From a virus, in the IMG/VR virus record IMGVR_UViG_3300046542_000271, positions 48,422-112,421 of that record: 64,000 nucleotides of DNA; one strand, given 5' to 3'. The position numbers and the translations under genes were made by a program. Under the pieces are notes generated by a model that was not told the DNA's origin, made no database searches, and worked only from the letters and a program-made list of their open reading frames with translations. Of this stretch, positions 1 to 64,000 are shown piece after piece (positions within the stretch are counted from its first letter, which is position 1; every line of letters begins with the position of its first letter).

Positions 1-2
1 AA

Positions 3-1010
3 GTCCGTGAGGAGCTCGTTAAAGTGAATGATGACAACCGTTACCTGGCTCATGAAGGCATGCAGCAACCTGAGCGCTACCACTCGACTAACCGTCGGGC
101 TACTCCGGCCGTTTCCCTGTCGGGCGCCAAACCTGCCGCTGGTGATGACGACCTGAATCAGGTTGATGTAAAACCGGTTGTCACCAATCTCCAGGAATCC
201 CTGGGCAATCTCGATCGCAACCAGTTCGAGATCGGCGAGAACGGTGCTCCTCTGGGCGAAACCCTCAACGGTCTGGTGTTCAACACCCGCGTGAAGATGG
301 TTGCTGGTAAGGACGCTCAGCGTCTGAACATCTGCTACCGTCACACGGCGCTGATCGCCACCTCCTGGGAGCAGGAAGCGCTGATCCAGCGTATCTACGG
401 CTCCAACAACCTGTCGGCTGCTGCGCAATCCCTGCGTGATCTGAAGGGTGACTTCGACGTCACCATCTGGAATGAACTGAACAAGCGCTTCTCGGACCTG
501 GTCCTGCGTGCCGTTCGCTTCCAGTTCCAGCACAACTCGGTGAAAGCCATGTCGTTCGCCAACGACTGGGAGAAACTGATCAAGCACCTGGAAGGCACCA
601 AAGGCGAAGGCTTTGCTTCCGACTTTGCTCAGCGCACTTCGTACATCATCCCAATGGCCTGCGCTATCGCTGGCCGTGACGATCTGTCGGCGTTCACTGA
701 ACTGCCAGAAGGCCAAGAAGCTCCGTGCGTAGTGTTCCTGGATTCGACTGCAATCGTCGCCCTGGACTCGACTCTGGACGCTCTGGGTCTGGGCAAGCAG
801 CTGCTGGAAATGGAAACCGGTGCCAGCATCACGGCTCAGGCCGATGCAGCTCTGAACACCGTCGTACGCGGTCTGTACAGCAAGCTGGACGACAAAGCGC
901 CAAGCGCTGGTGCCACTCGTGTGTACCTGAACACCAACGACGGCGCCATCCTGGAACTGATTCCGTTTGCCGCTCGTAAGGAAAACTTCATCTTGGCAGT
1001 CGTCAAGTAA
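3..1010 (+). CDS. Unknown protein, 5' end outside window
   Basis: I do not recognise this protein. The reading frame is open to the left edge of the window. A GTG at 24 has a possible GAGGAG ribosome site about 10 nt upstream, but the frame continues through it without a stop, so the gene may begin before the window. If it starts at 24 the product is 328 residues. The N-terminal 60 residues are polar and low in hydrophobics. The rest is a mixed alpha/beta soluble protein without membrane segments. A 148-nt gap holding a hairpin with a T-run follows it. A structural role is possible but not shown. Confidence 0.7.
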   Translation, partial: VREELVKVNDDNRYLAHEGMQQPERYHSTNRRATPAVSLSGAKPAAGDDDLNQVDVKPVVTNLQESLGNLDRNQFEIGENGAPLGETLNGLVFNTRVKMVAGKDAQRLNICYRHTALIATSWEQEALIQRIYGSNNLSAAAQSLRDLKGDFDVTIWNELNKRFSDLVLRAVRFQFQHNSVKAMSFANDWEKLIKHLEGTKGEGFASDFAQRTSYIIPMACAIAGRDDLSAFTELPEGQEAPCVVFLDSTAIVALDSTLDALGLGKQLLEMETGASITAQADAALNTVVRGLYSKLDDKAPSAGATRVYLNTNDGAILELIPFAARKENFILAVVK

Positions 1011-1104
1011 ACCAGTGACTCGATCTTCTACCCTGCGAAGTGTCGATCGAGTCATTACTCCCATTAACCCCTAACAGCTTACACAAACGTTTGTCTAATC
1101 CACA

Positions 1105-1143
1105 GAGGTCCCTACGGGGGCCTCGCTGGTACTTTCTTTTTTT
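1105..1143 (+). terminator. Hairpin plus T-run
   Basis: An 8-bp stem (GAGGTCCC with GGGGCCTC, one T:G pair) closes a short loop at 1105-1124. It is followed after 8 nt by a T-rich run at 1133-1143. It lies between the first gene and the ribosome site of the CYTH gene, so it probably separates their transcripts. Confidence 0.6.
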
Positions 1144-1158
1144 GTTCAAGGAGTGGCT

Positions 1159-1803
1159 ATGAAGGAATGTCTGATCGAACAGTTGGCTTTTCATCGCTTC
1201 GAGCAATCTGAAGTGTCCAATGAAGCCTCTGGTCACGAGTACGAGATCGAAATCTACGTTCGGCTCAAGAACCCTGATGAGGTAGCGGCAAAGGCTTCCT
1301 CTCACGAACTACAAGAGCAGTGGGGCTGCTTCATCCCCAAGACTGATAAGAATGCTGCCAGCATGTCGACTCGCGTCCGTATGACGCAGCGGATGGACGA
1401 GGAGCCTGGCTACGTGTTCTGCTCCAAGACAGACGGTGGCGAACTGGGTCGTAAGGAAGTTGAACACGACTCCTGTCGCGATCAGTTCGAACAGTTCCGC
1501 ATGGCCGCTGACCAGGGCTTGAAGAAGATCCGCTACAACGTTCCTCATCACCTGGAATCCATTGCGACTGACATCGTCTATGAAGTGGACGTGTTCCGCA
1601 ATAAGAAAGGTGAGTTGGTGGAATGGACCAAGATCGATGCTGAGGTTCAACCCGGCACCGCGATCCGTCCAGAAGACATTCCTTTCGAGTGCGAGGAGAT
1701 CATCATCGTGACTCCGGAAGCGAAGAAGGAAGATGCAGAGCTGCGCGACAAGATTGGCAAGCTGTACGCCAAATACTTCCGCTCGGACAACGAGTTGATC
1801 TAA
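1159..1803 (+). CDS. CYTH-domain (triphosphatase-like) protein
   Basis: This 214-residue protein shows the ordered motifs of the CYTH superfamily (class IV adenylyl cyclases, thiamine triphosphatases and inorganic triphosphatases), which bind triphosphates inside a beta barrel with metal. Visible motifs are ExExE at E27/E29/E31, an RxR pair at R72/R74, a lysine near K90, then KKIRY, then EVDVF, then an acidic IDAEV strand. I chose ATG 1159 because AAGGAG lies about 5 nt upstream; a GTG at 1153 overlaps that ribosome site. The substrate cannot be read from sequence. Options are inorganic triphosphate, a nucleoside triphosphate or an RNA 5' end. It stands alone between two hairpins, so it may be expressed as a single gene. 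Confidence 0.7.
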   Translation: MKECLIEQLAFHRFEQSEVSNEASGHEYEIEIYVRLKNPDEVAAKASSHELQEQWGCFIPKTDKNAASMSTRVRMTQRMDEEPGYVFCSKTDGGELGRKEVEHDSCRDQFEQFRMAADQGLKKIRYNVPHHLESIATDIVYEVDVFRNKKGELVEWTKIDAEVQPGTAIRPEDIPFECEEIIIVTPEAKKEDAELRDKIGKLYAKYFRSDNELI

Positions 1804-1812
1804 ACGGCATAA

Positions 1813-1846
1813 AGACACCTACTGGGTTTGCGCCCAGTAGGTGTCT
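1813..1846. terminator. Bidirectional hairpin between converging genes
   Basis: A perfect 14-bp stem (1813-1826 with 1833-1846) with a 6-nt loop lies between the converging CYTH gene and the small membrane-protein gene. GCATAA precedes it and CTATG follows. This GCATA/TATG flank recurs at several other hairpins in the window. Confidence 0.75.
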
Positions 1847-1852
1847 GTGCTG

Positions 1853-2287
1853 CTATGTCGTAGGAACTGGTGACAACATCTTCATGATCTCAACGATCAA
1901 TTTAGTGATCTCCAGTACTGCTTCCGTGTTGACTCCACTTCCCACGCCACTGGCCAGGATGAGAGCAACCACGCAGACTGTAGCACCAAAGCCCATGAAT
2001 GCTGCGAAGTGTTTGCGCGTCTTGTCCGTCTTAACAGCGGCATCGGATACCGGCTGATCAGACATCAAGGATACTTGTCCTCCCACAGATGTAACCAAAA
2101 CCATCTGTTGCGTCACGGCGTCTAAAGTCGACAAGGCCGACTTAATTTCCATCGCCGTTGCGGTGCGGGGGTCCAACTGAGCATCCACATTCAGGAAGCT
2201 GTTGACCAATCCAATCAACGCTTCTTCCCAAGGGAAGTCCACCGCCGGGTTCCTGCCCATCAAAATTAAAGCATCTTCGATTTTCAT
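1853..2287 (-). CDS. Small membrane protein, unknown
   Basis: This 144-residue protein has one clear hydrophobic segment near its C-terminus (about 20 residues around FMGFGATVCVVALILASG), followed by a short amphipathic tail. The N-terminal part is soluble and helical. I chose the start at 2287 (MKIEDAL) because it follows a G-rich ribosome site and leaves 29 nt after the resolvase stop; longer starts would overlap that gene. The single membrane anchor could fit a holin, an antiholin or a host-membrane factor, but nothing in the sequence decides this. Confidence 0.6.
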   Translation of the reverse strand: MKIEDALILMGRNPAVDFPWEEALIGLVNSFLNVDAQLDPRTATAMEIKSALSTLDAVTQQMVLVTSVGGQVSLMSDQPVSDAAVKTDKTRKHFAAFMGFGATVCVVALILASGVGSGVNTEAVLEITKLIVEIMKMLSPVPTT

Positions 2288-2316
2288 CCAGGAGACCCCT
2301 TCTTGCGTGTGAGGCG

Positions 2317-2967
2317 TTAGTCCGCCCTCATCAGATCTATGCCGTCGGGGTATTGCGAACTGAACCACATGTGACGTGGACCCAGATTCTCCCGCAAAGC
2401 CACGGCCCTAGCCACAGCAATGGCGTCAATCGAGTGCTCATCCAGAGTCCTCAAGTTGATACCGTCCACTGCGACAATCGTGGGATCTGCAAGGATACAG
2501 TCACGGATGTAATCTTTCTCCGTTTTAAAGTTACTCCCTTTCGGGATTACAGCGGCCTTGGCTGTATAAGGAGAAATCCCGACGAACTCTAAGCCAGGTC
2601 GATAATCATACACAGCTGTCTGGATATAATCAAGCGACATGGATAACGCTTTGTAGCTACTCACGAATGCGCGACGGGCAAATGGTGTCTCAATTGCCAC
2701 AGAGTCAGGATCTTCGTCCTCGAGCACCGTCCTCATATACCGCTGAATCGTCTTGAGGCGCGCTACAAGCGTATCCTCGTAAAAATTCATGTCAGGGTAC
2801 AAGTAACCTGACGTACGGTCCGCCTTGAACGTCTCAGCGCGTGTGACCAAACTGATACCCGTACGGATATCATGCTCCAAGATAACGATGCCGACAGTGT
2901 TAGTGCCGTTGTCGATACCTAGAACTCGGAACTTCCATGAATCATCAGCATCGAAATTTATGAACAT
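2317..2967 (-). CDS. RuvC-like Holliday junction resolvase
   Basis: This is a 216-residue RNase H-fold nuclease of the RuvC type, which would cut branched DNA before packaging. The catalytic signature is visible: D19 in a GIDNGTNTVG strand, E93 in VAIETPFA, and the C-terminal acid cluster D176/E177 and D181 ahead of an AIAVARA helix. I took ATG 2967; a GTG four codons upstream lies inside the hairpin at 2975-3000. No strong ribosome site precedes either start. The length fits phage RuvC-like enzymes. The distal gene in this minus-strand pair is the small membrane protein. Confidence 0.8.
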   Translation of the reverse strand: MFINFDADDSWKFRVLGIDNGTNTVGIVILEHDIRTGISLVTRAETFKADRTSGYLYPDMNFYEDTLVARLKTIQRYMRTVLEDEDPDSVAIETPFARRAFVSSYKALSMSLDYIQTAVYDYRPGLEFVGISPYTAKAAVIPKGSNFKTEKDYIRDCILADPTIVAVDGINLRTLDEHSIDAIAVARAVALRENLGPRHMWFSSQYPDGIDLMRAD

Positions 2968-2974
2968 ACACAAT

Positions 2975-3000
2975 GCCACTGGGGTTTAAGCCCCAGTGGC
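2975..3000. terminator. Hairpin between structural gene and resolvase
   Basis: A perfect 10-bp stem (GCCACTGGGG with CCCCAGTGGC) with a 6-nt loop lies just after the minus-strand structural gene at 3015 and just before the resolvase start. There is no T-run on the minus strand, so it may terminate weakly or protect a transcript end. Confidence 0.55.
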
Positions 3001-3014
3001 CTCCTATGCGCGAA

Positions 3015-3890
3015 CTACGGAATAACGTTCAGGGTAGGAATCGAAGCAGTACCCAGCAGCGGCAGTTGGTTACCCAGGTCAAAGTCCAACGTCAGCTCTT
3101 GGCTGTTGTAGTACAGTGCCTTGTGGTCCATCGAGTAGCTGTAGGCCTGACATCCGATTGCTTCCAGGAAGTTAATCGAGCCGGAAGTACTTGGGACAGA
3201 GACGGTGCGGTCAGCGGCTGTGCAGAGTGCGAACTCCGACATGATGGCGTAACGCTCATCACCGTTGTGCATGATCTTGGCGGCGTTGATGAATTCTTCG
3301 ATAGCCACTTCATCGAGACGCACGCGGATCACGCAGCTAACCGACAGGCTGACGTCAGTGGTGGACACTGCGCCTTTTACTGGCAATTCAACCGGCTCTG
3401 GGTAGAGGTCAGCAGTAGAAGGAATGAAGACCGCTTCAGTGGTCTGGCCATTCTCCACGGTGATCTTCTTCATCACCACGGTCACGTCAGCTGGATCGAT
3501 GTCCATGCGCATGCCGTAGTAGGCGTAGTAGTTCACGCCACTGACCATCATTTCCTTACGCAACGCGTACTTGTCGCGCAGCACCTTAGGCAAGTCATCG
3601 TCGATACGACGCAGTGCGAAAGGTACCGGGTTGTAGGTCGACGCGTGGTTGGCCAGGTGGTCGATCACGGAAGTCAGTGCGATACCGCCATCGCCTGCTA
3701 CAGCGCGGTGGCCTTTGTTACCCACGGTCATGATGCCGAGGTAGACCTTCTCACCGTTCGTTGGACGAGCAGCGTCCTGGATACCCAGGCGTTCGTTGAA
3801 GGTGGTACGCGATGGAATGACAGGCGTGTGACCCAGGAGGAGGTGGACCAGAGTTTTGGCACCATACAGGGTGGATTGGATAGTGTTCAC
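3015..3890 (-). CDS. Structural protein of the baseplate block
   Basis: This 291-residue protein is the last gene of a five-gene minus-strand block that ends beside the portal-like gene. It has no recognisable enzyme motif, no signal peptide and no membrane span, and it looks rich in beta strands. Its start (ATG 3890) lies 9 nt after the preceding stop, so it is probably translated with its upstream neighbour. The family is not recognised. The assignment to tail or baseplate rests on position and on the related domains in the three genes upstream. Confidence 0.6.
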   Translation of the reverse strand: MNTIQSTLYGAKTLVHLLLGHTPVIPSRTTFNERLGIQDAARPTNGEKVYLGIMTVGNKGHRAVAGDGGIALTSVIDHLANHASTYNPVPFALRRIDDDLPKVLRDKYALRKEMMVSGVNYYAYYGMRMDIDPADVTVVMKKITVENGQTTEAVFIPSTADLYPEPVELPVKGAVSTTDVSLSVSCVIRVRLDEVAIEEFINAAKIMHNGDERYAIMSEFALCTAADRTVSVPSTSGSINFLEAIGCQAYSYSMDHKALYYNSQELTLDFDLGNQLPLLGTASIPTLNVIP

Positions 3891-3899
3891 GGATCAACC

Positions 3900-4943
3900 T
3901 CAATGTTGGAAGAGTGGCGTGACAGACGACGGGTTGAACTGCTGGTTAGTCGGTGTAGCCGGAGATGAGTACCGGTAACCGATCCGCAGTATGCCACTCA
4001 GATTCCGACACAGGTCACCGAGTTCGATAACCAAGACGTAACTGTAACGGCTGTCGTCAGCACTGTATTCAGGAGTGACCAGCCCGTTATAGAGGATGGT
4101 ACTGTTGTAAAAATTGAAATCCGATGCAGTGTCTGGCGTGTAGTGCCAGAGGTCACCCGTCAGCGCAAACAAGACGCCTGTAAGGCGGTTGGCTACGTCG
4201 ACGATCGGACCGGACTTCTGTTCATAGAGATAGGCTGCGGTCTTCTTGGCATCACCCAACGGGGTCTTGATGAACTCAGCAATGAACAGACGACCCTGAG
4301 GAAGGTACAGATCGATAGGAGGACGACCTACCGCACCATCCTTATAGAAGTCACGGAAATCCATGCGGCGAGCGATGGTGGTATTCAGCAACGCAAGCGC
4401 AGGGCGGACCAACACATGCAGATAACCGAAGAAGACCAAGTGGTCGTCAAAGGTGATCTTGAAGTTACGGTCCAGATCAGGATCGGGTGCAAACGCAGGC
4501 TCAGTGACCTTATTAAAGCCAGTGAGGTACGGTTGAGTCATGCGGGTGGTGATGTCAGACTGATCTGCATCCAACCCACCGTAGATCTCCTGGATCTGGA
4601 TGTGTCCAGGTTCTAGCATCACGCCACATTGATCGAAGATCGCCTGGAGCAACGCTGCATCATCAGCCAGGTCAGTGGCATTGATCACCAGACGACTCAA
4701 ATCCGCGTGGCGATTAGCCTCGATGCGGTAGTAAGTCATCGGGCGTTGTTCGTCAGACCAACCCAGGTCAGTGCGGAACATCAACTTGACTTCAGTCTTG
4801 CCTTCACTGTCGAGAGCTTCAGGATCACTGAAGACCAACTGATCGGCAGCCAACTGGGTTCCGTTGAACGTGTTGATCATCTCAACCAGCAATTGCTTGC
4901 TGGACTTATTGAAACGATTCAGAGGGGAAGCGCAGTTACTCAT
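3900..4943 (-). CDS. Baseplate-block structural protein with repeated domain
   Basis: This 347-residue protein contains, at about residues 65-125, a strand-helix pattern (MTYYRIEANRHADLS, then LLQAIFDQCGVMLEPGHI) that resembles domains in the next two upstream genes. I chose the start at 4943 (MSNCASPL), which leaves a 16-nt gap to the preceding stop; longer starts would overlap that gene by tens of bases. No enzyme motif or membrane segment is visible. In phiKZ a run of related structural proteins lies next to the portal gene. I infer a similar baseplate or fibre role here. Confidence 0.6.
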   Translation of the reverse strand: MSNCASPLNRFNKSSKQLLVEMINTFNGTQLAADQLVFSDPEALDSEGKTEVKLMFRTDLGWSDEQRPMTYYRIEANRHADLSRLVINATDLADDAALLQAIFDQCGVMLEPGHIQIQEIYGGLDADQSDITTRMTQPYLTGFNKVTEPAFAPDPDLDRNFKITFDDHLVFFGYLHVLVRPALALLNTTIARRMDFRDFYKDGAVGRPPIDLYLPQGRLFIAEFIKTPLGDAKKTAAYLYEQKSGPIVDVANRLTGVLFALTGDLWHYTPDTASDFNFYNSTILYNGLVTPEYSADDSRYSYVLVIELGDLCRNLSGILRIGYRYSSPATPTNQQFNPSSVTPLFQH

Positions 4944-4959
4944 CAATCTGATCTCTGAA

Positions 4960-5424
4960 TTACGACAGTTCAACCTGGAACGAGCCTGTCCAGAACAACG
5001 AGAGCGGAGCTGCCTGGATCGTCGACACTCGCTCAAGCAAGTTATCTTCGACCACGTCGTCGGCAGTCAAATAGAAGCTATCGTTGGATCGCAGGGTGCT
5101 CAGGATAACTGACGAGTTAGTTGGGGCCACTACCTTGAGTTTGGTGGCTGTGAACCACTCACTCATCTGAAGGCGCTTGTATCGCACCGTGAGGGAGCCC
5201 GTATGGACACGGGCTACTGATTCACTGGTGGAGTCAAACGTTTCAATCAGGGCAACGGCATTCACACCATCGCTTTCGATGACCGTAGCTTTTGCAAACT
5301 CCGGTCGTAGACGCAAGTTAAAGGCGTCATTCACCATGATCAAGAAACCCTCCACCGGAGGGTACTTGACATAGCGTTCGATGCGATGGAAGGGCACTTC
5401 ACTGATAGTGTCCATCTTGTTCAT
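4960..5424 (-). CDS. Small baseplate-block protein with repeated domain
   Basis: This 154-residue protein is almost entirely one copy of the domain shared within this block. A strand like SLTVRYKRLQMSEWF is followed by VILSTLRS and FYLTADDV, ending in a WTGSFQVEL strand. The upstream protein has the matching series LTFQFKRLNLTEFL, VDILSRLLA, IPVSADDV and WVGSVALQL near its N-terminus. The start (5424) has an AGGACG ribosome site, and 14 nt separate it from the gene before. It is probably a baseplate component; the family name is not recognised. Confidence 0.6.
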   Translation of the reverse strand: MNKMDTISEVPFHRIERYVKYPPVEGFLIMVNDAFNLRLRPEFAKATVIESDGVNAVALIETFDSTSESVARVHTGSLTVRYKRLQMSEWFTATKLKVVAPTNSSVILSTLRSNDSFYLTADDVVEDNLLERVSTIQAAPLSLFWTGSFQVELS

Positions 5425-5438
5425 CGGTCATCGTCCTG

Positions 5439-7520
5439 TTACGGTTCAGGAGTGGGTGGAGGAGGATAGCTCAGACCGTTAGGCGTCTTAACGAAGATGA
5501 CGTCCTTCAAGTCTACGCCGCCTGGTGGTTTGCCTTCAAAGCCGTCGAGTCTAGGCAGGACAACTTCAGAAAGCTTCTTCTTCAGGTGAACGGTTTCAAA
5601 ACCATCCAGCTTAGGTTTCCAGAGCGCCTCAGTCAGACGGTGCTTGGTTTTACCTTCGAAGCCATCAAGCGTTTCAACCTCTTCAGACAGCAACTTCAAC
5701 TTATCGCTGTCGTAGCCATCCAACGCCGGTGTCTCGATCAATTCAGGCAGCAGGTAGCGCTTGTCTGATTCGAACCCATCCAGGGCTGGAGTATCAACTA
5801 CTTCAGGTAGGAGTTTCAGTTTGTCACTGTCGTAGCCATTGAGTGCGCGATCAACGATCTCCTCAGAGAGCAGGTGACGCTTATCGGACTCGTAGCCGTC
5901 CAAGGTCCGTACATCAATGACCTCAGGTAACAGTTTCAACTTGTCGCTGTCAAACCCGTCTTGCTGAGTGACCGGGAGGTCATTCTCGAGCAGCTTCTTC
6001 TTGTCAGACTCGAAGCCTTCCTGAGCGGTGGTGTGTAAAGTCTGCGACAGTCTGCGGGTGAGGTTAGACGTCCACCCGTCAAGCTGGGTGATCTCCAGTA
6101 CCTGCGAGAGTGGCCTGCGCTTGTCAGATTCAAATCCGTGTTGCGATCCCTGAAATGCTTCAGAGATAAGCTTGCGCTTATCGCTATCGAAACCATCCTG
6201 TTTCGGCAGATGGAACTCATCCGACAGCGGTCGGTGCTTTTCGGAGGTGAATCCGTCCAGATAAGGTTCAGGTGTCCATTCGCCGATTGGCAGTTTCTTA
6301 ATGGACTCAAAGCCCATAATGAACGGCGTGCGAGTGAACTCACCGATAGGCATCTTCTTAACGGATGTGAATCCATCAAGGTAAGGCTTACTGGTGCAGG
6401 TCCTGATATCCGGCGCTGGGAATGGAGGAACAAATCCATCCAGCTTAGGCGCGAGCAACTCCAGCGGCATCTTGCAACCGAACTTCAGGACGAAACCGTC
6501 CAAGACGTTGTCGAAGACTTCAGTCGCCAAGTCAATCTGGTTCGACTCATCCCAGATAACCAGTTCGACGTAGATGTCGCCGACGGTGGTCAAGGAGTTC
6601 GGCGTGGTAGTCAGGCGGTAAATGCCTTTCTCCACCAGAGTACTTGGGAGTGTTGCCCAGTTGGAGATGTCGCTTTCGACCAAGCCCGTATCGAACTTGA
6701 AGTTGATGGCATCCAGTACCTTAGCCCTGGTCACCACACCACCTGTTGCTACCCTGACCGCATGGCGGTAGGTTGGGGTGTAGGATTTGCGCTGATACGT
6801 GAAGTCCATCGACCCGGTGAAATCACCGCCGACGCCTGTCAGTGTAATCTTGGTGTTCAGGCCGTTGTCATCCGGAGAGATAACGGTAGGCCCAGAGGTA
6901 ATGCGGAAATCCTCCGGCCGAAGCTGGTAGGGTTCTTCGTACGACGAGTTGTGGTTCTCTATCGCTTTCAACAAGACCTTTAAGAAGTCGTCTGAGCGGA
7001 AACCCGTCGAGAATGGAATAAAGATCGCTGTGTTCGAGAAGAACTCTTTGAGGAGGTAAGCTTCACGAATCAGTTGTAACGCAACCGACCCCACCCAACG
7101 AGGTGAGGTTTCCGGGGCAGAGATGACGTAGCTACCGGCGGTTTCAGTCGTGAACAATGTCACGTCGTCCGCACTGACCGGTATATCGTGCTTCGCTAAC
7201 AATCGACTGAGGATGTCGACCGAGCTCACGGACCCCTTGAACTTCACCGTCTTGTCCACCCCCGTTAGAAACTCGGTCAGGTTAAGACGTTTGAACTGGA
7301 AGGTTAGAGGGTCCTTGAACTTGGCACTGATTGCAGGTGGCGCGTAGAAGCTGCTGAACGTCATTTCCGCCAGAGCATCTTTGGAAGTCGGTACACCCTT
7401 TGGGCGAATGTTCTCAATGACGAGCCATTCTTTATTTACCCAGGATGGCAGATTATCCAGAAGGATCTGCTTAACCGCTTCCAAAGAGTCCATCTTGAGA
7501 AGGGATTCTGGCGTACTCAT
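5439..7520 (-). CDS. Structural protein with tandem 20-residue repeats
   Basis: This 693-residue protein has two parts. Residues 1-330 hold two copies of the domain shared with the two downstream genes. The rest is about 16 head-to-tail units of 20 residues with the core LDGFxSDKxxLLxE, then a proline-rich tail. The ATG at 7520 has GAGG 7-8 nt upstream; a TTG four codons earlier lies in that ribosome site. The regular spacing suggests a solenoid or fibre, for example an extension from the baseplate. No enzyme signature is visible. The position next to the portal block fits a virion component. Confidence 0.65.
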   Translation of the reverse strand: MSTPESLLKMDSLEAVKQILLDNLPSWVNKEWLVIENIRPKGVPTSKDALAEMTFSSFYAPPAISAKFKDPLTFQFKRLNLTEFLTGVDKTVKFKGSVSSVDILSRLLAKHDIPVSADDVTLFTTETAGSYVISAPETSPRWVGSVALQLIREAYLLKEFFSNTAIFIPFSTGFRSDDFLKVLLKAIENHNSSYEEPYQLRPEDFRITSGPTVISPDDNGLNTKITLTGVGGDFTGSMDFTYQRKSYTPTYRHAVRVATGGVVTRAKVLDAINFKFDTGLVESDISNWATLPSTLVEKGIYRLTTTPNSLTTVGDIYVELVIWDESNQIDLATEVFDNVLDGFVLKFGCKMPLELLAPKLDGFVPPFPAPDIRTCTSKPYLDGFTSVKKMPIGEFTRTPFIMGFESIKKLPIGEWTPEPYLDGFTSEKHRPLSDEFHLPKQDGFDSDKRKLISEAFQGSQHGFESDKRRPLSQVLEITQLDGWTSNLTRRLSQTLHTTAQEGFESDKKKLLENDLPVTQQDGFDSDKLKLLPEVIDVRTLDGYESDKRHLLSEEIVDRALNGYDSDKLKLLPEVVDTPALDGFESDKRYLLPELIETPALDGYDSDKLKLLSEEVETLDGFEGKTKHRLTEALWKPKLDGFETVHLKKKLSEVVLPRLDGFEGKPPGGVDLKDVIFVKTPNGLSYPPPPTPEP
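5530..6505 (-). repeat. Tandem 60-bp coding repeats
   Basis: About 16 units of roughly 60 bp encode 20-residue repeats with the core LDG(F/Y)(E/D)SDK, then (L/P)L(S/P)E. Central units (about 5700-6010) are the most alike and alternate between SDKLKLL and SDKR(H/Y)LL types. Outer units diverge. Unit length is kept at about 20 residues throughout, so this is coding repetition and not a noncoding array. Confidence 0.85.
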
Positions 7521-7543
7521 TATTCGCCTCAAGTAAAAGACTG

Positions 7544-9775
7544 TTAAAGTCCGAGGAACATCTTCCGTCGAGTGTCAGTCAGGACATCATACCCACCCGT
7601 CATGATGGGGAACGAAGACCCAATGAAGAGGTCCGCGTAACTCATCCGCTCAGGCTCAAGGTAATCGAGCGTGAGTGTCCGATCGCCAGAGATGTCGGTG
7701 ACAGCCTCGGGGATCAGCTTGAGAGTCGGTAGGGCGAAGTCCATGCGGGTAACGAGTGTTCCCCGACCTAACAGTTTGATGTTTGCGACGACCGGGATTT
7801 TACCGGTGACCATGTCCAGGGTAGAGCGGAAGTCCACTCCAACGTTGGCCTTGATCTTGTCATGCCGGCGCTCATACGAATCGACGTCCAGGATAGTGGG
7901 TGGGTCGATGTCGATCAACTTGTGTTCGGTTTCATCCAGTTTCGGAATCGACTGCTTAGGGAACTTCCCGTCCACGATCTTGACAGGGTTGTCGTTGATC
8001 GTCTTGATGAACTGCACCGAGTAGGACGAAAGCGCCTGCATGATGCGGATCATCGAAGCATGGATCTGACGAACGCTGTTCACGTTACTGAGGTCAGCAC
8101 CGGTAATCGAGTTGAAGATCGTGCTATACATCAGCTGATATTCAACACGTCCCATGGTGGCAGTGTCGATCCCCATCTCGTTGAGCCAGGAGTCGTAGGA
8201 CTGCTCCTTCGCCAGGTCGATCCGGATGTCCTGGTAGAACCGATCCACCACAGTGTGCAGTTGACCTTCCGCTCGCCAGTCCTGGTAGTAGCAACGGAAC
8301 TTACGGTGGTCCAACATCTTGCGGTGGATGTCGACACAGAGTTCCCGGAAAGCTTCCACCGAGACGTAACGCGTGATAGGTGCCTGGTCCGTCAACAGGT
8401 GATGGATGGCATAGTCTGGCACACGTTTAGGTTCAGCGAACTTCCTGAGCTCTGTAAACGTCGGCAACGGCATACGACGAACACGGTTGGCCGACAGAAC
8501 CGGCACCTTATCGAGTGTGATCCCGATAGCCTTGTTGTACGCATAGATGTAGAAGATGAAGGCGTTCTTGGCCGTCAGCTTAAACGTATCCCCGTTACTC
8601 GGGTTGGTGATCGACATTACGGTGTTGTAGCGACCGAAGTGCGACAAGTACAGCCAGTGGTTCAACAAGACGTCAGTCAGGGTGAACGGGTCCGCGTCAG
8701 CACGGTCAAGAACGTTGGAGTCCAGGACCTTGGTGATGTGGGTACTGGTCTTGGCATGAACCGATCGCTTGGTAACGTCGATCTCATGGTCGTCCCGGTA
8801 TGGCGTGTTACCCCTGGCGATCCCGTCTTCCATGTCGAGGATCTCGCCCACGGATTTATCGGTAGCGCCGTTAGCAGGTTCGATCCCGTTGAGGGTTTCC
8901 TGCTGGAGCTCAACCACAGGCTTGAGCGTCGTGGTGGTTTTGTCATACACATGACTCAGCTTAAAGCCGGACAGGTTGAAACCACGATCCGTCAGCACCT
9001 TCTCGGTGGTGAGCTTGAGGATCTCTTCACGCCCCAGGTTACGGTTGAGGTAACGGATGTTGCGGTACAGCCACAGACGCAGCTTACGCGTCATGTAGTC
9101 GAACTCTTTACCGACTGCACTGAACGAGGTCAGGTATTGGCGCACGTAGAACGTATGCACGTAATCGGTTTTACACATCTCTTTACGAAGCGTGACAATC
9201 CACAGCGGAAGCTTCGTGTAGAGGACACCCAACAAGCCCGTATAGTAGAAGGGTTCGAACAGACCGTAGTCCCGGTTATCGCGTTGCAGGAAGTACATGT
9301 CGATGTAACGCTGAACCCGTGGGATCAGGTACTCTTCACCTTCCTCGACTTCCTTTTTGTCATGCCACAAGATCTTATGGTCTTCTGACGTAACTGCGGT
9401 CTCGATATCGATGGGGTTCAGGATACCGTTGATCAGCGCTTGCTGGTCAGGATACCTGGCTACCAGGTCTTTATAATAGACCGAACCGTAGGCGTATTCG
9501 CGCTTCGTACCACGGTGCTCTGCTAAGGTCACAATGTCGAATGGGATCTCTTCCTGGGTGTCCAGGGAAACCACCGTCATGTCGGTATCCGACTCGTGGT
9601 ACGTACCCGCCATGTTGAGGTAGTACTTCCAAGTGTACGGATTGTCTCGATCCACCTTGTACCCTAACTGGGTCACTTTGGTGTTGAGGAGATCAGCTGT
9701 ACTCGCACTCTTTATTAAGAGCGTAGCCGCCAATTTCAATGTGCTCTTGATATAGAGCCGGTAATGGGCATTCAT
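7544..9775 (-). CDS. Large structural protein beside the portal
   Basis: This 743-residue protein is the first gene of the minus-strand block. Its start lies 35 nt from the divergent portal-like gene. It has many aromatic and charged residues, no membrane span and no nucleotide-binding motif. The middle (about 290-370) is polar and the flanks look helical. The start at ATG 9775 is preceded only by a weak A-rich ribosome site. I do not recognise the family. A baseplate or tail-sheath-proximal role is inferred from the block it leads. Confidence 0.6.
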   Translation of the reverse strand: MNAHYRLYIKSTLKLAATLLIKSASTADLLNTKVTQLGYKVDRDNPYTWKYYLNMAGTYHESDTDMTVVSLDTQEEIPFDIVTLAEHRGTKREYAYGSVYYKDLVARYPDQQALINGILNPIDIETAVTSEDHKILWHDKKEVEEGEEYLIPRVQRYIDMYFLQRDNRDYGLFEPFYYTGLLGVLYTKLPLWIVTLRKEMCKTDYVHTFYVRQYLTSFSAVGKEFDYMTRKLRLWLYRNIRYLNRNLGREEILKLTTEKVLTDRGFNLSGFKLSHVYDKTTTTLKPVVELQQETLNGIEPANGATDKSVGEILDMEDGIARGNTPYRDDHEIDVTKRSVHAKTSTHITKVLDSNVLDRADADPFTLTDVLLNHWLYLSHFGRYNTVMSITNPSNGDTFKLTAKNAFIFYIYAYNKAIGITLDKVPVLSANRVRRMPLPTFTELRKFAEPKRVPDYAIHHLLTDQAPITRYVSVEAFRELCVDIHRKMLDHRKFRCYYQDWRAEGQLHTVVDRFYQDIRIDLAKEQSYDSWLNEMGIDTATMGRVEYQLMYSTIFNSITGADLSNVNSVRQIHASMIRIMQALSSYSVQFIKTINDNPVKIVDGKFPKQSIPKLDETEHKLIDIDPPTILDVDSYERRHDKIKANVGVDFRSTLDMVTGKIPVVANIKLLGRGTLVTRMDFALPTLKLIPEAVTDISGDRTLTLDYLEPERMSYADLFIGSSFPIMTGGYDVLTDTRRKMFLGL

Positions 9776-9810
9776 TTCTTTATAACCCCGATCTGACTAG
9801 GAGAGGAGTA

Positions 9811-12800
9811 ATGGACACTAACGAGGTTAGCGGACAGTCTCGAGTTGAGCAGTTCCGTGACTTGTCTGAAACGGACAAGAACGTTATTAAACGCCTTACC
9901 GTCGACAGAGCCAATAAGAAAGGTGGCGGCACCGATCGTCTGGATCTGTCTCCGTTGTCTGGCGTGTTTCGCCGTACGCTGCGTGATGCAACGGACATCC
10001 GTAACATCTTCCAGACGATGCCGGACCTTCACCTTCCGCGTGAAATCCTCATCAGTGCCATCATGTCACCAGGGGATCTCTCGCAACAAACCCTGATCTT
10101 CGGCAACGACATGAAAGGCTGTGATACAGCCCTCACGGCGCCTCTGGTTAAGAACCTTGAAGACTTCTTTATCACTATAAAGAAGACGGACACCAAGGTT
10201 GCCGAATGGGTAGACGACGCCCTTATCTGGTCTGGTGCTCACCCGATCCTCATCATCCCCGAAGCCACACTCGACCGGTTGGTCCTGGGTGACGACGATG
10301 CGTCGATGGAATCCATCAGCTCGTACGGTGGTGAGTTTGTCGATGGGTGGTACAAACCCAAAGGTATTTTCGGCCTTAGCGTACCGACGGTAGACGGTCA
10401 CGCATACGTTTCGATGGAGTCCGCAAGCGGTCGCATCCGCCAAGGCTCCATGGCTGAATATCATACAATCAAGACGACGAGGGGTGAGAAGAAGCTCAGT
10501 CTGCCTATTCGCGTGACTGACAACATGGCCGTGTTGCGCACTCCGGCTGTCCAGAAGATGAAACGCAGTCGCGTGATGGAAAATGCTTATGGCACTCCAT
10601 CGCTTGAAGCGCGTAAACGTCAGCGTAAAGCGGACAATCAGAAAGACGCGCCAGATGCCTCGTCGATCTACAACAAGTTCTATCGTCAGCCACAACAAGT
10701 GCGCCGTAGCCGCCTCCAGGTGGTGCCTAGCGGTAAACAAGCTGGCGGGGGTAACGCAGGTCACCCACTCGAGTATCACCTCTCCACTGAAGCGGTGATG
10801 CCGGTCTGCGTACCTGGTGATGAATCCAACCACGTTGGGTACATTATCCTTCTGGATGCCAACGGCTATCCGATCAGCTACAGTCGCCGTCTGAACTACT
10901 ACGATGACATCCGTCGCAGCAGTGGCGGTACTGACAACGCCGGTAGCTCTGGCGGTGTGGCCGGTGAACTGATCCAGATGTCGAAGGAAGCGATCGTTGG
11001 TGGTATTGCCAACGCCTCTGACACTCAGATCGATCGTCTGGCTGACTTGCACGCTGACCTGGTGGATGCTGACATCGTAGCCCGTTTCCGGACTGGCATG
11101 ATGGGTGGTGACTTCGAGCTCACTCACACCGAGCACATTGACCGTCTGATGTTTGCACGGACAATGAAGAACCAACTGACCACCATGCTCTACGTACCTG
11201 CTGAGCTCATGATCTACATGGCTTATGAGTACAACGAGTTTGGTATCGGTAAGTCGATCCTGGAAGATGCCAAGTCGCTCGCTGCTATGCGCGCCGCTGT
11301 TACCGTGGCTAACGTGATTGGTTCGACCAAGAACGCGATCCCTGGTAAGGACATCAACATCGAGCTGCCTGAGGATGACGGTGACCCACTGGGTACTGCT
11401 ACCTTCATGGCAAACGAAGCGTTGGGTCTGGCGTATCACCAGTTCCCGATGGCGATCAGTTCGACTGTGGGTCTGGCTGAGCAACTCCAGATGTCGTCCT
11501 TCTCGGTCAACGTAACGGGTAACCCTCGGTTCCCTGAAGTGAAGACCTCCATCTCTCCGCGTGAGTCCAGTTTCGCTCAGATCGATAACGACCTGCAACA
11601 GCAGCTGCGTGATGACCTGACGCGGGTATTCGGCCTGACGCCTGAAATGGTGGACAACGTCAACCAGCCTGAGTTTGCAACGACAGCTGTGCAGAACAGC
11701 CTGATGCTGCAAAAACGTGTGATGGTGATCCAGGGTAAGACCAACCCGATGCTGACCGACTACGTGCGTATCTTTACGTACAACTCGGGTATCCTCATCG
11801 GTGAGCTGATGGAGATCGTCGAGCAGAACGCTAAGTTGCTGCCTGATGACTACAAACAGGATCCTGAAGGCTTCCTGGAAGAGTTCCTGAATAACCTGAC
11901 TGTTAAGTTGCCGGCTCCTGAGAACGACAACCTGACCAAGCAGATGGAACTGTTCAACAACTTCAGCGAAACACTGGACAAGGCTCTGCCAGCTTACATC
12001 CGTGAAGAATACTTCGATGGCTACGCGCCTGACAAGATCAAGGAAGCCATGACAACTGTTGTGGAATCCTGGAAAGGCGTGATTCTGCGTCAATGGATGC
12101 GTAAGCGCGGTATCCTGCGTGAGTTGGACGTCTTCAGTTCTGCTGAGGATGGTAGCCCAATCATGGACCTGACCGAAGAGATGTCTAACCACGTCGAATC
12201 CGTCATGAAGTCCGTGGGTAGCTTCGCCAAGCGCGTGGCTAAGGACTCTGTCAAGCGTAAGAAGTCTACGGCTCAAACCGTGGATGAGCAGGACAAGGCG
12301 CAGAAGATGCTGGAAGAGCTGACCGCTGAGCCAGTTGATCCTAACGCTGAAGAAGACATGTACGGCGGTGGTCAGGATCTGGCCAACGGTAATGTCCCTG
12401 AAGAGCCTGACGATGAGTTTGGTGCTACTGACGGATTGGGTGATGGTACCGAAGGTGGCGATGTCAACGGTGATGGTAGCGATGATCTCAACATGGATCT
12501 GGGTGATGCTGAAGCGGGTGTTGATGCTAACACCAACGACAATGCGCTCACCGATACCAACGCTGACGCTACGGCAGATGCAACTGCTGAGACCACCGAT
12601 GCTACAGCTGATGCTAGCGCTGAACCTGCTTCGGCAGATGCGGATCTGGCTATCGACCTGGACGCTCCAGAAGGCGCTGAGACGCCAGACGCTGCTGAGC
12701 CTGCCGCTGATGCGGTTGAACCGGCTGCGCCTGCTGACGACGCTGCTGCGGCCCCTGAGGGTGAGCAGCCAGCTGACGTCGATACTGACTTGAACATTAA

Positions 12801-13077
12801 CCTGGATGAGCCTCCAGTTGATGGGAAAGAAGGTGTGGAAGAAGAGGGTGGTGAGAAACCTACTGCTGAAGATGGTGATCTCAACATCAACTTGGAAGAA
12901 CCTGAAGTACCTGAGGAGGAGCCTGAGCCTGAGGTAACGGAAGAGGATCTCAAGCTTGATCTGGGTGAAGCGCCTGAAGTGAAGGACGATAAAGACAAGG
13001 ATGACAAGAAAGGTAAGAAGGACGGTAAGGATGATCTGACGATCGACCTTGGCGAGCCTACTAAACCGAAGTCATAA
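9811..13077 (+). CDS. Portal-like protein with acidic repeat tail
   Basis: This 1088-residue protein is best read as the portal vertex protein through which DNA enters and leaves the head. About residues 450-560 resemble the T4 gp20-type portal core: a YVPAELMIYMAYEYNEFGIGKS stretch, then a long helix of the type SLAAMRAAVTVANVIGSTKN. Later comes the FAQIDNDLQQQLRDDLTRVFGL helix. From about residue 840 onward it is a disordered acidic tail with six copies of a DLxIxL motif. The ribosome site AGGAGAGGAG lies just before the start. At over 1000 residues it is much longer than the roughly 520-residue T4 portal. Confidence in the portal call is moderate. Confidence 0.65.
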   Translation: MDTNEVSGQSRVEQFRDLSETDKNVIKRLTVDRANKKGGGTDRLDLSPLSGVFRRTLRDATDIRNIFQTMPDLHLPREILISAIMSPGDLSQQTLIFGNDMKGCDTALTAPLVKNLEDFFITIKKTDTKVAEWVDDALIWSGAHPILIIPEATLDRLVLGDDDASMESISSYGGEFVDGWYKPKGIFGLSVPTVDGHAYVSMESASGRIRQGSMAEYHTIKTTRGEKKLSLPIRVTDNMAVLRTPAVQKMKRSRVMENAYGTPSLEARKRQRKADNQKDAPDASSIYNKFYRQPQQVRRSRLQVVPSGKQAGGGNAGHPLEYHLSTEAVMPVCVPGDESNHVGYIILLDANGYPISYSRRLNYYDDIRRSSGGTDNAGSSGGVAGELIQMSKEAIVGGIANASDTQIDRLADLHADLVDADIVARFRTGMMGGDFELTHTEHIDRLMFARTMKNQLTTMLYVPAELMIYMAYEYNEFGIGKSILEDAKSLAAMRAAVTVANVIGSTKNAIPGKDINIELPEDDGDPLGTATFMANEALGLAYHQFPMAISSTVGLAEQLQMSSFSVNVTGNPRFPEVKTSISPRESSFAQIDNDLQQQLRDDLTRVFGLTPEMVDNVNQPEFATTAVQNSLMLQKRVMVIQGKTNPMLTDYVRIFTYNSGILIGELMEIVEQNAKLLPDDYKQDPEGFLEEFLNNLTVKLPAPENDNLTKQMELFNNFSETLDKALPAYIREEYFDGYAPDKIKEAMTTVVESWKGVILRQWMRKRGILRELDVFSSAEDGSPIMDLTEEMSNHVESVMKSVGSFAKRVAKDSVKRKKSTAQTVDEQDKAQKMLEELTAEPVDPNAEEDMYGGGQDLANGNVPEEPDDEFGATDGLGDGTEGGDVNGDGSDDLNMDLGDAEAGVDANTNDNALTDTNADATADATAETTDATADASAEPASADADLAIDLDAPEGAETPDAAEPAADAVEPAAPADDAAAAPEGEQPADVDTDLNINLDEPPVDGKEGVEEEGGEKPTAEDGDLNINLEEPEVPEEEPEPEVTEEDLKLDLGEAPEVKDDKDKDDKKGKKDGKDDLTIDLGEPTKPKS
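12480..13065 (+). repeat. Acidic tail with six DLxIxL motifs
   Basis: Within the C-terminal coding region of the portal-like gene, six short motifs occur: DLNMDLGDAE, DLAIDLDAPE, DLNINLDEPP, DLNINLEEPE, DLKLDLGEAP and DLTIDLGEPT. They start near 12484, 12643, 12787, 12877, 12946 and 13033. Alanine-, glutamate- and proline-rich linkers separate them. The layout suggests short linear binding motifs on a flexible arm. Confidence 0.8.
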
Positions 13078-13089
13078 GTCCCTTTGGAG

Positions 13090-13124
13090 AGGAGTGGGTT
13101 TCGGCCCACTCCTGCTCTATTTTG
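13090..13124 (+). terminator. Terminator after portal-like gene
   Basis: A 9-bp stem (AGGAGTGGG with CCCACTCCT) and 6-nt loop at 13090-13113 is followed by a weak T-rich stretch (TATTTTG). It lies 13 nt after the portal stop. Confidence 0.7.
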
Positions 13125-13349
13125 TTGACGTAAATTTTTACAACGCGTAGTCATCAGATGAACTAATTTAATGCTTTATCTAAGTGAGTGTAGTGAGGCG
13201 TAGCCGAACGAAACGAACGTGGTAGACAACGAACGAAGTGAGTGTCTCTAGTGCTCTTAACTGTGTTCAGGAGGGGGAGGCTTTTATTACGCAAACTTCT
13301 CCGAGTGATACATTATTCAAGTGAATACACTAAGCTTAGGAGATATGGC
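13125..13349 (+). other. Noncoding leader with short direct repeats
   Basis: This is the longest gap without a gene in the window. It starts AT-rich, with a TTGACG hexamer at 13125-13130. It then holds repeated words: AAGTGAGTGT at 13182 and 13236, and CGAACGAA at 13205 and 13230. It sits between the portal terminator and the first gene of the accessory operon, so it probably carries the promoter of that operon. No full promoter could be assigned. Confidence 0.45.
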
Positions 13350-13826
13350 ATGACTTTGCAACGAGTGACCATGGTACAGTCGTTAAAGCGAGACATTCTG
13401 GAACGCTCAGGTGTAGAAGTACCTACCCGTTTCGTTAACTGCATGATTTATGAAGATCTGCAAACCTTCGAAGATCTGTTGAAGGTCGATCCCAAACTCG
13501 CAATCAGGTTCCCTAACTTTGGCGCTCGTTGCGTTGATTTACTCAAGCGGATCCAACAGTCGCAAGATCCGGCTCTTCATCAAAGTAATCAGCACATGTT
13601 GACCGCTGTACGGAATCAGACGGTAGATTTGATTACTCGTCTGCGTCAAGAGATTCCGGCCTTCAACTCACTCCATGACGAAGAGCAAGTCTGGATCGTG
13701 ACCAACGTGCGTCTGCATGACTTCGAGTCATTCAAGTCAGCTGCTCTGCAAAGCTACGCCAATGGTGGCACGCCTGAGCGTGTGCTGCGCATGGCCATGA
13801 ATGAATTTGGCTTCAATAAGGGTTAG
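13350..13826 (+). CDS. Unknown protein, first gene of accessory operon
   Basis: This 158-residue soluble protein is mostly helical and has no recognised domain. I chose ATG 13350 because TAGGAG lies 7 nt upstream; an upstream extension would cover the repeat-rich leader and is unlikely. It opens a plus-strand operon that runs to 18926 with small gaps or overlaps. Two cysteine-containing segments and a regular LxxL pattern are visible but not diagnostic. Confidence 0.65.
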   Translation: MTLQRVTMVQSLKRDILERSGVEVPTRFVNCMIYEDLQTFEDLLKVDPKLAIRFPNFGARCVDLLKRIQQSQDPALHQSNQHMLTAVRNQTVDLITRLRQEIPAFNSLHDEEQVWIVTNVRLHDFESFKSAALQSYANGGTPERVLRMAMNEFGFNKG

Positions 13827-13836
13827 GGGATCCGAC

Positions 13837-14514
13837 ATGTCTTTGAAAAGAACACTCACTACGCAAGAACGTGTGGACCTTGCAGTCAAGGCTGGTTACT
13901 GGGCAGATATCACAGAGTTCGTCAGGATGCATGATGGTCAGGGCGCTACTGGCGCTGAAACCGGTAACGGCGTCATCTCTATCGCTGAACCCTCTGGTAC
14001 ACCTAAGGTGTACAGTGCGTTACCTGGCTATGCATTCCCAGCTATCGATTGTTATCTGAACACTTTCGGGATTCCGTTAGATGTTGAAGTCGAGACGCCT
14101 GCGGTATCCGCACCCAAAGCGTCTATGCTGTCAATGGCTCATTTGCAGTATGCCAACCATTGCCACGAGCAGGCGGCGTACTTTGAATCTCAATCGGGTA
14201 AGACCTGCTCTGGTCGATTGAAGGAGGATGCGGAATACGCCGCAGCACACACTGCCTTCTCGATGATTGAAGAGATCGTCCAGAAACATCCGATCGAGAT
14301 CCATGGTGCCACGATACTCGTCGATGACGTCAATGCGATCCGCACACTCAAGTTGGCCAGTGGTCGGATGGTCTGCCAGGCTAAGGGCTTCGCCGGTTAC
14401 GGTTACTACAAACCCGATGGCTACACAAGCCACATGTCGGTTGATGACATCCTCAACCACGAAATCAACGAACTCGCCAACGTTCTGCACGATAAAGGCC
14501 TGGGTCTCAATTAA
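13837..14514 (+). CDS. Unknown accessory protein
   Basis: This 225-residue soluble protein is of no recognised family. The ATG at 13837 has AGGGGA about 7 nt upstream and follows the previous stop by 10 nt. The central part has HLQYANHCHEQAAYFESQ, a helix with two His and one Cys that could bind metal, but spacing does not match a known site. A short conserved-looking stretch, GFAGYGYYKPDGY, lies near the C-terminus. Confidence 0.6.
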   Translation: MSLKRTLTTQERVDLAVKAGYWADITEFVRMHDGQGATGAETGNGVISIAEPSGTPKVYSALPGYAFPAIDCYLNTFGIPLDVEVETPAVSAPKASMLSMAHLQYANHCHEQAAYFESQSGKTCSGRLKEDAEYAAAHTAFSMIEEIVQKHPIEIHGATILVDDVNAIRTLKLASGRMVCQAKGFAGYGYYKPDGYTSHMSVDDILNHEINELANVLHDKGLGLN

Positions 14515-14524
14515 GGAGTTTCAC

Positions 14525-15349
14525 ATGCGTCAAGAAGTATTCAACGATTTCATCCGCAGCTTCCGTATAAACCCTGCTGAACTCACTGCCCTCACGAAGC
14601 TGTACCTCTCGTACAACGTGCGTCAGGAACTACATCGTAGCAACGCTAATCCGGTGATCGTCCTCGATGGGAATGAGATCAGCCTCGACTCTTGGGATGT
14701 CGGCATCAACGGCGAGGTGGCTATCGAACACTTCGCAGAGAGTCAAAGTGCACCGCATGGCGTCATGTTGAACTTCGGGCACGGTTTAAAGGTTCCGTTG
14801 TTCAATACCTGGGGCGTACCAACGAAACCTCCACTCGGTACCGGCGACAACGAACCGGCGGTCGAAGATCGTAAAGACCGTCGCCGTGAAGAGGTACGCA
14901 TGGAACGCGTCGACTGCGAGCGCCATATGGACGCGGTGGATATCCAGATCCTGCGTAACGTTTACAGTAAGTGGTCCAAGACCTTGCTTGACCTGATGCA
15001 AGGCTGGTGGCAGGTAGCAGTACCCGCGAAGGTATACAAGAAGTTCTCTGTGGGTCAGATCGTCTACCTCATCGGTGAAAAAGATCTACTGAATGCCGCC
15101 TGGGAAGTACGCAGTACGGGCATTGCCGGTGATCGAGACATCGAAGGGTGTCATCTGATGTCCGGCGCTATTGAGCCGATGTGTAGCGGTCACTGCGGTA
15201 CCGAACAAGAATGGCTGAAGTGTCATGCGGTTAATACCCGGATGCGTGAACAGATGGTTCCTACCGACGAAGAAAAGGAGTTCATCGATGTGGCAAGAGA
15301 CTTCATCGAGCGGAATTTCCGCCCGAAAGACCCACGCGATGCGCGCTAA
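14525..15349 (+). CDS. Unknown accessory protein
   Basis: This 274-residue protein is not recognised. The ATG at 14525 follows AAGGAG at 7 nt spacing and the previous stop by 10 nt. The middle (about residues 110-150) is highly charged with many Arg, Asp and Glu. The C-terminal third has CSGHCGTEQEWLKCH, where three cysteines and two histidines lie close together, so zinc binding is possible. No enzyme motif is clear. Confidence 0.6.
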   Translation: MRQEVFNDFIRSFRINPAELTALTKLYLSYNVRQELHRSNANPVIVLDGNEISLDSWDVGINGEVAIEHFAESQSAPHGVMLNFGHGLKVPLFNTWGVPTKPPLGTGDNEPAVEDRKDRRREEVRMERVDCERHMDAVDIQILRNVYSKWSKTLLDLMQGWWQVAVPAKVYKKFSVGQIVYLIGEKDLLNAAWEVRSTGIAGDRDIEGCHLMSGAIEPMCSGHCGTEQEWLKCHAVNTRMREQMVPTDEEKEFIDVARDFIERNFRPKDPRDAR

Positions 15350-15572
15350 CAACATCGCAGAGCTTCGTCCTCTCATCGGTCTGGCTCTGAAGATGGAGTT
15401 AGGTCGGTGGAAGGTCATCTGTAGTGACGGCATCGCTAAAGAAATCCACGTCAAAGCGGGTAACGTGATTTTCATCTTCAAAGTAGACGAGGTGAATATC
15501 GGTTACCTGGCACCCGGTGATGAAGTCCATGTGAACATCGCCACCGGTAAACTGACGCACGTACACCGTTAA
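15339..15572 (+). CDS. Small beta-rich unknown protein
   Basis: A 77-residue product overlaps the end of the preceding gene by 11 nt. The sequence reads as alternating strands (WKVICSDG, VIFIFKVDEV, DEVHVNI), like a small barrel. A second possible start at 15288 has a better ribosome-site match (AAGGAG), but its extra 17 residues look like out-of-frame translation of the neighbour. The start is therefore uncertain. Function unknown. Confidence 0.5.
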   Translation: MRANNIAELRPLIGLALKMELGRWKVICSDGIAKEIHVKAGNVIFIFKVDEVNIGYLAPGDEVHVNIATGKLTHVHR

Positions 15573-15599
15573 CAACCAAAGCAATTGAGGGAAGGGAAG

Positions 15600-16184
15600 A
15601 TGGACCCAAAGCTGATGAAAGCTATTAATGAACAAATGCCCAGCCTTACAGTGGATGAGGTTTCTTGTAAGATCAATCAGGCTGGCCTGTACGGAACCTT
15701 CAGGAAACCGATGGAGTTAAAACTGAGTGATGATCGGGTCAGTATCCTGGACGTTGTCTTCAGCCAGGTAGACATGGAGGTCGCTCCAGCGGCAACCGCA
15801 CTGCGTAAGACGATCTTCATCATTGAAGATATCGCCACTGGCGAAGTGCACGTCAGTGAAAACTCTCGCCGTAGCTTTGGCATCAAGTTGATCCAGGCCG
15901 GCAACCTCGGCACGCTCTTCAAGGAACGTTTCGGTAAGGACTTCAAAGGCAAGATCCGCGTATGGTGGGGACACGAAAACGCCACCACTGAAAAGTACAA
16001 CGTTGAAACCTACCTGATGCCCAGGCTGGTTGACAAGAAGCGCGCTGACGATCGTGCAAATGTACTGCGTCGGGCCTACGACTCGATGGATATCGAGATG
16101 CGTCAACGATGGCGGGAGCGGTACCCTTACACTGCGGAGGTAGTACTGAAAGGCCATGAAGATTATCATCTCCGGAGGGCTTGA
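15600..16184 (+). CDS. Unknown accessory protein
   Basis: This 194-residue soluble protein has no recognised domain. ATG 15600 lies just after a purine-rich GAGGGAAGG ribosome site. The N-terminal half is beta-rich; the C-terminal half is helical and basic (RRAYDSMDIEMRQRWRERY). Its last codons overlap a 30-bp stretch that is nearly identical to the start of the SLOG gene 284 nt downstream. Confidence 0.6.
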   Translation: MDPKLMKAINEQMPSLTVDEVSCKINQAGLYGTFRKPMELKLSDDRVSILDVVFSQVDMEVAPAATALRKTIFIIEDIATGEVHVSENSRRSFGIKLIQAGNLGTLFKERFGKDFKGKIRVWWGHENATTEKYNVETYLMPRLVDKKRADDRANVLRRAYDSMDIEMRQRWRERYPYTAEVVLKGHEDYHLRRA

Positions 16185-16185
16185 C
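16156..16185 (+). repeat. Copy of the SLOG gene start
   Basis: Bases 16156-16185 closely match 16440-16469, differing at only a few positions. Both encode KIIISGG. The upstream copy sits at the end of the 15600 gene (in another frame) and supplies the GGAGGG ribosome site of the small gene at 16186. It looks like a relic of a duplication or insertion event. Confidence 0.7.
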
Positions 16186-16443
16186 ATGTCGGACAGTAAT
16201 CGCGATAAGCAGATCGTTAAGCGTCTGACTGAGTTCGTTACCGATCATCGGGGGCGAATCAAGCCAGAAGAGTTGGCTGCGGTTGACGCGTTCATCGCAG
16301 AGGAGTTGTTGCATTGTGACGTGCTGTTCAGCTACGCGGTCCACGGCGATGAAATTACCGGATGTACCTACAGTTACCGGGTAGGCGATGCCGTCACCGA
16401 TCGAACCGTGGTCGACATCAATGTCATCAACCCAGCTTCGTGA
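16186..16443 (+). CDS. Small unknown protein
   Basis: An 85-residue protein starts at ATG 16186 behind GGAGGG. An alternative start at 16156 would add MKIIISGGLD, which copies the N-terminus of the next gene and is more likely a duplication relic. The protein begins with a polar helix and ends in a beta-rich half. Its TGA overlaps the GTG of the next gene, so the two are translationally coupled. Function unknown. Confidence 0.55.
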   Translation: MSDSNRDKQIVKRLTEFVTDHRGRIKPEELAAVDAFIAEELLHCDVLFSYAVHGDEITGCTYSYRVGDAVTDRTVVDINVINPAS

Positions 16444-16799
16444 AGATTATAATCTCCGGCGGGCGTGATTACACGGACCGTGATTTCATCTACATGGTAC
16501 TCGATCACGTTCATCGTGAACGGGTGATCACCCTCTTGATTGAAGGGGGTGCTAGGGGCGTGGATCGGATTGGGCGTGAGTGGGCCATTGACCGTGGTGT
16601 GCCTTATCACACAGAGCCTGCCGATTGGGACACGTACCCTAAATCCGCTGGACCTATTCGCAACAGAGTCATGTTGGCGATTGAAGGTGTGGATGGCGTA
16701 GTTGCCTTCCCAGGCGGTAAAGGAACGACCGATATGGTCAAAGCGACTCGGCGGGTGAAGATACCTGTTTACCTACCGAGTTTTGATTTCAAGATATAA
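16440..16799 (+). CDS. SLOG-fold (YspA/DUF2493-like) nucleotide-binding protein
   Basis: This 119-residue protein carries the full set of YspA-type SLOG signatures: an N-terminal KIIISGGRDYTD, then EGGARGVDRIGREWA, then ADWDTYPKSAGPIRN, and a late VVAFPGGKGTTDMV. SLOG domains are Rossmann-like folds that bind nucleotides or nucleotide-derived ligands; some family members act as sensors in conflict systems or as nucleotide-processing enzymes. The GTG start overlaps the previous stop (GTGA). The whole length is one domain, with no effector fused to it. The ligand is not known. As a free-standing phage protein it could bind or hydrolyse a host signal nucleotide, which is inference. Confidence 0.8.
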   Translation: MKIIISGGRDYTDRDFIYMVLDHVHRERVITLLIEGGARGVDRIGREWAIDRGVPYHTEPADWDTYPKSAGPIRNRVMLAIEGVDGVVAFPGGKGTTDMVKATRRVKIPVYLPSFDFKI

Positions 16800-16812
16800 A
16801 GGGGAATGCCCA

Positions 16813-17172
16813 ATGCAATATGCACAACACTTCATTGACTCCAGCGCTGGAGTGGGTGAGGTCGATTACGCCCGTGGCGAGGTTGACCATCTGGACGAGT
16901 TGCTCGACCTGGAGTTCGTCAAGCAATACGGCAACATCTTGATGGTCCGCTTCCATCCGACTGACCGGACGAAAGCCAACCTGGTGTCCTTCAAGGATCA
17001 GCGGCCAACCATCCTGGCTGTACTCTCTGGGAACATCCAACCCACTGCCAACATCCCGGAATTCATTCCATCCCCAGTGGTGGACGTGACTCCCTTCGTG
17101 GTGCCTGAGAACTGGGGTCCTCCTCCTTCTCTTGATGACCTGTTTGCATCGGGTCTCGTAACAAAAGGCTAA
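16813..17172 (+). CDS. Unknown accessory protein
   Basis: This 119-residue protein is acidic and soluble with no recognised domain. The ATG at 16813 has AAAGGGGA about 9 nt upstream and lies 13 nt after the SLOG stop. The C-terminal third is rich in proline. It is followed by a 45-nt gap. Confidence 0.6.
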   Translation: MQYAQHFIDSSAGVGEVDYARGEVDHLDELLDLEFVKQYGNILMVRFHPTDRTKANLVSFKDQRPTILAVLSGNIQPTANIPEFIPSPVVDVTPFVVPENWGPPPSLDDLFASGLVTKG

Positions 17173-17217
17173 CCTGCGGTATCTGAACTCAACTAATAAG
17201 AATTCGAGGGTTCGATC

Positions 17218-17679
17218 ATGTCTGCACAGACAAGCAATGACTTCAAAGCGTTCGAGGAGTTTTACAAAGCTAACCGGGATCACATCGACTTCAAAGAGAA
17301 GGGGTTGTGGGATCGGTTGCTGGAAGCTGATACACCTCAAGGATTTGAGTTCAAGATTACCGAAGGGGACAACTGTATCCATCTGTGCGTCAAGCATGGG
17401 TACGGCATCAACATGTACGTCAACAGCACCGCGATTGATCCGACTATGAATTACCTGATCTTTCGCGGTCAAGACGCTGTGGATAAGCTCGAGCAGATGT
17501 TGGACGATGGCACCATGGCCAAGACCCAGGCTCGCTTACCGATCTGCGTCAATGCATTACTAGGCGTTGTGGACGATGGCGTGCTCGCCGAGTTGTACAT
17601 GTCCATGACAGAGAAGTGTGACAAGGTCACTGGGATTTATGCGACAGCCTGGAATGGGTTGATCACAATCGAATACTGA
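17218..17679 (+). CDS. Unknown protein, paralogue of next gene
   Basis: This 153-residue soluble protein resembles the following gene at its N-terminus: FKAFEEFYKANRDHIDF here against FENFVGFYHENRDRFEL there, each followed by a K-W-D segment. The later parts are also similar in length and strand pattern. The ribosome site before ATG 17218 is GAGGG. Function unknown; the pair probably arose by tandem duplication. Confidence 0.65.
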   Translation: MSAQTSNDFKAFEEFYKANRDHIDFKEKGLWDRLLEADTPQGFEFKITEGDNCIHLCVKHGYGINMYVNSTAIDPTMNYLIFRGQDAVDKLEQMLDDGTMAKTQARLPICVNALLGVVDDGVLAELYMSMTEKCDKVTGIYATAWNGLITIEY

Positions 17680-17691
17680 AGGGGAAGCTTT

Positions 17692-18162
17692 ATGGAATCT
17701 GTAACAACACTGGCGTTCGAAAACTTCGTCGGTTTCTATCACGAAAACCGCGACCGCTTCGAGTTGTCTAGCCGTAAGAAGTGGGATGAGGTGACAGCCT
17801 CTTTGACCGTGCCGAATAACTTCTACTGGGCGTCTGAACGTAAAGATGGCTACGATGCCATGATCATCGGCTGGTCCACCCGCGGTGGCCGTTATCAGTA
17901 CGAGTTCCCGTTGTACGAAATCCACTACCATAAGTGGACCGGTAAGGCCGCATTAGGTCACATGGCTGACCTGGGCGATAAGCTCGAAGAGTTGAACCCA
18001 ACCCTGGGCGATGCGATGGCTTTGTTGATTGAATTCAATGACGACGTCGAAGACCTGGCCGTGTGGTACAACGTGGATATCAACACAGGTAAGTTGTTGT
18101 TGTTCAAAGCCATCCGCGCTAAAGGCCTTCTCCAAGTCAAGGCTGAAATCGAAGAGGAATAA
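17692..18162 (+). CDS. Unknown protein, paralogue of previous gene
   Basis: This 156-residue protein shares the F..F..FY..NRD start and a following WD pair with the gene before it. The ATG at 17692 has AAGGGGAAG upstream, and 12 nt separate it from the previous stop. The C-terminus is helical with alternating Lys and Glu. Function unknown. Confidence 0.65.
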   Translation: MESVTTLAFENFVGFYHENRDRFELSSRKKWDEVTASLTVPNNFYWASERKDGYDAMIIGWSTRGGRYQYEFPLYEIHYHKWTGKAALGHMADLGDKLEELNPTLGDAMALLIEFNDDVEDLAVWYNVDINTGKLLLFKAIRAKGLLQVKAEIEEE

Positions 18163-18165
18163 CCC

Positions 18166-18516
18166 ATGTATTGCGGCTTCGATACACAAGCCGCTTTCAT
18201 AGGGCACTGTCCTAGACTCATCGCTGAGTTAGATCGCATCACTGAGCTGGAGTATCCGAGCGGTACTAGTGATCTCTGGCTGGGTGACCTTGCGCTAGAT
18301 CCACCTGCCGCATTGGCGTATATGTTCAAGCGCCGGATGTTAGACGCGCTGATCGGCAAGATGGACGTACGTGGACGGAATGTCCGATACCTTGAACTGG
18401 TCTACGAAGCTGTAGACGATGAGGTACTCAAGTACGCAATCGCCTCTGGACATGTCAAACAACTGAAAATCAACAGCCGTGGTTATTACCTGGCTAACGG
18501 GGGAGTAGATAGATGA
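18166..18516 (+). CDS. Unknown accessory protein
   Basis: This 116-residue soluble protein is not recognised. It starts 3 nt after the previous stop, with GAGGAA as the ribosome site, and ends in an ATGA overlap with the next gene. Several Leu- and Arg-rich helices are visible. Confidence 0.6.
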   Translation: MYCGFDTQAAFIGHCPRLIAELDRITELEYPSGTSDLWLGDLALDPPAALAYMFKRRMLDALIGKMDVRGRNVRYLELVYEAVDDEVLKYAIASGHVKQLKINSRGYYLANGGVDR

Positions 18517-18926
18517 ACAATTATAACGCACGCATCCAAGATCTCATCCTCGAGATCAACGATACGTTGGCGCCTAAGCACTTTGTAGAAGGTCATCCTG
18601 AACCGGCGGTGTTCCAGCATTATCGTCGGGAGATCATCGATTGTCCGAAACGTCCAATGGGCTGCATGCAGTTGGACTTGTCTGTCAAGACGCACATCGG
18701 ACATGACCATCACCGTAGTGACATCATCGTCACGATCGATACCAATGCTCACACGACGTGCGAGCACAACTGGATGAACTTCCACGCTCATCTGGTGAAC
18801 TTCGAAATGAAGAGTCGTGGCAAGGTCTACGCACCTCTCACCTGTCGGATCATGACAGAGGATGGGGAAGATGGACAGCGCATGATCAAGTACTTGGTCG
18901 GCTTGTTGCAGAACCTAAAGGAATAG
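18513..18926 (+). CDS. Unknown protein, last gene of operon
   Basis: This 137-residue protein has a His-rich stretch in the middle (THIGHDHHRSD and later HTTCEHNWMNFHAH) that could bind metal. It overlaps the previous gene by 4 nt (ATGA) and is followed by a strong terminator, which closes the operon that began at 13350. No family is recognised. Confidence 0.6.
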   Translation: MNNYNARIQDLILEINDTLAPKHFVEGHPEPAVFQHYRREIIDCPKRPMGCMQLDLSVKTHIGHDHHRSDIIVTIDTNAHTTCEHNWMNFHAHLVNFEMKSRGKVYAPLTCRIMTEDGEDGQRMIKYLVGLLQNLKE

Positions 18927-18932
18927 CGGTAG

Positions 18933-18977
18933 GATACCAGCAGGCACTACGCCTGCTGGTATCTGTTCTTTTTTTTT
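18933..18977 (+). terminator. Strong intrinsic terminator
   Basis: A 13-bp stem (GATACCAGCAGGC with GCCTGCTGGTATC) and 5-nt loop is followed by a run of about ten T residues at 18968-18977. Confidence 0.9.
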
Positions 18978-19011
18978 GCAGTTAACTTTATTTCAGTCAT
19001 ACATAGTAGTC

Positions 19012-19033
19012 ATGAATCAACCATCTGATTCAT
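19012..19033. promoter_or_regulatory. Perfect 8-bp inverted repeat, possible operator
   Basis: ATGAATCA and TGATTCAT are separated by 6 nt, 36 nt before the start of the 19069 gene and after the terminator of the previous operon. The position between terminator and first gene fits an operator or a leader hairpin. Confidence 0.45.
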
Positions 19034-19068
19034 CAATCGCAATTACTTAGTCCGTGGAGGACATTAAC

Positions 19069-19461
19069 ATGACTACTCAAATCGCTATCGCTGCAATCGA
19101 AGCTTCCCTGCGCAACAAGATCGTTAACGATGGCACAGTGATGGTCCGCCTGTCGGAAGAATGCCTGGCTCAGATGAACTTCATCGTTGACCGCATCCGG
19201 GTCATGGCCAAGTACGACGAATCCAAACTGGACGCTGAACAAATGGAGTTCGCCGTCATGACTGCCGAGCGTTTCCATAACTCGTCCATCGGCACCAAGA
19301 TCACCGACGGCTACCTCGACCTGGAAGAAGAAACTCACGTCGAGCGTATCATGGCTGAGTTGGAAGAGCGGTTTGCCGAAGAGGACATGCCAATCGGCTT
19401 CATGGTTCCAGTGTTCCTGGTGAACAAGATCCTGAACGAAACCAAATCGTTCGCTCTGTAA
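19069..19461 (+). CDS. Unknown accessory protein, first of second operon
   Basis: This 130-residue acidic helical protein is not recognised. ATG 19069 follows GTGGAGGAC at 6-8 nt. The same leader words (TCCGTGGAGGAC) precede the next gene, so the two may share expression level. No membrane or enzyme motif. Confidence 0.6.
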   Translation: MTTQIAIAAIEASLRNKIVNDGTVMVRLSEECLAQMNFIVDRIRVMAKYDESKLDAEQMEFAVMTAERFHNSSIGTKITDGYLDLEEETHVERIMAELEERFAEEDMPIGFMVPVFLVNKILNETKSFAL

Positions 19462-19474
19462 TACAAACCAATCC

Positions 19475-19494
19475 GGGGAGGCATGAGTCTCCCC
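19475..19494 (+). promoter_or_regulatory. Short GC hairpin between two genes
   Basis: GGGGAG and CTCCCC flank an 8-nt loop. There is no T-run, so it may process or stabilise the message between the 19069 and 19522 genes. Confidence 0.4.
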
Positions 19495-19521
19495 AACCTA
19501 AAGTCCGTGGAGGACAAGCTT

Positions 19522-19893
19522 ATGTCGCGCAATGAATCCGCTGTAGCTGTAATCGCCGCCCTGCAAGCCAATGGTGGCATGTTCATCGACGATCACCGCA
19601 AGGGTCGTGATGGCGAATCGAAAGCCCAGATGTTCGGCATCTACAAAGAACAGGGTAAGGAACATGCCTTCATCGGCTACACCAACAGCCTGTTCTGCAT
19701 CAACAAATGCTACATCGACGAAGCGGGCAAAGTGCATCTGTCCGAGTGGTCCGTCGGCGGTAACGTTCGCATCGATCGTTTCAAGGGTGACGTCGAAGGC
19801 GCCATCTTGCAGTTCAACGAAGACTGCGCCAAGTACAACAGCTTCGACAAGGAAGCTCGCATCAGCGAGTGGCACCTGAACAAAGCTGCGTAA
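19522..19893 (+). CDS. Unknown accessory protein
   Basis: This 123-residue soluble protein is not recognised. I chose ATG 19522 because the GTGGAGGAC leader lies just upstream, as it does for the 19069 gene; an ATG at 19483 lies inside the hairpin. The sequence alternates strand and turn, with a possible small beta domain in the middle (FIGYTNSLFCINKCYIDEAG). Confidence 0.55.
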   Translation: MSRNESAVAVIAALQANGGMFIDDHRKGRDGESKAQMFGIYKEQGKEHAFIGYTNSLFCINKCYIDEAGKVHLSEWSVGGNVRIDRFKGDVEGAILQFNEDCAKYNSFDKEARISEWHLNKAA

Positions 19894-19902
19894 GTACTAG
19901 AG

Positions 19903-19940
19903 GGCGGGGAGCAATCCCCGCCACTCACTCTTTTCTTTTA
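19903..19940 (+). terminator. Terminator within second accessory operon
   Basis: An 8-bp stem (GGCGGGGA with TCCCCGCC) and 4-nt loop at 19903-19922 is followed by a T-rich tract. It lies right before the next gene's ribosome site. Confidence 0.7.
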
Positions 19941-19954
19941 TCTGGAGAATCGTC

Positions 19955-20470
19955 ATGTGGCATCAGCATAAAGAAGCACTCGCAATGTTCAATATCTGCA
20001 CCCTGGTGCGCGATCAGTTGAATAAAGAACAAGTCGCTGGCGAGCCTATCGAGGATATCCTCAAGCGCCTCATCGGGTTCTACCAGGTCACCACCCAGAA
20101 GTTGGCCATGCTCGTTATGCAGGCGGATCGAGAGACCCAGACCAAGCATTTGTCCCACGTACTACAAACCAGCATCCAGGCCTATGTGGCGCATGACGAG
20201 TACATCGACTTCCCCACACTGCGCGAATACCTCACAGCCACCTGGCCTGACATGGACGTTGAAGGGGCGATCAATCCAAACACGGTAACTTACCGAGACA
20301 AAGACGGTAATGTCCACGAACCGAAGGTGTTTGATCTCACACCCGACATGAAGATCATGTTGGAGAACGATGGGTTTACTGGCCGCGCTAACCAACCTCT
20401 CGACATCGACGCGAGTAAGCCCGTTCAATACAGTTACGTCGACCAACTCAATAAGGAAAGTGACAAATGA
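19955..20470 (+). CDS. Unknown accessory protein
   Basis: This 171-residue protein is helical in its first 110 residues, then contains a strand-rich segment (NPNTVTYRDKDGNVHEPKVFD). The ribosome site TCTGGAGAATC is about 8 nt upstream. Its stop overlaps the start of the next gene as ATGA. Not recognised. Confidence 0.6.
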   Translation: MWHQHKEALAMFNICTLVRDQLNKEQVAGEPIEDILKRLIGFYQVTTQKLAMLVMQADRETQTKHLSHVLQTSIQAYVAHDEYIDFPTLREYLTATWPDMDVEGAINPNTVTYRDKDGNVHEPKVFDLTPDMKIMLENDGFTGRANQPLDIDASKPVQYSYVDQLNKESDK

Positions 20471-20661
20471 GCCGCACATTCAACGCAGACTTCTGTGGTG
20501 ATACCTTCAACTACGCCATCACGCCAAGTCGCGTGAAATCCTCACACATGAAGAAGAGTATGCATAAGCTGGCGCAGCAGATCTTCAACAACAAGTCTCT
20601 GCGTGCGAAGAACCGCATCCGTAAAGTTGCTCGGCAGTTCGCGGTAGTGACACTACGTTAA
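20467..20661 (+). CDS. Small basic protein
   Basis: This 64-residue product is strongly basic in its second half (KKSMHKLAQQIF, LRAKNRIRKVARQF), so nucleic-acid binding is possible. It overlaps the preceding gene by 4 nt and ends before a strong bidirectional terminator. Not recognised. Confidence 0.55.
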   Translation: MSRTFNADFCGDTFNYAITPSRVKSSHMKKSMHKLAQQIFNNKSLRAKNRIRKVARQFAVVTLR

Positions 20662-20667
20662 CAGCAT

Positions 20668-20711
20668 AGAGACAGGAGCTTACGCTCCTGTCTCTAGCTT
20701 TCTTTTTTTTG
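20668..20711. terminator. Bidirectional terminator before endolysin
   Basis: A 12-bp stem (AGAGACAGGAGC with GCTCCTGTCTCT) and 4-nt loop, with GCAT just upstream and a T-run at 20699-20711, lies between converging genes. Confidence 0.9.
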
Positions 20712-20712
20712 T

Positions 20713-21387
20713 TTACGCAGCCTTGCGAACGTTGCCAGGCAGGAAACCTTTCACCAACTTGTTGCGCACTTTCTGGATGCACTCCAAGCGGGTGATCTTG
20801 CCATCAGCGTTGAAGTCGATGCCTTTGTTCGGAAGGAACTGACTGTCGCCTTCTTGCCACAGCACGGTGTCGTCTGACTTGCCGATACCGGCTGGCCATA
20901 GGATGGCCAAATAGATGTCGCCCAGGTTCTGGATCTTCTTGCGGTAAGGCAGGAAGTGTTTCTCCACGTAGCCCAGTTGCTCGACCACAGACATCTTGGC
21001 CAGAGCTTCGACGGTCGTACCCAGGCCGATAGCCGTGTTCTTCATGAACTGGATCAAGCCGGTTGCAGTGGATACAGGAGACTTGATCGATGGACTGAAA
21101 GTCTCACCAGTCTCCCACGCCATGCAGCCCATGAAGTCCTGGACGTTATGCGGTGGTAAACCGAGGTTACGAACCACCTGACGCAGCTTGGTGATCTCCT
21201 GCTCGGTGAATTTCTTACCCCAAGGGATATCGACAGCGTCATTGCTAACGATGTTACTCGCCAGCAGGGCCTGATACGCCTTCTCGGAGTTGTTACCCCA
21301 GATGCCATCCGGAGTCCCAGGATTGAAGCCCAATTGCTTGAGCCAGGTCTGGGTTTCGAGGATGGTCTTGTTTGGCGTGGTAGCCAT
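20713..21387 (-). CDS. Endolysin: PG-binding domain plus lysozyme-like domain
   Basis: This 224-residue endolysin would cut peptidoglycan at the end of infection. Residues 7-45 form a peptidoglycan-binding repeat (TQTWLKQLGFNPGTPDGIWG). Residues about 80-170 match a transglycosylase/lysozyme-like catalytic domain: CMAWETGETFSPSIK, then TGLIQFMKNTAIGLGTT, then a DIYLAILWPAGIGK motif. The likely catalytic Glu is in WETGE. Near the C-terminus DFNADGKITRLE resembles an EF-hand loop. phiKZ-type phages carry modular endolysins of this order (N-terminal binding domain, C-terminal catalytic domain). No signal peptide is visible, so a holin or other route is needed. It is the last gene of the minus-strand fibre operon. 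Confidence 0.85.
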   Translation of the reverse strand: MATTPNKTILETQTWLKQLGFNPGTPDGIWGNNSEKAYQALLASNIVSNDAVDIPWGKKFTEQEITKLRQVVRNLGLPPHNVQDFMGCMAWETGETFSPSIKSPVSTATGLIQFMKNTAIGLGTTVEALAKMSVVEQLGYVEKHFLPYRKKIQNLGDIYLAILWPAGIGKSDDTVLWQEGDSQFLPNKGIDFNADGKITRLECIQKVRNKLVKGFLPGNVRKAA

Positions 21388-21397
21388 GGAACTCTCC

Positions 21398-22021
21398 TTA
21401 CTGAGGCTGGGACTTGATGTAGCGAATGACTTCCCGTACTGGGTCGTCTTCTACCAGCGTGGTGAGGACAACGTCCTTTGGAGCAGTGTCTGGACCGTAG
21501 GAGAACTCCAGGGTCCGAGACGTGAGCGTGAGCGGAGTAGTGCTGCTGGCATTGAATGCTGCCACCAACTCCATGTCACGGATGTTGTACTTGCGACCAA
21601 TGGTCTTGGTGAACTCCAACGCCTGCAACGCGATCGACGTCTTCTGCTCATCACTGAGCATCTCGATGTCGTCTTCCAGCATGTAGTACGTCTGGAAGGT
21701 GTTCTTGGCGTAATACTCGACCATGATCGGCTTGGTGCAATCCCCTTTGGAGATGCAGTCAAACCAATCGCTATTGTCAGGTGCCTTCAGGATCGTCCCT
21801 GCGGCGTACTGAGCTGGAGTGGTCGGCATGGTAGCGTAGCGCATCACCTGGAACTCAAGACGGCTGACACCGCCTGGTGGACCACTACAGATCCATCGAG
21901 CGGCATGAATGCGAGCGAAGCCAGTGTAACGACCTCGCAACATCATCAAACCACGGTCCACCCCGACGTAGGGGTTGGTGTGCTGCACGTTGGTGGGGCT
22001 TTCCGGGATTGGGTGCGGCAT
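21398..22021 (-). CDS. Unknown protein between fibres and endolysin
   Basis: This 207-residue protein starts 9 nt after the last small fibre gene. It has a proline- and glycine-rich N-terminus (TNPYVGVDRG), then mixed alpha/beta sequence, and lacks the C-terminal fibre domain of its neighbours. It could be a fibre accessory or virion protein. Not recognised. Confidence 0.55.
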   Translation of the reverse strand: MPHPIPESPTNVQHTNPYVGVDRGLMMLRGRYTGFARIHAARWICSGPPGGVSRLEFQVMRYATMPTTPAQYAAGTILKAPDNSDWFDCISKGDCTKPIMVEYYAKNTFQTYYMLEDDIEMLSDEQKTSIALQALEFTKTIGRKYNIRDMELVAAFNASSTTPLTLTSRTLEFSYGPDTAPKDVVLTTLVEDDPVREVIRYIKSQPQ

Positions 22022-22030
22022 TGTTCTTCC

Positions 22031-22771
22031 TTACAGAGGATTCCAGGTAGCTGGGAGTTTGGTCGGTGCATCGATAGTACCAGCCGATACAGGGATGACC
22101 GAACCACGCGGGATGAGGCTTGGACGGAAGGTGCTGATCCGGACAACAGGAGCCACCGTGATCGACGCAACGCCCGTACCGTTAGTGACCACGGTGCCGA
22201 TGTACATGATCGTGGCGGACTCAGGAGGAGAATCCGTACGCACCTGGTACAGTACCTGACCAAACCGCAGCTTCACGAACAGGTAGAACGTCTTGTTGGC
22301 TGGCGATGGATCTGCCGAAGCCAAGTCGAGCGTAGCAATCGGAACGTTGTACGGAACGCCAGACATCACGATCGGTACGACCTTGTTACAGGTAATACGA
22401 AACGCACTGCTTGTCCAGATAGTCGCGACGTTAACAGCCCGACTATCAAGCCATCCGTAGTGAGACAGCGGTACGATGGATCGTGGGATCTTCGTGGTGA
22501 GTAGCCCATCCACCATAGGGGCGGAGTACGAACCGATACTGACCATGGACTCCCCGTGTGGGTTGTCCTTCCTGGCAGCGTGAGTCGCGAGTGCGTCCCG
22601 CGCTGCTTGTAGGAGTTTGGCGACAGTCCAGTCGACCTTGAGGATACCGGCATCGCCAGAGCGAACAGCCAGGGGACGAATCCGCACTTTAAGGATGCGG
22701 ATCATCTCGTTACGGTATTTCAAGAACGACTTGGTCCGGAAGAGCTTGAGAGCTGAAATAGGACCAGCCAT
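22031..22771 (-). CDS. Short tail-fibre-like protein (cassette B, second)
   Basis: This 246-residue protein has the layout common to the short fibres here: a basic helical N-terminus, an HAARKDNPHGE motif at about 64-74, then a beta-rich half ending in a domain shared by six proteins (MYIGTVVTNGT, RISTFRP, RGSVIPVSAG, final LPATWNPL). The H...NPHG motif is common in phage tail fibres. The gene is separated from its neighbours by about 10 nt. It corresponds by position to the 27064 gene in cassette A. Receptor binding is the likely role. Confidence 0.7.
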   Translation of the reverse strand: MAGPISALKLFRTKSFLKYRNEMIRILKVRIRPLAVRSGDAGILKVDWTVAKLLQAARDALATHAARKDNPHGESMVSIGSYSAPMVDGLLTTKIPRSIVPLSHYGWLDSRAVNVATIWTSSAFRITCNKVVPIVMSGVPYNVPIATLDLASADPSPANKTFYLFVKLRFGQVLYQVRTDSPPESATIMYIGTVVTNGTGVASITVAPVVRISTFRPSLIPRGSVIPVSAGTIDAPTKLPATWNPL

Positions 22772-22780
22772 GATGCCTCC

Positions 22781-23467
22781 TTATTGGAACCAAGTGGACG
22801 GAAGAGTACCCTGAGCAGCCTGAGTACCAGTCGAGTGCGGGATACCTTGACCACGCGGTGCATCAGTGATCGGGAAGTAGCCAATACGTGCACCCTTCTC
22901 CATCACGACACTCCACGTACTACCTGACTTGGTAGCGACGCCAATCGCGAACTCGTACTGACCTTCGCTAGCATCCGCGTCCAGGGAGAACGTCCCAACA
23001 ACCGCCGGAGGCTCTCCCGTGAACGTGACCTTGACGTAGTACTTAGACCCAGCGCCCAACGCCAATGCCGCTCCAGGTACCACGACAGTACGACCGTTGA
23101 AGATCAGGGTACTGGCAGGTACGTTGAGGTTACTGCCTGCGATGGTTGCAGCGATCAATGGGACCTTGCTGATCGGGAAGGCATCCTTGGGGAAGTACAC
23201 CGCCGACTTCGCGTCGTACGTCGATTTGGCCATGCCACCCAGTTGAGCCAAGGTTTCGCCGTGAGAGCTAGGCTTGGCGGTCTCGTGGGTGGTAACCTCG
23301 CCCTTGATGATGGCGATGATATCTGCCAGCGAGAGTCCGGTGAGTTTGTCTGTGTCTCCAGACTCTCTGACGCGACCCGCCTTCGACTTGATCAGCCGAA
23401 AGATCTGAGTCTTGTACTTGCCGAACTTCAAGCTGAGAGCTGCTAACATCTCTGCGCTTGTGGCCAT
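22781..23467 (-). CDS. Short tail-fibre-like protein (cassette B, first)
   Basis: This 228-residue protein carries a Ser-His-Gly-Glu version of the NPHG motif at about residue 69 and the shared beta-rich C-terminal domain, ending GTLPSTWFQ. Its middle strands are less like the others than those of the other short fibres. The gene lies 3 nt after the long fibre, as in cassette A. It is probably an alternative receptor-binding tip or a co-fibre. Confidence 0.7.
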   Translation of the reverse strand: MATSAEMLAALSLKFGKYKTQIFRLIKSKAGRVRESGDTDKLTGLSLADIIAIIKGEVTTHETAKPSSHGETLAQLGGMAKSTYDAKSAVYFPKDAFPISKVPLIAATIAGSNLNVPASTLIFNGRTVVVPGAALALGAGSKYYVKVTFTGEPPAVVGTFSLDADASEGQYEFAIGVATKSGSTWSVVMEKGARIGYFPITDAPRGQGIPHSTGTQAAQGTLPSTWFQ

Positions 23468-23470
23468 GAG

Positions 23471-26383
23471 TTATTTCCAGTTGAGGCGACCGTAGGAGTT
23501 TGGAGTACCCGAGGTCAACGAGAGAGACGAACCGCGATCTTCTGGCGACAACATGTAACCATCTACCGCCACATGCTTCTGAATGTTGATCACACTCAGG
23601 CCTGTACTGATCGTGGTGAAGTAGCCCAGGTACAACGCAGGTGCCGCAGGTGCCACGGTGGTGGTGTCGTTGATCTTGTATTGCAGTTCATCACCCACTC
23701 GCACCAACCACACATGGAACGTCTTATTCCCATCGGTCGCTGGATTGAGATTGTAGTTGAACGGCTTCACTGGTTTGTAGTAACCGTCGAGCATCGCCGG
23801 TGTTTCATCGGAGAAGTAAACAGTCCACGCACTCACCACGCGTTGCGAGATCATGATGATGCCGTAGTTAGGATCCTTGGCCCGAGTCACGAGTTCAGGG
23901 ACGCTCAACGTCGTGAGTTGGTCAGTCGCACACACCGCAGCCACCATCTTCGATCCACAGTCAACCTCACCGTAGATGAATTCCGACGACAGGACCCAAT
24001 ACAGACCACGACTAGGTAAGTTCACCCAACCGCCCGGTGCCGTACCATTCCAGTAGTCCCAGTGCGTCAGTCCGACGTTGGCGAAGCCGCCACCTGGGGT
24101 GTACTGCATAGTCAGCATGACGTGACCGTTGTTACCCACGACGCCGTAGTAGCTACTGTCAGAGTAACCAATCACGAATCCGCCGTTCACGCGACGGATA
24201 GCCACCTGACCAGCATCCTGTTCAGGAACCAGGCCCATCAGAGTGTTGCCACTGTTGGCCCTGGTTAGCATCATCCCAGCGCCCGTGATCGACGCACCCG
24301 TTACCGCCTGACGACTACCCGAGATGTTCACCGGATAGCAGAACACGTAAAGCGCCCGGTCGGTGTGGATGTACGTACCGATCACGAATGGCGGCAAGTC
24401 GGTATAGACCTGCGGGATGATGAGCTCAAACGCCATCATCGGGACGCCAGGCGGAATGGTCGACAAGGCGTAACCGCGAGCTGACATATCACCCAAGATC
24501 TGCGCATGTAGGCTTGCCATCACAGCCTGAGGAACAGTGATCGATCCGGACAGTTGTAGGTTACGATCCACGTTCGCTGCCCGCGACGTCTCGGCAGGCC
24601 ACCAATTCGAGAACCGCGCCTGAGATACTTTCGACACGCCAGGCGACGCTTCGTTCAGGAAACGTCTGAAGTTGGTTGGCGTTACGCCGAGTTCGTTATA
24701 GGAAGTCCGATCGGATGTCGGAGCGAACCCTTTAAACGCATAGTTACCCGTCACCGACGAATACTGGAACGTTGGGTTGCCTTGAAGTACCGACCGTACG
24801 TAGAAGTTATCCACCACGCCATTATAACGACCGTAGTTCAGACAGGTGACCACATCGTCACCCACGTTACTCACGGCGCGGTAAGACGTTGTCAGCGCAC
24901 TACCAAAGCGACCTACCGGATATACTCGAGAACCTGCCTGATAGTCGTGCTCACCCGCCAACACTTCCATCGGGTCGAGCGTTGTGTCGTAGGCGAACCG
25001 CACCATGCTGAGGTTAATCGACTGGTACGAGGTCGATGTCCACAACCACACCTGGTTATAGATGTTGGAATAGATCGACGACGTGTCCTGACCGTAATGC
25101 CAATCTTGGTGAGAGGTTTTGGCGAACGTACGCAAGCAGGCCGATTCCGACACATCCCAGCCAGCCGCACCGTAATTGATGGACGCCTTCCAGTTGTGGT
25201 ACGGCGACACATCGATCTGCTTGTTCTCGTTGAACTCGTACTTGAAGTACCATTGATAGCCGGTGATCTGGGTCGCATTATCGCCGGGATAGTACTGCAC
25301 GTAGTGTGCGAAGAAAATGCCGGTGTTGCCGTTGTCACGAGTGAGGGCGGACGGCGTGTTGGAGCCGTTGGTTGCCCAGACCGTGGTGTTTGGCTTGCCG
25401 GTGTTGTTCGAAGAGCTGATGACGTCGTCAAACAGGATGATGTCATCTCGGATCACAGTACCTGCAACACCGCGATTGATGGTCCAACCCGTGATGCGAG
25501 TAGCGCCGTTGAAGACGCCGGTGATCAGGTCGTTCTTGTTGAGCCGCCATACACGGTGACCCATCTTACCTTCCTGATGGATGTCGTGCAGGATGTAGAC
25601 GTAGTTACCCTTCACGAACCCAAACGGGATGTGGTACAGGGCCGGCATCGGACCCTTGACCTCGAGGAAGTTGCCATTCGGGACGAAGACACCGGTGTGC
25701 TTGGTTTGGTCCATCGTGTTGTTGGTCAACGAGATGAAGTAACCTGTGTGCGCACCAGTGACTGAGTCCTTCATGATACCCGTGATGACATCTTGGGTAC
25801 CGTTGAGGATCGCCTTGGCTCGCATCCCGGCTGGGAAGTAAGCGGGACGATACTCAACGTTGGTCATGACCAAGTTGTTCATGTCCGTTTCCGTCATGGC
25901 GTTACGCAGGTACGAGTAGTACACACCTGCGCTGTCACCATCGGTACCCGAACGGAGGATCATCAGCGTACCGTTATCCTCCATCATCATCGCCACGTTG
26001 TTGTACGGCGTGGTGTTACTGCCCGATTCGTAACTACCGGTCACCGCAGGTGGTAGAAACTCGTTGTCACCGTAGAAACTCAGCGGAACGCCACCATTGT
26101 TGTCAGCCAGCATGTCGAACTTGGCTTCGTACTCGATAGCCGAGTAACTACCCACATCACCTGGTTTGAGGTTGTGGACGTTGATCCCAACCTTCTGGGT
26201 GTGCTTAGTGACCTCAGCTACTGCCAATGCCGAGATCTCAGCGGGAGTCTTACCGCCGAGCTTAACTGCGGTGTCCGCGTAGTCCGCAAAATCCGCAGGT
26301 TTATCGAGAGCCTTGATCAACTCCACTTTGAAGTCTTTCAGCTGGACTTTCAGAGCAGCCAGGGCTGCATCATTGTTTGCCAT
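23471..26383 (-). CDS. Long tail fibre (cassette B)
   Basis: This 970-residue fibre is a paralogue of the 28486 gene. Both share an N-terminal helix, an H...(N)xH motif near residue 65, a LPPxVTGS(Y/F)E segment near 108, RxGTDGxxxGV(Y/F)Y, and an IKGFAP(T/S)xDR motif around residue 560. The last 150 residues match the C-terminal domain of the short fibres (WTVYFSDETPAMLDGYYKP to GRLNWK). The central 700 residues are beta-rich with many Gly, Asn and Tyr, as in a receptor-binding fibre. No enzymatic motif is visible. It is preceded by an adaptor-like gene. Confidence 0.75.
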   Translation of the reverse strand: MANNDAALAALKVQLKDFKVELIKALDKPADFADYADTAVKLGGKTPAEISALAVAEVTKHTQKVGINVHNLKPGDVGSYSAIEYEAKFDMLADNNGGVPLSFYGDNEFLPPAVTGSYESGSNTTPYNNVAMMMEDNGTLMILRSGTDGDSAGVYYSYLRNAMTETDMNNLVMTNVEYRPAYFPAGMRAKAILNGTQDVITGIMKDSVTGAHTGYFISLTNNTMDQTKHTGVFVPNGNFLEVKGPMPALYHIPFGFVKGNYVYILHDIHQEGKMGHRVWRLNKNDLITGVFNGATRITGWTINRGVAGTVIRDDIILFDDVISSSNNTGKPNTTVWATNGSNTPSALTRDNGNTGIFFAHYVQYYPGDNATQITGYQWYFKYEFNENKQIDVSPYHNWKASINYGAAGWDVSESACLRTFAKTSHQDWHYGQDTSSIYSNIYNQVWLWTSTSYQSINLSMVRFAYDTTLDPMEVLAGEHDYQAGSRVYPVGRFGSALTTSYRAVSNVGDDVVTCLNYGRYNGVVDNFYVRSVLQGNPTFQYSSVTGNYAFKGFAPTSDRTSYNELGVTPTNFRRFLNEASPGVSKVSQARFSNWWPAETSRAANVDRNLQLSGSITVPQAVMASLHAQILGDMSARGYALSTIPPGVPMMAFELIIPQVYTDLPPFVIGTYIHTDRALYVFCYPVNISGSRQAVTGASITGAGMMLTRANSGNTLMGLVPEQDAGQVAIRRVNGGFVIGYSDSSYYGVVGNNGHVMLTMQYTPGGGFANVGLTHWDYWNGTAPGGWVNLPSRGLYWVLSSEFIYGEVDCGSKMVAAVCATDQLTTLSVPELVTRAKDPNYGIIMISQRVVSAWTVYFSDETPAMLDGYYKPVKPFNYNLNPATDGNKTFHVWLVRVGDELQYKINDTTTVAPAAPALYLGYFTTISTGLSVINIQKHVAVDGYMLSPEDRGSSLSLTSGTPNSYGRLNWK

Positions 26384-26406
26384 GACCGGTAGTTCCTATC
26401 GAAAGA

Positions 26407-27048
26407 TTACAGAAGCGCGAGTTCGGACGCTGCGATGTCAAACTCATTCGCGATGCCCAGGCAGAACGCATCGTAGTCCGCAAACTTCGCACGAATCTGG
26501 TCGAGCAACAGTTGACGACTGGCAGTGTCACCCTCACGGATGGCTGCTGCGATGTCATAGTTGGACTCGATCAGATATTTGAGACCATATAAGTCGTAGG
26601 CACTGTGCAAGTGTGGTGTCGGCACAAATTGCGACGGGATACCGATGATGTCACCCCAGGCAATAACCCGGTTATCATCCGTCAGATCCTCGATTGCCTG
26701 CAAGATAGCGTACAGGGAATACGAGAACTCACCACCGACCATTTGCGCACTGATGGAGACCTGAGTGCCCACAGTCGGGTTGATGATCCGTACCGCGGTG
26801 TAGACCGACTGACCAGTGGCGAGGGAAGCCTCACGGTAGTGGTGGACCAACACGTAGTCGGTAACCGGAACCAGGACCTTGCCAGAGACGACGTCCTTGA
26901 TGATGGCGGTAGAACCGAAGAACGGACCGTAGTCCGCTGCGAACAAACGACCACGCAAAGCGCCGATCGTGTGCACTTCGTTCGTCACCTTGTTGGTTGG
27001 GCTTGTCCCCAGGAGGTCCAACGGGTATTTGAAGATGGTACCAGCCAT
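26407..27048 (-). CDS. Fibre adaptor / baseplate attachment protein (cassette B)
   Basis: This 213-residue protein resembles the 31414 gene: both start with a YP(L/V)DLxG....NKV motif and share a late SNYDIAAAIRE. The first 130 residues follow a pattern known in fibre-to-baseplate adaptors (a GPFF segment, a VTDYVLVHHYREA segment and a VGGEFSYSLY stretch). It probably links the long fibre to the baseplate. It sits directly upstream of the fibre. Confidence 0.65.
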   Translation of the reverse strand: MAGTIFKYPLDLLGTSPTNKVTNEVHTIGALRGRLFAADYGPFFGSTAIIKDVVSGKVLVPVTDYVLVHHYREASLATGQSVYTAVRIINPTVGTQVSISAQMVGGEFSYSLYAILQAIEDLTDDNRVIAWGDIIGIPSQFVPTPHLHSAYDLYGLKYLIESNYDIAAAIREGDTASRQLLLDQIRAKFADYDAFCLGIANEFDIAASELALL

Positions 27049-27063
27049 TGTAATGACCTCTAA

Positions 27064-27762
27064 TTAGTTGAACCAGCCAGCAGCCAGCTTCGAAGGATCG
27101 CTCGCATTACCAGTTGCTACCGGGATAGCAGAACCGATTGGCGAGGTGCTGACCCGATACGTGTCAATCCGCGTCACCCGAGAGATCGACAATGTCGTCA
27201 CTGCCGTGGCACTGGTCACCACCCGACCGATGTACATCCGGGTAGCGGTCTCAGCCAAGTCCTGGGTGCTGAAGTAGTAGCTGATCGCACTACCGTTCCA
27301 ACGCAGGTACACGTAGTAGGTCGTGCTCGGCGACAGATCGATACTGAACGGAGCCACCTTACGGCTGTACCCGTTCATCATGGCCGCTACATCAGCCGTG
27401 AATGTCACGGTCAACCCAGTGGACGACACCGGGATAGCGGCGTTAGTCAACTCACCGTAGCGAGAGATCGGCAGAATACCCTCAGGGATGCGTCCGGCGA
27501 TGGAGTTGTCCACCGTCGGCTTGATCGTACCCAGCAGCTGGATGGCCGTTGTGCCGTGAGGGTTTTCTTTATTGTTGATGTGGAGGTTAGCTTCAGCCTT
27601 GGCTTCGTTGCCAAGCGAAGTCGCCGTGTATTCGCCAAGTCGTAAGGTGTTGTCGGCCACATCAGCCCCCTCCGCCTTACGTGCAAGTAGGGTCAACAAG
27701 TGACCCTTCATGCGATTGAACTCGGCCGCCATGTTGTCTACCAAAATGGTGATGGCACTCAT
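27064..27762 (-). CDS. Short tail-fibre-like protein (cassette A, second)
   Basis: This 232-residue protein has a basic N-terminal helix, the HINNKENPHGT motif near residue 62 and the shared C-terminal domain (RMYIGRVVTSAT, RIDTYRVST, GSAIPVATG, LAAGWFN). It matches the 22031 gene in position. A receptor-binding role is likely. Confidence 0.75.
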   Translation of the reverse strand: MSAITILVDNMAAEFNRMKGHLLTLLARKAEGADVADNTLRLGEYTATSLGNEAKAEANLHINNKENPHGTTAIQLLGTIKPTVDNSIAGRIPEGILPISRYGELTNAAIPVSSTGLTVTFTADVAAMMNGYSRKVAPFSIDLSPSTTYYVYLRWNGSAISYYFSTQDLAETATRMYIGRVVTSATAVTTLSISRVTRIDTYRVSTSPIGSAIPVATGNASDPSKLAAGWFN

Positions 27763-27774
27763 TACTTGACCTCG

Positions 27775-28482
27775 TTATGGTTTCCAGTCGGCTGGGATAG
27801 TACCAGTCGCGGTTGGTAGACCTGTGGACGATGGGATACCAGCACCCATACCCGACGGCGTCAGACGGAAGTTATCGATCTTACAGAACTTACCGATAGT
27901 ACCGCTGACGATCTGCGTGGCGTTGGTCGTGACCGAACCGATGTACATCCGAGTCGTACTCTCCGACAACCAGACGTCCGACAAGGTAATAGAAGCCAAC
28001 TCGTTAGCGATGGTGACGTAGACGAAAATCGTCTTGTTGGCTGGAGTACCCGTCAATGGAATCGTCTGGCCGGACAGCGAGTAGGACTTACCGCTGATCA
28101 TGAGTGGGATAGTGCCCGTGAACACGATACTCATACCGGTGTACGACACAGCCAACGCCGTGGCACTCAACGCGCCAAACTGACTGAGTGGCAGGAGACC
28201 CACCCGCAACAGCGGGTCAGTGAGATCTGCCAGTTCATTCGGCGTGTACGCATTGAGTTGCTCAGGCGTCAGCGTGTGGGCGTTGTTGGTACGCGCTGCG
28301 TGAGTGTTGATGAGGGTATCCACCGGCGTTTGAATCTGCGCCGGTGTTTGCCCGTTCAACGTGGTAGCGTTTTCAGACGTGGCTGAGGTTGGGGCTTTCC
28401 GAGACAAGAGGCGAACCATCTCGTCCGAGAACTCCTTGATCTCCACCAGCAACGTCGCGATTTTCTCCTGGACCGTTGGCAT
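27775..28482 (-). CDS. Short tail-fibre-like protein (cassette A, first)
   Basis: This 235-residue protein carries an NNAHTLT version of the NPHG motif at about residue 66 and the shared C-terminal domain (RMYIGSVTTNAT, KIDNFRLTP, GAGIPSSTG, IPADWKP). It begins 3 nt after the long fibre stop, as the 22781 gene does in cassette B. A receptor-binding role is likely. Confidence 0.75.
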   Translation of the reverse strand: MPTVQEKIATLLVEIKEFSDEMVRLLSRKAPTSATSENATTLNGQTPAQIQTPVDTLINTHAARTNNAHTLTPEQLNAYTPNELADLTDPLLRVGLLPLSQFGALSATALAVSYTGMSIVFTGTIPLMISGKSYSLSGQTIPLTGTPANKTIFVYVTIANELASITLSDVWLSESTTRMYIGSVTTNATQIVSGTIGKFCKIDNFRLTPSGMGAGIPSSTGLPTATGTIPADWKP

Positions 28483-28485
28483 GTA

Positions 28486-31401
28486 TTAACTCCACTGCAA
28501 CTTGTCGGCGAGACGTGGGAGGCCAGAACTGACCGGGATAGCAGAACCACGGGCCGTCAAGCTGATACGGACGTTACCCAGACGGGTCACCTTCTCAATC
28601 TCGATGGTCGCGATCTGCGTGGCGTTGGTGATGACCTTACCCACGAACATGTTGGTGTTGGACTCAGCCGTCTGGTTAGTAGCCACCACATAGGTCGCCA
28701 CGTTACTGACGATCCGAACGTACACGTAGAACGTCCGGTTAGACGCATCAGCCAAGATCGTCCGCAGGTCCACACTCGATACCGGCAGTGTGTAGTAGTT
28801 CCCGTTGAGCACCACAGGGGTGTCTTCGGAGAAGTACAGGACCCAACCTTCGGCTGCCTTCTGAGAAGCCAAGCACGTCCATTGATCGGTAGGGGCTACA
28901 GTACCGCCAGACCACGCATCGTAGTCCGCCTGTGTCCGACCGATTGGCAGGAAGTTAAGCTTGGTGGTTTCGTCCGAATAGCCCGTCTCGCCGATCGTCC
29001 CCCAATGCAACCCGAACCCCAGAGATGGGTGGGCAATGAAATGCCGTCCCGAGGAGTTCGAATAGTGGTTGAAGGTCCGCATCTTGAAGTCGGAGCTGTG
29101 ATGGAACTCACCTTCCGCCTTGTTGTACGTGAACGCGATGGTTGGGATCGGGTTACCGCCTGGGACCAGGAAGTTTGCCGAGCAAGACGAACCGATCAAC
29201 ACCACATCGCCGTTATCCCACATCGAGCATGCGCCGGAGTACAGGATGTTGGTGGCGTTGTAGGCGATACCACGTCCGATAGCAGCATAGACGACGCGTT
29301 GAGGATAAACCTTACTCACGGTGACGTTGCTGATGTTGTCAGCCGCATCACGCACCACAGCACATTTGGCGATGGTGAAGATCAGGTTCTTCGACGTGTC
29401 CTGCGCTACCATCAGGGCGAACGGAGGAACACCGTTCTGTGTCGGTACCACCAACTCGATCACGTAGAACTCGAGCGGAGCTGCACCCACTTCCACCATC
29501 TTGTCGGAGATCGATTTACCGGTCTTCTGCAAGAGGGCTTCTGTGATGCTGACGTTGGCACCTACTGACAGATCGCCTGCGATGGACTTCTTGCCCGTCA
29601 GACGACTGAGAGTACCCAGACCAGGACTGCCGCAGATAAAGCGCAGACTGGAGCAGAATACACCGCTAGCGTTGACTTCGTTGACTGGAGCCTCGTAGTC
29701 AGCTTGCGCCAACCCCATGTCAGTCAGGAAGCGCCGATCGGCCGAGGGGGCGAAACCTTTGATCTGGCCCCGATAGATCGAATCGTAGATATAGTTGTTG
29801 CCCGTACCTTCCAGCGTGGTCGTCACCAGACCCCGTTGATAAGCACCGGCAGCATTCACGCCATCAGCCATCATGACCAGCTTGGTAGCCGAGACCAGCG
29901 AGGGACTGTGGAAGTTACTCCCCAGCGCTGTACCGAACGACGGACGAACCGCCACGCTACCCTTACTGCTGATAGTGGTGGCGGTGACCTCCAGGTTATC
30001 GAACCGGCTAACGAAGTTGTTCATCTTGCCGATCTGGATGGTCATGTTGTCCACACCGGTCGACACCATCATCCTGAACGCATTACCGTACTCGTCGAAG
30101 CAGTACGTCGACTTCTGCTGGCCAGTGGTCGCGAGCTTGTCATACGTGAGCATGTCGTAGACAGGACCTTCGTACGAGGGTAGATCGCCCGCTTCTCGAA
30201 CGATGCTTTGACCAGCCAACATCGCCGTGTCCAACTTGGCGACCTTGGTCACTGGGTTGTAGGTGAAGCTGAAACCGATCCCCTGGTAGAGCGAGTTACC
30301 GGTGGTCACGCAACGAGACTGACCGTAGACCTTGGTGCGGATCAGGCCAGAGACCTCATCGTACGCCGAGACCATCGTCGGGACGTCCCAATAGAACACC
30401 ACTGCACTCGAGAACGTACCAACCAGCAACACCATTGGGTTATCGGCAGGAAGGTAACTGCCCAGCTTGTTAGCCAGACGAATGCCGTTCATGCCGTTGT
30501 AGTCGATGTTGCCAAAACCCTTGGCATTGATGCCAGTGACTTGGGTCAACGTAACGACCGCGCCGTTTGCAGCGTTCAGCGTAGCCTTCGACATGGTGAA
30601 GACCGACACTTCCCACGGGTTGGCCTGGTTCACTGCCGGTAGACCGTAGAACAGCACGTTGTTACCAGCGAGGATGGCTTCACCGTCTTTACCCATGGCT
30701 TCCGCCGCGGCTTTAGGGATGATACCACCTGTATGCTTCGAATCGTCGAAGGTACCGTTGGACAGAGCTAGGAAGTAATCGCCAGGTACACCAGCTGCAT
30801 CCTGGAGCTGACCGAAGATAACCGACGAGCTCGATGCAAACACCGAATGAGCCGATTGTCCAGCAGGGAACCAGGAAGGACGATAGCGACGTGTGGTCTT
30901 GACCGGCTGGCTGGCACGGATAGCAGCGTTAGGCATGAACGCGTAGAACACGCCGCTCTTCGCCCCGTCCGTACCGTTACGCAGATAAACAGCCGTACCG
31001 TCTTCTTCGATGATGGCCGCACAGGCGTTGCGCAGTTTAGCCGTCGTACCGCCTTCGAAGCTACCTGTCACGCCGGGCGGCAGATAGTTGAGGCTACCAT
31101 AGCGGCAGATCGGTACGATGGCCTTAGGCATCAGCTCAGCTTCGATGGCTTTCCAGTCAGCATCCAAGTGGATACCAACACTCGCAGCCGTATCGTTGTG
31201 AGCGTTACCCGTTTTGATAACGTGTGCTTTGGTCGCTGCTTTCACAGCGGTTGCGAGTTGGGATGCCGTCTTCCCACCAACCATCCCCGAAACATCGGAC
31301 GTGGCGGCAGTCTTACGTTGACCAACTATCAATTCACCGACTTTGGTGAACGTGTTGTTCATTGCCGTTTTCAGGGCGGCGAGGGATGTGGTCACACTCA
31401 T
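28486..31401 (-). CDS. Long tail fibre (cassette A)
   Basis: This 971-residue fibre is a paralogue of the 23471 gene, with the same length and matching motifs across the whole protein. Its C-terminal 150 residues (WVLYFSEDTPVVLNGNYY to LADKLQWS) are again the shared fibre domain. The N-terminal 100 residues contain an HVIKTGNAHND motif. The central region diverges from its paralogue, as expected if the two bind different receptors. The start follows the adaptor stop by 12 nt. Confidence 0.75.
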   Translation of the reverse strand: MSVTTSLAALKTAMNNTFTKVGELIVGQRKTAATSDVSGMVGGKTASQLATAVKAATKAHVIKTGNAHNDTAASVGIHLDADWKAIEAELMPKAIVPICRYGSLNYLPPGVTGSFEGGTTAKLRNACAAIIEEDGTAVYLRNGTDGAKSGVFYAFMPNAAIRASQPVKTTRRYRPSWFPAGQSAHSVFASSSSVIFGQLQDAAGVPGDYFLALSNGTFDDSKHTGGIIPKAAAEAMGKDGEAILAGNNVLFYGLPAVNQANPWEVSVFTMSKATLNAANGAVVTLTQVTGINAKGFGNIDYNGMNGIRLANKLGSYLPADNPMVLLVGTFSSAVVFYWDVPTMVSAYDEVSGLIRTKVYGQSRCVTTGNSLYQGIGFSFTYNPVTKVAKLDTAMLAGQSIVREAGDLPSYEGPVYDMLTYDKLATTGQQKSTYCFDEYGNAFRMMVSTGVDNMTIQIGKMNNFVSRFDNLEVTATTISSKGSVAVRPSFGTALGSNFHSPSLVSATKLVMMADGVNAAGAYQRGLVTTTLEGTGNNYIYDSIYRGQIKGFAPSADRRFLTDMGLAQADYEAPVNEVNASGVFCSSLRFICGSPGLGTLSRLTGKKSIAGDLSVGANVSITEALLQKTGKSISDKMVEVGAAPLEFYVIELVVPTQNGVPPFALMVAQDTSKNLIFTIAKCAVVRDAADNISNVTVSKVYPQRVVYAAIGRGIAYNATNILYSGACSMWDNGDVVLIGSSCSANFLVPGGNPIPTIAFTYNKAEGEFHHSSDFKMRTFNHYSNSSGRHFIAHPSLGFGLHWGTIGETGYSDETTKLNFLPIGRTQADYDAWSGGTVAPTDQWTCLASQKAAEGWVLYFSEDTPVVLNGNYYTLPVSSVDLRTILADASNRTFYVYVRIVSNVATYVVATNQTAESNTNMFVGKVITNATQIATIEIEKVTRLGNVRISLTARGSAIPVSSGLPRLADKLQWS

Positions 31402-31413
31402 GAAGAGAGTCCT

Positions 31414-32235
31414 TTACAGGTTGGAAAGGTCCGTGGCTGCCTGGTTGTACGTGGCAGTCATCGAGTCGATCGTCGTCACGAGGTTAGCGTTAGTGGTATC
31501 AGCACCAACCTGGATAGCCGCCAACTGGTTAGCCGCTGTCGTGTAGGACGTGGTCATCGAATCGATCATGGCGATCAAGTCTTCTTCAGCCGCACCACCG
31601 CCGGTGTCGAGACCTTGCAGGATCGCGTCCATCTCGTCGCGACTGTAATACTCGCTGAACAAGACGGGTGGGTTTTCCAACCAATGATCGGTGCGCTCAC
31701 GGATAGCCGCGGCGATGTCATAGTTGGAGGCGATGACTTCGGCCAGGCCGGTCATGTCGGTAACGTCGTGGGCGTGTTCGATAGGAGGGAATGCGGTCGG
31801 AACCCCACTCACTTCTTCGTACGTCACAGTCCGTGGATCGAGTGCCCGGTTAGAGGCAATTTCCAGCAACTTGGTTTCGTTGAGAGACCAGCTACCGCCG
31901 AGGACTTGGTATTCGGTAATTTCCACGATACCAGACAGTGTCCGGTCCATGAACAGAATACTTTGATAGATACCGCCACGGATACCTTCAGTTTCATAAC
32001 TCGCGCTATGGAACTTATGACCCGGCATCCAGTCCACGCCACGGATCAAAGTCTTGCCCGTGGTGATGTGTTTCAGCTTCAGCGTGTCACGGTAGTACGG
32101 ACCTGCCTTCGTGAGGATGAAATGATAGTCCAGCGGTTCGCCCGGAGGATTCAACGTTTGGCGCTCTTTGAGCACCTTGTTTGTAGCGGCTTGTCCTGTG
32201 AGATCCACAGGGTACAAGTAATCAGTGAGTGCCAT
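31414..32235 (-). CDS. Fibre adaptor / baseplate attachment protein (cassette A)
   Basis: This 273-residue protein shares YPVDLTGxxxxNKV, the GPYY segment, a YQVLGGSWS strand and SNYDIAAAIRE with the 26407 gene. It is 60 residues longer, and the extra C-terminus is a two-fold repeat of the form IDSMTxxYxxAAxxL. It begins the minus-strand fibre operon, with the divergent 32321 gene on the other side. Attachment of the fibre to the baseplate is inferred. Confidence 0.65.
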   Translation of the reverse strand: MALTDYLYPVDLTGQAATNKVLKERQTLNPPGEPLDYHFILTKAGPYYRDTLKLKHITTGKTLIRGVDWMPGHKFHSASYETEGIRGGIYQSILFMDRTLSGIVEITEYQVLGGSWSLNETKLLEIASNRALDPRTVTYEEVSGVPTAFPPIEHAHDVTDMTGLAEVIASNYDIAAAIRERTDHWLENPPVLFSEYYSRDEMDAILQGLDTGGGAAEEDLIAMIDSMTTSYTTAANQLAAIQVGADTTNANLVTTIDSMTATYNQAATDLSNL

Positions 32236-32287
32236 TAATCGTCTCCGGTTCTAATGCGGACATCGCCCGCAACTGGGATGTAACGCA

Positions 32288-32293
32288 TATAAT
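32288..32293 (+). promoter_or_regulatory. Possible -10 element (TATAAT)
   Basis: A perfect TATAAT lies 28 nt before the 32321 start in a divergent intergenic region. No convincing -35 is seen at 17 nt spacing, so it may be a phage-polymerase signal or chance. Confidence 0.3.
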
Positions 32294-32320
32294 TTTTGAT
32301 CGTCCGTACAGGAGTCGAAC

Positions 32321-33577
32321 ATGTTTACGCTTGTAACTGCAATGGCGAGTCTTCGTGGTGCAAACCAACGACTGGTAACGACTGATGTCCGTACCACTTT
32401 GGTCCGGGATCTCATGACGAAGTACAGTCAGTGCATCCTCATTTTGTCCCACCCTTCTATCGATCACCAGGTGAGTCTCGACGTCTCTAAAGTCGCCACC
32501 ATGTTCTACCAATACAGTCCTAACCTGACTACGGTGCAATGGTTGACCGCTATTGGTGATAGTGATGTCCCGTTTGACCTCACCGTGCCCACTGTGGTGA
32601 AGTCGAGTGCCCTTGCTTCGGAAGCTTACGCTGCCGGATACAACGTACAACGCATCCACCCATTGGCCGGTGAAGGCAACCAGTACCCTGATCCAGAACT
32701 GACCCACCTGCGATTGACCCGTCCCGATACCGACTACATGGACGTGTTCAACAACTGCCTGGCCAGTGTCAACGGTCTGCTTCATTTAACTGACGCAGGC
32801 ACTGACGGCTTCCGCATCATTGACGGCGGCAAGAGTGTTAACCTCTCTGGCCGTAATGAAGTCGGCTTGATCAGTTTCAAGAATGTTGGCAAGATCCAGT
32901 GCTACCCAGTGACCGCATCGATGATCACCGGTCGCAAAGGGTTGCCATTGGCTCAAGGCGCTGTACTCACCGCACCTGGTGCTGACTTCAGCAACAAGTA
33001 CGTGATGTTGGTGGTGGGCGGCTTCCTTCACACGGCTGGCAACCAGTACAAGGTCGTGGGTAAGAACTCCGTCATGCTCGAATGGTGGAAGCTGCCTCTG
33101 CATCGTCGGTACAACGATACCCGTAAGCTGATCGACTGGACTCCAGTGACCAAGCTGATGGATCGTAACCTCGAACACACCGGCGCCATTGACCTTAACC
33201 TGATGAACACGGACCCGTGCATCAAAGCATACCTGACGATGAGCAATACCTTCCTCATCGCCGTGGATTCGCCGAACCTGTTCTTCGAGAACGTTCCGGT
33301 AGAACGCACTGGTCTTGCAGGCCGCTACTACAGTTACGTCCCACCCATCTGGCCACTGATCCTGGCGAACGGCTTCTTGCCTCCGTACACCATCCACGGT
33401 AACAACGGGATGTACTGCATGGCGGTGGATGTCAACAACCTGCCGAACTACCTCCACGACACACGCAACGTCATGGACGGTGATGCCTACGAGAACGACG
33501 CCAAGGTGCATGCCCCTAATAAGGAATACGCCAGCGCCTACTTCATGGACATCTTCAACGAACGTTTGAAGTATTGA
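32321..33577 (+). CDS. Virion structural protein, unknown
   Basis: This 418-residue protein is transcribed divergently from the fibre operon and convergently with the PAAR gene. It is mostly beta-rich with many short strands (YVMLVVGGFLHTAG, NSVMLEWW). It has no enzyme motif or membrane span. Its position between fibres and spike suggests a baseplate component. Not recognised. Confidence 0.6.
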   Translation: MFTLVTAMASLRGANQRLVTTDVRTTLVRDLMTKYSQCILILSHPSIDHQVSLDVSKVATMFYQYSPNLTTVQWLTAIGDSDVPFDLTVPTVVKSSALASEAYAAGYNVQRIHPLAGEGNQYPDPELTHLRLTRPDTDYMDVFNNCLASVNGLLHLTDAGTDGFRIIDGGKSVNLSGRNEVGLISFKNVGKIQCYPVTASMITGRKGLPLAQGAVLTAPGADFSNKYVMLVVGGFLHTAGNQYKVVGKNSVMLEWWKLPLHRRYNDTRKLIDWTPVTKLMDRNLEHTGAIDLNLMNTDPCIKAYLTMSNTFLIAVDSPNLFFENVPVERTGLAGRYYSYVPPIWPLILANGFLPPYTIHGNNGMYCMAVDVNNLPNYLHDTRNVMDGDAYENDAKVHAPNKEYASAYFMDIFNERLKY

Positions 33578-33583
33578 GCATAA

Positions 33584-33609
33584 AGAGGCTGGGGACATCC
33601 CCAGCCTCT
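33584..33609. terminator. Bidirectional hairpin before PAAR gene
   Basis: An 11-bp stem (AGAGGCTGGGG with CCCCAGCCTCT) and a short loop is flanked by GCATAA and TATGC. It separates the 32321 gene and the PAAR gene, which converge. Confidence 0.8.
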
Positions 33610-33614
33610 ATGCC

Positions 33615-33881
33615 CTACATGGGAAGGTCGAACCACGGATTGCCGTCTGCCGTATGCCCACAACTGGCAGCACAGCCTTGAATGACAACTGGGATGCCTT
33701 CAATAGACATCCAGCTGGTAGCCATCACCATTGCAGGTCCTTGGTGGATACCTGGAGCGTGACTCATCACCCCATCGCCCAGCAAGGACATTGGGAGGCC
33801 CTCTGCGGTCCAATGAGGAGCTCCTGGCCCGGTGATAAGGCCTCCGGCTTGTGACTGCCCTACAAGAGAGATCAGAGGCAT
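33615..33881 (-). CDS. PAAR-type spike tip protein
   Basis: This 88-residue protein is one PAAR domain, which forms the sharp tip of a contractile spike that pierces the outer membrane. It opens with a hydrophobic strand and a Gly-Gly turn (SLVGQSQAGGLI), then regular turns around His residues (VMSHAPGIH) and ends in SCGHTADG. Three or four His/Cys residues could hold the metal of the tip. Its ATG overlaps the stop of the spike gene by one base (TAATG), so the two are coupled. Confidence 0.8.
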   Translation of the reverse strand: MPLISLVGQSQAGGLITGPGAPHWTAEGLPMSLLGDGVMSHAPGIHQGPAMVMATSWMSIEGIPVVIQGCAASCGHTADGNPWFDLPM

Positions 33882-34750
33882 TAGCGACTACCTGTGAATT
33901 TCGGAGTTTTGAGCGTAGTACCAGCCGCGGTGAGCGTCATCTTACTGCCCCCACCATCGATACTGGCCAAGACGCCGCCTTTGGTGCGAAGGTTCTGTTT
34001 GGCTTCGACGTCGATATTGTTACCAGCTGTGACCTTGATGTCCTTCCCCGCCTTGACTTCAATGTTACGCTTGATGTCAGCGAACATGTCCTGGGGTGCG
34101 TACATCTTGATGTCTTGCTGGTCGATCTTGACGAACGTACCTTTGGCGTTCTGAAGGTGAATCAGGTTGACCTTGGACTGTACGTTGATCAAGTTACCGA
34201 TGTCGTCGGTGTACATGAACTCACCGGCGTCCGTATCGATGTAGAGTTCGTGCTGATACGACTCGCCCTGAGACTTGCTCGAACAGAATGCCAAGCGCTT
34301 ACTGTGCGTCGAGAACTCGATCCAGTACATGTTCTCCGGTTTGAGCTCGGTGACCGATTCATCGGTGGTGTTACTGATGCCGATGACGATGGTTTCGAGC
34401 TTATGGAGATGATCGTCCAACCCCATGGTCTTCCAGTAGTACTTGTCGGCGTCTGCGGTGGCCCACAGCTCGACATGGACACCACGGCGTACATCAGGAG
34501 GGGATAGGCGGTTAGAGCCGCTAGGCATCCACGTAGCCTTGACCACCTGGTCCGTCAACATCATGCCTTGCGATTCGTTACCGTCGATGTCTTTGGCTTT
34601 GTGGGTCATCTTTGCAGCGTTGGACGCCATCTCGCCATCGTGCATGGGCAGCCATTCGGTTGGGGTGACCTCGATCTCCCGTTCCATGATTGCCTTGTTG
34701 TTGGCCACGACACCCACACCGACCATCTTAAATACTGAAGCCTTGGCCAT
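33881..34750 (-). CDS. Tail spike (gp5/VgrG-like C-terminal beta helix)
   Basis: This 289-residue protein ends in a regular strand pattern of the type IKMYAPQDMFADIKRNIEVK, KDIKVTAGNNIDVEA, as in the triple-stranded beta helix of gp5 and VgrG spikes. The N-terminal half looks globular and beta-rich (WATADADKYYWK). No lysozyme motif is seen, unlike T4 gp5. I used ATG 34750, since upstream in-frame starts run into the opposite-strand ATPase gene. It is expected to trimerise and carry the PAAR tip encoded directly after it. Confidence 0.7.
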   Translation of the reverse strand: MAKASVFKMVGVGVVANNKAIMEREIEVTPTEWLPMHDGEMASNAAKMTHKAKDIDGNESQGMMLTDQVVKATWMPSGSNRLSPPDVRRGVHVELWATADADKYYWKTMGLDDHLHKLETIVIGISNTTDESVTELKPENMYWIEFSTHSKRLAFCSSKSQGESYQHELYIDTDAGEFMYTDDIGNLINVQSKVNLIHLQNAKGTFVKIDQQDIKMYAPQDMFADIKRNIEVKAGKDIKVTAGNNIDVEAKQNLRTKGGVLASIDGGGSKMTLTAAGTTLKTPKFTGSR

Positions 34751-34816
34751 GAGTACCTCGTAAAGTTTCACACACTGAAAGTATGGTAAAGAAGAAAGGC
34801 TCGGAGCTGATAAATC

Positions 34817-37246
34817 ATGTTCTACGATTACATTCGCATTCACAAATGCAACCGGCTCACTAAGCCTACTATAGTTATTCGTCCAACCAAACGCATTCAA
34901 ATGGTGTTGGGGACAAACGGTTCCGGAAAGAGTAGTCTGTTGTCGATTGGCTTCTCCCCACTCCCGACTAACGAGAAAGACTTCTTCCCAGGCGGTGGAC
35001 GTGAAGTCCATATCCACGATCGGGGTCGGAAGTTCATCATCATTGAGAAGTACGAATCGAAGAAGTATTACTCCTTCATCGTAGACGGGGAAGAAAAGAA
35101 CGACGGTCATACGATCACAGTTCAGCTGGAACTCGTGAAGGAGTATTTCAACTATACTCCAGAGATCCACAACTTCGTGATTGGCAAGACCAAGTTCACC
35201 GAACTCAACCCTACGCAACGTCGTGATTGGATTGCTCGGATGTCCGAATCGGACTTCAACTTTGCTTTCCGTCAGTTCGAACGTTTCCGTAAAGGCTACT
35301 CAGCTGCCTCGTCCGTCGTAACGTTCTTGCGTGGTCGTCTTAATGATGAACGCAAACGTTTGCTGGAACCGAATGACGCTATCGAGATGCGTGCTCGTGC
35401 CGTCACTCTGAAAGCTGAGATCCGTTCGTTGATGTCGATCCCTCGTATGGAAGGTGACTACATCAGCATGGCTGACCTCCAGGACGAGTACAACGCTCTG
35501 TTCAATGGGTTCGATGTATTCAGCCGGATGGAATACCCACGTCTATTGCAAGGCGGTAAGACCTACGATGATCTGGTTGAAGACCTGACCTCTCGTTCGA
35601 CTGCCTTGAAAGCCGTACAAGAAGAGCGGGGATCTAACCTCGCCGATTTGAACCAGAGGCTGGTGCGTATCAAGAGTCTGATGTCGGTTGACCCCGATGC
35701 CTTGACCGATGAGCACAAAGCCTTGACTGAGCAACTGGATAGCTTGCCGATGTTCACCATCGACATCAATCCATCGCTGATCGTGCGTTGCGACAACGTG
35801 ATTCAAGCGTTGCGCTTTGCGTGTGCTGAACTCCCCGCTACTCGAGTGACGCACAATGCACTGATGGCTATCTCTGAGCGGCTACAGTCGCGTCAGATCG
35901 CTTTCAGCAAAGCCGACAACCTGTTGAACACCATTGGTGAACGACTGCACCAGATCGAACGGTGCGACACCGTGACCTGTCCTTCGTGCCAGCATGGTTT
36001 CAAGCCTGGGATCAACCCTACCGAAGTTGGTGAACTGCGTGAACGCCAACAGAAGGGTGATGACTTCATCAAGACCGTCTCGGTAGAAGTGGCAACGTTG
36101 GCTGACGAGCTGGCGGATGCAGACAATAACTTCAAAGCGTTTGAAGGTCTCGAAGAGGTTCGTCGTCGTTACATCCAACAACATCCTGGTTTGTTCGCTT
36201 ACCTGGATAGCGTGGGTGGTTTCGATCTGGGACGTGGTCTCTACGAGAAGTTGGCAATGTACGAGCGTGCAGTAACCCTGCATGAGAAGTCGACTGCATT
36301 GAACAAGCGGATCACTGAGATCAGGAACGCGTTGGAAAGCTACGAGCGTGAAGGGGCTGGCTTCAATGACCTGACTGCTCAACGCGATGCGCTGTTCAAG
36401 AGTTACCGCAAGACGTTTGAAGATCGTACCGCAGTAGACCTGGAGCTGAAGGACGTCAAAGACGACCGTTCCTACGACACACTCTTCGCCCAGTGGTACG
36501 GGGATGTTGAAGAGAAGGTGGAGGATTGGAAGCTCAAGCTGATCGCGTACCTGGATCGTGAAGCTGAGGTCATGGCGGATGAGGAGATTGCCAAACTCCA
36601 GACGACTCTAGCCATCAACGAAACAGCGTTGGCTGAAGACGATCTGGTGATGACGATCGTGAAAGACCTCGAGCAGCAACTGGAGAAGAAGCTCATTGAG
36701 CAGCAGGCGTACAAACACCTGACTGATGCAATGTCGCCGAAGACTGGTTTGATTGCTGAACAGATCACAGCGCAGATCGGTGCGATTGTTGGCGGTGTGA
36801 ACCAGATGCTCAAACGCGTATGGAACCACCCGATGTATATCCAGATGCCTGAACGTGAAGATGTGGACTTGGATTACAAGTTCCCTATCGTGGACGAGAA
36901 CCGCACACGTAAAGACATCGCCGATGGTTCTGACTCGATGCTTGAGATCGTGAACCGTGCGTTTGTGTTGACGCTCTACTATAGCCTGAACATGACCGGG
37001 TACCCACTCTTCCTGGATGAGCCTGGTCGTACGTTTGACGAGACCCACGCCCACAACCTGATCCCGCTGATTAAGGATCTTGTGGACAGTGACCGCTTCA
37101 GTCAGATCCTGATCATCAGTCACGACCCTGACAACCAGCGAGCGTTCCCCAACTCCGAAACCATCATCATTGATGACCGGAACATCAACTATCCCCACCC
37201 TTATAACGAGCATGTGGAATTCGAATATGCGGAAGCTGACCATTGA
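34817..37246 (+). CDS. SbcC/Rad50-like (T4 gp46-like) ATPase
   Basis: This 809-residue SMC-like protein would form the ATPase of a Mre11-Rad50 type nuclease that resects DNA ends for recombination. Walker A is at G32-S39 (GTNGSGKS). A zinc hook lies mid-protein as CPSC near residue 388. Long coiled coils surround it. The signature motif (DGSDSMLEIVN) and Walker B (PLFLDEPG, around 730) close the ATPase head. No nuclease partner (SbcD or gp47) is in this window. The gene starts divergently from the spike gene and overlaps the next gene by 20 nt. Confidence 0.85.
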   Translation: MFYDYIRIHKCNRLTKPTIVIRPTKRIQMVLGTNGSGKSSLLSIGFSPLPTNEKDFFPGGGREVHIHDRGRKFIIIEKYESKKYYSFIVDGEEKNDGHTITVQLELVKEYFNYTPEIHNFVIGKTKFTELNPTQRRDWIARMSESDFNFAFRQFERFRKGYSAASSVVTFLRGRLNDERKRLLEPNDAIEMRARAVTLKAEIRSLMSIPRMEGDYISMADLQDEYNALFNGFDVFSRMEYPRLLQGGKTYDDLVEDLTSRSTALKAVQEERGSNLADLNQRLVRIKSLMSVDPDALTDEHKALTEQLDSLPMFTIDINPSLIVRCDNVIQALRFACAELPATRVTHNALMAISERLQSRQIAFSKADNLLNTIGERLHQIERCDTVTCPSCQHGFKPGINPTEVGELRERQQKGDDFIKTVSVEVATLADELADADNNFKAFEGLEEVRRRYIQQHPGLFAYLDSVGGFDLGRGLYEKLAMYERAVTLHEKSTALNKRITEIRNALESYEREGAGFNDLTAQRDALFKSYRKTFEDRTAVDLELKDVKDDRSYDTLFAQWYGDVEEKVEDWKLKLIAYLDREAEVMADEEIAKLQTTLAINETALAEDDLVMTIVKDLEQQLEKKLIEQQAYKHLTDAMSPKTGLIAEQITAQIGAIVGGVNQMLKRVWNHPMYIQMPEREDVDLDYKFPIVDENRTRKDIADGSDSMLEIVNRAFVLTLYYSLNMTGYPLFLDEPGRTFDETHAHNLIPLIKDLVDSDRFSQILIISHDPDNQRAFPNSETIIIDDRNINYPHPYNEHVEFEYAEADH

Positions 37247-37646
37247 AGGTAAGCCAGTTCCTATCTGGATGGAAACACAAGAAGACGTAACGAAGATGAT
37301 CTCGATGTGTCGTGAGGTCGAATCCTACGGCTACGTGGAAGCGAAGTGTGCAATGGCAGTGCAGGCGGCGTTGATGGAAGGACTTGTCCCGGTCATCACT
37401 TGCCCGCTCGACGACATGGAATCCTTCCTCCAGCGTAAGCAGCCGGTCCTGTTCTGCATCGAGAAAGTTCGTTGTAAGATCGGCACACGAGTGAACCCTC
37501 TCAAAGAGAAGGTCGTTCGGTTGCGATTACAGTACCCTGGTCTGGTGGCGTATGGGGAGTCACCTCCCCTGCACAGTGGTGAGCGTAGCGTGTGGGGTAT
37601 TCCTCATCAACACGCCATGTGTTTCGAAGAGTTCGGCTACTCCTAA
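37227..37646 (+). CDS. Unknown protein downstream of SbcC-like ATPase
   Basis: This 139-residue protein starts inside the last 20 nt of the ATPase gene, so it is probably translationally coupled. It looks soluble, with several Cys (CREVESYGY, CAMAVQAAL, TCPLDD) and a basic middle. No family is recognised, but coupling to the ATPase may mean a role in the same DNA pathway. Confidence 0.55.
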   Translation: MRKLTIEGKPVPIWMETQEDVTKMISMCREVESYGYVEAKCAMAVQAALMEGLVPVITCPLDDMESFLQRKQPVLFCIEKVRCKIGTRVNPLKEKVVRLRLQYPGLVAYGESPPLHSGERSVWGIPHQHAMCFEEFGYS

Positions 37647-37652
37647 GTTGCA

Positions 37653-37687
37653 GCATAGAGGCAGGGCTACGCGCCCTGCCTCTATGC
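37653..37687. terminator. Bidirectional hairpin
   Basis: A perfect 15-bp stem (37653-37667 with 37673-37687) with GCATA and TATGC as its outermost arms lies between converging genes. Confidence 0.85.
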
Positions 37688-37695
37688 CCTTTACG

Positions 37696-38388
37696 TTACG
37701 GCGTCAGATCTTCGATCTGTTGCTTCAACGCCAGGATCTCCGCATCGCGGTCGGCGATGGTTTGAGCCTGTTGTCCGATAACGATTTCCTGCTGATCAAT
37801 CAACTTGGTCAGGTCATCGATGTAGCCGTTGGCCTTATCGAGTTGTTCCTGCAACGCCAGCTTCTCAACGAAGTCGGTGGACTTGTTAACGAGTGCGGCA
37901 TCCCGTACAGCTTTCGCTTCCAGGTAAGCTGCCTCTGTCACCGAGTCAGTTGTAGGCGCAGTCGAGATGGTCACAGTCGATTGCACGCCCGTGTATTCTG
38001 ACACAGCCGCCGCTACCGTTTGTTGCATCCGAGTCAGGTCGTAGGTATCCGGAAGAATCCCACAGCTGACAGTGCACACGATCCACGAGTGTGGAACGAT
38101 GGACATGTTCGGGTATTCCAGAATGTACGTATCTGGAATGTGGAGCGGAGGACGGACGGAAGACAGCAGGGTGATAACCTGCGCACCCTCGATCATGTCC
38201 TGGTTGTAATCAGCCTGACCCATCCCGACTGGGACGTACACTTGCGTCAGTGGATCGATCTTGGCAGCGATCAGTTCCTCATAGGTCCGGACAGCACCTA
38301 CCCAGTAAACGGCGGCTGCCGACACTACGTAAGGACTGCGGACCTTGAAGAGGCCTTTCGCTCCAATAGGTGGAGTGATTCTGGCCAT
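37696..38388 (-). CDS. Structural protein with C-terminal coiled coil
   Basis: This 230-residue protein has a beta-rich N-terminal 150 residues and a heptad-patterned helix from about 175 to the end (LALQEQLDKANGYIDDLTKL and on). That layout fits a trimeric virion or attachment protein. It lies 10 nt downstream of the 38399 gene and is probably co-expressed. Not recognised. Confidence 0.6.
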   Translation of the reverse strand: MARITPPIGAKGLFKVRSPYVVSAAAVYWVGAVRTYEELIAAKIDPLTQVYVPVGMGQADYNQDMIEGAQVITLLSSVRPPLHIPDTYILEYPNMSIVPHSWIVCTVSCGILPDTYDLTRMQQTVAAAVSEYTGVQSTVTISTAPTTDSVTEAAYLEAKAVRDAALVNKSTDFVEKLALQEQLDKANGYIDDLTKLIDQQEIVIGQQAQTIADRDAEILALKQQIEDLTP

Positions 38389-38398
38389 GTCTTACCTC

Positions 38399-39706
38399 TT
38401 ACACGAGTGCGTCGAAGCTGGACTTGGTCACTACCAGGTACAGGAACTTCTGGTAGGTCTTGGAGAGGTACATGACACCGTCACGGACAGTCCGGTTGTA
38501 GCCGGTAGGTGGCGCTGTGGTAGGCGTCATCTCTTCAGCGAACTGAAGCATCTCCATGATCAACATCACTGCACCGCGCGTCAGCTCGGACATGCGCATG
38601 AAGTCGACATGAGTCGTCGGCACGTTCAACCAATCCGGGTGTTGCAGGATCAGCTGGTTCTTGCCATCACGGTTCTCAGGACCACCCACCACAATGCAAC
38701 GGACGGACTTGAATTGCGTAGGGCAATCGTTCGCCACGTTCTGGATGTGCGTGGGCGTGTACTTAACGCCCTTGCAGACCAACTTTGCTTTTGCGATACC
38801 TGCCATCATGTTGCCCGCACCACGATAGATGCCGGATTCACGAGGACGTTCTGGTACAGCGAACTCATCCCAGATAGGAACGAAGATCAGTTCGGTGGAG
38901 GTGAAGATGTCTGGGAAGATAACTGCCCACTCTTCACGAGTGTGGGTGGAGTTAGCCAGGATCCAAGCCGCCAACGATTCCTTGGTGGCATCGAGGTTGT
39001 TACCGCCTTCACCCCAGAGCAGCGACATCCAGTCCACGGAGATCTTGAGGGTACGGTCAATCGGGTCAATCCAGTCGAATGGATCAACACGCAGACGAGT
39101 CTCAGGATCAGACTTGCGCAGGACGTCTACCTGAGAGATCGAGTCGCTCAAGGTACGGGCCGCAAGCTTGGGCTTGAGGTTCACGTAATCCAGGAAGAAG
39201 TCGTCGAGGTTGGTCAACGGCTTGACGTGGTTGAACTCGAACTCGTCGAACTGGTTGAAGAAGGCTGCTTCCGCAAACCAGATCTTCCAGCGGGTGGTCG
39301 TACCCTTCGGTGCGAACACGATGTAGGACGGACAATACTTGTTCGTGTCGAACAAGATCATCTCGCCGGTTTCGAGGAGGTCGTAGGTGGCAGCGTTGTC
39401 TGTGATCCACGCGTTCTTGACCGACAGGACGTCAGTGGTCAGCGTGCCGAGACGAGCCTTACCGTAGACCCAGTCGATGATCGCCAGGATCTTCAGCGCA
39501 TCCACATCCGGGAATTGCGTCTTGACGTCGTCGACGAAGTAGGAGAAACCACGCAACATGAAGCCTGGGTTAGCGCCGCTGGTGTGCTTGGTCTGATCGC
39601 GCGTGAAGGTCTGAGAGAGCGCTGAAAGCTCACCGACCGGTGCGTCCTTATGATCTCTGTTGTCGGCCAAAGTGCCGATGTGGGCGAACCCTTTAAAACT
39701 CTTCAC
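38399..39706 (-). CDS. Structural protein, unknown
   Basis: This 435-residue soluble protein is aromatic-rich and has no signal peptide or membrane span. Its start, ATG 39706, is divergent from the candidate spanin gene. The paired arrangement with the coiled-coil gene suggests a virion subassembly. Not recognised. Confidence 0.6.
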   Translation of the reverse strand: MKSFKGFAHIGTLADNRDHKDAPVGELSALSQTFTRDQTKHTSGANPGFMLRGFSYFVDDVKTQFPDVDALKILAIIDWVYGKARLGTLTTDVLSVKNAWITDNAATYDLLETGEMILFDTNKYCPSYIVFAPKGTTTRWKIWFAEAAFFNQFDEFEFNHVKPLTNLDDFFLDYVNLKPKLAARTLSDSISQVDVLRKSDPETRLRVDPFDWIDPIDRTLKISVDWMSLLWGEGGNNLDATKESLAAWILANSTHTREEWAVIFPDIFTSTELIFVPIWDEFAVPERPRESGIYRGAGNMMAGIAKAKLVCKGVKYTPTHIQNVANDCPTQFKSVRCIVVGGPENRDGKNQLILQHPDWLNVPTTHVDFMRMSELTRGAVMLIMEMLQFAEEMTPTTAPPTGYNRTVRDGVMYLSKTYQKFLYLVVTKSSFDALV

Positions 39707-39747
39707 GAATCACCTCTGAGCGCTACGGCAAAAGGTATGAACCAGGA

Positions 39748-39764
39748 ACGTGTTCGAAACACGT
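39748..39764. promoter_or_regulatory. Inverted repeat in divergent intergenic region
   Basis: ACGTGTT and AACACGT are exact inverted repeats with 3 nt between them. They lie between the divergent 38399 and 39817 genes, where an operator would be expected. Confidence 0.4.
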
Positions 39765-39816
39765 ACATTTGCTAAGAAGACATAGTATTTTTTAGACGCC
39801 CTAAAGGAGTCCAGAT

Positions 39817-40239
39817 GTGTCCGTTCTCTACACGATACTACTGATACTGAAATCACTCTTTCCGTTTCTGAAAGAGATCGTGTTGAAGGACAAAGGTGTT
39901 AGAGAGTTGTTGCTTTCTAATAAGGCTGCTACGGGACTGGCAGCCTGTTTGTTGGTAATGTTCGTTCTGTTCTACTATGTCAAAGTCGTGGCTGACCTCA
40001 CCCATGCCAAGAACACCAAGCTGACGACCGAGATCGTGGAACTCAAGAAAACAAACTCTGACCAGACTCTCTTGATCAGTGTATTAGAAGGTCGCCTCAA
40101 AGCGCGGCCCGCAACTCCTGCCCCCACAACACCGCATCCTTCACCACCCGAACGTCCAACCGCCGCCCAGCCTCCGAAACAAAAGGGAAAACCATCCCTG
40201 CGAGATTACGCAATCGGAAAGCTCAAGGCGATAGATTAA
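39817..40239 (+). CDS. Membrane protein with coiled coil, candidate inner-membrane spanin
   Basis: This 140-residue protein uses GTG 39817; an ATG 2 nt upstream reads into a stop after ten codons. It has an amphipathic N-terminus, one transmembrane segment at 38-55, a coiled-coil-like region (58-95) and a Pro-rich stretch (96-125). This topology fits an i-spanin, which links the inner membrane to an outer-membrane lipoprotein at lysis. The next gene encodes a lipoprotein, which supports the idea. Function remains inferred. Confidence 0.55.
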   Translation: MSVLYTILLILKSLFPFLKEIVLKDKGVRELLLSNKAATGLAACLLVMFVLFYYVKVVADLTHAKNTKLTTEIVELKKTNSDQTLLISVLEGRLKARPATPAPTTPHPSPPERPTAAQPPKQKGKPSLRDYAIGKLKAID

Positions 40240-40249
40240 GGCCCACCAA

Positions 40250-40552
40250 ATGATACACCCAAAACAACTCTTACTCTGCACGACCTTCATGTTGGGGTCG
40301 TGTGTACCACTCACACCTCCCCAGCCTTCTATCGTGATCTACAATACGATCGAGGCGAAGGCGGATCATGAGAAACCTCGTCTTGTGGTGACCTGTCAGT
40401 CAGGTGGGACCTACATCATCCCAGACAAGCCCATACTCGACGATCTTCAGGACGATGATGACCAGGGTGTGGTCGACCGACTCAATGAACACATTGACTT
40501 TCTTCGCGATGAATTGAAAGCTCTTGCCGCCAAAGGGAAGTGCGGTGAGTAA
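40250..40552 (+). CDS. Lipoprotein, candidate outer-membrane spanin
   Basis: This 100-residue product begins with a short signal peptide and a lipobox (LGSC, Cys18), so it would be lipidated and sent to the outer membrane. Pro residues follow the Cys, and the C-terminus is helical and charged. It follows the membrane protein by 10 nt, the usual i-spanin then o-spanin order. An alternative is an unrelated envelope lipoprotein. Confidence 0.55.
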   Translation: MIHPKQLLLCTTFMLGSCVPLTPPQPSIVIYNTIEAKADHEKPRLVVTCQSGGTYIIPDKPILDDLQDDDDQGVVDRLNEHIDFLRDELKALAAKGKCGE

Positions 40553-40613
40553 GTTTTTACAGGGGCTTCTCATTGTGTAGGAATTATACTGATAACCTAC
40601 TGGATAAAAGTGC

Positions 40614-42092
40614 ATGACTACTGAAACAATGGCGAGTAGTGCCATCGTCTATTGCGATGCTGGGTACCTGATGCACACCCGGCATGCGGGTTGGGGCGTT
40701 CACGCTTACATCTTCACCAATGAGGAGCCCAAGCGTGGTACAGGTAATCCGAAGGTTGTTCCGACGGCGCTTGGTTATCAGTTCGACGGTTCGACTGCTC
40801 CTAAAGTGACAGTCACGAACTACCACGACCTCACTGGCGGCAACATGGTCATGGGGAGTAACAACGAAGCCGAACTGTGGGCGTTGTACGAAGCCCTCAA
40901 GTGGCTCGAGACACGTCCTGAACTCAAGACGGTCAAGATCTTCTCCGATTCCCGTTTCGTTGTGCAAGGCACAACTCAATGGGTGGACAAGTGGGCTAAG
41001 CGTGGCTGGGTTGGTTCCACTGGCGAACCGATCAAGTACCGTCCTACTTGGGAGAAGGTGAAAGACCTCTTCGAGAAGATGACGGCTCGCTGCGAGACTC
41101 TGACCCTGGAATGGATCAAAGGCCACAATGGCCATCCAGGTAATGATCGTGCGGACACGCTGGCTACTCGTGGTCTGGCCTTGTCTCAGAAGAAACTCGA
41201 CGATATCCGTGAAGAGCGTGATGCTGCTGGCTACTGGAATCAGAAGTCGGAAGTCCCACGTATTCTTCAGGCACCTCGTTGGTACTTCTCCACCACGGAA
41301 AAAGACTTCGTGGAAGAAGACACTGGCCATCACGTTTACTACGTGGGGACGCACGGCACCAAGGATAAGGAAGATGACCTGCCGGGCAAGCGGTATGCGG
41401 ACAACTTCCTGGGTGTATGCTTGGTGACTGAGCCTGACCCGATCATGGAAGCATTGCGCAAAAGCGCGATCAAGCGCGATTCTGTCGAGCGTGGTCGTCT
41501 GATGATTGGCCACCTCGATACGATCTTCTCTGCACGGATCTACAACGAAGTTCGGACCTACGGGACCACCTTCTTGTTTGAAGGACAGGAACGGCTCGAC
41601 ACCGTCAATAGCGACAAGACACCGGTAATGGTTGAGCAGACTCCAGTGGGCCTGGGTTTCCGGAAAGCCAGTGTTTGGCAGTCACTCCGTAAGACGTTGA
41701 AAAACATACGGAATGGCGACAAGTACTTTGTCCTCACTGAGATTACCGACCTAATCTATGAGGATAAGGACACTAAGGGCAACCGTAAACTGAAACCCCT
41801 CGTGACTCAAATCACGAAGTATATCGATGTGAAGCCCGTTTTCAACCTCGAGAAAGAGAATGCTGAACCAAAGCCGTACGAAGCCAAGGTTCGATTAATC
41901 CTAGGTAGCGACATTATCTCCCGTAACCAGCTGGCGGCACTCGGTCCTGACGTGAAGAGCGTTAAGGTCGTGACTTGGCGCGAGTCGGACAAGGTTGGGC
42001 GGTATGCTACCATGGTGGAGCTGGAGAATGGAGACGTGGGTCTGTGGGCGCGCTTCGAATCCAACATCCACTACGCGATTGATCGGGCGTAA
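40614..42092 (+). CDS. RNase H with long C-terminal extension
   Basis: Residues 8-190 form an RNase HI domain that would remove RNA from RNA:DNA hybrids, for example replication primers. Catalytic residues are D15 (VYCDAGY), E85 (NNEAELWAL), D112 (IFSDSRF) and D181 (GNDRADTLA). The other 300 residues are a second region of unknown family with mixed strands and helices. At 492 residues the protein is about three times a standard RNase HI. The gene stands alone behind a weak ribosome site. Confidence 0.85.
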   Translation: MTTETMASSAIVYCDAGYLMHTRHAGWGVHAYIFTNEEPKRGTGNPKVVPTALGYQFDGSTAPKVTVTNYHDLTGGNMVMGSNNEAELWALYEALKWLETRPELKTVKIFSDSRFVVQGTTQWVDKWAKRGWVGSTGEPIKYRPTWEKVKDLFEKMTARCETLTLEWIKGHNGHPGNDRADTLATRGLALSQKKLDDIREERDAAGYWNQKSEVPRILQAPRWYFSTTEKDFVEEDTGHHVYYVGTHGTKDKEDDLPGKRYADNFLGVCLVTEPDPIMEALRKSAIKRDSVERGRLMIGHLDTIFSARIYNEVRTYGTTFLFEGQERLDTVNSDKTPVMVEQTPVGLGFRKASVWQSLRKTLKNIRNGDKYFVLTEITDLIYEDKDTKGNRKLKPLVTQITKYIDVKPVFNLEKENAEPKPYEAKVRLILGSDIISRNQLAALGPDVKSVKVVTWRESDKVGRYATMVELENGDVGLWARFESNIHYAIDRA

Positions 42093-42123
42093 CTGAAACC
42101 CGATAACCCGTAGGTATTCCCAT

Positions 42124-42546
42124 ATGTCCGGCAATGTTATTGCGTCATCGCAAGAATCCCTGCCATCTTGCCCCCACGCGAGAAATACTGTCTGTGACAA
42201 GAACACAGTGCACTGTCGTGTTCGTAGGCTTATTGTCGTAGCGTCGTTGTATTTCAAGCTGAAAGGCGTCAAGAATCCATCCCCGACCGAAATGGATACC
42301 GTGAATACTCAGCTGCACTTGGCATGTTCTGCAAGTGCTCTGATGCTTCCCGCTGCCATCGCTGGTTGGATATGGAGAAAGAACTCCTCCCAACAACTGG
42401 TCGAGCAATTCCAGAAAGGGGAGGTAGATCTCAGCACGCTGTCTAATGGACTGACCTCGATGTTACCACGCTGGTTTCAGTACGGTGACGGTTCCACCTT
42501 CGCGATGGATGTGAGAGCGGTACTTGACTGTTTGCGGACAGCATAA
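42124..42546 (+). CDS. Unknown protein with hydrophobic segment
   Basis: This 140-residue product has a hydrophobic stretch (LHLACSASALMLPAAIAGWIW) in its middle, possibly one membrane pass. The first 56 residues are Cys- and Ser-rich and may not be translated; a shorter start at 42292 gives 84 residues beginning just before the hydrophobic segment. No strong ribosome site supports either start. Function unknown. Confidence 0.5.
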   Translation: MSGNVIASSQESLPSCPHARNTVCDKNTVHCRVRRLIVVASLYFKLKGVKNPSPTEMDTVNTQLHLACSASALMLPAAIAGWIWRKNSSQQLVEQFQKGEVDLSTLSNGLTSMLPRWFQYGDGSTFAMDVRAVLDCLRTA

Positions 42547-42555
42547 AGGAATGAG

Positions 42556-42584
42556 ACCACCTGGGGCGTCAAACCCCAGGTGGT
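42556..42584. terminator. Bidirectional hairpin
   Basis: An 11-bp stem (ACCACCTGGGG with CCCCAGGTGGT) and 7-nt loop lies between converging genes, with GCATAA upstream. Confidence 0.8.
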
Positions 42585-42593
42585 TTGTGCTGC

Positions 42594-43445
42594 TTACGCT
42601 TCGATTGCTTCGCCAACCATCTTAGCGAGGCATTGGGTCAGCTCTTGCACACCGGTGACCACAACAGCCGCTGCCGATACAGTAGTAGCGAAACCGTAGA
42701 TCATGGTGGACAGGCCGGAAGCTGTAGCACCGGAGACATCACCGTCACCACTGCCTTCGATTTCCTTCTGGACGTGAACGATCAGCTCAGCCAGGCGAGT
42801 GGTCTTCTTGTCAATGCCTGCCCAGTCCACACGAGCGCAGCGCTGGTTCAGCAGGTTGACTTCACGGTAGATCGATTCGATCTCACCACCGTTGTCGATG
42901 ACGTCAGCCAGACGCGCCACGGTCTTGCCGTGGTTGCCGCAGTAGGCACGCAGGGCGTTGAAATCAGCCGCAGGCATAGGTTTGATCAGCGCTTCGAGCT
43001 GGCGAAGGCTGCTCTGGGCTTTCATGCGATCTGGATCACCGGCCAGTTGGGCCAGTTGTACACTTGCTGCACCGATGGTCTTCTCCAACGCTTCCACGTA
43101 GGTCAAGGCAGAAGCAAGAGACCGGATATAGTCTATGTACTTACCTTGAAATCCGAGAGGAATCGAGACGACTTTTTGCCCGATGCTGCGATAGCCTTCG
43201 GCATTAGCGTACTCGGTGAGTTTACCTGGGATGACAGTGACCGGCTTGAAGTTGCCGACTTTGGAGCTGGTGAGGAATGTCGCCGCACGACCAACGAACG
43301 CACTGAACTGCGAACGGGCGTCGTCGATGAAGGCCATCACTTTACTTTCTTGTGAAAAGTTACTGGCGGTAGACATGAGATAGTCAACATTACTGTGCAT
43401 CTCACTGCTAACGAGTTCTTTAAGGAAGGCGTTTTCTTTGGACAC
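42594..43445 (-). CDS. Helical protein, unknown
   Basis: This 283-residue protein is mostly alpha-helical with a hydrophobic Ala/Val segment near the C-terminus (TMIYGFATTVSAAAVVVTGV). I chose GTG 43445 because GAGGGGAC lies 7-8 nt upstream, whereas an earlier start would overlap the divergent recombinase start. The pattern recalls internal virion or capsid-associated helical proteins, but no family is identified. Confidence 0.6.
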   Translation of the reverse strand: MSKENAFLKELVSSEMHSNVDYLMSTASNFSQESKVMAFIDDARSQFSAFVGRAATFLTSSKVGNFKPVTVIPGKLTEYANAEGYRSIGQKVVSIPLGFQGKYIDYIRSLASALTYVEALEKTIGAASVQLAQLAGDPDRMKAQSSLRQLEALIKPMPAADFNALRAYCGNHGKTVARLADVIDNGGEIESIYREVNLLNQRCARVDWAGIDKKTTRLAELIVHVQKEIEGSGDGDVSGATASGLSTMIYGFATTVSAAAVVVTGVQELTQCLAKMVGEAIEA

Positions 43446-43530
43446 GTTTTCGTCCCCTCGGTTGATTGGGTAGGGTGTATAAGTTCTGCACGGTCCGCTT
43501 ATCGTGCTACATATCAAACCGGAGCAATAT

Positions 43531-44970
43531 ATGTTTAAAGCCGCATGGAAGAAACCTGCTGCACCGTTCTATCCCATGCCGAACACGGGAACCATTCTCG
43601 ACGTCTCGGCCGGTAACTGGGTCAAGGGTCATAAAGGCCAGATGATCCTGAACGGTGGCTTGGCACCTTTCTCCTGCATCGCTGCTTTGCCGAACATGTT
43701 CAAGTCCACTATCGCCGCCGGTTATGGCGGTGCTATGCTACGGGCTTTCTCGGCGAGTGTGATGCACGTACATGATACTGAGACGACCATCGTCCAGGAA
43801 CGTGTAGAACGTATCGTGCGACTGTCCATGGGCTTGCCTCTGCCTGGCTTCCCAGTACCTGAATCGCTGATCGCTAAAGACCGTATCTTCTTCACCTCGT
43901 CGGTCGACTACAACGGTACCGAGCTGTTCAACGTTCTGAAAGAATTCGCTAAGAAGCGTCTGAAAGAAGAACCGCGTGTACAGCTGGAACTGATCGACAC
44001 CGGCACCGGCAAGCCGTACGAGTACTTCGTACCGTTGCTCGAGTTCTGGGATTCCCTGTCCGGTCTCAAGGCTGAATCGGCCGTTGAAATGCTGGCAGAA
44101 GGTAGTGTCGGTACCTCCGAACTGAACATGTTGGCCATGCGTGTCAACAGCGGTAAATCGCAGATCGTCGAGCAAGCGCCAGACCTCACGGCGAAGCACG
44201 GTATCTATCTATTGAGCACGGCGCATGTTGGTCAACAGTACCAGCTCGATCCGCGCAAGCCGAACATCAAGACGCTCAACCACCTCAAAGGCGACGTGAA
44301 GCTAAAACGCGTGCCTGAGAACCTGAGCTTCCAGACCGGTAACTGTTATGCAATCACGCACTACACCCAAATGCAGGAAAAGGGTGTGGCCGAATTCCCG
44401 TACGAGCCTGGTGATGAAACCAAGCAAGCGGATCTGATCGAACTGAAGCTCACCAACATGCGTGGGAAGTACGGTCCGTCGGGTATTCCGCTGCCGATCA
44501 TCGTCAGTCAGAAGGAAGGTTGGCTGCCGTACATGTCCAACTTCATTTACCTCCTGCGCGAAGCTGGTCGTTATGGTTTGACAGGGAACGTTCAAAACTA
44601 CGCGTTGGCACTTTATCCCGACATGGCAATCCGTCGGACCAACGTACGCAAGAAGCTGCGCGAATCGTTTGCTGCTCAGCGCGCGGCGCAGATCCTTATG
44701 GAGATGCACTGGACATTCACGTACCGTACGGATATCGATGATTCCTATCACTGCGAACCAGAAGCACTGTACAACGAAATCAAGGCCATGGGCTACGATT
44801 GGGAACTGCTCTTGAACACTCGCTTCTGGCATACGACTGTCGAAGAAGGTGAGAAGGTGCCTTTCCTGTCTACCCTGGATATCCTCCGTATGCGGGTTGG
44901 TAAATACCACCCGTACTGGTACCCAAAATCACGTAAAGAAATGGGCTTGCCTGAAATCATCGCTGACTAA
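43531..44970 (+). CDS. UvsX/RecA-like recombinase
   Basis: This 479-residue protein looks like a RecA-family recombinase of the phage UvsX type. An atypical Walker A is at 54-60 (PNMFKST) after a GGLAPFS strand; T4 UvsX also has a non-canonical, FKS-type loop. A PLLEFWDSLSGLKAE segment fits Walker B, and YLLSTAHVGQQYQ fits the following strand. The long C-terminal half is helical. ATG 43531 has GGAG at 6-7 nt. In phiKZ a UvsX-like gene lies near an RNA polymerase beta piece, as here. Confidence 0.75.
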   Translation: MFKAAWKKPAAPFYPMPNTGTILDVSAGNWVKGHKGQMILNGGLAPFSCIAALPNMFKSTIAAGYGGAMLRAFSASVMHVHDTETTIVQERVERIVRLSMGLPLPGFPVPESLIAKDRIFFTSSVDYNGTELFNVLKEFAKKRLKEEPRVQLELIDTGTGKPYEYFVPLLEFWDSLSGLKAESAVEMLAEGSVGTSELNMLAMRVNSGKSQIVEQAPDLTAKHGIYLLSTAHVGQQYQLDPRKPNIKTLNHLKGDVKLKRVPENLSFQTGNCYAITHYTQMQEKGVAEFPYEPGDETKQADLIELKLTNMRGKYGPSGIPLPIIVSQKEGWLPYMSNFIYLLREAGRYGLTGNVQNYALALYPDMAIRRTNVRKKLRESFAAQRAAQILMEMHWTFTYRTDIDDSYHCEPEALYNEIKAMGYDWELLLNTRFWHTTVEEGEKVPFLSTLDILRMRVGKYHPYWYPKSRKEMGLPEIIAD

Positions 44971-45007
44971 GCGGTGCAGGTGAGTCATTCCACAAGGAAT
45001 TGCTGTC

Positions 45008-45277
45008 ATGACCCACCTGTCCCAAGAAGTTGAAGACCTGCTCAGTGAAAACAAGCAGGCACTCGGCGATGTGTTCCGTGCTACTTTCAGGAACACCCAC
45101 GGCGATGAAATGGTTTCGCTCAACAAGTACTTTCGTATCGAGCTGAGCAAAGCCCCGGTACCGACCCTCGACGAGCGTGAATGCTTGATCGATGATCTGA
45201 CACCGGCGCAGTGGCTGAAGTACTTCCAGGGTCATGTTCTTCCGACGCTGGTCCGCTTCAATCTCCCTTCGGCGTAA
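45008..45277 (+). CDS. Small unknown protein
   Basis: This 89-residue helical acidic protein follows the recombinase by 37 nt, with CAAGGAATT as its ribosome site. It has no recognised domain. Position suggests a recombination or polymerase accessory, but this is only context. Confidence 0.6.
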   Translation: MTHLSQEVEDLLSENKQALGDVFRATFRNTHGDEMVSLNKYFRIELSKAPVPTLDERECLIDDLTPAQWLKYFQGHVLPTLVRFNLPSA

Positions 45278-45297
45278 GTCGTTGCATCGTGACGTAT

Positions 45298-45321
45298 CGT
45301 GGCTGGCCAATGTCAGCCACG
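45298..45321 (+). promoter_or_regulatory. Intergenic hairpin before RNA polymerase piece
   Basis: CGTGGCTG pairs with CAGCCACG around an 8-nt loop, 34 nt before the GTG of the next gene. No T-run follows, so it may be a leader structure rather than a terminator. Confidence 0.4.
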
Positions 45322-45354
45322 TATATGCTGTAAGTGCAACCAAAGGGTGATCCC

Positions 45355-46101
45355 GTGAACGCTAAACGTGAGAAAGTAACCAAGTTCATCTTGGACAACA
45401 TCGCCAAGATTATTCCTGGCGACAAGACAAACCCTGACCTGCTTGCGGCTAAGTTCGCAGCCATGTCGGATAAGGACTTCGAAGCGTACATCCGTCGCCT
45501 GGGTCCAGCCGAAACTCCGGAAGAGATCAAGAACCGGGAGATGCTCCCGTTTTATGTTCCTAACCTCGGTAAGGCACGTATCTCCATCGCTCGTAACTTC
45601 CAACTGGTGCGCAGCCTCGGCAAGAGCCTGACTCACCGCTTGGTCATGACGGACGGTGCGACCGGTTTGCAATACGTAACACCTCACCCTTACCCGGTGC
45701 TTGACCTGCCCGTGCGTCGTCAGGCGCAGACAGTCGTCAAGAAGCGTTCGATCCCTGAACACAACCAGCGTATCGACGACCTCACCAACCAACCGACCAG
45801 CCAATCCAAGGGTAGCCGTGTCTCGGCGCCTGAACTCAGCTCGTTGTCTTCTCGTGGCCTTGACCGGACCATCATGGAGAAGATCAAAGTGCGGGGTGGT
45901 GACGAAGCCGCTTATCGTGAGATGCGTCGTCAGTTGGTGGAGAACGGCGAATGTACGCTGGAACAAGTGTCGGGTCTGGGTAATGCCAAATCCATCGACA
46001 CTATGTCCGTGTTCTTCAACTGCATGCACCTGGGTAACAACCTGAAACCTGGCACGCCTGTCCCTGAGGATGCATTTGCTCCGGGCACGGCTAAACCGTA
46101 A
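45355..46101 (+). CDS. RNA polymerase beta-subunit C-terminal-like piece
   Basis: This 248-residue protein shows the pattern of the C-terminal end of bacterial RNA polymerase beta. From about residue 144 it has an NQP...K...R...PEL run, then a long helix region (RTIMEKIKVRGGD), and ends with SIDTMSVFFNCMHLGNNL, which parallels the E. coli stretch SFNVLLKEIRSLGINIEL. In phiKZ-type phages beta and beta-prime are split into several proteins, and one beta piece (gp149) lies near the UvsX gene. The GTG start has AAAGGG at 8 nt. The call is by pattern alignment, so confidence is moderate. Confidence 0.65.
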   Translation: MNAKREKVTKFILDNIAKIIPGDKTNPDLLAAKFAAMSDKDFEAYIRRLGPAETPEEIKNREMLPFYVPNLGKARISIARNFQLVRSLGKSLTHRLVMTDGATGLQYVTPHPYPVLDLPVRRQAQTVVKKRSIPEHNQRIDDLTNQPTSQSKGSRVSAPELSSLSSRGLDRTIMEKIKVRGGDEAAYREMRRQLVENGECTLEQVSGLGNAKSIDTMSVFFNCMHLGNNLKPGTPVPEDAFAPGTAKP

Positions 46102-46109
46102 GGACGTTT

Positions 46110-46595
46110 ATGCAAAAGCCCAATGACATCACTGTGGCCGATTCGATTCTCGCTCGTTTCACAGAACCATCCGGCAACGAAGGGTACATCCGTGCCGCTA
46201 AGCTGCTGTTGCTGATTCGCAGTATCGTCTGGCGTAACTCGATCACCACTGAAGCCGGTGGGATTCGTGTATGGAAGAAGCTCTCTGCCGAACAGTTCGA
46301 CATGGAGTGGATCATCGAGATGGTGAACGAATACGTTTACCTGATCGGCATGACTACCCTCCAGACGGATGTCGCTCAGCGTCAAGCAGAATCCATGGCG
46401 TGGCTGAAGAACGCCCAAGGCATTCCGAGTGAGAACAAGCAGTTGAGTCAAACTGCTGGAGAGATCCAAGACGGACTGGGCAAGAACCCTCTCCTGATGT
46501 TCCTCTACTCGCTGTCGATGGGACAGTACAACAAGCGTCTGTCTGACCTGGGCATTGAACGCATTCTGGCCGGACAGAAACCGAAGAAGACATAA
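46110..46595 (+). CDS. Unknown protein between polymerase piece and next gene
   Basis: This 161-residue helical soluble protein starts 8 nt after the polymerase stop with AAGGA as ribosome site. No motif is diagnostic. Its gene ends directly before the next start (TAAATG), so the two are co-translated. Confidence 0.6.
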   Translation: MQKPNDITVADSILARFTEPSGNEGYIRAAKLLLLIRSIVWRNSITTEAGGIRVWKKLSAEQFDMEWIIEMVNEYVYLIGMTTLQTDVAQRQAESMAWLKNAQGIPSENKQLSQTAGEIQDGLGKNPLLMFLYSLSMGQYNKRLSDLGIERILAGQKPKKT

Positions 46596-47411
46596 ATGGC
46601 CAATCAAAGAGCACTGATCGATATCGAGATGTTGCTTGATGTTCGCCACGCTACGGTCGTTCGCATGATGGGCGAAGAGGAAAAGGATGGGCTGGCAGAA
46701 GTGCTGGCCTCGACTGAGTACTACCGTTTCCGGCAACACGACAACTTCGAAAAAGCTACAGACGGCATGGTTACGTGGGATGCGTATCAGAAAGCGTTCG
46801 CTGAACGGAACGGTGATACTATTGCCTATGCGAAGATGACAGACTTTGTCTACCAGATTCGAATGGACATTAAGAAGGAGCTGCCAGCATTGGAGCGCGG
46901 TGTGGAGTTCGATGCATTGGACCTCTACATCAACTTCTATCCCTACGACGATCTAACGCAGGCTGAGCGGGACATCATCGTCAAGTGCATGCAGCATTAC
47001 ATGCCGCTGCCGACGCGTGTCTTTGGGGCGTACGTGCCCTGGAAGGATCTCACGGTGAAACGCTTCGAGCATCAGTTCGAGATGATCGCACTGTATGACG
47101 TCGAAGATTGGTTGAAGCACCACCAGCAAGAGTTGTTGCAGAATAAGATTCCCGAGAACGTGATCATGACCTCGCGCATTTCGCCGCTGGGTAAAGATCC
47201 TGTTCCCGAGAAAGGTGTCACTGACGTATTCGCGTGCCGCTCCGGCGTGTTACAAGAATGGGTATCCCTGATCCACGTTCCTACGTCTTGGGTGTGTTAC
47301 AACCAGGCTATGTTTCAGGCGATACATAATCGTCAATATTCAGAGCAAACTCGCCCTGATGGTCTTCACCCGGAACCAGCTCCACCTGGGGAAGAACTAC
47401 CCCTTCCGTAG
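46596..47411 (+). CDS. Unknown protein with Pro-rich tail
   Basis: This 271-residue protein begins at the ATG directly after the previous stop. It is mostly helical to about residue 230 and then becomes Pro- and Glu-rich. Its last 104 nt overlap the convergent gene at 47308. Not recognised. Confidence 0.6.
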   Translation: MANQRALIDIEMLLDVRHATVVRMMGEEEKDGLAEVLASTEYYRFRQHDNFEKATDGMVTWDAYQKAFAERNGDTIAYAKMTDFVYQIRMDIKKELPALERGVEFDALDLYINFYPYDDLTQAERDIIVKCMQHYMPLPTRVFGAYVPWKDLTVKRFEHQFEMIALYDVEDWLKHHQQELLQNKIPENVIMTSRISPLGKDPVPEKGVTDVFACRSGVLQEWVSLIHVPTSWVCYNQAMFQAIHNRQYSEQTRPDGLHPEPAPPGEELPLP

Positions 47412-47739
47412 GGTCGCGTCGACGTTGGACTGTTCCACCTTGGGTGAATGGATCCTTGCCGACCAAGCCGCGGAACTTGGCGTAGGCTTCAATGGCCACT
47501 CGTCCATCCTGTCTGCTGTCTTCCTGGATGTTCAGCTCACGCTGTGTAAGAGCCGAACGGTCCATGTCGCGCAGCAGGCTGGCGAGTTCCTTGTTGTCGC
47601 CAGAAATCTTCGCGCCGTGGTTGGTGAGGTCGCCCACCATCTGGTAGCGTAGGCGTTGCGTAAACTTTACAACTTCGCCGGGGTCCACGTCTCCCTGTTG
47701 GGCGACAAACACTTCACCTTCTAATACTTCACCAGACAT
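47308..47739 (-). CDS. Unknown acidic protein on opposite strand
   Basis: This 143-residue protein starts at ATG 47739 behind AGGAGAC and looks like a real, acidic, soluble protein. Its 3' end overlaps the 46596 gene convergently by 104 nt. No family is recognised. Both frames look coding, so the overlap is reported rather than resolved. Confidence 0.55.
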   Translation of the reverse strand: MSGEVLEGEVFVAQQGDVDPGEVVKFTQRLRYQMVGDLTNHGAKISGDNKELASLLRDMDRSALTQRELNIQEDSRQDGRVAIEAYAKFRGLVGKDPFTQGGTVQRRRDPTEGVVLPQVELVPGEDHQGEFALNIDDYVSPET

Positions 47740-47750
47740 GGCTGTCTCCT

Positions 47751-48251
47751 ATGCTAGATTTTATTTACAGTCTATTCGGCGTGGATAAATTCTTCCTGCC
47801 CGAACGATTACCTGATGACGATTGGGAACGCATGTTTCTCCTGGCGGAAGTCGCCACGTCTATAAAATTACCGCAACTTGGGAGCAAACACTTCGACGTC
47901 ACCTTGATGACGTACACAGACACCGTAAATGACCTGTTCTTCAGGTTAGACACGTTGTACTCCTGCATGCGATCTGAAACAGACACTCCTAACACCTGGA
48001 GAGCCCGTAGACGGAGCATGAGCGAAGTAACCATTGTGGACTACTATTACGATGTCCGTAGCGGTTACAGAGCACCTCAGGACGTTCTAGAGCTATTGCT
48101 GCAAAAGCTGTCAGTCATACATTACGAGTATGTAGACAAGTACACCGATCCACTGCATTCATACTCTATCTACATGAGAAAGAACTTCTCAGGGGTGGTG
48201 AGTGACGTGCTCTCTGTGCTCGAAACATCAATAACGATCCGCAACACCTAA
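47751..48251 (+). CDS. Unknown protein
   Basis: This 166-residue protein is tyrosine- and aspartate-rich and helical, with no membrane span or recognised motif. It starts divergently from the 47308 gene, 11 nt away, with a weak ribosome site. Confidence 0.55.
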   Translation: MLDFIYSLFGVDKFFLPERLPDDDWERMFLLAEVATSIKLPQLGSKHFDVTLMTYTDTVNDLFFRLDTLYSCMRSETDTPNTWRARRRSMSEVTIVDYYYDVRSGYRAPQDVLELLLQKLSVIHYEYVDKYTDPLHSYSIYMRKNFSGVVSDVLSVLETSITIRNT

Positions 48252-48302
48252 AACATCCTCTGTCCCTCCATCGAAAGTAAGTGGGACCTGCAACAGGATA
48301 CG

Positions 48303-48761
48303 ATGATGAGCGCCAAAACGTTTCGAACGATAGTCAACAACCCGGAGACTGGTAAAGACGATGTAGAGAACCTACTCGCTTTAATGTTTCGAGATATCCT
48401 CATGGCCCACTCCCCTAACGTCGACTCGCTCGACCGAAAGATGGAACGCTATTACCAAAAGGTGTACGGGGGTGATCGGCGGTTAGTGGCTCAGGAGAAG
48501 AATAACCTCTCCCGTGCCTTGACCCGTCCGTCCATCTCGTGGGAACGGTTGGAGACCTTGATCCAACTGTTGGGCTGTGACAAGTACGTTGTGCGCATCG
48601 ACATGCATTACGGCGAGAAGATTTACACCAGCGAGATCGAGGTTCGGAACCGTTACTCCGATCGTCGATTGCAACACGTCGCTGAATCCAATCGCAAACG
48701 TCGCAAACCCGCGAGTGAGAAACCGAAACCCGAAACACCAGAGGATCACGAAGATGAGTAA
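48303..48761 (+). CDS. Possible DNA-binding regulator
   Basis: This 152-residue protein has a helical N-terminus and a segment (LTRPSISWERLETLIQLLG) that resembles helix-turn-helix or Cro-like folds in phage regulators. It is followed by a strand pair (VVRIDMHYGEKIY) and a basic, Pro-rich C-terminus. DNA binding is a guess from this pattern. Its stop overlaps the NADAR-like gene by 8 nt, so they are coupled. Confidence 0.5.
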   Translation: MMSAKTFRTIVNNPETGKDDVENLLALMFRDILMAHSPNVDSLDRKMERYYQKVYGGDRRLVAQEKNNLSRALTRPSISWERLETLIQLLGCDKYVVRIDMHYGEKIYTSEIEVRNRYSDRRLQHVAESNRKRRKPASEKPKPETPEDHEDE

Positions 48762-49239
48762 GCAAGAAGTACCCGCCCACAGCCCTCTGGACGATGGCAT
48801 TACCCATATCGACGTTTACACCAAGGGTCGTACACGCTTGGGTAGACTTTTGACTAACCTGTCTGACCTTCCAGTCAATCACCCGACTTACGGGATGTTC
48901 CGTACAGCTGAAGGTCTGTGGTATTACCTGAAAACAGGTTGCAAACACGAATCGCTCAGAGCCATGTCTGGTTTCGATGCGAAGAAGTTTGGCAACACAC
49001 TCGAGGTGGTGTGGAAGCAAGACTTCAAGGAGCAGTTCCTTGTAGGCGTTCGCGCCAAGGTCATGGACAATGAAGAGTTGAAAGAACTGTTGCGTGGTTC
49101 TGATCTCCCCTTCGCCCATTACTACTTTTACGGATCTCCGTACGCTGATAACCCGCCGAAAGTTGTCTACCCGCGTGACAGCGATTGGCAGATGGAGTTC
49201 TTCGAAGAACTTCGTAAAGAGCTGAAGCAACAAGCATAA
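48754..49239 (+). CDS. NADAR/YbiA-like protein
   Basis: This 161-residue protein resembles the NADAR (YbiA) family, which includes N-glycosidases that act on ADP-ribose-like and riboflavin-pathway metabolites and, in some systems, remove ADP-ribose from DNA. Visible features are GRLLTNLS, a YGMFRTAEGLWYYLKTG stretch with E53 and LK, and later FGNTLEVVWKQDFKEQ. If active it could undo host ADP-ribosylation during infection, which is inference. The gene overlaps its upstream partner and ends at a strong terminator. Confidence 0.65.
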   Translation: MSKQEVPAHSPLDDGITHIDVYTKGRTRLGRLLTNLSDLPVNHPTYGMFRTAEGLWYYLKTGCKHESLRAMSGFDAKKFGNTLEVVWKQDFKEQFLVGVRAKVMDNEELKELLRGSDLPFAHYYFYGSPYADNPPKVVYPRDSDWQMEFFEELRKELKQQA

Positions 49240-49244
49240 TCATG

Positions 49245-49285
49245 GCCGGGGAGTAATCCCCGGCTTTATGCACTTTCTTTTTTTT
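49245..49285 (+). terminator. Strong intrinsic terminator
   Basis: An 8-bp stem (GCCGGGGA with TCCCCGGC) and 4-nt loop is followed by TTTATGC and a T-run at 49278-49285. Confidence 0.85.
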
Positions 49286-49317
49286 GCGAATGTTGTGTAA
49301 ACAACGCGAGGTTTATC

Positions 49318-50343
49318 ATGACAACTGGTCGCTTAGCAAATTCGATCTTCCAAGGGCGTCCCTCCGACAAGCTCTTGGTTAAAGATACGTACGAGGTCAC
49401 GAACACCGAGACCCGTAACAGTGTGTTTGAAACCACCAAGGGGATCTACTCGGATGCCATTGATGGATTGAAGGGCAACACCAGTTCTCCCCGTGAGTTG
49501 ACGGAGCTTGTACTGGGTGCTAAGAACGGCAACCTCACCAAGATGGAGATGGTGGAGAAAGCCCTCGGTACCATGGGTTCTTCCCTCCCAAGCCTTTTGG
49601 GGCAAGTGGGTGGTACGCTCGCTAACGTCCTAGGAGACACGTTAGGCGAATCAGGCTACGGTGACATCGCTCAACTCGGCAAACTCCTCTACGGTGCCGC
49701 TCCGACCTTCATCAAGGGTGCTGACGTCGATGATGCCGACTCCCTGATCCGATTCGTAGGAGAGCTCACCGGTAAGGGCGATCTGATGGAGTTCGTCAAC
49801 TTAGGAGCCGAGGCTGGTATCCTAAGTGGCATCGCTAAGCAGCTGGTCCGTTACGGGGTCGGTGACTTGGTCGATGACGTGGCCGAGATGGCTCACGATG
49901 AATCCGTCAAGAACGCTATCTTCCGTGCCATCATTGAAAACGCCATCAACACCTCTGACCTGAAGAGTGTGAACAAGGCACTGGATAAGTTGGGGGCTGA
50001 CGGTCTGTTGGCTGAGCGTCCTAACGCTATCGCAGAAATCCTGGCAGGCTACAAGTTCCCGGAAGACTTCGACATGCGGTTGGCTGCTGCTGAGCGAGTC
50101 AAGTTGATCAGCACCTTGGCAAGGATCTCCATCTATTGGAGTACCAAGTTGCGTAATGGCGTGGCTATCCCCGACTACAAGAACTGGGTGGCCTTGGGGA
50201 CTGATGCCAAAGTCTTGATGATGATGGCTGAACCTGAGCGTACCATGGCGATCAGCTGTGGAGCGATCCGTCCCATGAACGTTGCAGGTGTTCAGGCTGA
50301 GTTGTATCCGGCGGGTTACGTCGTCAACAAAAGTAACGCATAG
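49318..50343 (+). CDS. Structural or internal protein, unknown
   Basis: This 341-residue protein is helical, rich in Gly, Ala and Leu, with a flexible N-terminus. It has no signal peptide or clear membrane span. It stands alone between two terminators and faces the convergent structural gene. An internal virion role is possible. Not recognised. Confidence 0.6.
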   Translation: MTTGRLANSIFQGRPSDKLLVKDTYEVTNTETRNSVFETTKGIYSDAIDGLKGNTSSPRELTELVLGAKNGNLTKMEMVEKALGTMGSSLPSLLGQVGGTLANVLGDTLGESGYGDIAQLGKLLYGAAPTFIKGADVDDADSLIRFVGELTGKGDLMEFVNLGAEAGILSGIAKQLVRYGVGDLVDDVAEMAHDESVKNAIFRAIIENAINTSDLKSVNKALDKLGADGLLAERPNAIAEILAGYKFPEDFDMRLAAAERVKLISTLARISIYWSTKLRNGVAIPDYKNWVALGTDAKVLMMMAEPERTMAISCGAIRPMNVAGVQAELYPAGYVVNKSNA

Positions 50344-50344
50344 G

Positions 50345-50377
50345 GCATAGAGGCGGGGATTGTCCCCGCCTCTATGC
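50345..50377. terminator. Bidirectional hairpin
   Basis: A perfect 15-bp stem (GCATAGAGGCGGGGA with TCCCCGCCTCTATGC) and 3-nt loop lies between converging genes. Confidence 0.9.
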
Positions 50378-50380
50378 TGT

Positions 50381-52354
50381 TTACGCTCGAGATGTTGGCA
50401 GAGACAACATCTTGATCACATCGCCAGGCATGGTATCCATAATGCCGGATGCCATTCGTGCTGGAGACTTCCACGTTCCGTACTCAGCCCGACCGCGCGC
50501 CATTGCCAGCTTCCACCGGCGTTTGGTGCTGATCTGATCTTCGAACGGAAGACTTGCAAGAGTAGCCAGGTAATCGGTGTATTTGTTGTCCTCACCATAC
50601 GTGGCTTTGGAGAACGCAGTCACCGCAGCAACACCGGCGCTACCGCCAGCCTCACCACCCAACGCACTACCCACAGACTCAGCGGCCAAGGTAGCAGCGC
50701 CTTGTACGTTACTGAAGCCTGGGTTGATCGGCATCGACAGGATAGTCGAGAGGTCGACGATGGTGATCGTCACATCGATACCCAGTGGCTTGCCAGTCTT
50801 GGTCCAACCTACGTCACCCACACCACGTTCTACCGAGATGGATTCAATCATCCCTTCGCGGATTTGTGTCCGACCTTGGTTAAAGACCTCCAGCAAGAAC
50901 GGACCGTCGTAGGAAGCACGACCTGTTGCTCGTGGTAGACCCAATGCCAAGATGCCGCACAGTGGGATAAAGAGGTTCTTCAACCGCAGCCAGTCATCCG
51001 CCGCCCAACAGCGCAGAGGAATCGTGAGTGTGGTTCGGTTGAGGTCAGCCGAGGACGCTTCGTAGGTCTTCTGGATGTCAGCGAATGCGTTACCCGCCAA
51101 CGCCATGAAGCCTTCGATCTGGAACGCTTCGAAGGTACCCGCCACGACAGACTTGAGTTTGTCTGCCATCCAACCGATGGGTCCTGCGATGTTACCGTCA
51201 GCGATGTTGAAGCGCGCCATCCGAGCACGAGAGCTGATCCCGTTGATCTCGGTCTGTAGCGTCGGTTGAGTCATGCTGTTGCTGAACGACTCAGACTGCG
51301 TACCGGTGTGGTTGCAGCGGAAGGTTACGAAGTCAGCACCCATGCGGGCGTTCGACACCGATTCCTTCCAGAGACGTGTCAGCCACGCTTCATCTTCCGT
51401 GGTGTCCTGTTCCGACGAATACTGGTACTCATCGTTCCACTCACCGGAGACAGCCAAGTAGGCCTTCTCGTAATCGGAGAGGGAATAGGAACGGTCCTGC
51501 AACTTCCGCGTACCAGCCATCGCTCCATCCAGGAGGATGTTGCGCAATTCGTCAGCACGCGTTTCAGGGTTGCCAGACAGTTGATCCAGTTGTGCATCCA
51601 ACATCTTGCGATAACGGTCTGCCAGACGTTGTGCCTTGGTGGAGAGGGCAAAGAAGTCCAAGCCACCTTCGGAGTTGATCATCTCACCGTAGACCCTCGC
51701 CATAGCGCTTTGGTCTGCTTCGGTGGGTGTCTGCACTGGATCGTAGAAACGCTTGGTATCTTCAGCCAAGAAGTTCGGCGTCAGACCCAAGTTCACCATG
51801 ATCCCGTTCACCATGGAGTTCACGGCGTACCAATACGGGTACATGGTGGGCTTGAGGTAATAGAACTTCGACCGTGGCATGCCGAGTGCGAACTTAATCG
51901 CAGACCCGATCATGATAAACGGTTGCAGGGGCAAGGTACCGATGATGCCAGCAGCCTTACCAATAGAGAACCAGATGTCCGGACCACGACCCGTCCTCGC
52001 TACAGCGCCAGCGTGCACGTTGTAGAAGTTACTGAAGAAGTTGGTCATGGAGTTGAACTTCGGCACCCCGCAACGGATGTGAACCAATTGCGAGTTGTCG
52101 TCAATCACTTCACTGTACCAGCGACCCATCCCGTTACTCGCACTGAATACCGACTTGTGCGGGAAGTCGCAGTTCTCCGTGAACTGGGACAACGGGTTAA
52201 GCGCGAAGTGTCCACCAAGGCTGGTGTCGGTGAACTTACGAGAGGCGGTACTGTAATAACGCCGACGATCGTTCAACGTATCGGAAAGTGACGAAGGCGG
52301 TACAAGGAATGCACGACCGGCCCAAGCTTTATCGAGCTGGGTTGTCCTTGCCAT
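50381..52354 (-). CDS. Baseplate-associated structural protein
   Basis: This 657-residue protein has a beta-rich stretch near the C-terminus (IESISVERGVGDVGWTKTGK, PLGIDVTITIVDLSTI) that resembles baseplate or tail-tube-hub domains. Earlier it has hydrophobic segments (IIGTLPLQPFIMIGSAIKFA) and a helical middle. It is encoded 48 nt after the giant transglycosylase gene, on the same strand. A baseplate role is inferred. Confidence 0.6.
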   Translation of the reverse strand: MARTTQLDKAWAGRAFLVPPSSLSDTLNDRRRYYSTASRKFTDTSLGGHFALNPLSQFTENCDFPHKSVFSASNGMGRWYSEVIDDNSQLVHIRCGVPKFNSMTNFFSNFYNVHAGAVARTGRGPDIWFSIGKAAGIIGTLPLQPFIMIGSAIKFALGMPRSKFYYLKPTMYPYWYAVNSMVNGIMVNLGLTPNFLAEDTKRFYDPVQTPTEADQSAMARVYGEMINSEGGLDFFALSTKAQRLADRYRKMLDAQLDQLSGNPETRADELRNILLDGAMAGTRKLQDRSYSLSDYEKAYLAVSGEWNDEYQYSSEQDTTEDEAWLTRLWKESVSNARMGADFVTFRCNHTGTQSESFSNSMTQPTLQTEINGISSRARMARFNIADGNIAGPIGWMADKLKSVVAGTFEAFQIEGFMALAGNAFADIQKTYEASSADLNRTTLTIPLRCWAADDWLRLKNLFIPLCGILALGLPRATGRASYDGPFLLEVFNQGRTQIREGMIESISVERGVGDVGWTKTGKPLGIDVTITIVDLSTILSMPINPGFSNVQGAATLAAESVGSALGGEAGGSAGVAAVTAFSKATYGEDNKYTDYLATLASLPFEDQISTKRRWKLAMARGRAEYGTWKSPARMASGIMDTMPGDVIKMLSLPTSRA

Positions 52355-52374
52355 GAGGAGACCTCCGTGGGTGA

Positions 52375-52398
52375 ATGGGGGAGTCTGACCTCCCCCAT
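52375..52398. promoter_or_regulatory. GC hairpin between two minus-strand genes
   Basis: ATGGGGGAG pairs with CTCCCCCAT around a 6-nt loop. It lies between the stop of the giant gene and the start of the 50381 gene. No T-run follows on the minus strand, so partial termination or RNA processing is possible. Confidence 0.4.
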
Positions 52399-52402
52399 GG
52401 GT

Positions 52403-55400
52403 TTACGTTACCGCGTTGGTGCGACGAGTGTTGATCGGGTTACGACCACTGCCCGTGCTGGTAGGCGTAGCGCGTGGGGTGGCTTCTGGCGGAGTCCCTG
52501 CGGACTCATCCTTCGACCACTGACGTTGGCCATCCTTGCTGCCTGGCATTGCTTCCGGTTGTCCTTGCGAAGCCGGTTGCTGCTTCGACATCGCTTCCAG
52601 GTATTGACGAATCTGCGTCAGAGAGCTATCCATCGACTTCTGCACTTCCAGTTGCTGTTGCAGCAACGGACCGACTGTCGTACTCAGCTCAGCTGTGGAT
52701 TGCGCCATGCTGTTCTGATTCTGATTAGCCGTGGATTGCGAGATCGTTGGGGCGAGTGGAGACCCGGTCGATGGACCGGTACCAGCGGAGTCTTGCGCGG
52801 CGTTCCCAGTAGGTGCTGGACCTGTCTGAGTGTTGACTGCGGCGGAAGAACCCGAAGCTGCACCGTTAGCCGACTCAGCAACATCCTGAGCGCTGACTGG
52901 CGAACCAGTGGCGTTGGTGGTATCTTCTTCTGCTGGAGCATCCCCTACCGACTTGGCCGAAGTGTTAGCGCCTGCGCCGATGACGGACATGGTGAATGGC
53001 CGACCCGCCATCTTCTCGTTAAACTGAGCGACAGCTGCACGGCTTTGTTGCACCGCTTTCTGCCCACCCACTTTACCTTTACTCAGGCCGAGAAGAATGC
53101 AACCCTCTACGTGAGAGTTGTAGCCCTTGGATTCGTCACCTGCCACGTTGCCCGAGTGGATCAAGATAGCCGTACGCCCTGGGACGTTCTGCACTTCGTA
53201 GATCTGCCCGAACTTCGGCGAGTTACGCATCGCCACCTGGTAGGTCCCTGGAGGAATGCACGAGGCACCCGTAGCGTTTCCACGCCATGGGAGTTCCAGA
53301 GTGCAGAACTCAGTACCGTCCGGTAGACGTAGTGTACCAAAGGTACCCTGATCATCATCCGGTTCACGGGTGAGGACTGCGTTACCCGAAGCGGCTGCTG
53401 CACCGGCATCTGGGGAAGGAGGTTGAGAGTACGAGGTTCCTGCGTTGCTGGCACCAGTAGGCATGCCATTGGACGCATTCGACACCGCACCTTCAGAACC
53501 ACCACCTCCACCACCCGTTGCCATCGGAGCCGAACCACCCGACTCACCTGGAGCGTCAGCAGTAGGCGCACCACCACCTTGACCTTGAGCGGCTTGAGTG
53601 TCCATGCCGATCTCAGGAGCTGCTCCACCGATTTCACCCTCACCATTCTGAGGTTTGTTCTCGGCGGCTTCGTTCTCGCTACCTTCAGCGACAACAGGCT
53701 TCTGACCAGGCTTGAGATCGTGCTGACTGCGCGCGGCTTGCATACGGCGGTCGATCTCTGCCAAAGCTTCTGCAACCGTCCTGACGCGACCGTAGACGCC
53801 TTTACGACCTGTAGGCTCACGGAACACCGAAGCGTTAGCCTTGACTGCTGCACTGCCCACGATATCCTCAGAACTTGCAGAACCCGGAGCTGTCAAGAAC
53901 TTACGTGCACCATACGCACCCAAGAAGTGCGCTGCGTACAGAGCCGTATCCGTGATAGGGACTTTCGCCTTCTCTTTCAAGTAAGCGTAGTTCTCCTTCA
54001 TGTACTCCATCCCCATCAACGCGTTCGCCCGAGGGTCAAACTGATGGGTGTTCGAAGCAATGCCATACTTCTTACCGTACTTGCGCAGCATGTCACCCCA
54101 AGTACCGTTCACGAATTGGTAGAGACCTTTCGCGGAAGAGGTACCTGCACCGGCACGAGGTTTGAATTGAGACTCCACCGCAGCTACGTTCGCGGAGATG
54201 AACGGGTCGAAACCTGCCATCTTCGCTGCACCCACGATGATGCCCTTCATCGCTTCCCAGCCATCGCCATTAGCCGTTGGCAAGGTGTTGATGTCACCAC
54301 CTGCACCACCACCAGGGTGAGCAACAGCAGCACCCATCGAAGCAACCGGAGGGCCACCCACACCAGGGATCGGGGTAAGGCCTGGACCGCCACCTGCCAT
54401 GCCGGACTGACCGCTCGACGTGTTAGCGCCTGCGGCTGTACCACCAGGATCGCCACCGAACCCGAAGAATTTCTTCACCGAGCTGACAGCGTTGCTGAAC
54501 AGACCACCTTCTTCCTTCTGCTGGTTAGGCGAACCTTGGTTCAGGTTACTGCCTTCAATAGCGGATTCAGGTTGCTCAGCTTTAGATCCAGCTGCCGCTT
54601 GGATGCCATTCTTCAAACCATCGACCGCGAGGGACTTCAGGCTCTTAGGCAGTGCATCAATGTACGGCGTGGTGACACTGGCGTCTTTACCCAGGACGTA
54701 GTTAGGCCATGGGCTAGGCATGTTCAGCCAAACGAGCGTACCGGCGTCACTGTCCACCGCTTGGGTGGTTTCGATCAGCACGTCACGCATCAGCTGACTG
54801 GTCAGGTTACGTGGAGCCTGACGGACATCACCAGGCAGACGACGACGGACCGAGATAGCGTATTGCAGGAACGTAGGCATGAAACGATAACGCAGCCACA
54901 TCAGCACGTTCTGAGGATTACCCCCAGTCGGAGTGAAGATGCCGATCACCGTGTCTTCTAGCGCCGTGAGATCACCGTCGATCAACGCGTTGTCGTAGCC
55001 GTTGAATTTCAGGAAGTCCCAGTAGAGCTCTTCGACTTGTTGGAGTTGTTTGCACTTCTCCCCATCGAAGTCAGTCAGGCCGTATTCCAGGTAACGCACC
55101 GCAGTCGGGATATCCAGGGAAGACGCGTAGGCTTTCACCTTACTCGCTTGTACCTGGTAGAAGCTCTTCAACAGGCTTCCAACCGCACCACCGACCATCG
55201 ACAATGGATCTGCCGCCTTCAGTGGTTCGTTCGTCCAGCGTGCCATCAACGCCGGTTCTTCCTGAGACTCGAACTTCGGAGCAGTCGAGACCGTAGCCCC
55301 ATCCACTTCCTTAGACACAGGACCGCCTTCAGGTAGAGGCAACGCCGTCATCGCTACACCAGCCGCAGCTGCCGCCAAAGGACCTGCACCGGTTGGAGAC

Positions 55401-58400
55401 AATGCGGTTGTAGGATCAATCCCACTGCGCATCATCCCACCGATATCCAGCGCTTCTCCCTCCGCAGCCTTCTTCTTCGCTGCTGCCGCCAGTGGATCCA
55501 ACCCACCTACTGCTACAGCCGCTACCGCCTTACCGAGTTCACCACCCTCAGCCTCTGGGTCTTTCGGTGTGTCCTGAGACTTCGCAGCCTCTGGTTTCTT
55601 CTCGGTCTCCTTGATGCGGTCACGCACCAGCTCGAACGCGTCCTCAACATCGCTAGCGCCGCAATCCAACGAACCGCCAAAGCCCATCGTCGAATCGAAC
55701 GGGGTTTCCAACACGGCGTTGTAGATCTTCTCGAAGTTCTTCAGGTCAACGATCTCGAGGAACTCTTTGATCACCGACCCATCGATCAGTTGGTCCGCTT
55801 CGCTGAGCTTAGTGGACTTCACTGTCTTCTTCATACCGCCAACGTGTGCCAGGAACACTGGACGGAAACGCTGAGCCAGCCACTTCAATGCCCACCGCAG
55901 GCGTTTGTCCTCACCCTCTTCGATCTCAAGGATCTCCATGAGTTTTGGAATGGCCACCTTGGCTGCATCGATGTTGGCTTTATCACCGTTGAAGGTCACC
56001 GCAGGAAGAAGCAACTCTTCCATCGCAAGCATCTGCTTGACGCGGGTCTCATCCGTAGGTGCCACACCGTACTGCGTCATCCGGAGATAGAAGATCGGGT
56101 TGTCTTTGGCTTGCGAGGACTTGTACCACTTATAGCCCACGTAACCCACCGCTGCGATAGCGGCTGCTGCCAAGACCACTGGAGCCGACAAGATAGCCCC
56201 GATGCCAGTCGCTGCTGCTGCACCCCACCCGAGTAGAGTGGAACCTGCTGCGGCTGCCGCTGTCCCGAGACCTGCCATCATACTGGAGCCCATCACGGCA
56301 CTGCCAGCCATCATGGCGCCTTCGACTGCCATCGTACCACCCCGTACTGCCCAACCGGCTGCACGAGAACCTGCGATACGACCACCCAGACCTCTGGCCT
56401 TGGCGCCTAAGCCACCGAGTCTGCCACGGATACCGCGACCTCCCCGCCCGCCTCGACCACCGCGTCCACGACGCTTACCACGTCCTTCACCACCATCACC
56501 ATTCCAGCCATCAGCGATGTTACCCAGATCCGCAGCTTGATCGAGCAGGCCATCTTCAGCCGACTCTTCAACACGGTCCCCGAGCTCATCCAGGGCGGCG
56601 TCTAGGTTCTTACCGAGCTTGTCGATAGCCTTGACGACATCTGCGTTATTACCGCTGGCTTGTTTGGCGCTGTCCTTCTCATCCTTCTTCGCCTTACGAC
56701 GTTTCAGGATGTCGTTCCAAGAGTTGTCGCGATCCCCGTCTCCATCGAGGTCCCACTTGTCGCGTTGTTCCATCTTGAACTTTTCACGCAGGAGTTCGAA
56801 GATGCTGCGCTGCGTGTTGAGCTGCTGGATACCGACTTCGAACACGGCAGTATGGAGTTCTTCATCACCACCGTACATGCCACCGGCTGCGACACCTTCC
56901 GGAGAGTCGGCTTTAAAGCCCATCTTCCCAGCAAGACCCATCCCCATGCTCTTGACGCCACGACCAATCGCCTTAGCCCCTTTCCACAATCCCTTGTAGA
57001 ACTTGCCAGCCATGCGAGCGTAACCCTTAGCACCTCTCAATGCCAGGTCACCTGCCCAAGCCGTACCCGAGACCAAGCCACGACCCACAGTGAACAACAG
57101 CGAACCGTTGCGCGTGTAGAGCGACTTGTACTTATCGAGTTCCTCTTGCGAGATGACTTCATTGTCCTCGATATCGAACACTGGACCCTTGATGTCTTTG
57201 AGGGACGTCAATGGAGCGCCGTCAGCATCCCGGTAGAATCCTTTCTTCAGCAACGAGGAACGGATGCGTGGTTCTTCGTCACCTGGGAAGTAGGCATCGA
57301 ATTGCACGAACTGATCGTAGGCGAGGTTGAAGGCGCCTTTCATCGCTTTGCCCATCAGACCGTAGCTGCCACGTACGTAGCGGCCAGCGAGTCCAGCAAG
57401 GCCCAAGCCTGCACTGAGACCTTTACGACCTACCCAGCCAGCCAGGGATTCACCATCACCAGACATCAAGCCTTTGTCGAACTCTTCCTGAGTCAACACG
57501 AACTCACCTTCCCGGTTCTTCACCGGACCTGTGATGTCCTTGAGCTTCTCGATGACCTTCTTGGTGTTGACGTCGAAGTAGTAGCCACGACGGATGTTCT
57601 TGGCAGTCAATGCAGGTTCAGTCTCACCCTGCACATGGACATCGGACACGCCGAGACCATTGATAGCCGTGAACGGAAGCTTGGCACCAGCAACGCCCAG
57701 CTTACCAGCGCCCATGACACCAGCACCGATCGTCTTGTAAGACCAACCCAAGTACTTGCCCAGACCACGCAGTGCCATACCCGGAGCCTTCTTGGCAGCA
57801 CCCCAGACACGACCACCGATCCCACGGGACTGACCAGGAGTGGCTTCACCTTCCGGTCCAGCTTCACCGCCACCCATGTGACCAGCGCGATGGAGTTCCT
57901 CGGCCAGCACTTCACGCATGCGGTCCCAGTATTCCTTGCTGCCTTCAGTCGCACCGCCAAACGCATTGCTGACGAATTCCTTAGCACGGTCGAAAGCATC
58001 GCGAGGATCAAACTCGTCCAACTTCTCACGAGCCTTATCGCGCAACCCTTCAGCTTTCCGACGAACGTCGAAGTCTTCAATCTTGCCGAGTGCCTTATCC
58101 TTCAGACCTTCAGCACGACCACGGACATCAAAGTCTTCCAACTGAGCACGCAGTTCTTCAATCTTCTCGAACGCTTGATCACGGAGACCTTCCGTCTTAC
58201 CGCGCGCATCGAACTCATCGTACTTGACGAGAGCTTTATCGGTGAGGGCTCTGAGTTTCCCCTGAGCGTCCCACTCTTCGACACGTTTACGAGCAGCATC
58301 CGCCCGACCTTGTGCGTCGAACTGATCCCACTGATCTTGCGCCAGATTGCGGGCTTCGGCGATACGACCAGGAATGTCGAGACCGTGGTACTTGCTGACC

Positions 58401-61033
58401 GCTTTGTCGCGAGCGTCGGTCAGACGACCCTGAACGTTGTGTTCGTCCAGTTTGCCTTCGACGTAGTTGCGCGCTTGATCAATGCGTTCAGGCATCCCGA
58501 ACTCATCGTAGCGATCCGTCACGTAACCACGAGCCATGTCCCACTTGGCAGGAAGGTTCGCGTCATTATAACGCTTGGTCACGTAGTCGCGGGCAGTCGC
58601 TGCGTTCTCAGCGAGATTGAAGTCAACACGAGCACCAGGCGAACGGCCCTCACAGCCACAAGGATCGATTTCCTGCACAGCCGCTAGGATAGCGTCCAGA
58701 CGATCATGCGTGCCCTTGTCAACAGTCTCCAGGAGCTCAGGGAGTGTCATCTCCCACTGACCCGGACCTTGCTGAGCCAATACATCGCTCAACGTGGTGG
58801 ACAGCAGGTTAATGCTGATAGGGTCAAGGCTGAACTGACCGGTAACCACTGGGGTAATGATCGGAGTAGGGGTTGGAGCAGGACCACCAGCACCCGGTGT
58901 GGTCTTACCAGCGTCTACGTCAACACGAAGAGCTTCAGCCGCTTTCGCCGCTTCTTCTTCCTTGCGTTTCTGTTCAGCTTCCTTCTCCGCCAGCTTCTTG
59001 CGAGCCAACTCAGCACGGGCATTGATCCCGTCCTTAATACCCTTCGTGGACCAGGTGAAGTCCTCAGCCTTCTCCTCTTCCTTCCGATCGTCTACGAACT
59101 CATCGCCACCTTCGTTCGCAATCTTGTCATAGATCGCGTTGGTGTCGATGGTATCGCCTGTACGACCGTCGTACTTCGACAGACCCAGCTCACGCCAGGA
59201 ACGACGACCGATCACTTCAGACAGACCTGCCATGCGGCTGGTGTAGTCAGTGATACGAGGAGCCAAGTCCAGATAACCAGCACGAGCCTTGGTGCGGAGG
59301 GCTTTGGCATCTTCATCATCGTCGATGTATTTGCCTTCCATGTCGATGCCGTACTTACCGGCAAAGAACTCCACCAACTCTTCAGCAACATCAGGACCTG
59401 CGTTTGTCCAAGACTCTGGCTTCACGAGGGTACGTGGGTCGAAGTCGCGGTTACTCGACATGTCCGTCATCAGACGGGAACGCAGAGCACGCTTGGCCTT
59501 AGGAGAGAGCTCCTCAGCACCCATGTCCTTGAGCTGGTAGTCGAGCTGCTTACGAACCGCATCACCAGCACCCGCTTTCAAGCCGATGTCGACGTGCTGC
59601 TGGTTCAGTACATCACGAGTAACGAAGCCGCCCGTGTAATGACTGTACGCATGCTCTTCTTGCTCTTGTCCGGTAGCAATGGTACGAAGCCATTTCTCCA
59701 TCGAGGACAATTGACCAGGAATGATCTCGACAACTGTCTTATGGAACAGGTTGTCGAATTTGGCCGTCTCGTCGAGAGCATAAACGCCACCACCGTTGAT
59801 CTTGTCCGTGATCGTGTAAGAGTCGAGTTGACGCTTAACGAAGTCCTCGAACTGACCTTTCAAACCGGTGGAAGTGGTTTCGCTACGAGCGTAGTCGTTC
59901 ACTCGCTGAGACAAGCCAGACAGTTTGTCTTGCAGGAAACGTCCACCGTCCTGGATCGCGCCGGCTTGTTTGCCGAGACCCATTTTGGTGAGACCTTCCT
60001 TAACAGCGAACTCCAGCAGATCCGCCAAACCTTCAGACGCCAGACCACCCAATGCCTCACCCGCCATAGCGGACTTGGACATGCCACCACCCATGGAGTT
60101 GGCAGCACTGAGTGCACCCATGGCACCGCCCAAGCTTTGGCTCAGGTTGTCCTTAATGCTACCCAGGTGTTTCTTGGCGAAGTTACTGGCCGAGCCGATG
60201 ATGTTATCAGCCAGACGGTGGCGCAGACGTTCCTTAACGATCTCCGTGTTGCGCATCTTCAAGAAGTCAGGCAGCGCGCTGTTCTTGCCGATGGCTTTCA
60301 GAAGGTCGAGGGCGTCGTTGTGGAATACTTCGGACGCATGGTGCGTCCGCATCGACACATCGAGGTGACGATACTTGAGCTCCAAGGATTTACGATGGTA
60401 GTTGATCAGGACACTGTCTTGGTACTCAACCAGACGGCCGATCGACTTACCCATCTCGAGCGAGATACCAGTGGTGGTCTGGAACTCTTTACGAGCCCGG
60501 ACATCACGGCGCGCATCAGTGATGTTCTCATCGAGCTTGTTGCGTGCTTCCATCCCCAGCAGTTTATCGATGCCGTTGATGTCTGAGGTCAGCTTGTCAT
60601 CTTGACTGCCACCCCAATCAACACTTTCCTCTTCACTCGCGTCCAGCGCTTCCCGAGCACCCTTCGGCAACAGCCGTTTGAACATCGGGTTCTGCTGCTT
60701 TAGGAAGCGGCTAGTCTTCTGCATGTACGGCTGCATTTCAGCCGCATTATCCTTGTAGATGTCGGCGACACCGTTCGACAAGGAATCGTATGCGTTGAAT
60801 GCCTGGCTATAGCCCTTCGGGAGTGCAAACGAAAGGAGGCGGCGAATCAGACCGCGGTCCATGATTCGGTCTTTCAGACCATCTTTTGCGGACGATACAA
60901 ATGTTTCAATGGGAGAGCGGTCATCATCCGCGTCAAACTTAATTTCACCGTCCGTGTTGAAATCGAAGTCGCCCCCAAAATCAATATCGTCGAGGTTTAA
61001 GTCGTCGAAATCGACTTTATCTTTACTAGCCAT
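52403..61033 (-). CDS. Giant virion transglycosylase (phiKZ gp181-like)
   Basis: This 2876-residue virion protein probably digests peptidoglycan during injection. It starts with an acidic segment (residues 1-40). About 804-1021 is a run of degenerate helical repeats (x-A-R-D-K-A...YDEFD). About 1515-1540 is RGG/RGR-rich, followed by a hydrophobic Ala/Gly stretch at about 1555-1635. The lytic transglycosylase (SLT) domain is at about 2258-2406 with catalytic E2287 (AAVESQFKP) and GLYQFVNGTW. A DUF5675-like domain follows at about 2550-2685, with a HSG...GCILLG core. phiKZ gp181, also large and carrying a transglycosylase, lies next to polymerase gene 180; here the beta-prime gene is 55 nt away. 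ATG 61033 has GAGAGG upstream. Confidence 0.8.
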   Translation of the reverse strand: MASKDKVDFDDLNLDDIDFGGDFDFNTDGEIKFDADDDRSPIETFVSSAKDGLKDRIMDRGLIRRLLSFALPKGYSQAFNAYDSLSNGVADIYKDNAAEMQPYMQKTSRFLKQQNPMFKRLLPKGAREALDASEEESVDWGGSQDDKLTSDINGIDKLLGMEARNKLDENITDARRDVRARKEFQTTTGISLEMGKSIGRLVEYQDSVLINYHRKSLELKYRHLDVSMRTHHASEVFHNDALDLLKAIGKNSALPDFLKMRNTEIVKERLRHRLADNIIGSASNFAKKHLGSIKDNLSQSLGGAMGALSAANSMGGGMSKSAMAGEALGGLASEGLADLLEFAVKEGLTKMGLGKQAGAIQDGGRFLQDKLSGLSQRVNDYARSETTSTGLKGQFEDFVKRQLDSYTITDKINGGGVYALDETAKFDNLFHKTVVEIIPGQLSSMEKWLRTIATGQEQEEHAYSHYTGGFVTRDVLNQQHVDIGLKAGAGDAVRKQLDYQLKDMGAEELSPKAKRALRSRLMTDMSSNRDFDPRTLVKPESWTNAGPDVAEELVEFFAGKYGIDMEGKYIDDDEDAKALRTKARAGYLDLAPRITDYTSRMAGLSEVIGRRSWRELGLSKYDGRTGDTIDTNAIYDKIANEGGDEFVDDRKEEEKAEDFTWSTKGIKDGINARAELARKKLAEKEAEQKRKEEEAAKAAEALRVDVDAGKTTPGAGGPAPTPTPIITPVVTGQFSLDPISINLLSTTLSDVLAQQGPGQWEMTLPELLETVDKGTHDRLDAILAAVQEIDPCGCEGRSPGARVDFNLAENAATARDYVTKRYNDANLPAKWDMARGYVTDRYDEFGMPERIDQARNYVEGKLDEHNVQGRLTDARDKAVSKYHGLDIPGRIAEARNLAQDQWDQFDAQGRADAARKRVEEWDAQGKLRALTDKALVKYDEFDARGKTEGLRDQAFEKIEELRAQLEDFDVRGRAEGLKDKALGKIEDFDVRRKAEGLRDKAREKLDEFDPRDAFDRAKEFVSNAFGGATEGSKEYWDRMREVLAEELHRAGHMGGGEAGPEGEATPGQSRGIGGRVWGAAKKAPGMALRGLGKYLGWSYKTIGAGVMGAGKLGVAGAKLPFTAINGLGVSDVHVQGETEPALTAKNIRRGYYFDVNTKKVIEKLKDITGPVKNREGEFVLTQEEFDKGLMSGDGESLAGWVGRKGLSAGLGLAGLAGRYVRGSYGLMGKAMKGAFNLAYDQFVQFDAYFPGDEEPRIRSSLLKKGFYRDADGAPLTSLKDIKGPVFDIEDNEVISQEELDKYKSLYTRNGSLLFTVGRGLVSGTAWAGDLALRGAKGYARMAGKFYKGLWKGAKAIGRGVKSMGMGLAGKMGFKADSPEGVAAGGMYGGDEELHTAVFEVGIQQLNTQRSIFELLREKFKMEQRDKWDLDGDGDRDNSWNDILKRRKAKKDEKDSAKQASGNNADVVKAIDKLGKNLDAALDELGDRVEESAEDGLLDQAADLGNIADGWNGDGGEGRGKRRGRGGRGGRGGRGIRGRLGGLGAKARGLGGRIAGSRAAGWAVRGGTMAVEGAMMAGSAVMGSSMMAGLGTAAAAAGSTLLGWGAAAATGIGAILSAPVVLAAAAIAAVGYVGYKWYKSSQAKDNPIFYLRMTQYGVAPTDETRVKQMLAMEELLLPAVTFNGDKANIDAAKVAIPKLMEILEIEEGEDKRLRWALKWLAQRFRPVFLAHVGGMKKTVKSTKLSEADQLIDGSVIKEFLEIVDLKNFEKIYNAVLETPFDSTMGFGGSLDCGASDVEDAFELVRDRIKETEKKPEAAKSQDTPKDPEAEGGELGKAVAAVAVGGLDPLAAAAKKKAAEGEALDIGGMMRSGIDPTTALSPTGAGPLAAAAAGVAMTALPLPEGGPVSKEVDGATVSTAPKFESQEEPALMARWTNEPLKAADPLSMVGGAVGSLLKSFYQVQASKVKAYASSLDIPTAVRYLEYGLTDFDGEKCKQLQQVEELYWDFLKFNGYDNALIDGDLTALEDTVIGIFTPTGGNPQNVLMWLRYRFMPTFLQYAISVRRRLPGDVRQAPRNLTSQLMRDVLIETTQAVDSDAGTLVWLNMPSPWPNYVLGKDASVTTPYIDALPKSLKSLAVDGLKNGIQAAAGSKAEQPESAIEGSNLNQGSPNQQKEEGGLFSNAVSSVKKFFGFGGDPGGTAAGANTSSGQSGMAGGGPGLTPIPGVGGPPVASMGAAVAHPGGGAGGDINTLPTANGDGWEAMKGIIVGAAKMAGFDPFISANVAAVESQFKPRAGAGTSSAKGLYQFVNGTWGDMLRKYGKKYGIASNTHQFDPRANALMGMEYMKENYAYLKEKAKVPITDTALYAAHFLGAYGARKFLTAPGSASSEDIVGSAAVKANASVFREPTGRKGVYGRVRTVAEALAEIDRRMQAARSQHDLKPGQKPVVAEGSENEAAENKPQNGEGEIGGAAPEIGMDTQAAQGQGGGAPTADAPGESGGSAPMATGGGGGGSEGAVSNASNGMPTGASNAGTSYSQPPSPDAGAAAASGNAVLTREPDDDQGTFGTLRLPDGTEFCTLELPWRGNATGASCIPPGTYQVAMRNSPKFGQIYEVQNVPGRTAILIHSGNVAGDESKGYNSHVEGCILLGLSKGKVGGQKAVQQSRAAVAQFNEKMAGRPFTMSVIGAGANTSAKSVGDAPAEEDTTNATGSPVSAQDVAESANGAASGSSAAVNTQTGPAPTGNAAQDSAGTGPSTGSPLAPTISQSTANQNQNSMAQSTAELSTTVGPLLQQQLEVQKSMDSSLTQIRQYLEAMSKQQPASQGQPEAMPGSKDGQRQWSKDESAGTPPEATPRATPTSTGSGRNPINTRRTNAVT
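57970..58620 (-). repeat. Helical repeat region in giant protein
   Basis: About ten units of 18-24 residues carry a pattern like A-R-D-K-A...K-Y-D-E-F-D, ending in DFDVRG or similar. Units vary in length and sequence. They suggest a long helical rod between the N-terminal part and the enzymatic end. Confidence 0.7.
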
Positions 61034-61088
61034 AACAGCCTCTCAAAATGGGGTGTTAGTCCATAAACTTTAAACGGAGCGTTGTATC

Positions 61089-62801
61089 GTGAATACAAAT
61101 GTACTCCCCGGCATGAATACGAACATGCTCCCGGTGATGTTGTGGATTCTCCACGCAGAACCTCAGGACCTGCGTCAGATTCCGGAGATCACGCGACTTG
61201 ATATCTTTGACGGTGCCAGTACCGACTTCCATGACGACGGGTTGTTCTCCGTCCGGATCTTCGGATTGGTGGGGTCGAAAGAGCGCGATGAACTCTACGG
61301 CAAGATCAACCTGAAAGTACGTGTGCTCCATCCAAAGATCTACCGCGAACTGTGTGCACTCAAGGAACTCTATCGTGAGATCCTCGACGGCAAACGCACG
61401 GCGAAGTTCGATAAAGAAGCTGGTGACTTTGTCGCGAGTATCAGTGATGATGCTTCGACAGGCTACTCATTCTTTATGCAGCATCTGGATCAGCTGGTCT
61501 TCAACAAGAACGCCTCCCCAGCGCGTAACGGGCGGATTGCCTTTATCGAGCGGTGGCGTCACCGCATGACCCTGAAGCAGTTCATTGTCATGCCTGCCGG
61601 CCTACGTGACGTAGAAGCTGGCGAAGACGGTCGTGTGACCAAGCATGAAATCAACGATTACTACTACAGGATTCTTGCCAGCGCCTCCACCATCACCGAA
61701 TCGGGCGACATGGAATCCCCTGCGTATGACGCAGTGCGCCGTTCCATCCAGATGAACGTGAACGAAGTCTACGCTTATATTGAAGGGATCATCAGCGGCA
61801 AGGATGGTTTCTTTAAAGACAAGTTCATGTCGCGTCGTGTCCGTGACGGTACTCGTAACGTTCTGACGTCGATGAACACCTCGGGCCAAAACCTCGAATC
61901 GCCTAACGTACCTTCCTTTGACTCTACAGTCTTGGGTGTGTATCAGGCCGCGAGCTCCATGGCGCCGTTGGTCATCCACTGGCTGCGTGTCGGTGTGCTC
62001 GAGAAAGTCTCGGGTGGTATGGAAGGCGATGTCCCTCTGATCGATAAGAAGACGCTGCGCACCTCATGGGTGAACTTACCTCCTTATGAACGTGACAAGT
62101 GGACCACTGAAGACGGCCTCCGGGAATTGATCCAGAGTCTGGTCGACGTGGAAGCTCGTCATCGTCCTGTAGAGATCATGGGATGCTACCTTGCTCTGGT
62201 GTATCTGGGCGAAGGCACCTTCCGTATCTTCCATGACATCAGTGAGCTGCCTCCTGGCTTAGACAAGAATCAGGTCCACCCCATCACACTGATGGAGTTG
62301 ATCTACCTGTCGGGTTATAGCAAATGGGCGAAGCACTTCACCACGATCACTCGTTACCCGATTGCTGGTGACGACTCCACCTACCCGTCCCGACTCTATG
62401 TCCGTTCCACCACTATCGGTGAAGTGCGCAGAGAGCTCGACAGTACGTGGATGCCGATGGAAGGCGATGACTTCCTGGCTGTGGAATACCCGAAACCAGG
62501 CTTGACCACCTACCACGACTCTGAGTCTCCGCATCCTAGCCGCCTAGCAGGCCTTGGGGCAGACTTCGACGGTGACACCGGTAGTGCGACCACCCTGATG
62601 CTCAAAGACTCCCTGGAGGAGATCGAGGGCTATCTGGGTACGCGTAACGCATGGGTCAAACCAGACGGCCGTGTACGAGCGTCGGTTAGCTACGATACCT
62701 CGGACCTCGTGGTGCGTAACCTGACGGGTCGTTTCGATCACGTCTCCAAGCCGATCGAAGGTGAGTTTGCTTCTGTGCTCGATAGCCTCCAACTTCCGTA
62801 G
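61089..62801 (+). CDS. RNA polymerase beta-prime piece with DFDGD motif
   Basis: This 570-residue protein holds the catalytic metal motif of multisubunit RNA polymerases, D492-F-D494-G-D496 (GLGADFDGDTG), near its C-terminus. Just upstream is a beta-prime-like run with many Tyr, Arg and Pro (YPSRLYVRSTT). It would be one of the split subunits of a phage polymerase that transcribes phage genes independently of the host enzyme; phiKZ has one virion and one non-virion set. The neighbouring giant gene supports the virion set. GTG 61089 has GGAG upstream, and the gene is divergent from the giant gene. Confidence 0.85.
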   Translation: MNTNVLPGMNTNMLPVMLWILHAEPQDLRQIPEITRLDIFDGASTDFHDDGLFSVRIFGLVGSKERDELYGKINLKVRVLHPKIYRELCALKELYREILDGKRTAKFDKEAGDFVASISDDASTGYSFFMQHLDQLVFNKNASPARNGRIAFIERWRHRMTLKQFIVMPAGLRDVEAGEDGRVTKHEINDYYYRILASASTITESGDMESPAYDAVRRSIQMNVNEVYAYIEGIISGKDGFFKDKFMSRRVRDGTRNVLTSMNTSGQNLESPNVPSFDSTVLGVYQAASSMAPLVIHWLRVGVLEKVSGGMEGDVPLIDKKTLRTSWVNLPPYERDKWTTEDGLRELIQSLVDVEARHRPVEIMGCYLALVYLGEGTFRIFHDISELPPGLDKNQVHPITLMELIYLSGYSKWAKHFTTITRYPIAGDDSTYPSRLYVRSTTIGEVRRELDSTWMPMEGDDFLAVEYPKPGLTTYHDSESPHPSRLAGLGADFDGDTGSATTLMLKDSLEEIEGYLGTRNAWVKPDGRVRASVSYDTSDLVVRNLTGRFDHVSKPIEGEFASVLDSLQLP

Positions 62802-62814
62802 GGAGTAACACTTA

Positions 62815-64000
62815 ATGTCAGACATGCTGACTCCCGCGATTTACGAGAGACGCTTTTCGCTCTTTCGTCGATCGCATTTCGATACCCCGGTGGTGTATCC
62901 GATTGCTCGGATGCAACTGCCGCGGCAATCGATCTATCACTTCGTCACCACTGACGCTGTACGGCTTGGCCCTCGGATGAACGACGAACTGCTGCGCCCT
63001 GTGCCTGGCATCGTCTACGTTGACAACATCGCCAAGATGGAGCAGCCAATCGGCGGTCCTATCCCGAAGCCTGGGGCTAACCCCAACACCTTGCTGACTG
63101 AGTACCGTCGTCTGAACCGTCAGATCCGACCACTCAAGAACATGGTGCGGTTGGAAGATGACACCCGCAGCCTCGTGTGCTTCAACTACGCGTTCCTACC
63201 TCACCTGGTTCGTTACCCGATCAGCTTCCGCGCGAGTTACTTCGAGTGGTACAACGTGTACAGCCAGGTCGTCAAGAAGATCAACGAGATCGGACCGACG
63301 TCTAAGCGGTCTCATTACCTCGAGATCGACTTGCCGGCTATCATGCCTGCGCTGACGGTCCTGCGTGAGTTTGCGGCTAACCCTGCACCTTCGAACCTGA
63401 AGAAGCTGACCTCGCCTGAACTCAAGATGTTGGCTGACCTGTTTGTCTGGGCCGGTAAGCATCGTGAGAAGTCGCTGCTGTCCAAGCTCGACCCTGCGAT
63501 GTACAGCAAGGTCAACCTCATCGTTCGCCGTAACGATTCCTGGGTAGCGGTTAACCTGGGTTGGTTGGACGGCTTCCGTGCAGGTGAAGGTAAGAAAGGT
63601 GGGATGGATCCTACCCTGTTCGAACTGCGTGTTCTAAAGTTGATGTCGATCATCCATCAGGCTGCTGCGCCTGTGGCTTCGGCGGTGTCTGAAGAAGTGG
63701 TGGCAGAACCTGAGGTCAACGAGGACACGTTCCACGAAGACCCAGAAGCTACCATCAAGGCGATGGACGCTGAAGACGATGCGATCATCTCCGGCGATAC
63801 GGATACCGATGCCGAACAGATGAAGAAGCTCGAGGATGAGCTCAATGAACTGGACAAGCTGAAAGATGCTGACCAGGGCGTTGAGTCCATGAACGAAGAT
63901 GACGAACTGGTGAAGTCCAATACCAGCCTCGACATCAACGTCTTGAGTCAAGTGGCAGAGACACCTAAGGAAGGTGAGGCTATCCGTAATAAAGCGGATG
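62815..64000 (+). CDS. Unknown protein after beta-prime piece (3' end outside window)
   Basis: The frame is open from ATG 62815 to the window end (at least 395 residues). The gene begins 13 nt after the beta-prime stop behind GGGAG. Residues 1-270 are globular and basic; after about 280 the sequence becomes acidic and low-complexity (EEVVAEPEVNEDTFHED and on), like the acidic ends of other virion proteins here. In phiKZ an unknown gene (gp179) lies between polymerase genes; this could be its counterpart, but I cannot show homology. Confidence 0.65.
   Translation, partial: MSDMLTPAIYERRFSLFRRSHFDTPVVYPIARMQLPRQSIYHFVTTDAVRLGPRMNDELLRPVPGIVYVDNIAKMEQPIGGPIPKPGANPNTLLTEYRRLNRQIRPLKNMVRLEDDTRSLVCFNYAFLPHLVRYPISFRASYFEWYNVYSQVVKKINEIGPTSKRSHYLEIDLPAIMPALTVLREFAANPAPSNLKKLTSPELKMLADLFVWAGKHREKSLLSKLDPAMYSKVNLIVRRNDSWVAVNLGWLDGFRAGEGKKGGMDPTLFELRVLKLMSIIHQAAAPVASAVSEEVVAEPEVNEDTFHEDPEATIKAMDAEDDAIISGDTDTDAEQMKKLEDELNELDKLKDADQGVESMNEDDELVKSNTSLDINVLSQVAETPKEGEAIRNKAD

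Follow-up and report, generated by a model that had tools for sequence, protein, structure and literature searches.

The window analysed here is a stretch of 64,000 nucleotides, comprising bases 48422-112421 of a 112-kb virus record. It contains eight closely packed minus-strand genes, arranged as two successive sets that each encode an adaptor, a long fibre and two short fibres (A1–A4 and B1–B4, Table 1). A preliminary description had recognised two adjacent four-gene sets in this span (22031-32235), which coincides exactly with gene boundaries, and the gene map bears it out. Every gene of the two sets starts with ATG preceded by a purine-rich site, and the intergenic gaps are 3-23 bp. The run continues into two more minus-strand genes. 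The first of these probably belongs to the fibre operon; its 207-residue product had no match in Pfam or PHROG, and is about 42% identical across relatives regardless of the fibres they carry (92% in L010). The product of the last gene has a weak match to PG_binding_1, under the Pfam cut-off, and its gene tree agrees with the backbone phylogeny. Upstream of A1, the minus-strand ORFs at 32222-32785 and 32786-33598 are probable shadows of a plus-strand gene at 32321-33577; the 418-residue product of the latter has a C-terminus conserved among relatives.

Table 1. Genes and sequence features of the fibre locus (positions in the window)
Feature	Position	Strand	Remarks
A1, slot A adaptor, 273 aa	31414-32235	-	phiKZ gp131-type N-terminal domain; phrog_2163/phrog_13857; A1-type clade 100/100
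SNYDIAAAIRE codons in A1	31696-31728	-	transition from conserved N-domain to exchangeable tail
A1 C-terminal tail, type I helix (..SYTTAANQLAAI / ..TYNQAATDLSNL), two tandem copies	31414-31695	-	
A2, long fibre chain, 971 aa	28486-31401	-	phrog_3573, E 6e-147
A3, short fibre chain, 235 aa	27775-28482	-	N-terminal helix and C-terminal domain 109-234
A4, short fibre chain, 232 aa	27064-27762	-	N-terminal helix like adaptor tail
B1, slot B adaptor, 213 aa	26407-27048	-	phiKZ gp133-135-type N-terminal domain; phrog_2163, E 1e-58; B1-type clade
SNYDIAAAIRE codons in B1	26533-26565	-	
B1 C-terminal tail, type I (..FDIAASELALL)	26407-26532	-	
B2, long fibre chain, 970 aa	23471-26383	-	phrog_3573, E 8e-85; C-terminal domain 845-970
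B3, short fibre chain, 228 aa	22781-23467	-	
B4, short fibre chain, 246 aa	22031-22771	-	phrog_3573, C-terminal part, E 6e-34
Downstream gene, 207 aa, function unassigned	21398-22021	-	kept in relatives, even with different fibres
Final gene of the run, 224 aa	20713-21387	-	peptidoglycan-binding region and baseplate-hub/lysozyme-like domain; phrog_4928, phrog_196

The adaptors match phrog_2163 and phrog_13857, and the long and short fibres match phrog_3573 (residues 52-970 in the case of A2); a Pfam search with the cassette proteins gave no match. Judged by sequence, the window adaptors are members of the phiKZ gp131-type family, which they join through an N-terminal domain of about 175 residues, and the long fibres are members of the phrog_3573 family of jumbo-phage fibres. 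The counterparts in PhiPA3 are gp150 for A1 and gp152-154 for B1, annotated as similar to phiKZ gp131 and gp133-135, respectively. In phrog_7449 (1714 positions), the adaptor matches near the start and the long fibre further along; the two are therefore fused in some phages, a hint that these proteins belong together.

The predicted structure of A1 consists of an N-terminal β-rich domain (core pLDDT ~85-95) followed by poorly placed helices, and a fold search of the PDB with this model returned nothing at E≤0.001. The model of A2 (pLDDT 83, pTM 0.75) comprises an N-terminal helix (residues 3-26), a β-rich, propeller-like body and a C-terminal domain (~845-971) that was also identified by HMM. 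Its top viral match in Foldseek is a structural protein of phage CBB (TM 0.76-0.80), and weak PDB matches were obtained to the phi11 RBP and to glycosidase propellers. A sequence search of the PDB with A2 found only a gp120 match, which was judged to have arisen by chance. The models are of monomers, and docking is beyond their reach.

Relationship between the two sets

The paired proteins are homologous, with BLAST identities of 33% over 180 aa for A1 and B1 (E 1e-27), 33% for A4 and B4 (E 2e-31), and 34% for the N-terminal 235 aa of A2 and B2 (E about 1e-32 to 2e-32); a second alignment of this long-fibre pair gives 22% over 584 aa. By segment, A2 and B2 are 23/33/40% identical in residues 1-230, 13-21% in 231-835 and 26% in 836-971. 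The preliminary description of two fibres of about 970 residues, with the ends kept and the centre diverged, is thus correct. The short fibres correspond to the two ends of the long fibre with the centre missing. For the short fibres, the position-by-position pairing proposed earlier is less clear-cut, as A3 scores higher with A4 (93 bits) than with B3 (52 bits). Among the motifs said to be shared, SNYDIAAAIRE is present in both adaptors, while IKGFAP reads FKGFAP in set B. The comparisons support the existence of two related sets of putative receptor-binding type.

At the DNA level, the sets share one strong match, of 39 bp at 87% (E 8e-8), which lies over the SNYDIAAAIRE codons; the second-best match is 42 bp at 79% (E 5e-4). 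These codons are identical at 30 of 33 nucleotides between A1 and B1, and at 27-32 of 33 among all copies coding for the peptide, including those in different genomes, so that the likeness is explained by codon constraint. Identity between A1 and B1 across the patch is 0.713 within a genome and 0.672 between genomes (permutation p 0.009). Recent recombination at this patch was considered and rejected, since identical peptides from different genomes are equally similar in DNA.

A tree of the adaptors from the window group and ten other jumbo-phage loci is split into A1-type and B1-type clades (100/100), both of which include phages of Erwinia, Serratia, Xanthomonas, Burkholderia and Pseudomonas. 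Constraining A1 and B1 of the window group to one clade is rejected (p-AU 0.0004), and with it a local tandem duplication of the four genes. The long fibre A2 is 36.8% identical to a long fibre of L036, 34.2% to one of L042 and 31.2% to one of L037, compared to 21.6% for B2 of the window. For the long fibres, this is the outcome that the preliminary description had named as refuting its reading.

Single-protein scans of the viral collection returned close relatives only, and the informative ones were returned by alignment-based queries. Both one-copy and two-copy relatives exist, as the preliminary description had envisaged. Set A is complete in 11 of the 11 tabulated contigs that have it and set B in 21 of 21, with no partial sets. 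Set A is absent from L015-L020, L076 and L083, and among the tabulated contigs that extend to the B locus, L066 alone lacks a complete set B. On a backbone tree built from g33881, the adaptor N-domains and g20713, the two-set state requires at least 3 changes, and a single two-set clade is rejected (p-AU 2e-7). The window is nearest to the one-set contigs L015-L017 by backbone (75-88%) and adaptors (71-76%), whereas its fibres are nearest to those of the two-set contigs L012/L013/L032/L033 (B2 ~62%, versus 40% to L015-L017). The trees are in conflict accordingly: g20713 and g33881 place the window with L015-L017, and B2 places it with L012/L013/L032/L033. The swapped groupings are rejected in each case (fibre grouping by g20713, p-AU 7e-41, and by g33881, 4e-55; backbone grouping by B2, 6e-59). 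B1, which is sited between the two fibre blocks, tracks the backbone.

Adaptor tails, cargo and chain number

Conservation among the adaptor N-domains extends to about residue 180; the C-terminal tails vary with the cargo. A long and two short fibres follow the type I tail, a helix with an end such as SYTQAANQLGAL or FRIAANELALL; the type II tail precedes a virion protein of ~597 aa (phrog_11065); and the type III tail precedes a Gly-rich, Gp38-like protein of 273 aa, which matches Pfam GP38 at 28.3 bits in L083 (cut-off 25) and falls under the cut-off in L066. Tail and cargo types correspond across slots and phages, and all three types are found on both adaptor classes. Type I is located on both adaptors in the window, on the A adaptor in L036 and L039, and on the B adaptor in L046. 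The type II tail belongs to the A adaptor in L015-L017 and to the B adaptor in L066; the tail of this L066 B adaptor matches the A-adaptor tails of L015-L017 at 36-45% (E 1e-21 to 1e-26), the respective cargo proteins match at 55-56% over 596 aa, and the L066 B adaptor is not followed by a fibre set. Type III tail and cargo are found with the A adaptor in L066 and L083 and with the B adaptor in L036 and, by inspection, in G002.

When 3,556 ORF ends were scored with a profile of the B1 tail only, the A1 ends from the remaining two-set contigs and from L036 and L039 outranked all other non-B1 ends, with no one-set A1 among the top ranks. The A1 end of the window itself, in which the tail is doubled, lies just below a few unrelated ends. 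The tail profile is most like the N-terminal helix of A4, and the helices of the other chains are not highly ranked. The likeness among type I tails could be due in part to the heptad pattern of a helical stretch of ~20 residues. Fibres with a long N-terminal helix region are found in phages with tail I, while the fibre N-terminus is shorter in SNUABM_54, PhiEaH1, PCH45 and Goslar, and unrelated in 121Q and CBB. As SNUABM_54, PhiEaH1 and Goslar have fibre sets and lack tail I, the rule linking tail to cargo would cover one docking variant only.

The type I tail helix is present as a tandem pair in A1 of the window (IDSMTTSYTTAANQLAAI and IDSMTATYNQAATDLSNL) and as a single copy in relatives. 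PhiPA3 gp151 (L025:11756-12079, 107 aa, phiKZ gp132-like), a neighbour of the gp131-type adaptor, opens with a stretch resembling the N-terminal helix of the fibres and closes with one resembling tail I (AFNDAADRL; rank 17 of 1,986 ends); it could act as a free linker between adaptor and fibre. A protein of 813 aa in L036 (L036:13297-15738), encoded between the type I fibres and B1, consists of type II cargo (~40% over 540 aa) joined to a further region with matches to tail-fibre PHROGs. In L018, a Gly-rich ORF (L018:8355-9206) is found after the slot-A adaptor, which has a tail unlike types I-III, here left unassigned as a fourth type.

Phage fibres are generally homotrimers. The C-terminal domain of the fibres studied here is shared by three neighbouring chains in the window sets, L036, L039, L046, 121Q, CBB, Kaldavass, L040, L041, L045, Agricanvirus and SNUABM_48. 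EL, RisingSun and Miami show a weaker third match, and Goslar has two clear matches and a third short gene. Two such chains are present in L037, L042, L043, SNUABM_54 and PhiEaH1; SPN3US-like and Vibrio phages have one or two. Because the sets hold three chains in most of the jumbo-phage lineages covered and are never partial in the window's group, we tentatively raise the possibility, doubtful as it is, that each set forms an obligate heterotrimer of one long and two short chains, with a common N-terminal helix and C-terminal domain, on three copies of the adaptor. Data from a study of SPN3US (PMC5694885) give 1.08, 1.41 and 1.00 spectra per kDa for the paralogues gp168, gp169 and gp170, and these similar amounts suggest a fit with such an assembly. 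No description of heterotrimeric phage fibres was found in the titles, abstracts and selected passages of the literature covered; if true, the trios would represent a new way of building a phage fibre.

A different distribution of the domains is seen in EL, RisingSun, Agricanvirus and SNUABM_48 (among L090, L089, L027, L087 and L095), where three adaptor domains and three C-terminal domains are spread over four genes, in the order adaptor only, adaptor plus fibre, adaptor plus fibre, and fibre only. The cassette of EL, RisingSun and Agricanvirus looks as if one of three full chains had been split. The CF8 cassette is similar, its fourth gene having no domain match.

Two candidate sockets with exchangeable cargo

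The two adaptor classes, the match between tail and cargo, the occurrence of each type in slot A as well as slot B and the disagreement of fibre and backbone trees, all established by sequence comparison, would be accommodated by a system of two ancient adaptor sockets with matched, exchangeable tail-cargo modules, the same class of module being present in both sockets here. We assign this reading a probability of about 0.62. The N-terminal domain (~175 residues) of each adaptor would fix A1 or B1 to its own baseplate site, the two domains being ancient paralogues of the phiKZ gp131 and gp133-135 type. The attachment of the window adaptors to the baseplate is proposed by analogy with phiKZ gp131, which has been placed at the baseplate periphery, possibly on the fibres (as cited in PMC5105663). 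The short C-terminal tail, a helix in type I, would form a dock for the N-terminal helices of the fibres encoded just downstream, such that tail and cargo act as a single exchangeable unit; physical docking of the fibres on the tail and receptor binding by them are both presumed. These modules would move between phages, with either socket able to take the same type. In the window, both sockets would hold type I cargo, which is why the locus resembles a tandem duplication. We infer that exchange, rather than parallel loss, produced the observed pattern. Specialisation of each copy of the set, as suggested in the preliminary description, is plausible.

An alternative is that the adaptor-fibre cassette was duplicated en bloc before the phiKZ-like phages diversified, and that one slot then had its fibres lost or replaced in most lineages. 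Both adaptor classes are indeed old and usually adjacent. A clade of A2 and B2 is disfavoured yet not rejected (p-AU 0.16 and 0.08 in two trees), B2 may be grouped with the slot-B fibres of L046 (p-AU 0.42), and the short-fibre tree rejects neither A3+B3 (p-AU 0.38) nor A4+B4 (p-AU 0.19); an ancient duplication of the fibres is therefore possible. However, A2 groups with fibres from other phages in the best tree, where B2 has a long stem, the copy number is patchy on the backbone tree, and types II and III are also found in both slots, so that movement from slot to slot occurs anyway. We consider this scenario rather unlikely as the origin of the two sets.

The tails could also be linkers with no docking role, in which case covariation of tail and cargo would reflect their neighbourhood and their transfer as one DNA block. 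The tail adjoins the cargo in most contigs, and linked transfer alone would yield the same match. If the tail is a dock, a tail I adaptor should still be present where the type I fibres are encoded elsewhere in the genome. In three genomes that have fibres and adaptors far apart, this expectation was matched strongly, moderately and weakly in one genome each: the A-type adaptor end ranked 10 in G004, 15 in G001 and 24 (weak) in G002 among 1,986 distinct ends, with a profile that had not been trained on these genomes. Linkage alone would not predict such a match. Furthermore, the type III cargo resembles the Gp38 adhesins, a family that sits on the fibre tip in T-even-type phages. An explanation by linkage alone is, in our judgement, unlikely. 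Lastly, the origin favoured in the preliminary description and suggested by the adjacency, identical order and common motifs of the sets, namely that the four genes were recently duplicated in tandem in this lineage and then specialised, is unsupported and most improbable, as the adaptor paralogy is older than the phage group, A2 is closer to the L036 fibre than to B2, and hardly any DNA similarity between the sets exists outside the 39-bp patch.

The proposed system of two sockets would have a practical use, since jumbo-phage tail fibres are now mostly annotated as hypothetical or merely structural. The last ~20 residues of the adaptor could predict the fibre module in either slot, even when unlinked, allowing systematic annotation of fibres, and the tail-cargo rule would give a concrete and testable account of how jumbo phages change their receptor-binding parts. 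The literature covered, in titles, abstracts and selected passages, yielded no prior description of tail-cargo exchange between phiKZ-type adaptors.

Comparison with known systems

The N-terminal adaptor domain is common to the window and the phiKZ gp131/gp133-135 family, which includes family C (gp168-170) of SPN3US and is YomR-like (phrog_2163). In phiKZ and SPN3US, this domain is mostly fused to large ectodomains, whereas in the window the adaptors are short and free-standing, with the fibres encoded by separate genes after them. SPN3US gp168-170 are reported to be missing from a tailless mutant (PMC5694885). The phrog_3573 fibres of 121Q, CBB, GAP32 and phAPEC6 are homologous long chains that occur in threes, as in the window. 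However, these phages have no phiKZ-type adaptor beside the fibres, and the N-terminus of their fibres is of another type. The A2 homologue of phAPEC6, gp323c, was detected in virions by mass spectrometry (PMC7247149).

The predicted propeller-like body of A2 resembles that of the Staphylococcus phage phi11 RBP (PDB 5efv, Foldseek E 5.5e-6), although the TM-score is only 0.13-0.18, which would indicate a resemblance in fold rather than homology. The likeness of type III cargo to T-even Gp38 (PF05268) extends to a partner that ends in a dedicated tail. This Gp38-like type is found only in relatives (L066, L083 and L036), while the window has type I in both slots.

Conserved attachment domains combined with exchangeable receptor-binding parts are also described for the branched tailspikes of Ackermannviridae (PMC11414711) and for the anchor and branching systems of Klebsiella RBPs (PMC6872550). 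For the tailspikes (CBA120, S117), the former source presents experimental evidence of whole-gene exchange. These systems employ gp10-like XD domains and docking domains within the tailspikes, in contrast to the window, where two ancient adaptors would carry interchangeable modules.
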